Assembly: GCF_017643905.1 (NCBI RefSeq)
Contig: NZ_JAEPMO010000024.1
Location: forward strand, 1 to 36,045
Length of the DNA stretch: 36,045 bases
From: Marivita sp.
GTDB taxonomy: Bacteria > Pseudomonadota > Alphaproteobacteria > Rhodobacterales > Rhodobacteraceae
Direction of reading: 5' to 3'
Both the position numbers and the translations under genes were made by a program. Each line of letters opens with the position of its first letter. The first letter of the stretch is position 1. This document shows, piece by piece, positions 1 through 36,045 of this stretch. The notes beneath the pieces were generated by a model, which saw nothing but the letters and a program-made list of their open reading frames with translations, did not search any database and had not been told where the DNA came from.

Positions 1-168
1 AGATTCAACTAAACAACACCAATATAGGCAATGTGTGTGACTACAGAAATTTGCCCGAACACAACCGCTAAATCATTGAAATAACTCAGCCAGCCACCCT
101 CAATTCAGGCGAATTTCGGCGGATTTTGTCGAACTTGGGAAGCCAGCGTCGACCCGGTTGGTGAAGGT

Positions 169-531
169 GTGACACCTGCGGCTGAATCAACTGAACTGGC
201 GATGGCAACAACCGAACAGGAACGCTCCAGCGTGCCGAATGTGGTCAAGTTCAACCTGCCGCTGGTCGCCCCCGGCTCGGTGATTGACGGAGTCATCCTG
301 TCGGAAATAACCCAAATGTCGCCGATGTTCCCGCCGGTTGAAGGTTTGCCGGACGAGTTCTGGAAAGAACAGTCCTGCTCCAACTGCCACGAATGGACAC
401 AGGAACGGCTTTGCGATCAGGCCAATGTCTACGTGAACCTGAGCGGTCAGAAATCCATGGAAAAACCCCATCCCTTCGGCGGCATTCTCAAGCGGAACCT
501 ACGCCAATGGGCGATGGGCGGATGCGAATGA
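169..531 (+). CDS. Hypothetical protein with one CxxCH heme-c-like motif; start uncertain (GTG at 169; frame open upstream to a stop near 82)
   Basis: ORF contains CSNCHEW (CxxCH). Frame upstream has no ATG before the stop at about 82-84, so the 5' end is unclear or degraded. Confidence 0.45.
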   Translation: MTPAAESTELAMATTEQERSSVPNVVKFNLPLVAPGSVIDGVILSEITQMSPMFPPVEGLPDEFWKEQSCSNCHEWTQERLCDQANVYVNLSGQKSMEKPHPFGGILKRNLRQWAMGGCE

Positions 532-544
532 GCTTGGTGGACGG

Positions 545-1324
545 TTAGCTCCGGTTGAGCATTTCCAACCGCTTTGCTGCCTCCTGAACCTGCGGAACCA
601 CCTTGGTCAGGCTTTCGATATCGTGCCGCTGTCGTGGTGCGTGAATGGACAGCGTGGTCATCAAACGACCCTCGGTGTCCCGGATGGGCACCGCGACAGC
701 CACCATGTTGTCCATGAATTCCTGATTGTCGGTTGAGAACCCGCGCGACCGTGTAACAGCCAATTCCTCCAGAAGCTGGTCGGCTGTCGTAATTGATTGC
801 GCTGTCGATGGCTCCAGTTCGAGCCATGACAACACCCGCTTGAGCTTGTCGATCCGAAGCGAGGACAGGTACATCTTGCCGCTTGCCGTGCAATGAAACG
901 GCACCTGCGTGCCCACAGGCAGTTGCATCCGCAACGGCCAATGGGTTTCGACACGGTCCAGATAGACCATCCCGTACCGCCCCGGTGCCGCCAGATTGCA
1001 GGTCTCGCCCACTTCGCTTTCCAAGGCTTGCATGATCGCAAGGCGTTCTGTCCGCAACCGCTGCGAGGACAGCGTGTTCCCCGCCAGCTTGCGCAGCCGA
1101 CGACCCGGCCCGTAAGAACGTCCGTCGATGTCGCGTTGCAGGAACCCTTCTTCCTCAGCCGTCAAAAGAAGCCGATGAACGGTCGGCTTCGGCAATCTCA
1201 AAGCGTCGGACAAGGCAGATGGGGCAACCGGCACCCCCGCCTTGGCGACTTCTTCCAAGAGCAGAAGAAGCCGCAAGTTCGTGGGGATCTGCCCTTTGGA
1301 CTCAGTGGCAGAAGCGTCGGGCAT
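545..1324 (-). CDS. IclR family transcriptional regulator
   Basis: 259 aa; N-terminal wHTH (LPKPTVHRLLLTAEEEGFLQRD) and C-terminal IclR effector domain (GKMYLSSL, RGFSTDNQEFMDNMVAVAVPI). Confidence 0.93.
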   Translation of the reverse strand: MPDASATESKGQIPTNLRLLLLLEEVAKAGVPVAPSALSDALRLPKPTVHRLLLTAEEEGFLQRDIDGRSYGPGRRLRKLAGNTLSSQRLRTERLAIMQALESEVGETCNLAAPGRYGMVYLDRVETHWPLRMQLPVGTQVPFHCTASGKMYLSSLRIDKLKRVLSWLELEPSTAQSITTADQLLEELAVTRSRGFSTDNQEFMDNMVAVAVPIRDTEGRLMTTLSIHAPRQRHDIESLTKVVPQVQEAAKRLEMLNRS

Positions 1325-1334
1325 GCAATCGGTC

Positions 1335-2696
1335 TCACCTATTTGGCAACAGAGACAACGCCAGCTCAGGCGTCAAAGCAACCAGAACCCAAACACTAAT
1401 CAACGCGATCAGATACGGCACCGTGTACTTGAGCAGCCGGAAATACGGAACACCCGTCACCCCGGACGCCACGTAAAGGTTAAGCCCGTAGGGCGGCGTA
1501 ATGAAACCGATGGACGCGCCAACAAGGAAGATCACCGAGAAGTGGATCGGATCCACGCCAACACTTGCAGCGATTGGCGCAAGAATGGGCGCAAGAATAA
1601 TCGTCACTGGCAACGACTCGAGCACCATCCCCGAGACGAACACGATGATCATCGCGGTAAAGAGTACCGCATAGTAGCCCCCCATGGCCGTCACGAAATC
1701 GCCGATCACCTGCTGCGCACCCAGCAAAGACAGGATCTGCTGCATCACCACCGAAATGGCGATCAGCGGCGCGAGGATGCCTGTGATCTCGGCTGACCGC
1801 ATGGTGATGCCGGGGATCTGCTTGAGGGTGAAGCCCTCGACCAGCAGCATTTCGGCATAGCTCTTGTCTTCCCAAGTCTTGTTGGGATCCTGACGCATGA
1901 CGCGGCTCAGCACCCAGGACACAAGCCCGGCGATGATGCAGAAACCCACCGTGACGCCAGCCGCCTCGGTCGGAGAGAACTTGCCGGTATAGATACCCCA
2001 AAGCACAAGGCCGATGGCGAAGAAGCCAAGCCACGCGCCGAAGGCTGTCTTCAGCACACGGTTCAGTTGCAACGGAATCAGGTAGCCCCAGCCGTTGATA
2101 CGGCAGATGATCCAGCACGCCACCTGCATGCCGATCACCATCAGCGCACCCGGAATGATCCCCGCCACGAAGAGGTCGGAAATCGGCAGATTCATCAGGA
2201 AGCCGTAGACGATAAAGATGATCGACGGAGGGATGATGATCCCAACCGTACCGCCCGCAGCGGCTGTCGCGGCCGAGAACCGTTCGTCATAACCACCTTT
2301 GACCATCTCGGGATGCAGCATCGACCCGATGGTCGCCGTCGTGGCCGAGTTGGACCCCGAGATCGCCGCGAACAGACCGCAGGCGCCAAGCGAGGCCATC
2401 GCCAGACCACCCCGCATCCAGCCCAGACAGGCATAGGCGAAATCCGACAATCGTCGTGCGATGCCGGACTTGTTGATCAGGTCGCCCGTCAGGATGAACA
2501 GCGGCATCGCAAGCAGGGCGAAGCCCTTGTTGAACACGTTGAGCAGCTCTGCCCCCATGTTGTCGAGCGTCAGCCCCAGCACGAAAGAACAGCCGATCAC
2601 CCAATAGGCAATGACCAGAAGCACCGGCACGCCAAGCATGAACAGAAAGGTGACACCAACCGAGATCAGTGTGATGATGGTTCCGTCGGTCATCAT
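1335..2696 (-). CDS. dctM: TRAP transporter large permease (DctM-like)
   Basis: 453 aa, many TM segments, SGSNSATTATIGSMLHPEMVKGGY and IIPPSIIFIVYGF typical of DctM. Confidence 0.95.
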   Translation of the reverse strand: MMTDGTIITLISVGVTFLFMLGVPVLLVIAYWVIGCSFVLGLTLDNMGAELLNVFNKGFALLAMPLFILTGDLINKSGIARRLSDFAYACLGWMRGGLAMASLGACGLFAAISGSNSATTATIGSMLHPEMVKGGYDERFSAATAAAGGTVGIIIPPSIIFIVYGFLMNLPISDLFVAGIIPGALMVIGMQVACWIICRINGWGYLIPLQLNRVLKTAFGAWLGFFAIGLVLWGIYTGKFSPTEAAGVTVGFCIIAGLVSWVLSRVMRQDPNKTWEDKSYAEMLLVEGFTLKQIPGITMRSAEITGILAPLIAISVVMQQILSLLGAQQVIGDFVTAMGGYYAVLFTAMIIVFVSGMVLESLPVTIILAPILAPIAASVGVDPIHFSVIFLVGASIGFITPPYGLNLYVASGVTGVPYFRLLKYTVPYLIALISVWVLVALTPELALSLLPNR

Positions 2697-3361
2697 GCAT
2701 CCCCCCCGATCACAGATTGTTGGATCAGCGGTTCGCCCGCCCGGAAGTTTTTCATGTCATCCTGAATGTTCTCGATCGCCCGCGCGGCCATCAGCGTCCC
2801 GGCGAGCGGCGCCCCCAACAGGAACCACCACTGCATCGTGTTGTCGGTGCCCAGAACGATCTGAAAATTCGACGCCGACAACGCGACCACACGCATGGTC
2901 GTCACGAGGAAAATGAGGGCAAAACCGAACCAGAGCACGAAATCCAGCCAGAGGCACGCCATCTGGCCGCCACGCGGCATCCGGCTGCGGAATTCGGAAA
3001 AGCTCAGATGGGTGCGGACCCGGATGTTATAGGCCGCCCCGAACCACGCCATGACCATGAACAGGAACGGCGGAATGGTCGTGGACCACGGTTGCTGGTT
3101 GGAAAAGACAAAGCGGTCGATCACGCCCCAGAAGATGATCCCGGCAGTGCCAAGATAGCAGACGATCATCACGGTGCGTTCGAAATACCGCTCGATGACC
3201 GGCACGTGATGATACACCCAGGACAGCGCAAGCCCCGCCAACAGCAAGAAAACCAAGCCAAAGATGTAAACTGAATTCGGTGCCAAGGCCTGCCGGATCG
3301 TCCAGGAATCCTGACTGGCAAACGCACTGATGAGCGCGCTGAATTCGGACCAGAGCTCCAT
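2693..3361 (-). CDS. dctQ: TRAP transporter small permease (DctQ-like)
   Basis: 222 aa, four TM pattern, adjacent to and overlapping DctM by 4 nt. Confidence 0.9.
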   Translation of the reverse strand: MELWSEFSALISAFASQDSWTIRQALAPNSVYIFGLVFLLLAGLALSWVYHHVPVIERYFERTVMIVCYLGTAGIIFWGVIDRFVFSNQQPWSTTIPPFLFMVMAWFGAAYNIRVRTHLSFSEFRSRMPRGGQMACLWLDFVLWFGFALIFLVTTMRVVALSASNFQIVLGTDNTMQWWFLLGAPLAGTLMAARAIENIQDDMKNFRAGEPLIQQSVIGGDA

Positions 3362-3425
3362 CTGTCCCTTCCTCCCATATGAAGACCGTGCCGGATTGAT
3401 CCGGTCTCTGTGTCTTTAGGTGAAA

Positions 3426-3447
3426 CAGCCCCGGCAATGCGGGGCTG
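3426..3447 (-). promoter_or_regulatory. Intercistronic stem-loop between dctP and dctQ
   Basis: CAGCCCC-GGCAATGC-GGGGCTG, perfect 7-bp stem; followed by TTT on the minus strand. Confidence 0.55.
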
Positions 3448-3472
3448 CGTCATGTCGTATCCTAAAGCCGGA

Positions 3473-4702
3473 TCAACCCTTCCACCAGCGGCGCGGCTCG
3501 ACGTTTTCGGCCAGCGTGTGCGGGTTGTTGCGGACTTCGTTGTAGATGTCCTGATAGGTGTCGATGCCGTCGGCCCAGCCGTTGATCCGCTCGCGCCACT
3601 GCTCCCAGAGCTGCGGCTGGAACTCGGGCGAACACATTTCTTCGGCCTTGCGCACTTCTTCGTCCGAAAGCTTGGCAACGCGCACGTTGTTCTGCGCAAA
3701 GATCGTGCCGGGCATGGGCGGATCGGTAAAGCCGACGGTGTTGACCAGCGCCGCTTCGTTTGCCGCCTGCACATGCACCTGCGTCAGGTACGAGGCCTCC
3801 ATGACAGCATCCTGCAATTCACCCGACAGACCGTCGAAGGTCTCGGACCGCATCGCGGTGTGCTCGGTGCCGCAGAAGAAACGCAGATCGACGCTCTGGC
3901 TGACCACCGGCGACATATTTGCATAGGCCACGGCCGATGCCCATGTTTCCGCGCCGTCGATGAGGCCCTGCTTGAGACCGTCGAGCGTTTCTTCCCACGC
4001 GATCGGAACCGGGTTCAGGTTGAGCGCTTCCATCGCGATGCGGCCAAGCTGCGTGCCGGTGACGCGGTTCTTGGTGCCCATGATGTCTTCGATCTTTGTG
4101 ACCGTCGGCTTGTCGGCAAAGCTTTGACCCATTTGAATGCCGCGCAGTTCGGCATGGGTGAAGAGGAACTTCAGACCATGACGCTTTTCGAACGGATCAC
4201 GCAGAATACGCTGCGATTCCGGCGAATACATAAAGTAGTACTGATCCGCGCGGCTGCGGAACATGTACGCGTAATCGAGAACGTTCAGGAACGGCGCACC
4301 TCCGGCCGAGTTCTGGGTCGAAGCCGCGTAGATGTCGATGATGCCTTGCTGCGCTTTCTCCACGCAGGACAGCTGGCCGCAGATCTGGTTGTTGCCGATG
4401 AATTCGATGCGGATCTCGCCGTCCGTGCGCTCTTCCAGATCGCGCGCGAACTCAAGGCAGCCTGCGCGTTCGATCAGCAGGTTCTGCGGGTTAAAGCCTG
4501 CGGCACCAAACTTCAGAGTGTGCTTGGCTTCTTTCGCAAAGCGCTTGTTGTAGGTCGATTCCGCAGCCTTGGCGAGGTTCGCAGCGGTCATCACACCACC
4601 GAATGTTCCCGCCGCCAAAAGCGTCGAACTCATCCCGTAAGTCCCCGCAATGCGGAAGAAATCTCGGCGCGAGACTCCCTTGATACGATCTCCGATTTTC
4701 AT
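3473..4702 (-). CDS. dctP: TRAP transporter substrate-binding protein (DctP family), Tat-like signal
   Basis: 409 aa; SRRDFFRIAGTYG signal; DctP features (GIDIYAASTQNSAGGAPFLNVLDYAYMFRS, ALNLNPVPIAWEETLDGLKQGLIDGAET). Confidence 0.92.
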   Translation of the reverse strand: MKIGDRIKGVSRRDFFRIAGTYGMSSTLLAAGTFGGVMTAANLAKAAESTYNKRFAKEAKHTLKFGAAGFNPQNLLIERAGCLEFARDLEERTDGEIRIEFIGNNQICGQLSCVEKAQQGIIDIYAASTQNSAGGAPFLNVLDYAYMFRSRADQYYFMYSPESQRILRDPFEKRHGLKFLFTHAELRGIQMGQSFADKPTVTKIEDIMGTKNRVTGTQLGRIAMEALNLNPVPIAWEETLDGLKQGLIDGAETWASAVAYANMSPVVSQSVDLRFFCGTEHTAMRSETFDGLSGELQDAVMEASYLTQVHVQAANEAALVNTVGFTDPPMPGTIFAQNNVRVAKLSDEEVRKAEEMCSPEFQPQLWEQWRERINGWADGIDTYQDIYNEVRNNPHTLAENVEPRRWWKG

Positions 4703-4755
4703 TGCTTCTCCTCCCGTTTTAGCAATTATTGAGACTTATTTTTTCAAAAAAGACT

Positions 4756-4774
4756 AGAATGGCTTTTCCGTTCT
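4756..4774. promoter_or_regulatory. Candidate operator (imperfect inverted repeat) in the dctP/GMC divergent region
   Basis: AGAATGG-CTTTT-CCGTTCT, 6/7 arm match, between divergent starts at 4702 and 4812. Confidence 0.35.
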
Positions 4775-4811
4775 GCATAGAGTTTTTTGCATCAACGGGA
4801 GGATTTCGTCA

Positions 4812-6434
4812 GTGGAAGCAGACTATGTGATCGTCGGAGCAGGCTCTGCCGGCTGCGTTCTTGCCAACCGTCTCAGCGCGAATCCAGCTGTCAAAGTCGT
4901 TCTCCTCGAAGCCGGGGGCCGTGATCTGAACCCATGGATTCACATTCCCGTCGGCTACTTCAAAACGATGCACAATCCGGCGGTTGACTGGTGTTATCGC
5001 ACCGAACCCGATCCCGGCCTGAACGGGCGGCAACTTGACTGGCCGCGCGGCAAGGTGCTTGGCGGATCGTCCTCGCTCAACGGATTGCTCTATGTGCGCG
5101 GACAGCCGCAGGACTACGACCGCTGGGCGCAGATGGGCAATCCCGGCTGGGCCTGGGACGATGTTCTGCCGCTTTTCAAACGCTCGGAGAATCAGGAACG
5201 CGGCGGGGATGATTTTCACGGCACCGAAGGTCCACTTTCTGTGTCCGACATGCGACTCAGCCGTCCCATCTGCGACGCCTGGGTCGAGGCTGCCCAAGCA
5301 GCGGGATACCCCTTCAATCCCGATTACAACGGCGCATCACAGGAAGGCGTCGGATATTTCCAGCTGACCACCCGCAACGGTCGGCGCTGCTCCAGCGCCG
5401 TCGCCTTCCTCAACCCGGTCCGGTCGCGCCCCAACCTCAAAATCGTCACCCGCGCCACCGCCAGCCGCATCCTCTTCGACGGCAAACGCGCCACCGGCGT
5501 CGCCTATCGCGATGCGGGCGGCATCGAACACACGGTCAAAGCCCGCGCAGAGGTGATCCTGTCGTCGGGCGCCATCGGTTCCCCGCAATTGCTGATGGTC
5601 TCCGGCATCGGTGAGGCGGATCACCTGCGCGAGCACGGCATCACCGTCCGCCACGACCTCAAGGGCGTCGGCAGGAACATGCAGGACCACTTGCAGGCCC
5701 GCCTCGTGTTCAAATGCAAGGAGCCCACCCTGAACGACGAGGTGCGCAGCCTGCTGGATCAGGCGCGAATCGCAGTGAAATACGCTCTGCACCGCCGCGG
5801 GCCGATGGCGATGGCGGCGAGCCTTGCCACAGGCTTCATGCGCACTGGCGACCATGTCGACACGCCGGACGTCCAGTTCCATGTGCAACCGTGGTCCGCC
5901 GACAGCCCCGGCGCGGGGGTCCACCCGTTCTCGGCCTTCACCATGTCGGTCTGCCAGTTGCGCCCGGAAAGCCGGGGCATGATCCGCCTCGCGTCATCTG
6001 ATGCTGCGGTTTACCCCAAGATCCACCCCAATTACCTTGCTACCGAAACTGACTGCCGTACGATTGTCGAAGGCATCAAGATCGCCCGCCGCATCGCGCG
6101 GCACGCTCCGCTGACCGACAAGATCTCCGAAGAGTTCCGCCCTGATGCTGCGCTCGACATTGACGATTACGACGGCACGCTGAACTGGGCGCGCAACAAT
6201 TCGACGACGATCTATCACCCCACCGGCACCTGCAAAATGGGACAGGGCGGCGATGCCGTGGTCGATGCCCGCCTGCGGGTGCATGGCATCCGCGGTCTGC
6301 GGGTGGTGGATTGTTCGATCATGCCCGAGATCGTCTCGGGCAACACCAACGCCCCCGCCATCATGATAGGAGAGAAAGCCTCCGACATGATCCTCGAAGA
6401 CCTCAAGGCGGGCGCGTTCGCCGGGACCGCGTAA
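4812..6434 (+). CDS. GMC family oxidoreductase (choline dehydrogenase-like), FAD-dependent; GTG start
   Basis: 540 aa; [78 protein letters not shown]. Confidence 0.96.
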
Positions 6435-6490
6435 ACTCCGCTGAAACACAGCCGCATTCGCCCTGCGTGAGCGCATGCCGGGTTCGGGAC

Positions 6491-7210
6491 TCAGGTCTCC
6501 AGCGTCAGGGTCACCCTGTCGCCGGCGAACCATGTCCGACCATATTCCACCGGATTCCCCGCAGCATCGACATTGACGCTGGTTGACCGCAAAAGCGGGT
6601 CCCCCTCACGCAGATGTAGGTGCAACGCCTGTGTGACATCCGCCAAAACCGCCGTCAGCCGTGTGGATGCGCGGGTGTAATCCGCAACCCCGGCCCGGTT
6701 TAGGGCGTCGGTCACGCTGCTGGTGTCAGCAAGATGACGGTCGATATCCGGCGTGCGCTCCAGAGGAAACACGCTTTCGAACACCGCAATTGGCGCTCCA
6801 TCCGCAAGCGATAACCCGCGATAGGCACAGACCGGCGCACCGTCGCCCACGTCAAGCGCCCGCGCTTCGCCAGCCGTCGCGGCCCGGCATTCAACATCAA
6901 GCACGCGCTTCTCGGGCCTGCGACCAGCCGCCAGCAGGTTCTCGTGGAACCGCACCCGCGCACCGATCGGGTAGTCGGTGGGCGTGGAAGCCACAAACGC
7001 CCCCGCCCCGCGCCGCGTGCGGACGAGGCCGTCATCGACCAACTGGGACAGCGCGTGGCGCACTGTGTGCCGGTTCACGCCGAACCGTGCAGACAACTGC
7101 GCTTCGGTCGGCAGCTTGTCTCCCGGCAGGTAACGGCCTTCGGAAATATCCGCCCGCAGCGCCCCGGAGATGGCTTGCCAGACGGGGGTCGAGGATCGGG
7201 TGTTACGCAA
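6491..7210 (-). CDS. phnF: GntR/HutC family phosphonate regulator PhnF
   Basis: 239 aa; LPTEAQLSARFGVNRHTVRHALSQLVDDGLVRTRRGAGAFV plus UTRA domain; divergent from phnGHI. Confidence 0.92.
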   Translation of the reverse strand: MRNTRSSTPVWQAISGALRADISEGRYLPGDKLPTEAQLSARFGVNRHTVRHALSQLVDDGLVRTRRGAGAFVASTPTDYPIGARVRFHENLLAAGRRPEKRVLDVECRAATAGEARALDVGDGAPVCAYRGLSLADGAPIAVFESVFPLERTPDIDRHLADTSSVTDALNRAGVADYTRASTRLTAVLADVTQALHLHLREGDPLLRSTSVNVDAAGNPVEYGRTWFAGDRVTLTLET

Positions 7211-7256
7211 ATTTCACAAAACTCCACTGTCCCGCATGGGGGAATCTGCTATGATA

Positions 7257-7274
7257 TGTCTAGTTGTATAGAAA
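7257..7274. promoter_or_regulatory. Candidate PhnF operator
   Basis: TGTCTA-GTTGTA-TAGAAA inverted repeat (5/6 arms) between phnF and phnG. Confidence 0.4.
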
Positions 7275-7291
7275 CTTGCAAAGTTGTCGAG

Positions 7292-7747
7292 ATGAAAGAC
7301 ACGTTCGATCCAAACGCTGACCGCAAGGCTTGGATGAGCCTGATGGCCAAGGCCCCCGAGGGTCGCGTGTCGGCCCTTCTGGATGCCGCCCTGCCCCGTC
7401 CGGCCCACACATGGCTGCGTGCGCCTGAAATCGGCAGCGTCATGGTGCGCGGCCGCGCAGGTGGGACAGGCGCACCGTTCAACCTTGGCGAAATGACGGT
7501 CACCCGCTGTGCGCTCAAGCTGCCCGGCGGTGAGGTTGGACACGCCTATATACAAGGCCGCAACAAAGCAGATGCCGAAGCCGCCGCCTTGGTGGATGCG
7601 CTGATGCAGACCGGTGCTGCCACTGTCATGCGCACGAAGGTGCTTGAGCCGTTGGAGAGCGAACAGTCCGCGCGACGTACCACGCGCGCCGAAAAAGGCG
7701 CCGCCACCAAGGTCGATTTTTTCACGATGGTGCGAGGGGAAGACTGA
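7292..7747 (+). CDS. phnG: Phosphonate C-P lyase subunit PhnG
   Basis: 151 aa from ATG 7292; RAWMSLMAKAP-like N-terminus, MTVTRCALKLPGGEVGHAYIQGRNKADAEAAALVDAL; stop overlaps phnH start. Confidence 0.93.
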   Translation: MKDTFDPNADRKAWMSLMAKAPEGRVSALLDAALPRPAHTWLRAPEIGSVMVRGRAGGTGAPFNLGEMTVTRCALKLPGGEVGHAYIQGRNKADAEAAALVDALMQTGAATVMRTKVLEPLESEQSARRTTRAEKGAATKVDFFTMVRGED

Positions 7748-8310
7748 TGCAGGCCCAGACACTTGAAGGCGGTTTTGCGCACCCGGCCACCGACGCCGCC
7801 CATGCCTTTCGCGGCGTGATGGAGGCGATGGCCCGTCCCGGCACGATCCAGACATTGGCAGGGGCAACGCCTCCTGCGCCATTGTCGGTGGCTGCCGGCG
7901 TCGTACTTTTGACCCTTTGCGATACGGAAACTCCGCTTTATCTGGCGGGCGAGGTTGACTGCGACGCAGTCCGCACATGGGTGGCGTTCCACACCGGTGC
8001 GCCCATCGTGCGGCCATCGCATTGCATGTTCGCCTTGGGCACTTGGGACGCACTTGGTCCCTTGTCCGCCTATCCAATCGGAACGTCCGAATACCCGGAT
8101 CGGTCGGCGACACTGATCGTGGAATGTGCAGACCTTGCCGCGGAGGGCGCAACGCTGACCGGCCCAGGCATCCGCGACACCGCAAGCCTTTCTCTGCCGG
8201 AAACACAGGCGTTTCAGGACAACGCAGCCCTTTTCCCGCTGGGGTTGGATTTTGTCTTCACAAGCGGCGACCGCATCGCGGCGCTGCCGCGCAGTACGAA
8301 GGTTGTTTGA
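7747..8310 (+). CDS. phnH: C-P lyase subunit PhnH
   Basis: 187 aa; GFAHPATDAAHAFRGVMEAMARPGTIQTL, PLGLDFVFTSGDRIAALPRSTKV. Confidence 0.95.
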   Translation: MQAQTLEGGFAHPATDAAHAFRGVMEAMARPGTIQTLAGATPPAPLSVAAGVVLLTLCDTETPLYLAGEVDCDAVRTWVAFHTGAPIVRPSHCMFALGTWDALGPLSAYPIGTSEYPDRSATLIVECADLAAEGATLTGPGIRDTASLSLPETQAFQDNAALFPLGLDFVFTSGDRIAALPRSTKVV

Positions 8311-8311
8311 T

Positions 8312-9406
8312 ATGTACGTGGCAGTCAAAGGCGGCGAACGCGCCATCCAGAATGCCCATGCTTGGCTGGCCGAGGAACGGCGCGGCGACACATCTGTGGC
8401 CGAACTCTCGGTCGCGCAGATCCGCGAACAGCTTTCCCTTGCCGTAAACCGCGTGATGGCAGAAGGGTCGCTTTACGATCCCGATCTGGCCGCTTTGGCC
8501 ATCAAGCAGGCACGCGGTGACCTGATCGAGGCGATCTTTCTCATCCGCGCCTATCGCACCACCCTGCCCCGCTTTGGCGCGTCCGCCCCGGTGGACACCG
8601 GCAATATGGCTTGCGACCGGCGCATCTCGGCCACGTTCAAGGATCTGCCGGGTGGACAGGTGCTTGGCCCGACCTTTGACTACACGCACCGCCTGCTGGA
8701 TTTCAAACTCGCCGCCGATGGCGAAACACTGGAAGCGCCGATGCGCGAGGCCGAACCCGGCCCAGTTCCGCACGTCACCGAATTTCTGAACAAGGAGGGG
8801 CTGATCGAAGAGGCCCCACAGGACGAAACAACGCCGCCCGACCTGACGCGCGAGCCTTTGGAAATGCCAGCAGACCGCGCGCTGCGCCTGCAAGCGCTGA
8901 CCCGCGCCGACGAAGGCTTTACCCTGTCGATGGCCTATTCCACCCAGCGTGGTTATGCCCGCAACCACGCCTTTGTCGGCGAATTGCGCATCGGCACCGT
9001 CCCGGTCGAGATGGAGATCCCCGAATTGGGCTTTGCCATCGAAATCGGCAAGATCACCCTCACCGAATGCGAAACCGTCAACCAGTTCAAAGGCTCCAAA
9101 ACCGAGCCGCCCCAATTCACGCGCGGCTACGGTCTGGTCTTCGGCCAAACCGAACGCAAGGCGATCTCAATGGCGCTGGTCGACCGGGCGTTGCGGTGGG
9201 AGGAACTGGGCGAAGACAATGTCGGCGCCCCGGCGCAGGACGCGGAATTCGTCCTTTACCACGCGGACAACATTCAGGCGACAGGGTTCCTCGAACATAT
9301 CAAGCTGCCGCATTACGTGGATTTCCAGTCCGAACTCGAGCTTGTTCGCAAACTGCGCCGCGAGGTCGAGGCATCGCAGAACCAGCATCAGGAAGCGACA
9401 GAATGA
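8312..9406 (+). CDS. phnI: C-P lyase subunit PhnI
   Basis: 364 aa from ATG 8312: MYVAVKGGERAIQNAHAWLAEERRGD; FLEHIKLPHYVDFQSELELVRKLR. Confidence 0.96.
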   Translation: MYVAVKGGERAIQNAHAWLAEERRGDTSVAELSVAQIREQLSLAVNRVMAEGSLYDPDLAALAIKQARGDLIEAIFLIRAYRTTLPRFGASAPVDTGNMACDRRISATFKDLPGGQVLGPTFDYTHRLLDFKLAADGETLEAPMREAEPGPVPHVTEFLNKEGLIEEAPQDETTPPDLTREPLEMPADRALRLQALTRADEGFTLSMAYSTQRGYARNHAFVGELRIGTVPVEMEIPELGFAIEIGKITLTECETVNQFKGSKTEPPQFTRGYGLVFGQTERKAISMALVDRALRWEELGEDNVGAPAQDAEFVLYHADNIQATGFLEHIKLPHYVDFQSELELVRKLRREVEASQNQHQEATE

Positions 9407-9408
9407 CC

Positions 9409-9576
9409 TCAGTCGCCGCCGCCATCTCCGCCGTCACACCCGCTGTCGCCATCACCATCCGACGACCCTTCGAGCGCCGAATTCAGCCAACTGCCCTCAA
9501 AGCAGATGCCGATAACGGTTCGACCAGCCAGCAGGGCGACAAAGCCCAGCACAATCAGGTTCACCGTCCAGTCCAT
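9409..9576 (-). CDS. Small predicted membrane protein with Asp/Gly-rich C-terminus, opposite strand to the phn genes
   Basis: 55 aa from internal ATG 9576: MDWTVNLIVLGFVALLAGRTVIGICFEGSWLNSALEGSSDGDGDSGCDGGDGGGD; hydrophobic N-terminus; GAGG upstream of the start. Confidence 0.45.
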   Translation of the reverse strand: MDWTVNLIVLGFVALLAGRTVIGICFEGSWLNSALEGSSDGDGDSGCDGGDGGGD

Positions 9577-9656
9577 AATACCTCGCGCACTTTCCGAGCG
9601 AAACGCGTAGCGCAAGAATACGGCCCTCTTGAGGCACTCCGTCCGGAGGGCTGCGC

Positions 9657-10259
9657 ATGACCAGGAAGCACGTCGTTTTCGACATCGGCGGTGTGCTGGT
9701 GGACTGGCAACCGCACCTCGCTTGGGCCGACCGGTTCGGATCAGCCGAGGCTGCCCATGCCTTCATCGAGCGCACCAATTTCCGCGCTCTCAACGCGCGC
9801 GGTGATGCCGGCGAACGCTTTGCCGATCTGGCGCTTGAGGTGAAAGACCCGGACGACCGAGCGCATTTTGCCGATTACGTGTCGCTCTACACGAAAACCG
9901 TCGTCGATCCGATACCCGGCACATGGGCCATTCTCGACAGGCTCAAGGCGCAGGGAACCTCGGTGCATGCCATCACCAATTGGTCAGCGGAAACCTGGCC
10001 CGAAGGGCTCAAGATGCATCCGCGTCTCGGTGAGGTGTTCGACGCGCTGGTCGTGTCCGGTCAGGAAGGCATCATCAAACCCGATGCACGGATTTTCCAC
10101 CTGCTGTGCGACCGCGCGGGCGTCGCGCCCGAGGCCTGCATTTTCATCGACGACGGTCTGCACAATGTCGAAGGTGCGCGCGCCGTTGGCATGGACGGCA
10201 TCCATTTCACCTCGCCCGAGGGGTTGGAAACCGCGCTGATCGAACGGGGGGTTCTATGA
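9657..10259 (+). CDS. HAD family (subfamily IA-like) hydrolase embedded in the phn cluster
   Basis: 200 aa; VVFDIGGVLVDW (DxG variant of motif I), AITNWS, IIKPDARIF, IFIDDGLHNVEGARAVGM. Confidence 0.92.
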   Translation: MTRKHVVFDIGGVLVDWQPHLAWADRFGSAEAAHAFIERTNFRALNARGDAGERFADLALEVKDPDDRAHFADYVSLYTKTVVDPIPGTWAILDRLKAQGTSVHAITNWSAETWPEGLKMHPRLGEVFDALVVSGQEGIIKPDARIFHLLCDRAGVAPEACIFIDDGLHNVEGARAVGMDGIHFTSPEGLETALIERGVL

Positions 10260-10264
10260 CCCTT

Positions 10265-10468
10265 TCAGCCGCGACGACGCTTCAGAGGCAGGTCGAAAAT
10301 GCCGCTCTGGTTGGACGTGTCGGCAAGCCAGCCGTCCGGACCAATCAGGTCGCTGGGCAACAGCCGTTCCAGACGTGGCAGGATACGGAACAGGACGGAT
10401 TCGAGGGCCAGCCAAGCCACAAGGGACCCGCCTGCCCACCAAAGAAAAGACATCAGCAACGCGACCAT
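10265..10468 (-). CDS. Small predicted membrane protein, opposite strand, between the HAD gene and phnJ
   Basis: 67 aa from internal ATG 10468: MVALLMSFLWWAGGSLVAWLALESVLFRILPRLERLLPSDLIGPDGWLADTSNQSGIFDLPLKRRRG; GGGGG upstream of the start. Confidence 0.5.
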   Translation of the reverse strand: MVALLMSFLWWAGGSLVAWLALESVLFRILPRLERLLPSDLIGPDGWLADTSNQSGIFDLPLKRRRG

Positions 10469-10533
10469 AAGACCCCCGGGTTTTCGGACAGCGACTCGTT
10501 GCGTCGCATTAACCACAGCAGTGAGACAGTCTT

Positions 10534-11394
10534 GTGACACCCTCCTCAGAATATAATTTTGCCTATCTGGACGAGCAAACAAAGCGCATGATCCGCCGCG
10601 CGATCCTCAAGGGTCTGGCGATCCCCGGCTATCAGGTGCCCTTCGCCAGCCGCGAGATGCCGATGCCGTATGGGTGGGGCACAGGCGGCGTACAGGTCTC
10701 GGCCGCCGTGCTGACGCCGGATGACCGGTTCAAGGTGATTGATCAGGGCGCTGACGACACCACAAACGCCGTGTCCATCCGCACCTTCTTTGAACGTACC
10801 GCAGGCGTCGCCATCACCACCGCCACGACCGAGGCAACGGTGATCCAGACCCGCCACCGCATCCCCGAAGTGCCGCTCACCGAAGGCCAGATCCTTGTCT
10901 ATCAGGTGCCGATCCCGGAACCGCTGCGTTTCCTCGAACCGCGCGAGAGCGAGACCCGCAAGATGCACAGTCTTGAGGAATACGGCCTCATGCATGTGAA
11001 GCTGTATGAGGACATCAGCCGTCACGGCCACATCGCCACCTCCTATGCCTACCCGGTCACGGTCGAGGCGCGCTATGTGATGGACCCGTCGCCCATTCCG
11101 AAATTCGACAACCCCAAACTGGGGGATTGTCCTGCGATCCAGTTGTTCGGTGCAGGCCGCGAACAGCGCATCTACGCGCTGCCGCCCTACACGCAGGTGG
11201 TCAGCCTCGATTTCGAGGATCACCCGTTCGAGGCCTCGAAAGCCGACCACCCTTGTGGTCTTTGCGGGGCCGAGGACAGCTATCTCGACGAGGTGATCGT
11301 CGACGATGCCGGCGGACGGATGTTCGTCTGCTCCGACACCGATTATTGCGAAGGGCGGCAAGCGGCCGGTCATCGCGGAAAGGACGCGGCATGA
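10534..11394 (+). CDS. phnJ: alpha-D-ribose 1-methylphosphonate 5-phosphate C-P lyase PhnJ (GTG start)
   Basis: 286 aa; YNFAYLDEQTKRMIRRAILKG, MPMPYGWGTGGVQVSA, and Cys cluster CGLCGAEDSYLDEV. Confidence 0.97.
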   Translation: MTPSSEYNFAYLDEQTKRMIRRAILKGLAIPGYQVPFASREMPMPYGWGTGGVQVSAAVLTPDDRFKVIDQGADDTTNAVSIRTFFERTAGVAITTATTEATVIQTRHRIPEVPLTEGQILVYQVPIPEPLRFLEPRESETRKMHSLEEYGLMHVKLYEDISRHGHIATSYAYPVTVEARYVMDPSPIPKFDNPKLGDCPAIQLFGAGREQRIYALPPYTQVVSLDFEDHPFEASKADHPCGLCGAEDSYLDEVIVDDAGGRMFVCSDTDYCEGRQAAGHRGKDAA

Positions 11395-12161
11395 CCCCCC
11401 TTCTGTCAGTTCAGGGCATCACTAAACGCTACGGCGCGCATATCGGGTGTGCTGATGTCTCCTTCGACCTTTATCCCGGCGAAGTCATGGGCATCGTGGG
11501 TGAATCCGGGTCCGGCAAGTCCACGCTGCTTAACTGCATGGCAGGCCATCTGCGCCCCGATGCGGGATCGGTGGTGTTCGACACACGCGGTCACGGCCCC
11601 CGCGACACCGTCACCATGTCCGAACCCGAGCGCCGGATGCTGGGCCGCACCGATTGGGCCTTTGTCCACCAGCACGCCCGCGACGGTCTGCGCATGGGCG
11701 TGAGCGCGGGCGGCAATGTGGGCGAACGGCTGATGGCCGTGGGCGCGCGTCACTATGGCGACATCCGCGACAAGGCTGTGGATTGGCTCGAACGGGTCGA
11801 GATCGACGCGAGCCGCGTTGATGACCGCCCTACGACGTTCTCCGGCGGGATGCAGCAGCGTCTGCAGATCGCGCGCAACCTTGTCACCGGGCCGCGACTG
11901 GTCTTCATGGACGAACCCACCGGCGGGCTGGACGTGTCGGTGCAGGCGCGGCTTCTCGATCTTCTGCGCGGGCTGGTGCGCGACATGGGGCTGTCGGCGA
12001 TCATCGTGACCCATGACCTTGCCGTGGTGCGCCTTCTGGCGGACCGTCTGATGGTGATGAAGGATGGACATGTCGTCGAAAACGGCCTGACCGATCAGGT
12101 GCTCGACGATCCGCAGCACGCCTACACGCAACTCCTTGTCAGCTCTGTTTTGCAGGTGTGA
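11391..12161 (+). CDS. phnK: C-P lyase ABC-type ATP-binding protein PhnK
   Basis: 256 aa from ATG 11391 (overlaps phnJ stop); GESGSGKSTLL, FSGGMQQRLQIARNLV, LVFMDEPTGGLD. Confidence 0.95.
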   Translation: MTPLLSVQGITKRYGAHIGCADVSFDLYPGEVMGIVGESGSGKSTLLNCMAGHLRPDAGSVVFDTRGHGPRDTVTMSEPERRMLGRTDWAFVHQHARDGLRMGVSAGGNVGERLMAVGARHYGDIRDKAVDWLERVEIDASRVDDRPTTFSGGMQQRLQIARNLVTGPRLVFMDEPTGGLDVSVQARLLDLLRGLVRDMGLSAIIVTHDLAVVRLLADRLMVMKDGHVVENGLTDQVLDDPQHAYTQLLVSSVLQV

Positions 12162-12165
12162 GACC

Positions 12166-12888
12166 ATGATCGACCTTTCCAACGTGTCCAAGACCTTCAC
12201 CCTCCACAATCAGGGCAGTGCGGTGATCGAGGTGCTGAGCGATGTCAGCCTCACCGTCGCCTCCGGCGAATGTGTCGCACTCACAGGCGCATCAGGCGCG
12301 GGCAAATCCACGCTGATGCGGATGATCTACGGCAATTACTGCGCCCAATCCGGCGCGATTCGGGTCGGCCGTGTGGACCTCGTGCAATCCGAACCGCGCG
12401 AGATCATCCGGCTGCGCCGCGAAGTGTTGGGCTATGTCAGCCAGTTCCTGCGTGTCGTGCCGCGTGTGCCGACGCTTGACGTTGTGGCAGAACCCCTGCG
12501 CGCCGTCGGTGTCGGCAGCGATGAGGCCCGCACACGGGCCAAAGAGCTTCTGACCCAACTCAACATCCCCGAACGGTTGTGGTCACTGTCGCCCACCACG
12601 TTTTCGGGCGGCGAACAGCAGCGCGTGAACATCGCGCGCGGCTTTGCCCACCCCTATCCGGCCATGCTGCTGGATGAACCAACCGCCAGCCTCGATGCCG
12701 CCAACCGCGAGGTTGTCCTGTCGCTGATCGAAGCGGCCAAGGCCCGTGGTGCCGCGATCATCGGCATCTTCCACGACGAAGCCGCCCGTGCCCGCGTCTG
12801 CGACCGCGAAATCGACGTGAGCCGTTTTACCCCCGGCATGTCCTCAAGCAGCGAAGCTGTGGGACACTGCAACGAGTCTGCAGCATGA
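12166..12888 (+). CDS. phnL: C-P lyase ABC-type ATP-binding protein PhnL
   Basis: 240 aa from ATG 12166; GASGAGKSTLMRMIYGNY, FSGGEQQRVNIARGF, MLLDEPTASLD. Confidence 0.95.
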   Translation: MIDLSNVSKTFTLHNQGSAVIEVLSDVSLTVASGECVALTGASGAGKSTLMRMIYGNYCAQSGAIRVGRVDLVQSEPREIIRLRREVLGYVSQFLRVVPRVPTLDVVAEPLRAVGVGSDEARTRAKELLTQLNIPERLWSLSPTTFSGGEQQRVNIARGFAHPYPAMLLDEPTASLDAANREVVLSLIEAAKARGAAIIGIFHDEAARARVCDREIDVSRFTPGMSSSSEAVGHCNESAA

Positions 12889-13430
12889 GCGCGGGTCGCC
12901 TCATCGCCGTCGTCGGACCATCAGGTGTCGGCAAGGACAGCGTCATGGCGGGCATGATCGCCGCGCAGCCCGATATGCGCCTTGTCCGTCGCACCATCAC
13001 CCGCGCACCGGGTTTGGGGGGCGAAGACTACGACGCCGTGACACCGTCAGAGTTTGACGCGGCAGCACGCAACGGTGCGTTCTGCGTTCATTGGTCGGCG
13101 CACAGCCTGTCCTACGGCATCCCGTCGGATGTTCTGTCCGACGTACGAAACGGCAAAGACTGCATCGCGAACTTCTCGCGCAGCGCACTTGCGCAGGCAG
13201 CAGAGATCTTTCCAAGACTGATTATCCTCAACATCACAGCCTCACCCGCCACTCTGGCCCATCGTCTGGCAGGGCGCGGACGGGAAACCGAAGCGGAAAT
13301 CGCCGACCGTCTGGCGCAGGCCGACAAATGCCTGCCCACTGGTTTGGACGTGGTGACCATCGCCAATGACGGCGCGCTTGCGGACACCATCGACATGGCG
13401 CTCTCGGCCCTTCAACCGGCAAGGGTATAG
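12885..13430 (+). CDS. phnN: Ribose 1,5-bisphosphate phosphokinase PhnN
   Basis: 181 aa; VVGPSGVGKDSVM P-loop, RRTITRAP, GAFCVHWSAHSLSYGIP; ATGA overlap with phnL. Confidence 0.93.
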   Translation: MSAGRLIAVVGPSGVGKDSVMAGMIAAQPDMRLVRRTITRAPGLGGEDYDAVTPSEFDAAARNGAFCVHWSAHSLSYGIPSDVLSDVRNGKDCIANFSRSALAQAAEIFPRLIILNITASPATLAHRLAGRGRETEAEIADRLAQADKCLPTGLDVVTIANDGALADTIDMALSALQPARV

Positions 13431-14083
13431 CGTTGGATCAACTCGAACCGCCCATCCTCACGCTCTCCGACCAAGCCCACCTCGTTCATCACGAACGGTG
13501 CAGGCAAGGACGGCAAATGCACTTGGGCCAATTCCTTCCAATGGTCGATCTCGTCTACCGGCAGTCGCCCGGTCAGGGTCAGGTGAAAGCGGAATTCCTC
13601 CATCACGTACGGGTATCCCCAGCGTTGCAGCAACGCCTCCTGCCGGTCCGACAGCCGCGCTTTGCGACGGCGCTCCAACTCTGGCTCATCGGGCGGTGCG
13701 CGGAACGCATCCAGTGCCTCGACACATGTGGCGGCAACGCGCGCGATGCCGGATGTGTCCCCAACCGGAGTGAGCGCAAGGAAGCGACCCAGCGCGGTCA
13801 ACGCGAGACCATCGCTCAGGGCAGGCGCACAGGCCGCCGCCATCTGCGACACCGCATCCTGCAACCCCGAAACATCCGTCCCTTCGGCCAGCCGGAAGGG
13901 CGGTTTCAGCGTTCCATGGAAGCCATATTTTCGCTGTGTCATTGTCACGTCATGAAGACCGGGCACATCTTGCGGAATCGAGTCGCGAGCAGAAACGCAA
14001 TCCCAACCCAACCAGGCCGCACCAAAATCGGCCAATGCCCCTTCGGGCGGCAGATAATAAATCGCAAAGCGAGTGTATGACAT
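13412..14083 (-). CDS. DUF1045 family 'putative phosphonate metabolism protein' (2H phosphoesterase-like)
   Basis: MSYTRFAIYYLPPEGALADFGAAWLGWD from ATG 14083; HGTLKPPF and FHLTLTG (two HxT-type motifs). Confidence 0.88.
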   Translation of the reverse strand: MSYTRFAIYYLPPEGALADFGAAWLGWDCVSARDSIPQDVPGLHDVTMTQRKYGFHGTLKPPFRLAEGTDVSGLQDAVSQMAAACAPALSDGLALTALGRFLALTPVGDTSGIARVAATCVEALDAFRAPPDEPELERRRKARLSDRQEALLQRWGYPYVMEEFRFHLTLTGRLPVDEIDHWKELAQVHLPSLPAPFVMNEVGLVGEREDGRFELIQRYTLAG

Positions 14084-15275
14084 GAACTCTCCTTTCATTT
14101 CGACCCATGTGGCAGAGGCTCATGACGGTTCCATGTCAGAGGTCCTGCATCTTGCCAATGCTCGCCTCGTTTTGCCCAAAGAAGTGATCGTCGGACAGAT
14201 CCTGATCGTGGATGGCCTGATCGCGAAGATCGAAGAAGGCGACAGCGTGCCGCGCGGCGCAATCAATTGCGACGGCGACTATGTCATGCCGGGGCTGGTG
14301 GAGCTGCACACCGACAATCTCGAACGGCATATCGAACCGCGTCCCAAGGTGGATTGGCCCCACCTGTCCGCGCTGCTGGCTCATGATGCCGAACTGGCGT
14401 CGACCGGGATCACAACCGTGTTCGATGCGCTGCGCGTCGGGTCCATCCACAATTCGAAGTCGGGCTATGGCGAATATGCCCGCAAGCTAGCGGATGAACT
14501 TCTCGAGGCACGGGCGGCCGGACATTTCAAGATCAGCCACTTCCTGCACCTGCGCGCCGAGATCTGCTCAGAGACCCTGCTCGAGGAAATGGCTGCGTTC
14601 GGTCCCAAAGACCGGGTCGGCATTGTCAGCATGATGGACCACACCCCCGGCCAGCGGCAATTCCGTGACATGACCGCGCTCAAGAATTACGTCACCAAGA
14701 AGCGTGGGATGAACGACGCGGAATTTGCCGAGCACGTCGCCAATCTCAGGCAACTGCAGGAAAAGTATGGCGAGCTACATGAAAAGGGGGCGGTTGCCGA
14801 AGCCCGCCGCTATGGCGCTGTGCTGGCCAGCCACGACGACACCACCGCCGATCAGGTCGATGTTTCGGCCGCCAATGGCGTGGGCTTTGCCGAGTTTCCC
14901 ACCACCCGCGAAGCTGCTGCCGCATGCCGGTCGCACGGGATCGCGGTGATGATGGGCGCCCCCAATCTTGTGCGCGGCGGGTCGCATTCCGGCAATGTGG
15001 CAGCACGCGAACTGGCCGAGGCCGAGATGCTCAACATCATCTCGTCCGACTACGTACCCTCCGCACTGCTGCTTTCGGCGTTCCTGTTGGCGGATATCTG
15101 GGACAACCTGCCAGCGGCAGTTGCTTGCGTCAGCGCCAACCCAGCCAAGGCAGCAGGACTGTCGGATCGCGGGCGGCTGGAGACCGGGCTGCGCGGCGAT
15201 GTGATCCGCGTGCGCACGGTGGGCACCACACCCTTGCTGCGCGGCGTCTGGAGCCGGGGAGAACGCGTCGCCTGA
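14073..15275 (+). CDS. phnM: alpha-D-ribose 1-methylphosphonate 5-triphosphate diphosphatase PhnM (likely start at 14133)
   Basis: MSEVLHLANARLVLPKEVIVGQILIVDGLIAKI; LVELHTDNLERHIEPRP; SDYVPSALLLSAF. Confidence 0.95.
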   Translation: MYDMNSPFISTHVAEAHDGSMSEVLHLANARLVLPKEVIVGQILIVDGLIAKIEEGDSVPRGAINCDGDYVMPGLVELHTDNLERHIEPRPKVDWPHLSALLAHDAELASTGITTVFDALRVGSIHNSKSGYGEYARKLADELLEARAAGHFKISHFLHLRAEICSETLLEEMAAFGPKDRVGIVSMMDHTPGQRQFRDMTALKNYVTKKRGMNDAEFAEHVANLRQLQEKYGELHEKGAVAEARRYGAVLASHDDTTADQVDVSAANGVGFAEFPTTREAAAACRSHGIAVMMGAPNLVRGGSHSGNVAARELAEAEMLNIISSDYVPSALLLSAFLLADIWDNLPAAVACVSANPAKAAGLSDRGRLETGLRGDVIRVRTVGTTPLLRGVWSRGERVA

Positions 15276-15300
15276 TCCGGCAGCGACCACGATTGCGACA

Positions 15301-15325
15301 GCGGCAGGATCGGCCTTCCTGCCGC
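15301..15325 (+). terminator. Stem-loop 3' of phnM, candidate terminator
   Basis: GCGGCAGGA-TCGGCCT-TCCTGCCGC, perfect 9-bp stem 26 nt after the phnM stop; only a weak T tract (ATCTT). Confidence 0.55.
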
Positions 15326-15468
15326 ATCTTGCATCGCGGCATCGCATGCCGGACAAACCTGCACAGCCAGACTCAGTTTGACAGAAAGCCACCCATGGCC
15401 GTCCTGCGCCCTGACATGTTGAAAAAGCCGAGCCGCGGCATGGTCGAACGGCGCCTTGGCCGCGCTCT

Positions 15469-16674
15469 ATGATTACGCGCGACCATCTGCCTGCAATCGG
15501 GCTTGGGATCAGCCAGATCATCGGCTACGGCACGCTGATGTACGCCTATGCAATCCTTCTGCCGCACATGGCCGAGGATCTGGGGCTGAGCCTGTCTGAC
15601 GTCTTCGGCATCCTGTCGCTGGGGTTGTTCTTTGGGGGTCTCATGTCCCCCGTGGCAGGCAAGCTGGTGGACCGATATGGCGGGCGCTGGGTCATGACGA
15701 TCGGGTCGGTGGTGGCGGCGGGGGCCGTTCTGTCGCTCAGCCGCGTGGACAGCACACCAGAGCTTTTCGTGGCGATCCTGCTTGCCGAAAGCGCGGGCAT
15801 GTTCGTGCTCTACAACGTGGCGTTTGCGTCGGTGGCACGGCTGGACCTGTCCATTCCTCCACAAAAGTCGATCTCGATCATCACCCTGTTTGGCGGGGTC
15901 GCATCTACCATCTTCTGGCCATTGACGCTGGCGCTTTACACAGCGCTAGGCTGGCAAAGCACATGGGTCGTTCTGGGGATCGCACTTCTCCTGACCTGCG
16001 CGCCGATCCATTTCATTGCCCTGCGCGGAACCAAAATCACCCCGGACAGCCCCCCGAGAAGCCCACGCCCCAACTGGCCCGAACTGACAGGCCCGCTGCG
16101 CAAGCAGGGGATGCTCTGGATGGTGATTTCGTTCGTCTGTTCGGGCTACATCATGGGCGCGGTGATGACGCTTTGGGTCACCAATGTGCAGGACCTCGGC
16201 CATTCCGCCACGCTGGCAGCGCTTGCTGGTGCCGTGATCGGCCCATTCAAGACCGTGGGCCGGTTCTTCGAGATGGTGGTCAGTCGCAACCTCTATCCGC
16301 GTGTCACCTATGCGCTGAGCCTTGGTCTGATGTTCGCAGGGTTTTCCGTCCTGCTGGTCGTCGGTTTCACCCTGCCCGGTCTCATGCTGGCTGCGGCGCT
16401 TTACGGCATGGGGGACGGGATCAAGACAATCGCCCGCGGCACCCTGCCCCTCGCCCTGTTCGGAGCCAAAGGATATGGCGCACGGCTGGGCTGGATTTCC
16501 TTTGTGCAGATGGGGATCAACGCCTCTGCCCCCTTCGCCTTTGCGTGGCTCACCCAGGCCTATGGCGGCTGGTGGTCGTTCCTCGTCATGGCGCTGTGCC
16601 TCTGCGCCGCCATTGCCACATTCCAGTTGATCCCGGACCCAAGACCCAAAGCCTCTGACACGGCGCTGGGGTAA
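15469..16674 (+). CDS. MFS transporter
   Basis: 401 aa, 12-TM pattern; GGLMSPVAGKLVDRYGGRWVMTIGS (MFS motif A-like). Confidence 0.9.
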   Translation: MITRDHLPAIGLGISQIIGYGTLMYAYAILLPHMAEDLGLSLSDVFGILSLGLFFGGLMSPVAGKLVDRYGGRWVMTIGSVVAAGAVLSLSRVDSTPELFVAILLAESAGMFVLYNVAFASVARLDLSIPPQKSISIITLFGGVASTIFWPLTLALYTALGWQSTWVVLGIALLLTCAPIHFIALRGTKITPDSPPRSPRPNWPELTGPLRKQGMLWMVISFVCSGYIMGAVMTLWVTNVQDLGHSATLAALAGAVIGPFKTVGRFFEMVVSRNLYPRVTYALSLGLMFAGFSVLLVVGFTLPGLMLAAALYGMGDGIKTIARGTLPLALFGAKGYGARLGWISFVQMGINASAPFAFAWLTQAYGGWWSFLVMALCLCAAIATFQLIPDPRPKASDTALG

Positions 16675-16689
16675 TCACGGACGCCTGGA

Positions 16690-18009
16690 TCAGAACTGCG
16701 AATCCCACCGCGGATGTGCATCGTCGATGACCAAAGCATGACTGTGCCGCCGATGCCCCCTCAGATGCGGATGATCGAGCGGCAGGTTCTCATGGGTATG
16801 TTCCACTTGGTCCGGATCGCCCGAAGGCCAGAGCCGCAGCGCCGCAAGAATGCCCAGCGTCGCCAATGCGGCCAGAACCAACAGGGCCGGAACCGTTCCA
16901 AAGGCTGTCATCAGCCACCCGGACAGCGGATAGCTCACCAGCCAGCAGGCATGACTTAACGCGAATTGCGCCGCAAAGACCGCCGGTCGATCCTCGGGGT
17001 GGGCCGACCGCTTCAAAAGACGGCCCGACGGTGTCTGCACCGCTGCGTAACCAAGCCCGGTGACCAGCCAGACTACAAGCAGCAGTCCCCAATTGAACCC
17101 ACCCGCCGCTGTTGCCACCGCAAGACAAAGCAGCGCCACCACCATCAGCCAGCCGCCCGCCATCATAACCGGACGATCCGGCATCCGATCCAACAGGCGC
17201 GGCAAGATCAGCGCGGCGATCATCGATCCTGCGCCAAAGGCAAACATCGTCCAGGCCAGCGCGGTCTCGCTCAACCCAGGCACGCCGCGCACCAGAACCA
17301 CCGAATTCACCAGCACCATTGCGCCAGCAGAGGCCACGGCCAGATTCAGACCCAACATCCCGCGCAGGCGCGGTGTGGCTAGGTAAATGCGGATGCCGCG
17401 CGTGGTGCGGTCATAGATGCCGCGCTGCTCTGACGCTGTCGGGCTGGGCAAGAGCACGGAGACCACAAGCAACGCCGACCCGATGAAGCCGACCACTGTG
17501 CCCAGAAACAGCAGGTTATAGCCCACTACCAGCAAAAGCAGGGCCGCGAGGGTCGGCGATACGATGTTTTCCAGATCATAGGCCAGACGCGACAACGACA
17601 ACGCACGCGTGTATCGGGCCTCATCCGGCAGAACGTCCGGGATCGTCGCCTGAAAGGTCGGTGTGAACGCAGCCGAGGCGGATTGCAGCACGAAGATCAG
17701 TACGAAGACCTGCCAGATCTCGGTCACGAAAGGCAGGCAGAGGGCCGCCGCCGCCCGCACCACATCCAGCGCTACCAAGAGGGCACGGCGGTTCACCCTG
17801 TTCGCGAACGCACCCGCAATCGGCGCGATGCCGACATAGGCGACCATCTTGATCGTAAACACAGTGCCCAGCACCATCGCGGCTCCGTCACCCGCCAGAT
17901 CAAAGGCCAGAAGCCCAAGCGCCACAGTCGCGAGGCCAGTGCCCAAGAGCGCCACGATCTGAGCCAGAAACAGGTGCCTGTAGGTGCGATCGGCAAGGAT
18001 ATCGAACAT
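16690..18009 (-). CDS. MFS transporter (MFS_3/enterobactin exporter-like) with His-rich C-terminal tail
   Basis: 439 aa; GAFANRVNRRALLVALDVVRAAAAL; C-terminus HTHENLPLDHPHLRGHRRHSHALVIDDAHPRWDSQF. Confidence 0.88.
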   Translation of the reverse strand: MFDILADRTYRHLFLAQIVALLGTGLATVALGLLAFDLAGDGAAMVLGTVFTIKMVAYVGIAPIAGAFANRVNRRALLVALDVVRAAAALCLPFVTEIWQVFVLIFVLQSASAAFTPTFQATIPDVLPDEARYTRALSLSRLAYDLENIVSPTLAALLLLVVGYNLLFLGTVVGFIGSALLVVSVLLPSPTASEQRGIYDRTTRGIRIYLATPRLRGMLGLNLAVASAGAMVLVNSVVLVRGVPGLSETALAWTMFAFGAGSMIAALILPRLLDRMPDRPVMMAGGWLMVVALLCLAVATAAGGFNWGLLLVVWLVTGLGYAAVQTPSGRLLKRSAHPEDRPAVFAAQFALSHACWLVSYPLSGWLMTAFGTVPALLVLAALATLGILAALRLWPSGDPDQVEHTHENLPLDHPHLRGHRRHSHALVIDDAHPRWDSQF

Positions 18010-18396
18010 CAGTGATCCCTAGGGCGACAGCACACCGTCCGGACCGAAAGCGAACACCCTCTCGAACCGCGTCGCTGCGACAGCCCATGGCTACCTCTGC
18101 ATTATCCCCGGATCAAGGTGCCACGGGAAACCGCGAAGGGCCTGGCCTAGTGGCTAAGCTTTGCCTTGCCGCTTGTCCGGTCGCGCAACAGTTCGATGTC
18201 AACGCGTCGTCGACAGCGGTGTGGCTTGCGGTCCGGGACAGGCAAGACCCACGTCATGCTATGCATCATTTCCTGCAGCTTTACCGTGCGATGAAGACCG
18301 GTATGCATCGACATCCGGCCCACCACGAACCAAGCGGAATCGCACGATCTTTAATTCGTTTTGAATCAAAGGTCAGGGAAAAAATCCGTAGGGAAA

Positions 18397-18413
18397 TGGC
18401 GGAGACGAAGGGA
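18397..18413 (-). repeat. Candidate att site: 3' end of a tRNA-Ser gene (RC: TCCCTTCGTCTCCGCCA)
   Basis: TGGCGGAGACGAAGGGA; reverse complement reads as T-stem 3' side + acceptor CGTCTCC + G discriminator + CCA. The flanking sequence does not continue as a tRNA. Confidence 0.65.
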
Positions 18414-18493
18414 GCACAACCCACCTTGCTCACAAGGTTCAATTGGGTTACTTTATCCATACATGACAGCTAGTTAGCGCATATATGTTCCAC

Positions 18494-18551
18494 AGTGATC
18501 CAGAGCGTTCCTGCTGTATCCACGGCTCAAAGTGTATCCAGAGTGTATCCA
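18494..18551 (+). repeat. Short iteron-like repeats upstream of and overlapping the int start
   Basis: AGTGATCCA (18494), CTGTATCCA (18514), AGTGTATCCA (18531) and AGTGTATCCA (18542). Confidence 0.5.
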
Positions 18552-19813
18552 TGGCAACAGCATTATCGACCGACATCGCGATCAAGAAATGGAAGCCTTC
18601 AAAGGAAGGCGAAGCTCGTAGCGTAGGAGGCCGCGACGGCCTCTATGTGCGGGGATGGCCCACCGGAGCAAAAGCTTTCTACCTGCGTCAGGGCACTTGG
18701 CTGAAACTTGGCGACTATCCAGAGGTCAAGCTCAGCTCAGCCCGCGAGTTCGCTCTCGTTGCCAAGCGGCTACGCGACGAAGGGTTTGGCACAGCCACCA
18801 TCAAGAAGGGCCTGACGAACGCCAAAGACGCCTCAACATTCGAAAAGGTTGTCCGTGGCGAAATCTTGGGGGGCGTTACAGACGATGCGGCGCGCGTGCC
18901 AACTTACGATGAAATGTGGAAGGAGTGGTTCGCCGACATCGAGCCCCTTTTGCAGGAGGGACCGAGCCGTCGTCGGCCTCGCGCAATTCACGATCAGCAT
19001 ATCAGCCCCGTGATCGGCAAGCGCCCCATCAACGAAATCCGGCGCAGGGAAATCTACGACATGCTGCTGCCGATGTTCCGCGAGATCCCTGTCTCGGCCG
19101 GGCATGCGCTTGGTCATGTCAATAAGGTTTTCGAGTTGGCGATCACGCGCGAGTTCCGAGAGGAAAATCCAACGCCGCCCCGCTCGCAATTCCCGAAGCG
19201 CACGACAACCAAGAAATCACATGGCACCCTGCCCTACGAGAAGATGCCGGAGCTTTGGCAGGCTGTCACAGAAGGCAATGCCGGCATGTCTACACGGCTC
19301 GCCATCCTGACCGCGATGGTCACAGGGCACCGTATCGGTGTGGTCGTCCAAGCCAAGTGGGAACACATCGACTTCGAGACTGGGAGCTGGACCATACCTG
19401 CCCGCAAGAACAAACAGGACAAAGGCCGGATGAAGTCTGGCCGCGAGTACGCCCTGCGCTTGCCAGATGGTTTATTGACCCGCTTGAAAGCCCAGAACAC
19501 GCGGAACGAATACGTCTTCGAGAGCCCCACGACAAAGGGCAACGTCTCCGCCAACGCGCTGCTCAAAGTTCTCAAGCGGTTCGATCCTGAGCTGACGAAC
19601 CATGGCTTCCGAAACGCAATCAAGGAGTTCTGCCGCAAAGCCGAGCCACCGGTGCCTGACCACATCGCCGACGCGTTCTGCGACCATTCCTTGAAAGGGC
19701 TGGATGCCTCCTACCGCCGGATGGATACGTCGAAGGAACGGGCTGAACTTGCCGCGCGCCTGTATGACTTCGTCGTCGGAGTGGTTCCAGCGAAGGATGT
19801 AGCGGCCGGATAG
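18551..19813 (+). CDS. int: Tyrosine recombinase / phage-type integrase (ORF may start at 18485)
   Basis: N-terminal arm-binding-like domain (GLYVRGWPTGAKAFYLRQG...LGDYPEVKLSSAREFA); catalytic core GHRIGVVVQAKWEHIDFE, NHGFRNAIKEF, FCDHSLKGLDASYRR. Confidence 0.92.
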   Translation: MATALSTDIAIKKWKPSKEGEARSVGGRDGLYVRGWPTGAKAFYLRQGTWLKLGDYPEVKLSSAREFALVAKRLRDEGFGTATIKKGLTNAKDASTFEKVVRGEILGGVTDDAARVPTYDEMWKEWFADIEPLLQEGPSRRRPRAIHDQHISPVIGKRPINEIRRREIYDMLLPMFREIPVSAGHALGHVNKVFELAITREFREENPTPPRSQFPKRTTTKKSHGTLPYEKMPELWQAVTEGNAGMSTRLAILTAMVTGHRIGVVVQAKWEHIDFETGSWTIPARKNKQDKGRMKSGREYALRLPDGLLTRLKAQNTRNEYVFESPTTKGNVSANALLKVLKRFDPELTNHGFRNAIKEFCRKAEPPVPDHIADAFCDHSLKGLDASYRRMDTSKERAELAARLYDFVVGVVPAKDVAAG

Positions 19814-19896
19814 ACGTGGCTAAGAGACAATGGTGACACCAACGGTCAAGCCAAGTCCCTATTCCACTGCGACGCAAGAGCGACTACGCTTCTTGC

Positions 19897-21144
19897 ATGT
19901 CATGGTCCTTTTCCATCGGTCACATTCTTGGCTCGGACCTCCGGGTCCACGCCACGTTCTTTCTTCTTCTCGCCTGGATCGGCACGGCCACATGGCTTGC
20001 AGAGGGTCCTGCGGCAGCCTTTGCCAATCTGGCCTTCGTTCTCGCGCTTTTTGCCTGTGTGGTTGCGCATGAGTTTGGCCATGCGCTGATGGCGCGCAGA
20101 TACGGGATCCGGACACCGGACATCACACTGCTGCCGATCGGTGGCATGGCGCGGCTCGAAAAGATTCCTGAAAATCCACGCGAGGAAATCGCCGTCGCTC
20201 TCGCAGGCCCGGCGGTCAACGTGGTGATCTGGCTGGTTTTGGTTCTCGGCTTTGGCGTGCCGGGCAATCCGGCCGAGCTCGCTTCGCTTGAAGACCCGAG
20301 CCAAAGCTTTCTTGAGCGTCTCGCGGCGGTGAACCTTTTTCTCGTCGTGTTCAACATGATCCCGGCCTTCCCGATGGATGGCGGCCGGGTGTTTCGGGCG
20401 GTGCTGGCAGGGTCCATGGGCCGCGCGCGCGCCACGCGATGGGCGGCGCGGGCCGGACAGGCCATTGCCTTTCTCTTCGGCTATCTGGGGCTGGTCAGCG
20501 GAAATCCGATCCTGATCCTGATCGCGATCTTTGTCTTCATGGCGGCCATGGCAGAAAGCTCGGATGTGGAAATGCAAGACCTTGTGAAAGGCGTGATGGC
20601 CCGAGATGCGATGATCACCGCCTACGAGGCGCTTGCCCCGAGTAACACGCTCCACGCCGCCGAGATGGCCTTGCTGAGTACGACCCAGTCTGAGTTCCCT
20701 GTCGTGGATGCAGACGGCACCTTGGCAGGCATCCTCACCAAATCCGCTATCATCGCGCATCATCAGGGGGCGACGCAGGGGGCGACGGTCGCGGATGTGA
20801 TGCTCACAGAGGTGCCCAGCCTAGAGCTGACCGGACCGCTTGAACGCGCGCTCGATGCCTTGCACCTTCCAGACATCGCCACGTCAGCGCGCAAGCCCAA
20901 CAGCACGCTGGTCAAGGCGCTGGCCCGCGCGTTCCACTGGAAGCCGATGCAGGAGTCTGGGGAGTTCGCGACGATCACCGAACTGGCCGCGCGCGAGGGC
21001 ATCGCGCCCTCCTACATGATGCGCGTTCTACGGCTGACACTGATCGCGCCAGCCAACGTGACGGCAATCCTGGAAGGAAAGCAGAAGCCGGAGGTGACGC
21101 TTGCACGGGTGCTGGAGCCTTTTTCAGCAATCTGGACCGCGTAG
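19897..21144 (+). CDS. Chimeric ORF: site-2 protease family zinc metalloprotease (M50) + CBS region fused to the C-terminal segment of a phage-type serine recombinase
   Basis: HEFGHALMARRYGI and MIPAFPMDGGRVFRA (M50 motifs); CBS-like MARDAMITAYEALAPSNTLHAAEM...; from about 20880 on, PNSTLVKALARAFHWKPMQESGEFATITELAAREGIAPSYMMRVLRLTLIAPANVTAILEGKQKPEVTLARVLEPF, a pattern I know from recombinase C-termini. Confidence 0.85.
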   Translation: MSWSFSIGHILGSDLRVHATFFLLLAWIGTATWLAEGPAAAFANLAFVLALFACVVAHEFGHALMARRYGIRTPDITLLPIGGMARLEKIPENPREEIAVALAGPAVNVVIWLVLVLGFGVPGNPAELASLEDPSQSFLERLAAVNLFLVVFNMIPAFPMDGGRVFRAVLAGSMGRARATRWAARAGQAIAFLFGYLGLVSGNPILILIAIFVFMAAMAESSDVEMQDLVKGVMARDAMITAYEALAPSNTLHAAEMALLSTTQSEFPVVDADGTLAGILTKSAIIAHHQGATQGATVADVMLTEVPSLELTGPLERALDALHLPDIATSARKPNSTLVKALARAFHWKPMQESGEFATITELAAREGIAPSYMMRVLRLTLIAPANVTAILEGKQKPEVTLARVLEPFSAIWTA

Positions 21145-21332
21145 CGAAAAGCTCGGCTCTGATCGACTTTCTCGGTCCGTTTCAGGCAATCCTGCACGAT
21201 GCGACGAAGATCTGAAACCGACATTTCGATAGTTATTCCCGGAAAGAAGTCCTGTGCGACCGCCGAGAATATTGCCCAGGCGCCAAGTCTACCATACCTT
21301 TTGTGAGCCCTCGATGCCGACTGATCGTCCCG

Positions 21333-21923
21333 TCAGTGATTGTGCCCAGCATGGCTATGCTGGCGGGCACCAGCAGACTCGACGGCGACGGTCAAGGCTA
21401 TAGTCCCAGCAGATGTCACCAGAGACATTTTTGCTGTGTCGCCTTCGGTGAAACGCCGATTTAGGCCAGATGCTAGAATGGCCAGCCCTTCCGGTTGGAG
21501 ATCCAGACTGCGGCCCGGCTGAACCGGCACGGAGGGCAAAGGCTGATACGCTCCTTCCCCATCTTTCAGAGCGAAACCGACCAGCATAGCAGTCTCGGCA
21601 AAGGGCACCTCGGCACCCTCCAGCGACACTGACGCATCGCTTGAATTTTCAAGCTCAAGGAAGATCAGCGCATCACGCCCATTGGTGGCATTCATCCACG
21701 GATGAACGACCTTGACGCCGTCGACGTCAAAGGAATGGGCCGCGTCGTCGGCATTTTCTTCATGCCCGTGGTCGTCGTCTCGCGCATGATCGTGATCGTC
21801 CTCATGCGCTTCGGTTGCCGCGTCCACGGTGTGATCATGCCCTTCGCCGGCGACGACCGGATAGGCCAGAGTAAGTACGGCAAGGAGGGCTGCAAGGCGG
21901 GAAGCGGCGGTGCGGATGGGCAT
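21333..21923 (-). CDS. His-rich periplasmic metal-binding protein, PCu(A)C-like
   Basis: 196 aa; signal peptide; HDHTVDAATEAHEDDHDHARDDDHGHEENADD; PCuAC-like core (VVHPWMNATNGRDALIFLELENSSDASVSLEGAEV); C-terminal HSHAGHNH. Confidence 0.75.
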   Translation of the reverse strand: MPIRTAASRLAALLAVLTLAYPVVAGEGHDHTVDAATEAHEDDHDHARDDDHGHEENADDAAHSFDVDGVKVVHPWMNATNGRDALIFLELENSSDASVSLEGAEVPFAETAMLVGFALKDGEGAYQPLPSVPVQPGRSLDLQPEGLAILASGLNRRFTEGDTAKMSLVTSAGTIALTVAVESAGARQHSHAGHNH

Positions 21924-21951
21924 GGCAGGTTCTCCATGAGTGAGTCAGGGA

Positions 21952-23268
21952 TCAGGCGCGCAAGCCCTCGACGACAGGCTGGCGCAGAGTGGCAAGGGCG
22001 GGAAGGACGGACAGCAGGCTGGTCAGCGCAAGAAATGCGGCGGCCAGATGGATCTCACCCCAGCCCAATGACGCATTCACGAGGATGTCGGTGCGCTGCG
22101 TGACCACGAACGAGATCGCAGCTGTGGCCACAACACCCAGCGCAATACCGACCAGCGTCCCGGCGACCAGCAGGCTGGCAGCATAGCTCCATACAACAGA
22201 CAGCACGAAGCGGCGCGGCGCACCCAGTGCGCGCAGCATCGCTACCTGTCGTTGGAACAGCCGCGTCAGGATGAACAGGCCCAGCAGCACCGAGGCCGCC
22301 ACGAGAACCTGCGTGACAACCGCCATGATCGACATCACCTGCCGCACGTCGCCCATCACCCGGTACAGGTTGGACAGGACCGTGCCGGGGAAAAAGGCCA
22401 TCGTCTCATTCTGCCGCGTGAACTCGGAGCGCAGGGCGTAATTCACCCACAAAGCCTCGGCCCGAACGATGATCGAAGGGGTGCCGGGGAAATAGGCTGC
22501 GTCGAAGGGCGGGCCCAGTTGGTTGGGCGCGTCGGGCGCGTGGCCGTTGGCAAGACCGTGCACTTCCCATACCGCTTCAACGGGCACCAGGATCGCGCGG
22601 TCCCAAGGTGTACCAGTGCGGGGGAAGGTGCCGACCACAGTGAAATCTACCAGCCCATGGGCACCCAGATCCGCCTCGTTTCCCATGCCGTGAGCGGGGG
22701 TAAACACCTGCCCCAAGGACACCGGCGCGGCGGGGCCGGCGATCGCCTCGAAGGGCTGCTGCCACATGCGGCCCGCGATCCGGTCTTCCGACAGATGGCG
22801 CGCGAAATCCTCGGTCGTGCCAATCACCGGCGCGTCGCCATAGCTGTCACCGAAGGCGAGCGGTGCGGCCAGCCGAACGTCGGGATGGTTCGCGACCATG
22901 TTGTAAGTCTCGCCATCTAGCAGCGGCACGTCCGAGGGTTGCAGGAACACCGTGGCAAGCATCATAGTCATCTCGGAGCCGGGCGCCGACACGATCAGGT
23001 CGAACTTGTCCGCGGCCGCCGCCGTGCCCTGGCGCAGACCGCGTTCCTGCGCTATCAGGCCGATCCCCATGCCAACGGATATCGCGATCAGTGCGACGAA
23101 CATGGCATTGGCCCAGCGGAACCGCCATAGCACAGCGCGCACCAGCGGCCAGGGCGCGAAGCCGCGCAAGAGCCAGCCGCCGATCAGCAATAGCGGCGCC
23201 AGCAACGCCAGCAGCACGGCCACCTCCTGCACCAGAACCGGCAGCCCGTCCCAGAGATCACGCAGCAT
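21952..23268 (-). CDS. ABC transporter permease, FtsX/MacB-like
   Basis: From ATG 23268 (MLRDLWDGLPVLVQEVAVLL); periplasmic MacB-like domain; TRLFQRQVAMLRALGAPRRFVLSVVWSYA. Confidence 0.87.
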   Translation of the reverse strand: MLRDLWDGLPVLVQEVAVLLALLAPLLLIGGWLLRGFAPWPLVRAVLWRFRWANAMFVALIAISVGMGIGLIAQERGLRQGTAAAADKFDLIVSAPGSEMTMMLATVFLQPSDVPLLDGETYNMVANHPDVRLAAPLAFGDSYGDAPVIGTTEDFARHLSEDRIAGRMWQQPFEAIAGPAAPVSLGQVFTPAHGMGNEADLGAHGLVDFTVVGTFPRTGTPWDRAILVPVEAVWEVHGLANGHAPDAPNQLGPPFDAAYFPGTPSIIVRAEALWVNYALRSEFTRQNETMAFFPGTVLSNLYRVMGDVRQVMSIMAVVTQVLVAASVLLGLFILTRLFQRQVAMLRALGAPRRFVLSVVWSYAASLLVAGTLVGIALGVVATAAISFVVTQRTDILVNASLGWGEIHLAAAFLALTSLLSVLPALATLRQPVVEGLRA

Positions 23269-23938
23269 CGGGACCCTCCATGCGCAGCACACCGTCCTCG
23301 ACCCACAGGACACGGTCCATCCGCGCCAGCAAGTTCAGATCGTGGCTGACCGCAATCAGCGTCCTGCCATGCTCGCGGGTCAACACCACCAGATCGCCGA
23401 TCAGCGTTTCGGCGGCCTCCCGGTGCAGGCTGGCGGTGGGTTCATCTGCCAGCAGAACCGGCGCGTTCGAGGCGAGCGCCCGCGCCACGCCGACTCGCTG
23501 GCGCTCGCCGCCGGAAAAGCTCGCCACCGGGCGGGCGCCAGGCTCTAAGCCCAGATGCCGCAGGTTGGCCGCCGCCGCCTCGCGCGTCGCCTTGCGGCTG
23601 GCGCGGGGCGCGAACATCGCGGGCAGCGCGGCATTGTCGGTGCTGCCCAGTTCCTCGAACAACAGGAAATCCTGAAATATCATACCGATATGGACGGCGC
23701 GAAAGGCGGTGCGGCGCTCCTCGGACAATGATAGAAGCTCGGTCTCGCCCCACCGGACCGCGCCCGCGGCCGGCAGCAAGCCTCCAAGTGCATAAAGCAG
23801 CGTTGACTTCCCCGCGCCCGAGGGTCCGCGCACTCCGACAAGGCTGCCCGGCGCGAGGTCCAGCGCATCGACTGCCAGAAGAACGCGACCTGAGGGCCCC
23901 GTGACCCGAAGGTCGCGTATGGCAAGCGGCAGACTCAT
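23258..23938 (-). CDS. ABC transporter ATP-binding protein (MacB/LolD-like)
   Basis: From ATG 23938; GPSGAGKSTLLYALGG, FSGGERQRVGVARALA, VLLADEPTASL. Confidence 0.92.
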   Translation of the reverse strand: MSLPLAIRDLRVTGPSGRVLLAVDALDLAPGSLVGVRGPSGAGKSTLLYALGGLLPAAGAVRWGETELLSLSEERRTAFRAVHIGMIFQDFLLFEELGSTDNAALPAMFAPRASRKATREAAAANLRHLGLEPGARPVASFSGGERQRVGVARALASNAPVLLADEPTASLHREAAETLIGDLVVLTREHGRTLIAVSHDLNLLARMDRVLWVEDGVLRMEGPDAA

Positions 23939-24360
23939 CAGCCGTATGTCGCGTCCTCGAGCCGCACGAGCGACAGAAAGCCCGTTTCCGGATCGCGGTA
24001 GGAGCCAGTCTCCAACCGGCCGCGCACCTCGATCTTGCGGTTGAAGGGGATCACGTCGATCACGCGCTTGGAATACACCGCGACGATGTTCGTGGGCCAT
24101 TCGGCCTCTGTCTCGCAGAAGGGGCAGACCGACATCGGCAGCGCGGTCAGCACGAAGAATGTGGAATTCGCCTTGAGCGGCGGCGCCATGTAGCCCTCGA
24201 AGGTGACGCGGTCGCCGACATTGGACTGCGCCCAGTCGCTCAGGTCGCGGCCGGCGGAATAGAGATCGCGGATCTTCGCGGCATCGGCCGTAGCGGGCCC
24301 AGTCAGGATCGGGGTCGCTGCAAGGGCCAGGCCCGTTGTCAAGAAAGTGCGGCGCTTCAT
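23938..24360 (-). CDS. Exported protein with Tat-like signal and CPFC motif (DUF3299-like by context)
   Basis: MKRRTFLTTGLALAATPILTGPATA signal; SVCPFCETEAEWPTNIVAVYSKRV; stop overlaps the ATPase start (TGATG). Confidence 0.7.
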   Translation of the reverse strand: MKRRTFLTTGLALAATPILTGPATADAAKIRDLYSAGRDLSDWAQSNVGDRVTFEGYMAPPLKANSTFFVLTALPMSVCPFCETEAEWPTNIVAVYSKRVIDVIPFNRKIEVRGRLETGSYRDPETGFLSLVRLEDATYG

Positions 24361-24428
24361 CTGAAAACTCCTTGTCGAAGGGTCTGCGGCCGAACGTTTA
24401 ACCAAAGAGTGTAACTAGCGAAAGACAA

Positions 24429-24454
24429 CGGCCCAGGGATGCGCCCCCGGGCCG
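24429..24454 (-). terminator. Candidate terminator downstream of phoA
   Basis: CGGCCCAGG-GATGCGCC-CCCGGGCCG (8/9 stem); on the minus strand followed by TTGTCTTT. Confidence 0.55.
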
Positions 24455-24476
24455 CTGCCGTGTCAGGTGGCTGCGA

Positions 24477-25949
24477 TCACTCTACGGTGGCGGCGTGGTG
24501 CATCACGTGAAAGATCACATTCTGCTCGATCGTGCCGTCAAGAAGATGCGCCCAGGGACCCTTGGCATAGACTGCCACGTCTTCGCCGGCGTGAGTTTCC
24601 GACGACTTGGGGACCAACGCCTGCTGTGGGTAGTCGAGATCAGTCGCATTTTCTTCGGTTACGTTCGGACGGGTGCCGAAGAAGGAACCATCGGGCTGCT
24701 CGATCAGAACCGAGCCGGGGCCATTCAGGTAACCCGCAACAGTGTAGGGCTTGCCGTCCGAAGCAAGCTCAGGTTCGCCATTGTGGCCGACACCGGAACC
24801 GTCGATGCCCATGCAAAGGCCCAAGATGTTGGAGCCGCGTCCGCAATAGCCGTTGAACGAAATCGCGTGCTCGTGATCAGCAGTGACAATGATCAGTGTG
24901 TCCGCGTCATCAGTCATTTCGTCGGCCATGGCCACGGCGTCGGCGAATGCCTTCTGGTCTCGCACCACGCGGGCAAGGTTGCCGGCGTGGTTGGCATGGT
25001 CCACGCGGCCCGCTTCGACCTGCAGGAAGTAGCCGTTGTCGCTTGCCTTGGCCGACAGCGCGCTGATTGCAGCGGCGGTCATCTCGGCGAGGCTCGGTTC
25101 GTCGGCGCGGTCAGCTTCGTACATCATGTGGCTGTTTTCGAACAGGCCCAAGATCGGCGTACCATCCAGTGGCGCGGCCTCGAACGACGCCTGATCGGAC
25201 GCGAAATGCGCGCCGAGCGATTGCGCCCGCTCGATCAGGTTGACGCCATCCTCACGGCGGCCGCCTTCATTGCTGTGGAAATTGCGCAAGCCACCGCCCA
25301 TGGCGACGTCGACGATGCCGGCTTCCATCGCGTCGATCAGCTGTGTCGCAATGTCCTTCTGAGTGTCGCAACCCTCCGGAACCGACGCTTCAAAGTTGCG
25401 GTCCACGGACTTGGCATAGGCCGACGCGGGCGTTGCGTGCGTGATGCGCGCAGTGGACACGATGCCCGTTTCCTTGCCCATCTCGGTCATGATCTCGTTC
25501 ATCGACGCCACAGTGTTGCCCGGCAGGGTCGAGCAGTCGCCGCGCACGACGTTTTCATTAACGCCGATGATCCCAGCCTTGGTCTTGACGCCCGACATCA
25601 TCGCAGTGCCGGTGCCGGCGCTGTCTGGGGTCTGGGCGTTAACGTTGTAGGTCTTGACCAGCGCAAGATTTGGGAAAGCCTCGAATGGCTGGACGTATTC
25701 ATCGCCAAATCCGCCTTCCTGCTGGCCTGCGAACAGGCGCGAGGCGTAGTTGGTGCCGACGCCGTTCCCGTCCGAGATCAGCAGGATCACGTTCAGCGCG
25801 CGGTTGGTGTTCACCTGCTTAGCCAGTTCGGCCTGCAGACGTGCTTGACCGGCAACGAACCATTCGTTGTCGGCTTGCGGCAGGTCCTGCGCGTACACAG
25901 CGCCCGCTGCGGTCAGGGCGAGTACGGAAGCTACGATTGTCTTTTTCAT
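24477..25949 (-). CDS. phoA: Alkaline phosphatase (PhoA family)
   Basis: 490 aa; signal peptide; NVILLISDGNGVGTNYASR, TPDSAGTGTAMMSGVKTKAG, VEAGRVDHANHAGN, IIVTADHEHAISFNGY. Confidence 0.94.
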   Translation of the reverse strand: MKKTIVASVLALTAAGAVYAQDLPQADNEWFVAGQARLQAELAKQVNTNRALNVILLISDGNGVGTNYASRLFAGQQEGGFGDEYVQPFEAFPNLALVKTYNVNAQTPDSAGTGTAMMSGVKTKAGIIGVNENVVRGDCSTLPGNTVASMNEIMTEMGKETGIVSTARITHATPASAYAKSVDRNFEASVPEGCDTQKDIATQLIDAMEAGIVDVAMGGGLRNFHSNEGGRREDGVNLIERAQSLGAHFASDQASFEAAPLDGTPILGLFENSHMMYEADRADEPSLAEMTAAAISALSAKASDNGYFLQVEAGRVDHANHAGNLARVVRDQKAFADAVAMADEMTDDADTLIIVTADHEHAISFNGYCGRGSNILGLCMGIDGSGVGHNGEPELASDGKPYTVAGYLNGPGSVLIEQPDGSFFGTRPNVTEENATDLDYPQQALVPKSSETHAGEDVAVYAKGPWAHLLDGTIEQNVIFHVMHHAATVE

Positions 25950-26028
25950 GGAATTTCCCTCAGATGGGACGCATGCGGCAGCGTCATGAAGCTGCTGACT
26001 AGGTCCTTCACGTGACTGTCAGGTGTCG

Positions 26029-26355
26029 CTAAGGAAACAGTTTTTTAAAATGTGGCTCCGTAAAAAAGTAGTCGTGCCAGCGCCTCAAGGACGAAGGATG
26101 AACCGGAGGGCGGTGCTGGAAGAAAGTCCCGCCTGTGAAGAAATGAAAATATAGGCTCTCCACCCAGCGGTCGATCAGGGCCTCATCGGACAGGCCATGC
26201 AGATACTGCAAGTACATCAGCCCTGCTACCAATCGCGGGGGTATGGCTGGTCGCCCCGTCGTCGTCGAAAAGAACCTGGCCCATTCCTGACCTGAGGATA
26301 AACCACACCGTTTGATGAACTGCAAAACGGCTAAAGCAAGTGTATTTCGGCGCAC
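26029..26355 (-). pseudogene. Truncated IS5-family-type transposase N-terminus
   Basis: GRPAIPPRLVAGLMYLQYLHGLSDEALIDRWVESLYFHFFTGGTFFQHRPPVHPSSLRRWHDYF, then stop; no catalytic domain present. Confidence 0.85.
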
Positions 26356-26361
26356 ACGTCA

Positions 26362-26520
26362 TCACTTCTCAAGCCGATACGGCTCACAATATTCTCGTCG
26401 ACATTCAAATGCGAGTTTACCTAATTCGAAAACAGGTTTTAAATCCAGCTCGGGTTCCACGGTAGCACTGGACTGCTTCAGGCACGCAATGACTTCGCGA
26501 ATGACAGCAGCACGGTTCAT
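26362..26520 (-). CDS. Short hypothetical ORF (52 aa) upstream of the transposase fragment
   Basis: Hand translation: MNRAAVIREVIACLKQSSATVEPELDLKPVFELGKLAFECRREYCEPYRLEK*. Below the ORF-track length cut-off. Confidence 0.3.
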   Translation of the reverse strand: MNRAAVIREVIACLKQSSATVEPELDLKPVFELGKLAFECRREYCEPYRLEK

Positions 26521-26705
26521 TGTAAATAAGACTTCGTAGCCAGAAAACCACCTACGGCTTCCCGTAAATCAAGCAAAATTTGTTCGTTGGGTGAAACGCT
26601 GGAAACCAAGGGATAGCGCGATTGAGGCAAGATGCATGAGAGAAAGGACACCATAATCGCGGCCTGCAAGCTTCGGACAAGGCAACTGCCTGCTCAATCA
26701 TGTCT

Positions 26706-26879
26706 TCACCCTCCGAAGCCGACCAAGAACGCGAGAAACCCCAAAAAGGCGAGCGCCACAAGCGCCGAAAAGTTGAGGAATAAACGGCTGGTGAGGATGC
26801 GGAACAGAAGAACAAGCAGCCCTATCGCAACCATGCCGGCTAAGATGAGAAAGAGCAGTCCTGCGACAATCTCCGACAC
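26706..26879 (-). CDS. 57-aa predicted two-TM membrane protein (GTG start), last gene of the exonuclease-HEPN operon
   Basis: Hand translation: (V/M)SEIVAGLLFLILAGMVAIGLLVLLFRILTSRLFLNFSALVALAFLGFLAFLVGFGG*. GGGGA 6 nt upstream of the GTG; starts 12 nt after the HEPN gene stop. Confidence 0.6.
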   Translation of the reverse strand: MSEIVAGLLFLILAGMVAIGLLVLLFRILTSRLFLNFSALVALAFLGFLAFLVGFGG

Positions 26880-26891
26880 CTGGCGTCCCCA

Positions 26892-27569
26892 TCAATCCAC
26901 AACGGGATAATAAGGCGCACCCCAATCTTCGTTTGGGTTCGACATCATCGTGTCGACAAAGACGGGCAGAAGGCTCAGCAGCAACTCTGCCCCATTACGC
27001 ACCTGTTTACGGTTTACCTGACTGTTCCAGGTTGCGCCACCATGCACAAGCTGGTTGCGCAGTACATAGAGCCTGTCGAAGAGAATGCTCATCAGCTTCG
27101 CGGTCTCCTGCCCCTCGATCGCATATTGCGCGGCCTTCTTGGCGTTCTCGAAGCGCAGTTCCCAGTTGCCATACTGGGCATCGCCATTGTGGAATTTCCA
27201 GAACGGGCTGAAGATGTATTTGTTGTCCAGAAGCTCGGCCACCACCCCTTCGAAGTGGTGCCAGATTTCATGACCGATACGACCTTTTGGGTCGCACAGC
27301 ACAAGCGCGTCGAAGAAGTTCTGAAAATCTGCGCGCGCGAATGACCCTGGATCATCCCCCAAGTCCTTCGCGTAGGCGGCGTTGAAGGCAATCCAGCTGA
27401 AGATGAACGCGGCGTCAGGGTCTTCATCGATCAATGCTGCCGCCCGGGCGATCCAACTGATGGACCGGTGCGTGCGCAGGTTCAGCTCCGGGGAATTCTG
27501 TTCGCGCAACTGCCGGTGCTTGTCCCGCAAGTAATCGAATTCGTTCGATACCTCTGCCATCACGCTCAT
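26892..27569 (-). CDS. HEPN-domain protein (putative RNase)
   Basis: 225 aa, helical; RNQLVHGG near the C-terminus matches the HEPN Rx4-6H motif; ATGA overlap with the upstream gene. Confidence 0.7.
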   Translation of the reverse strand: MSVMAEVSNEFDYLRDKHRQLREQNSPELNLRTHRSISWIARAAALIDEDPDAAFIFSWIAFNAAYAKDLGDDPGSFARADFQNFFDALVLCDPKGRIGHEIWHHFEGVVAELLDNKYIFSPFWKFHNGDAQYGNWELRFENAKKAAQYAIEGQETAKLMSILFDRLYVLRNQLVHGGATWNSQVNRKQVRNGAELLLSLLPVFVDTMMSNPNEDWGAPYYPVVD

Positions 27570-28021
27570 GCTCCCAGTCTACGCGCAATGGCATTTCCGA
27601 GGCGCGACGTGATCAGCGCCCAGACGGTACCGCCGCCCGTGCCCGCGCCACCGTCACCCCAACGTTCACTTCTCATGGCATAATGCAGGATCCTTCGCAG
27701 GTCGCGCAGGCAGAGAGACTCGACAAGCTCGAGATTGTTCACGAGCTTTCGCATGAACTCTAGCACCGGCGTTTTTTTCGGGTCCCCCATGTCCTCCCCC
27801 TCATCGCGGCAGACAAAGCCACAGGAATGGGCCGCATTCATGAAGACGGACCATTCAGCCCAATAGATCGGTCGAAGCCGCTCTTCGCGCGAAGCACTTT
27901 CATACCGGTCCACCAAATCCCGCAAGCGCGCCCCAACGAACCGCACCTGTTGGATGGTCAGCTTTTCTTGAAGACTGAACGGAGCATCACGAATATCAGG
28001 ATCATTTTCCAGTGCTCGCAT
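27566..28021 (-). CDS. Conserved-looking hypothetical protein, helical, within the exonuclease-HEPN operon
   Basis: 151 aa from ATG 28021 (MRALENDPDIRDAPFSLQEKL...); 2 nt after the exonuclease stop (TGAAGATG); overlaps the HEPN gene by 4 nt. Confidence 0.75.
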   Translation of the reverse strand: MRALENDPDIRDAPFSLQEKLTIQQVRFVGARLRDLVDRYESASREERLRPIYWAEWSVFMNAAHSCGFVCRDEGEDMGDPKKTPVLEFMRKLVNNLELVESLCLRDLRRILHYAMRSERWGDGGAGTGGGTVWALITSRLGNAIARRLGA

Positions 28022-28023
28022 CT

Positions 28024-29412
28024 TCAGAACGGCTCCCCACATGTGATGCTGGACCCTAGCGCAACTATGAATGCTTCGATTTCTTCAAGCATGGAGGGAT
28101 CCTGCGATTCTGCTACTTGCAGCTCCAAGAGCGCCTGGCGCGCATGCTCAAACGTCATCCATCCAGCCCCGGTGTCTGCGCTCCATCGCTCGCTTCGCCA
28201 CGCAATGTACCGGCGATGGTCACTGTCTGACAGCAGGTTGGGCGCGTAGAATGCGACAAGCCTCGCACCAAGCTGGCGCAAGCGGGCGTCTTCGAACGTT
28301 GCTACGATTTCTTGCCGACGCGGCCAATCAGCCCCCTGAAACTCCTTGAGCCGTGCCTTGTCGTTCCAGCTGTAGAAGCCGTTGAAAATCTGCTGTTCGA
28401 CATGCCGTGGCGTAGCGTCGGGTTCGGCTGGGTAACGCGTGGCCATCGCAGAGATCAGCCGCTGCCGTAATTCGGGCCCCTCTGCGAGCGCCCGGGCCCT
28501 GCGCTGATACTCATCCGTCAAGGTCAGCGGTGGTAAGAGCACCGGGATCTTGTTGATCGAGATCGACCGCAGGAGACGTGGCTCAGCGTCCCTGGCGGCC
28601 ATCAAGTCCTGGTCAGACGCCATAATCAACGCTTGCGGGTCCATCGCATCGAGATCGAAGAGATAGGCTTGGTTCTGGTTCTTGGCGGCATAGCCGCAGA
28701 GGCAACCCATGATTGCCTTTGAGGGAGCGTCTCCAAAGCGCCCAATCAACTCGATTGGCTCATACCGGTCCAGCTGCACCTGAACATGTCTTTTGTCGCG
28801 ATTGGCAAGAAGCTGGCCCCAGAGATCGGGCGCACGCTCTGCGATCAGCCGTGCGATGTGGATCGTCGCCTCCACGTCCCCCAAAGCATCATGTGCGTTG
28901 TGCCCCTTAAAACCATTCTCCGGTGCAAGGCGATCGAGCTTGAAGCGGACCCGACCTGTGTCATCCATTGGCCAGGTGAATTGGTCGGGGTGGCGCTGAA
29001 ACATCGCGAATACGGCCGTCATGATGTCGAAGCGCGTGTTGCCATTGAACTGGGTTGCAAAAATCTCAGCCTGCAGATTCTGATAGAATAGCTGGCGCAA
29101 CATTTCTTCATCAAAACGGATGCTGTTGAACCCCGTCCAGATCGCAGGGGACCAACGTGAGACCAGCGCAATCAACTTCTGTGCGAACTCAAACAAGCTC
29201 GGCAACTGTGGATCGACGATTTGAAGGGGTCGCAACCCAGTGACGACTAACGCCTGCGGCGATGGAATGACGTGCGGTGCCAGGCGGCAGCGCAGGTTCA
29301 CCCGCTCGATCTCCTTGAAGTTCAAGTCTGTAAGGATCGCTGCAAATTGCAGAGGATGGTCGAACGCTGTCGACGTGCCCGTGGTTTCAAGATCGTAAAA
29401 CGCAAAGTTCAT
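28024..29412 (-). CDS. Exodeoxyribonuclease I-like (SbcB-like) DEDDh 3'-5' exonuclease
   Basis: 462 aa from ATG 29412; FYDLETTGTS, GFNSIRFDEEMLRQLFYQNL, GHNAHDALGDVEATIHIARLI; ExoI-like C-terminal region (QIFNGFYSWNDKARLKEFQ). Confidence 0.9.
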   Translation of the reverse strand: MNFAFYDLETTGTSTAFDHPLQFAAILTDLNFKEIERVNLRCRLAPHVIPSPQALVVTGLRPLQIVDPQLPSLFEFAQKLIALVSRWSPAIWTGFNSIRFDEEMLRQLFYQNLQAEIFATQFNGNTRFDIMTAVFAMFQRHPDQFTWPMDDTGRVRFKLDRLAPENGFKGHNAHDALGDVEATIHIARLIAERAPDLWGQLLANRDKRHVQVQLDRYEPIELIGRFGDAPSKAIMGCLCGYAAKNQNQAYLFDLDAMDPQALIMASDQDLMAARDAEPRLLRSISINKIPVLLPPLTLTDEYQRRARALAEGPELRQRLISAMATRYPAEPDATPRHVEQQIFNGFYSWNDKARLKEFQGADWPRRQEIVATFEDARLRQLGARLVAFYAPNLLSDSDHRRYIAWRSERWSADTGAGWMTFEHARQALLELQVAESQDPSMLEEIEAFIVALGSSITCGEPF

Positions 29413-29474
29413 AAGGGTACATAAGCGGAACAAGCAATCAGGTCACGAGGTTTTCCGGGTCAGGTAACCGGAGT

Positions 29475-29499
29475 ACGTCCGTATTTGACATACGCACGT
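29475..29499. promoter_or_regulatory. Inverted repeat in the divergent promoter region; candidate operator
   Basis: ACGTCCGTAT-TTGAC-ATACGCACGT, 9/10 arm match, overlapping a TTGACA hexamer. Confidence 0.5.
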
Positions 29500-29530
29500 G
29501 ATATGTCTTGCGGATCATCAAGGAGGCCGC

Positions 29531-31567
29531 ATGAAAAACAAGTACGAACAGGCATATTTAATCGAATTAGCAACACGAATTGCCTTACAATTTCGCGCAA
29601 GAAGCATTGCCGCACAAGAATTGTCAAACTGGATGGAAAATTTCGATTTAGGTTTCGACTGGAATCCCGATTTTGACACTTACAAACAAAAAGGTGTTCC
29701 AGCGGATATTTGGAGTCAACTACGGGGCCTCCTAACTGAGCTGGACAGAACAAAGTTTGAACCAAAACCGGATGCACTTGGTCGCAACATTAACGTTCTG
29801 GCCACTCATGTTGCTTTGAATTCCGATGAACAGGTAATTTTCGAACTGGCCGTTCGCGCAACACGCAATGGCCCTGTCCGGTCGTTGTGCACCGGTCTTG
29901 TCGACGACGCTCGGCTTTCGGTGGAGGATGCAATTACAAGTCTTACGGGCCTTCCATCCGCAAGCGTTCGCCGGTCCCTATCATACTCCGGTCGCTTGTT
30001 ATCTTCGGGTCTAGTGCAATTCGAAAAGCACCCTTTTCATGGGCTTGGACTTGCTCCGCTGAATCTCATTGTAGAAGCCCTCGAACCCCCTTCGCGCAGT
30101 CTGGACGATATCCTGAGCAAACTATTCGCCCCTGTCAGCTCCACGACGTTAGCCTGGGAGGATTTCGAGCATCTTGGCGCTGGGCGCGACTTTGCCTTCC
30201 GCCTGCTGCGCGGTGCTCTTGATCGCTGCGAAAAGGGCGTGAACATTCTGCTACACGGAGCCCCCGGGACCGGCAAAACGGAGTTCTGCAAGGCGCTTGC
30301 AGAGCGCCTCGGTGCGGGATTGCATGCTGTCGGTGAGGCTGATGATGAGGGCGACGAACCATCCCGTTCCGAACGTCTGCAGCAATTGCGTCTCGGTCAA
30401 CGGCTGCTTACTGATCAGGGAAACAGCCTGATCCTCTTCGACGAAATGGAAGACCTGTTTCCCGGGCTCGACAATGGCCCCTTTGGTCTGTCGCTCCGCC
30501 GCTCCGGCTCGAAAGTCCACGTCAACAGGCTATTAGAAAACAACCCAATCCCAACATCGTGGACGACCAACAACATCAGGGACTGCGATCCAGCATTCCT
30601 CCGACGGATTTCCTTCACGCTGGAGTTGCGCACACCACCAGTTTCTGTGCGCAGCCACATATGGGAGAAGCTTGCCAAGCATCACCGGGTTGCGCTGCCC
30701 AAAGACCTCTGCCTCGAACTCGCCCAAAGCATGGAAGATGCGCCTGCACTTGCCGATAGCGCACTTCGCGCAGCGCGAATTACATGCGGTGGCGCGGACG
30801 ATGTGAAGCTTGCGGCATCTGCGATTTCGCGTGCCGTGCGAGGGGGGCACACCCCACTCGTAGCACCGAGCAGTGTCAGATTTGAGCCTGAACTGGCCAA
30901 TGCTGACCATGACCTTGCACTGATCACAGAAAGGTTCGTGGCCTGCGGTCCAGCCAATACCGGTGGGCTGTGCCTCAGCGGCCCTCCCGGCACCGGCAAA
31001 AGCGCCTTTGCCCGCTATCTCGCAGACCGAATGCAGATGCCGGTCCTCGAGCGACGAGCTTCTGATCTTCTGGATCGCTATGTCGGCGGAAGCGAGCGCA
31101 ACATCGCCGATGCTTTTGCCGAAGCGCGCGACACCAACGCGTTTCTTGTATTCGATGAAGCGGACTCACTATTGGGCGCGCGCGATGGCTCAAGGCATCG
31201 CTGGGAAATCTCGCAGGTCAACGAAATGCTGACTTGGATGGAAAACCATCCCCTGCCCTTCGCCTGTACCACCAACCTCATCGAACATCTGGATCCCGCC
31301 ACGACCCGACGCTTCAGCCTCAAGATCAGCTTCTTGCCGCTGAGCGCACAGCAACGTGAAGCGTGTTTTTGTCGCTTTTTCAAATCCGATCCGCCCTTGG
31401 GGCTTTGGGAACTCGACCAACTGACGCCCGGGGACTTCGCTGTGGTGGCCAAGCGATCGAAATTGCTTGGGATCCCTGAACCCGAAGCGATCCTCGTCGA
31501 GCTGCGCCGCGAGCAGGCAGCCAAGCCTAATAGGGGGAGCCCGATAGGGTTTCGTGTTGCAAGCTGA
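29531..31567 (+). CDS. Double AAA+ domain ATPase
   Basis: 678 aa from ATG 29531 with AAGGAGG upstream. Two Walker A (LLHGAPGTGKTEF; LSGPPGTGKSAF) and two Walker B (LILFDEMEDLF; FLVFDEADSLL). Confidence 0.93.
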   Translation: MKNKYEQAYLIELATRIALQFRARSIAAQELSNWMENFDLGFDWNPDFDTYKQKGVPADIWSQLRGLLTELDRTKFEPKPDALGRNINVLATHVALNSDEQVIFELAVRATRNGPVRSLCTGLVDDARLSVEDAITSLTGLPSASVRRSLSYSGRLLSSGLVQFEKHPFHGLGLAPLNLIVEALEPPSRSLDDILSKLFAPVSSTTLAWEDFEHLGAGRDFAFRLLRGALDRCEKGVNILLHGAPGTGKTEFCKALAERLGAGLHAVGEADDEGDEPSRSERLQQLRLGQRLLTDQGNSLILFDEMEDLFPGLDNGPFGLSLRRSGSKVHVNRLLENNPIPTSWTTNNIRDCDPAFLRRISFTLELRTPPVSVRSHIWEKLAKHHRVALPKDLCLELAQSMEDAPALADSALRAARITCGGADDVKLAASAISRAVRGGHTPLVAPSSVRFEPELANADHDLALITERFVACGPANTGGLCLSGPPGTGKSAFARYLADRMQMPVLERRASDLLDRYVGGSERNIADAFAEARDTNAFLVFDEADSLLGARDGSRHRWEISQVNEMLTWMENHPLPFACTTNLIEHLDPATTRRFSLKISFLPLSAQQREACFCRFFKSDPPLGLWELDQLTPGDFAVVAKRSKLLGIPEPEAILVELRREQAAKPNRGSPIGFRVAS

Positions 31568-31675
31568 TCGCACGTCTCCTTACGACACCACGACAGCGCA
31601 CGAAAACGCATGTCAATGGCTCTGCTTGAAGCCATGAAATGTTTGCGCCAGTCTACGGGAATTGGAGACACCACA

Positions 31676-32665
31676 ATGCGTTATGGCCGACTCACAGATC
31701 TTGTTAGGCTGGCCATGCAGATGCAGGGCCGCGCCGATGGTCTGTCGCTGGAAGACATCAGTCAGACCTTTGAAGTGTCGCGCAGGACGGCTGAGCGGAT
31801 GCGCGATGCAATTCGTGACGCATTTCCGCAAACGGAGGAACTTTTAGAGGAAGGCGGGCGGAAGCGTTGGCGCTTGCCGCCTGGCACCGCAGGCCGCCTT
31901 GCCGACCCGACTGTAGATGATATCGCCACACTTAAGCGGGCCGCCGACCTCGCTCGACAATCGGGCGACTTTGGCACCGCTGAGCGCCTCGACATGCTAT
32001 CAGACCGGTTGCGTGCTCGCCTACCAGGCAAAAGACGAGCACAGCTTGAGCCTGATATCGCCGCACTCCTCGAGGCAGACGGCGTTGCCCTACGCCCTGG
32101 TCCCCGCGAGCGCATTCCGAGGGAAACACTGAACACTCTTCGAGAAGCAATCCTTGCGGGAGTTTGGATCGACGTTGATCATAGGTCTCGCTCATCTGGG
32201 CTTTTGAGCCGCAAAGCCCGTCTCGGTCCCCTTGCCATGCTGCTTGGTGAGGGCAGGCAGTACCTTGTGGCCTTCAGCGCCTACGCGAAGGATGTGCGTC
32301 TCTTTGCGTTGGCCGGATTCGAGCGGATCGAACTGACCGAAGATGTTTTTCAGCGCCCCGAAGATTTCGACCTATCCACCTGGATGCAGCGATCCTTCGG
32401 CATCTGGCAGGAAGATGTCTACGATGTCGTTTGGCGCTTCACGCCCGAAGCGGCAAAGGACGCGCGCCTATATTTGTTCCATCCGACACAGGTCATGACC
32501 GACGAGCCGGATGGCAGCCTTACAGTGTCATTCCGCGCAGGTGGGCTGCGCGAAATGTGCTGGCATTTGTTCCGGTGGGGAAGTTCCGTAAAGGTTGTTT
32601 CACCTCGCAAACTTCAAGAAGAACTTTCAAGGACAGTCAAAGATAACTACCCGGAGTACATCTGA
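31676..32665 (+). CDS. WYL-domain transcriptional regulator (HTH + WYL-like)
   Basis: 329 aa from ATG 31676; HTH GLSLEDISQTFEVSRRTAERMRDAIRDAFP; WYL-like region (ARLGPLAMLLGEGRQYLVAF...VRLFALAGFERIELTEDVFQRPEDFDL). Confidence 0.88.
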   Translation: MRYGRLTDLVRLAMQMQGRADGLSLEDISQTFEVSRRTAERMRDAIRDAFPQTEELLEEGGRKRWRLPPGTAGRLADPTVDDIATLKRAADLARQSGDFGTAERLDMLSDRLRARLPGKRRAQLEPDIAALLEADGVALRPGPRERIPRETLNTLREAILAGVWIDVDHRSRSSGLLSRKARLGPLAMLLGEGRQYLVAFSAYAKDVRLFALAGFERIELTEDVFQRPEDFDLSTWMQRSFGIWQEDVYDVVWRFTPEAAKDARLYLFHPTQVMTDEPDGSLTVSFRAGGLREMCWHLFRWGSSVKVVSPRKLQEELSRTVKDNYPEYI

Positions 32666-32728
32666 AGTGCTTGCTTAAAAAGCTGGTAACACGCACTGAA
32701 CACTGGTCACCACCTAAAAGGATTATTT

Positions 32729-33391
32729 CTATGATGATTCCATTCCTGCCAGCCATTGGGGTATCTTCTTGTAACTTCTGTATATTCCCACAACAGTCGA
32801 AACGAAATTTTCAATCTCATCGTCCAAACTCATATTCTTCTTTGTTGAGCCAAACTCTTCAGCTTGAATCATCTTTCTAGCAATATCATTCCTTCTAACT
32901 GCATTGTCCAAATCAGCTTGTGGTGGAAATTCTTCATGTATACCACTTGCGCTCATGGCTTCCACTTTATCCCGAATGTGCTTTTTCGCGTCATCAAGCC
33001 CACGTCCAAAAATGCGCTGTTGAGGTAAGGAAGCCAATATTTCAAGCGCCAAGCGGCCGTCTTGTGCAGTTGGAAAATCTATCACTATTGCTCCCAGACT
33101 AACAGTATCAACTTCTTTTTCATTCTCATCAATATTTTCCAAAGCACGCTGCACACTAAATTTAGCTACAACTCCGTTCCCAGAATTTTGCCTCTTCACA
33201 TCTTCTACAATGTGACCAACATTGAGCTCTTCTGACAGACCCTCGTCATCCTTAATTGCATCTTCAAGTGCCTTGAGAAGTTCATCCCTCAATTCATTGC
33301 GGCGCTCCAACAAAACTTCAACAATTCGCCAATTGTTCCAAATTATCGACTCCACACTTTCGACCGCATTTATCTCGTTACTAGATGTCAT
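32729..33391 (-). CDS. Hypothetical protein in an AT-rich segment, downstream partner of the PD-(D/E)XK gene
   Basis: From ATG 33391 (MTSSNEINAVESVESIIWNNWRIVEVLLERRNELRDELLKAL...); overlaps the upstream gene end (33381) by 11 nt. Confidence 0.75.
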   Translation of the reverse strand: MTSSNEINAVESVESIIWNNWRIVEVLLERRNELRDELLKALEDAIKDDEGLSEELNVGHIVEDVKRQNSGNGVVAKFSVQRALENIDENEKEVDTVSLGAIVIDFPTAQDGRLALEILASLPQQRIFGRGLDDAKKHIRDKVEAMSASGIHEEFPPQADLDNAVRRNDIARKMIQAEEFGSTKKNMSLDDEIENFVSTVVGIYRSYKKIPQWLAGMESS

Positions 33392-34748
33392 GGATTCTCC
33401 CTCCAAGTTTCTCATAGACTGCTTCATCGCAACAGCTATCAACATGGTTCAGTTCTGCAAGTGCCACATCGAGGGACGCAGAAGATGCAACTGGAAACCG
33501 CCTAGTGAGTGCCGGTTCAGCTATTCTCAGCCTTAGATCTTCAATGTTAGACACCAAGTCTATACCAGTCGCCAAACGAAGAATTGTTGTTCTAAAAGAC
33601 CGAATCAAATCAAGTCGACCCAACTGCAGATCTCGATCAATACACAGACGATACAGCATCTTATCAATATCAAGCCAATCGATATGCCGCACTGGCAAAC
33701 CGTGCTCATATTTACGCTCACCCATATATTCATGCTTTGAGATGCACTGATGCCTTGGGTGAATCAGCACAGGAACCACAGCAGCCCTACCAGCATCAAA
33801 GAAATGTTTACTGCGCTCCAAGCCTTTATTTGCACGTGTGCATTTTTCCCATGCACCCCTCCAACCCTGAAAAGAAGAAAAATGCGATGATGATGTGTTT
33901 TTATCAAATCTCAAACTGCTTCTGTAGGCCTCAAGCATTAAACGCCACATTTCACCGTATAATGCTGCTTGCGCCCAAGTCTGATCATTAAATTTGTACA
34001 ATGACTCGCTAGCGTACACTTTAACTTCTACAGGAATAATGTAGCCTTGCACCATGATTAATATGTCGACGCGCAGTCTTCTAGACTTTTCAGATTTCTG
34101 TTGAGAAGTCTGCTCATATAAAGGCTGAAAAAGCTCACCATTGGGTATATCCCAACTTACCTCACTAACAATTTCAGCATTTAGGCTTTGAGAATAATCG
34201 AACAGACGACCCTGACAGTCCACGCCCAGGCGAGCAAGGAAAAGTCGTAGAAATGCATCTCCAACACCGTGTGAACTTTCAGGAGTTAATAGCCACAATA
34301 ACAACTGACAAAACACAGTTTCACTTCGGTCTACGCCCATCAGCGAAAGAATGTCGAAGTGTACCGGAAGGCCCTCGTATGGCTTGAGAACAGTTTCGGC
34401 TTCCCTTAAACGGTTCGCACTAGTTTCGCTATACAACAGAACTGTTTTATCAATAATAGCATGAAATTTTTTGATATCTTCCGCTGGTGAAGGAAAACCG
34501 ATCGCCCCATCTAAATATGATGCTTCTAATGAATCACCTTCTCCATTGATGACTTTTCGAGCCTCCTCAACGACCTTGACAACGCCATCCAAATACTTAT
34601 CAGTTTTTTCAAAAGCACTTGATGTAACTCGATGCGCAATCACAATGCTCGGATCAATTGCTACCCGCACATCACTAATAATAGAAAGTATGCGTTCGAT
34701 TTCTCCTTTAGAATCCATATCAATTGGTCTTTCATCTCTATTACACAT
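33381..34748 (-). CDS. PD-(D/E)XK nuclease superfamily protein (PDDEXK_4-like); start may be 34718
   Basis: 455 aa; FCQLLLWLLTPESSHGVGDAFLRLFL and RVDILIMVQGYIIPVEVKVYASESLYKFNDQTWAQAALYGEMW (D...ExK core). Confidence 0.82.
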   Translation of the reverse strand: MCNRDERPIDMDSKGEIERILSIISDVRVAIDPSIVIAHRVTSSAFEKTDKYLDGVVKVVEEARKVINGEGDSLEASYLDGAIGFPSPAEDIKKFHAIIDKTVLLYSETSANRLREAETVLKPYEGLPVHFDILSLMGVDRSETVFCQLLLWLLTPESSHGVGDAFLRLFLARLGVDCQGRLFDYSQSLNAEIVSEVSWDIPNGELFQPLYEQTSQQKSEKSRRLRVDILIMVQGYIIPVEVKVYASESLYKFNDQTWAQAALYGEMWRLMLEAYRSSLRFDKNTSSSHFSSFQGWRGAWEKCTRANKGLERSKHFFDAGRAAVVPVLIHPRHQCISKHEYMGERKYEHGLPVRHIDWLDIDKMLYRLCIDRDLQLGRLDLIRSFRTTILRLATGIDLVSNIEDLRLRIAEPALTRRFPVASSASLDVALAELNHVDSCCDEAVYEKLGGRIHDI

Positions 34749-34784
34749 TATGTTCGTCTACACCTCTGGATTAGCGCATCATTT

Positions 34785-35675
34785 TCATCGCTTCAGCACT
34801 TCAATATTATCATTAGACAATGATTTCTCCCCCACCCAATGATAAATGCAGATTTTTTCAGGGTAATCCAAACAAGCAGCTTGCTCAGACTCAATCAATG
34901 GCTCGCCTTTCATTTTGTAATGGCCCACTAGCACAGGAGATTTGCCTTCACCATAAACGGTAATTCCTTCTGTACCTGAAACAGACGTATCAGGCAACTG
35001 CGTAACATCTGGTACAGCGAGTGCCAAATCACGCCAACTTCCCTGCAATGATTTCCACCACGCAAGACGCACCTTATTCCGCTTCACACCTTTATAATCG
35101 TAGAACCAAAAATTATCTGGCAGCATAACCTCAGGACCTGACGTTAGCATCTCTACAGCCATAGCAAATTCACTTTCTTTGTGAGCTACCTCTTCAAGGT
35201 CATCAGCAGTAAGCCGCCCATCTGGTCGTCGCTCCTTCACCATTTCGATTGCAATCTGATCCCAGCAAGCATGCACAAGATTCAATCCTTCAAGTTCAAT
35301 CCAGAGTGGAATACTCAAAAACCATTCAGTCCATTCAATCGCGGAAGGTGTTGCGAAGCCTATATTGTCCAAGAAACTTGCATGCTGGCTGACGTTATTT
35401 GAGCTGTGCTGGCGCAGAGGTGCCCCTTTGTTATCTCTCCGGTGAAACAAAATAGCGTTGAGTTCATGGTTCCCCATGACTGCCAGAGCGCCCTCGTGGT
35501 CCACAAGTGATCGCACTTTGCGAAGTACGGAAGCATCATCAGGCACGTCGACAGAGTTGCCTGCATCAATAAAATCACCAAGAAAAGCAACATTCGATCC
35601 AGTTGCAGCATCCAGCGATGTATGCAAACGGGTAGGGTCCGCATGGATGTCTGGTATAATCGTTAAACTTGTCAT
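34785..35675 (-). CDS. Calcineurin-like (Ser/Thr phosphatase-type) metallophosphoesterase
   Basis: 296 aa; IIPDIHADPTRL, FLGDFIDAG, VMGNHELNAI, LVHACWD, VLVGHYKM. Confidence 0.9.
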   Translation of the reverse strand: MTSLTIIPDIHADPTRLHTSLDAATGSNVAFLGDFIDAGNSVDVPDDASVLRKVRSLVDHEGALAVMGNHELNAILFHRRDNKGAPLRQHSSNNVSQHASFLDNIGFATPSAIEWTEWFLSIPLWIELEGLNLVHACWDQIAIEMVKERRPDGRLTADDLEEVAHKESEFAMAVEMLTSGPEVMLPDNFWFYDYKGVKRNKVRLAWWKSLQGSWRDLALAVPDVTQLPDTSVSGTEGITVYGEGKSPVLVGHYKMKGEPLIESEQAACLDYPEKICIYHWVGEKSLSNDNIEVLKR

Positions 35676-35753
35676 TTTTTCTCTACCTGTTGCTATGCTC
35701 CAAAATCACGACTGATTTCATGTCGAGTACTCGTCGCCAAATGTACTTCGCAT

Positions 35754-36045
35754 TCAGTCAACTTGAGAGCTTCCATCCCTGATCTCAACCGTCGCCCGGT
35801 CGATCCAATGAACCGCAATTTCTGCGAACCTAACCTGTTCAGCGAGTGCAAACACTTGCTGATAGGCCTGAAGTTGCGCAAAGTATGCCTTGAAAGATCC
35901 CGATCCGCTCTTGTGATCAAGAATCAGACACTTCCCTTCGCCCGTCGCCAGAAGATCAATGATCCCGTTGAATTCCGCGCCCGATGCTTCACGCTTCTGA
36001 ACCGGCACCTCGCATTCGATCTCCGTATAGCCCTCAGCCGTCAGC
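35754..36045 (-). CDS. C-terminal nuclease domain of a larger protein (UvrD/RecB-type PD-(D/E)XK), truncated by the window end
   Basis: Frame open to the window edge: LTAEGYTEIECEVPVQKREASGAEFNGIIDLLATGEGKCLILDHKSGSGSFKAYFAQLQAYQQVFALAEQ (GIIDLL...ILDHKSG, Q..AYQ). Confidence 0.7.
   Translation of the reverse strand, partial: LTAEGYTEIECEVPVQKREASGAEFNGIIDLLATGEGKCLILDHKSGSGSFKAYFAQLQAYQQVFALAEQVRFAEIAVHWIDRATVEIRDGSSQVD

Follow-up and report, generated by a model that had tools for sequence, protein, structure and literature searches.

The locus described here raises the question of whether a small divergent gene set in Marivita sp. constitutes a defence module in which DNA processing is coupled to an abortive RNase. 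It was analysed within a window of 36,045 nt (contig NZ_JAEPMO010000024.1, positions 1 to 36,045), for which a preliminary description had reported a tight minus-strand operon divergent from a plus-strand AAA+ ATPase and WYL regulator. All six predicted open reading frames are present at 26706-32665. The minus-strand operon starts with exoI, encoding an accessory SbcB/ExoI-type DEDDh exonuclease of 462 aa (28024..29412), followed by genes for a 151-aa helical protein (27566..28021), a 225-aa HEPN-like protein (26892..27569) and a 57-aa predicted two-TM protein with a GTG start (26706..26879). Across 118 bp predicted to be a shared divergent promoter region (29413..29530) lie the plus-strand genes for a tandem AAA+ ATPase of 678 aa (29531..31567) and a WYL-WCX transcriptional regulator with HTH (31610..32665). 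The junctions reported earlier were all recovered, namely TGA-AG-ATG after exoI, an ATGA overlap (27566-27569) between the 151-aa and HEPN genes and a 12-nt gap before the 57-aa gene. The length of 158 aa first given to the helical protein was rejected, as it needs an ATG inside exoI and conflicts with the TGA-AG-ATG junction; the start at ATG 28021 gives 151 aa.

The six genes lie within the 26.6-32.7 kb first assigned to the module, but the locus does not end there and continues past 32.7 kb into an AddAB-like helicase-nuclease and metallophosphatase neighbourhood. An accessory metallophosphatase gene (34785..35675, minus strand) probably belongs to the same array, its homologues lying beside AAA+, HEPN and UvrD genes at three compared loci (L031, L033 and L038). 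Next to it, the contig end cuts an AddA-like UvrD helicase-nuclease, leaving the C-terminal 96 aa (35754..36044, minus strand; PDDEXK_1, 3e-7), which match the UvrD tail of the Marivita lacus locus L031 at 66%. An Rfam search of 24-36 kb gave no match.

ExoI is a 3'-5' ssDNA exonuclease. The exoI frame runs from ATG 29412 to the stop at 28024, and a TTG further upstream would give 469 aa. The DEDDh assignment is upheld by matches to Exonuc_X-T_C (9.5e-21) and RNase_T (6.6e-11) and by catalytic D15, E17, D108, H181 and D186 (E. coli numbering), which are kept in 32/32 homologues. The earlier view of ExoI as normally a stand-alone repair enzyme does not apply here. The protein matches PADLOC RTasSbcB over its full length at 7e-140 with 465 bits, compared with 177 bits for E. 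coli SbcB against the same profile, and it falls below the NCBIfam equivalog cut-off for exodeoxyribonuclease I (SbcB; 235 vs 260 bits). In related genomes, ExoI homologues lie directly next to Drt1a (DRT1) and UG6 reverse transcriptases, and relatives also adjoin BREX. By these profile matches, it is an accessory SbcB of the RTasSbcB type rather than a stand-alone housekeeping enzyme. The family is patchy (30/397 genomes), and the cassette ExoIs form a single clade whose sister clade comprises BREX-adjacent ExoIs.

HEPN ribonucleases are defined by an Rx4-6H motif with a polar residue after the R, the motif ending helix 3 and starting the loop to helix 4 (PMC3710099). The HEPN-like protein carries such a motif, RNQLVH (R171...H176), and R171, N172, Q173, H176, G177 and G178 are invariant across 45 homologues. 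In its AF2 model (pLDDT 88) the motif lies at the end of helix 156-176, followed by loop 177-183 and helix 184-210; this placement and the all-helical domain fit the family definition. HEPN superfamily RNases share the invariant RNxxxH ending a long helix before a loop (PMC3710099), whereas the cassette protein has a larger N-terminal helical region with a conserved WIxFNAAYA and reaches no curated Pfam HEPN cut-off. Its match to Pfam HEPN_RiboL-PSP is marginal (E 0.073); 18/45 homologues match that profile, the best at E 0.0037, and homologues are annotated 'HEPN domain-containing'. Foldseek against the PDB returned no HEPN match (best E 0.67, to non-HEPN proteins), and the ApeA chain that a PDB sequence search reached, across the motif region, scored no better than E=1.1. 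The protein was not among the matches of a HEPN_Apea search in 61 genomes, and the HEPN member of the wider HEPN-WYL-TM0106 family had no PADLOC match when checked. Of the earlier HEPN assignment, the RNQLVHG motif stands, while profile and fold matches are weak; the protein is a predicted, toxin-like RNase.

The plus-strand genes proved to be as first described. The ATPase contains an AAA domain (6e-34) and two Walker A motifs, GAPGTGKT at 254 and GPPGTGKS at 495 (689-aa numbering), and both Walker A/B sets are conserved in 32 homologues; this family is also patchy (11/397 genomes). In the regulator, WYL (1.7e-7) and WCX (4e-15) are above cut-off, and the HTH is seen by weak sub-cut-off matches only. 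A WYL gene lies near the ATPase gene in 10/12 AAA+ loci sampled without regard to HEPN, and AAA+ and WYL are the stable pair of the cassette. WYL proteins are known as regulators of defence loci (PMC4012209; see also PMC9122588). The ATPase gene has an alternative start at GTG 29498; the homologue-supported ATG 29531 makes the spacer to exoI exactly 118 bp, as first reported, and the same length was found in 6/7 cassette loci. Conserved within it are GTCAC, CGYCC...TGaC and the GGAGG Shine-Dalgarno of the AAA+ gene. A palindrome, GACATA-N9-TATGTC, was rejected as a conserved WYL operator, being found in the window and Marivita lacus only.

The 151-aa protein had been called a helical unknown; it is helical, but probably belongs to DUF6508 as a divergent member, and it is optional and evolves quickly. 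Profile-profile comparison with a Croceicoccus DUF6508 protein, whose gene adjoins a HEPN homologue, gave a probability of 87%. In Pfam, a Roseovarius homologue stays below the gathering score of PF20118 (DUF6508; E=0.08, 13.2 vs 23.6 bits), and the window protein itself has no match to this entry. Among the loci compared, homologues occur only at L031, L032 and L036, and the gene is missing from two loci that are otherwise intact. Searches of plasmids and IMG/VR gave no relatives, and a fold search with the AF2 model (pLDDT 70) gave no significant match; weak matches in the 397-genome search lay mostly in long unrelated frames and were therefore treated as noise. The 57-aa protein has homologues in the genome's own second cassette copy (L023, 82%) and in Roseovarius (L032, 70%), with dN/dS of 0.18-0.24.

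The gene-neighbourhood comparison found the same order in five genera of Rhodobacterales (marine alphaproteobacteria), plus the second copy, which is decayed. Together with the 118-bp spacer, this recurrence shows that the arrangement is not due to chance. Every cassette gene has dN/dS well below 1, indicating purifying selection, and the distances of ExoI, HEPN and AAA+ are correlated (r 0.71-0.86). The reading of the locus as one module holds for this conserved order, but not for a single six-gene system. Tested over about 394 genomes of the family, AAA+ and HEPN co-occur beyond chance (6/11, p=0.0006), while ExoI and HEPN do so no more than chance (4/30, p=0.49), and an obligate ExoI-HEPN pair was rejected. 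The main partner of the HEPN family is a TM0106-type helicase-nuclease, with HEPN present in 20/21 TM0106 genomes (p=4e-20) and mostly within 1.6 kb. Of 78 HEPN loci, 44 have WYL nearby and 49 have DNA-processing helicase-nucleases nearby; the wider family adjoins McrBC and the UPF1/Dna2-like (TM0106) helicase-nuclease. The cassette is a clade-specific composite, not one obligate six-gene system, and its components also recombine freely with other partners. Its families have a patchy, plasmid-associated distribution, with McrBC, BREX, DRT and TmtA among their restriction and defence neighbours.

The defence-type context first proposed is supported, and PADLOC gave no match to a named system. 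No entry in PADLOC, Pfam or NCBIfam names this gene combination, nor was it described in the literature covered on ExoI+HEPN+WYL, DUF6508 and TM0106+HEPN, which included few subscription papers. Class 1 DRT with accessory SbcB (DRT1, UG6) shares the exonuclease family, but the cassette has HEPN, AAA+ and WYL in place of a reverse transcriptase or nitrilase; a scan of the window proteins from 26.7-36.0 kb found no reverse transcriptase. CoCoNuT (McrBC-HEPN-UPF1-like) systems likewise join a HEPN effector with nucleases and helicases (PMC11090510), whereas the HEPN here stands by itself and does not carry the long wHTH of CnuE, and the module lacks McrBC and a UPF1-like helicase. BREX with BrxR/WYL shares a WYL regulator, an AAA+ ATPase and HEPN as a proposed backup suicide effector (PMC12839542), and it is flanked by the sister ExoI clade; BrxC, PglZ, a methylase and other BREX core genes were absent from the window proteins scanned. 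The AAA domain is distantly similar to PADLOC IetA (1e-26). Unlike IetAS, however, the ATPase is tandem, scores 90 vs 510 bits for NCBIfam IteA and lacks the subtilisin partner IetS, no S8 protease being found among the neighbouring proteins scanned.

The cassette looks like an unnamed virus-defence set built from parts used by other defence systems. On sequence evidence, the preferred reading, given a probability of about 0.5, is an abortive-type defence cassette under WYL control and with divergent transcription, in which ExoI and AAA+ would form the DNA arm and HEPN the RNase arm. It draws on the conserved order, decayed paralogue, fixed spacer and purifying selection; on the intact active site of an ExoI whose relatives adjoin DRT1, UG6 RT and BREX and whose cassette members are one clade sister to BREX-adjacent ExoIs; on the invariant, rightly placed motif of a HEPN family tied to WYL, helicase-nucleases and TM0106; and on the patchy plasmid-associated distribution and the known role of WYL proteins at defence loci. 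Against it stand the marginal Pfam membership of HEPN, unconfirmed by Foldseek, and the lack of ExoI/HEPN co-occurrence outside the cassette clade. In the order of events envisaged, WYL would keep the shared promoter low until a nucleic-acid signal of infection lifts repression, and invader DNA ends would be attacked by ExoI together with the AAA+ remodeller. HEPN would halt the cell by RNA cleavage if this attack fails or ExoI is saturated or inhibited, and the DUF6508-like protein may tune HEPN or its trigger. Such a link between DNA processing and an abortive RNase is plausible.

In a rival and unlikely reading, ExoI would be an antidote: ssDNA or free 3' ends would trigger HEPN, directly or via AAA+, and ExoI would remove them until phage inhibition or overload of ExoI frees HEPN. 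E. coli carrying DRT9 (PMC12483538) and a strain carrying a UG17-type RT (PMC9122126) need sbcB for viability because ExoI clears toxic DNA. This precedent, the RT-associated family of the window ExoI, its position at the head of the HEPN operon and the recurrence of HEPN beside DNA-end processing nucleases favour this rival. On the other hand, the window has no RT or known DNA product, HEPN homologues occur elsewhere without ExoI, and activation of HEPN by DNA is an assumption of the model. The ATGA overlap and antitoxin-then-toxin gene order could instead point to a toxin-antitoxin pair of the DUF6508-like protein and HEPN, with ExoI and AAA+ as separate neighbours. The adjoining DUF6508 and HEPN genes of Croceicoccus agree with this, as do the quick evolution of the 151-aa protein (dN/dS 0.37 vs 0.06 for HEPN) and the C54 cassette copy, which has a deletion of the 151-aa gene and a frameshift in HEPN. 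However, that frameshift could be a draft assembly error, intact HEPN genes occur without the 151-aa gene in Sulfitobacter and Tateyamaria, and the majority of HEPN homologues have no DUF6508-like partner, which makes such a pair doubtful.

Enzymes of the ExoI and AddAB types belong to the classical machinery of recombination. A cassette of ExoI, AAA+ and AddAB-like proteins serving DNA repair or plasmid maintenance, with the HEPN-like protein as a non-catalytic helical partner, would accord with this, with carriage on plasmids and with the Foldseek result; it is improbable given the patchiness of ExoI and AAA+, the WYL regulators, the invariant RNxxxH and the restriction and defence neighbours. 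That the genes are unrelated neighbours in a defence island, as their free recombination with other partners might suggest, is very improbable and is disfavoured by the identical composite, order and spacer in several genera and by the correlated distances.

If the abortive-type cassette does defend, ssDNA 3'-end degradation and an RNA-cleaving suicide arm would be coupled in a compact system that has no name yet. Having no reverse transcriptase, the cassette also allows a second test of a question that the need for sbcB in DRT9 has raised, namely whether accessory ExoI genes serve bacterial immunity as antidotes or as weapons. A broader and rather speculative idea is that the HEPN family may supply a guard RNase to DNA-end processing machines in general (TM0106-type Dna2-like helicase-nucleases, SbcCD, AddAB-like, ExoI) and RTasSbcB proteins portable antidotes silencing DNA-triggered abortive effectors (DRT, HEPN), the window uniting both in one operon. 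The HEPN-WYL-TM0106 association, in 20/21 genomes, points to a wider family.

The module has two divergent arms. The minus-strand operon comprises, in transcription order, exoI (29412-28024), the 151-aa gene (28021-27566), hepn (27569-26892) and a 57-aa two-TM gene (26879-26706), while the plus strand carries the tandem AAA+ gene, starting at ATG 29531 by homology (GTG 29498 is possible), and the WYL gene (31610-32665). The tight operon of the preliminary description was borne out by the TGA-AG-ATG junction of exoI and the 151-aa gene, the ATGA overlap of the latter with hepn and the 12-nt gap before the 57-aa gene, as was the 118-bp region between the arms, taking homology-supported starts. 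The second gene had been described as 158 aa, which needs an ATG inside exoI; the TGA-AG-ATG junction reported in the same description gives 151 aa. Just downstream of the operon, a 108-aa truncated transposase-like ORF (26029-26355, judged by eye) likely marks the island boundary.

RNase_T and Exonuc_X-T_C domains with all five DEDDh residues were found in ExoI, two Walker A/B sets in the AAA+ protein, which distantly resembles IetA, and clear WYL and WCX domains in the regulator, in agreement with the original assignments. ExoI scores under the NCBIfam ExoI equivalog cut-off; with the PADLOC profile for an accessory SbcB family, RTasSbcB, it obtained 465 bits, whereas E. coli SbcB, run as a control, reached 177 bits. 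The HEPN claim stood in part. Identity as a putative HEPN protein rests on an RNxxxH motif invariant across 45 homologues, its location in a confident AF2 model, where a long helix ends with the motif and a loop follows, as the superfamily definition demands (PMC3710099), weak Pfam HEPN matches (best E 0.0037, among 18 matching homologues) and public annotation names of homologues. Foldseek of the model against the PDB returned no HEPN match, so the fold is treated as putative. An AF2 model of modest confidence (pLDDT 70) shows the 151-aa protein as helical. A profile of four members aligned, at an hhalign probability of 87%, with a Croceicoccus marinus DUF6508 protein whose gene sits 15 bp after a HEPN homologue, and the Roseovarius member matched PF20118 at E=0.08; the DUF6508 relation is a lead, not membership.

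The two-arm layout recurs in Marivita lacus (L031), Roseovarius gahaiensis (L032), Sulfitobacter sediminilitoris (L034), Yoonia sediminilitoris (L036) and Tateyamaria pelophila (L037, plus a partial second copy, L035). The window's own genome carries a second copy on contig C54 (L023), with ExoI, AAA+ and WYL 80-82% identical; there hepn is frameshifted, and only the last 24 codons of the 151-aa gene are left. That gene is missing from the copies in Sulfitobacter and Tateyamaria. Of the loci compared, only those of the window, C54 and Roseovarius showed the 57-aa gene. In C54 further small genes follow (158, 71 and 176 aa), and the 158-aa gene, which comes after the 57-aa gene there, probably has a frameshifted remnant at window positions 26520-26700, suggesting that the 3' end of the window operon was lost. 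Six of seven loci have a 118-bp spacer, and in the seventh it measures 127 bp. Every gene tested is under purifying selection, with dN/dS between the window and M. lacus lowest for HEPN (0.06) and highest for the 151-aa gene (0.37). The three proteins ExoI, HEPN and AAA+ show correlated pairwise identities (r 0.71-0.86), and the module ExoIs form a single clade (support 0.68), sister to BREX-adjacent ExoIs.

In family-level samples of 394-397 genomes, AAA+ was present in 11, ExoI in 30 and HEPN in 47. AAA+ and HEPN co-occurred (6/11, p=0.0006), but ExoI and HEPN co-occurred no more than by chance (4/30, p=0.49). ExoI relatives adjoin Drt1a, a UG6 RT with nitrilase, MmeI and BREX genes. RTasSbcB-type exonucleases of the same bacterial family lie beside BREX (BrxA/B/C) and DRT1 or UG6 RTs (loci L161-L163, L167-L169, L171, L172). 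Several plasmids carry, after AAA+-WYL, genes for a PTP-ADP-ribosylglycohydrolase, in some cases HEPN, then a PD-(D/E)XK protein, a UvrD helicase, two proteins of unknown type and a further helicase. A long conserved cluster of this order, with overlapping genes, was seen in L111, L112, L184, L187, L039 and L036; most of its PADLOC matches (to GajB, ZacB, DrmD, ZorD and other profiles) cover the profile in part. These mixed partners, a Yoonia locus joining the ExoI module to the plasmid-type AAA+-WYL-PTP cluster, and a UvrD-relative tail at the window end mean that the six genes are best seen as one composite within a modular array. Contig C48 of the same genome (L202) holds PTP-ADP-ribosylglycohydrolase, PD-(D/E)XK 848-type and UvrD genes, the last 94% to the M. 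lacus UvrD, and is probably another fragment of this array. Between WYL and a metallophosphatase, the window also encodes a 455-aa PDDEXK_4 protein, weakly similar to PDC-S26 in PADLOC, overlapping a 238-aa unknown (32729-34748); M. lacus is without this insertion.

The arrangement of a regulator and ATPase arm and an exonuclease and RNase-candidate arm around one shared intergenic region argues for expression that is coordinated and can be repressed. The reading preferred here is a layered defence, in which ExoI and AAA+ would act on DNA and HEPN, a candidate RNase, would be the abortive component; published proposals see HEPN proteins next to DNA-targeting systems as suicide effectors of last resort (PMC3710099, PMC12839542). 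In the chief competing explanation, ExoI might hold back a DNA-triggered HEPN, by analogy with DRT9, which is restrained by ExoI (PMC12483538), and with E. coli H120, where sbcB is essential alongside an RT system (PMC9122126). A toxin-antitoxin role of the 151-aa protein is weakened, because some loci keep an intact HEPN without its gene. Every component of the proposed layered defence is of a known kind; as initially suspected, the combination itself matches no named system in PADLOC, and no description was found in the literature searched.

Beyond the module, a TM0106-family protein (helicase-nuclease type, with RNase_H_2 and UPF1-type helicase domains) was present in 21 of 199 genomes, 20 of which have HEPN (p=4e-20, approximate because the HEPN denominator for the 199 genomes was inferred), and in 14 cases the two genes are no more than about 1.6 kb apart. 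Among 78 loci collected via HEPN itself, WYL occurs within six genes in 44, and at least one of TM0106, McrBC, SbcCD, AddAB-like or ExoI in 49; WYL was also found in 10 of 12 independently sampled AAA+ loci. TM0106/WYL/HEPN loci often carry McrBC, SbcCD or a TmtA-like gene (L031-L110, family-level genome samples). The HEPN-WYL-TM0106 linkage may represent a separate, wider defence system, and the wider HEPN-WYL-nuclease association is perhaps a more interesting lead than the module itself.
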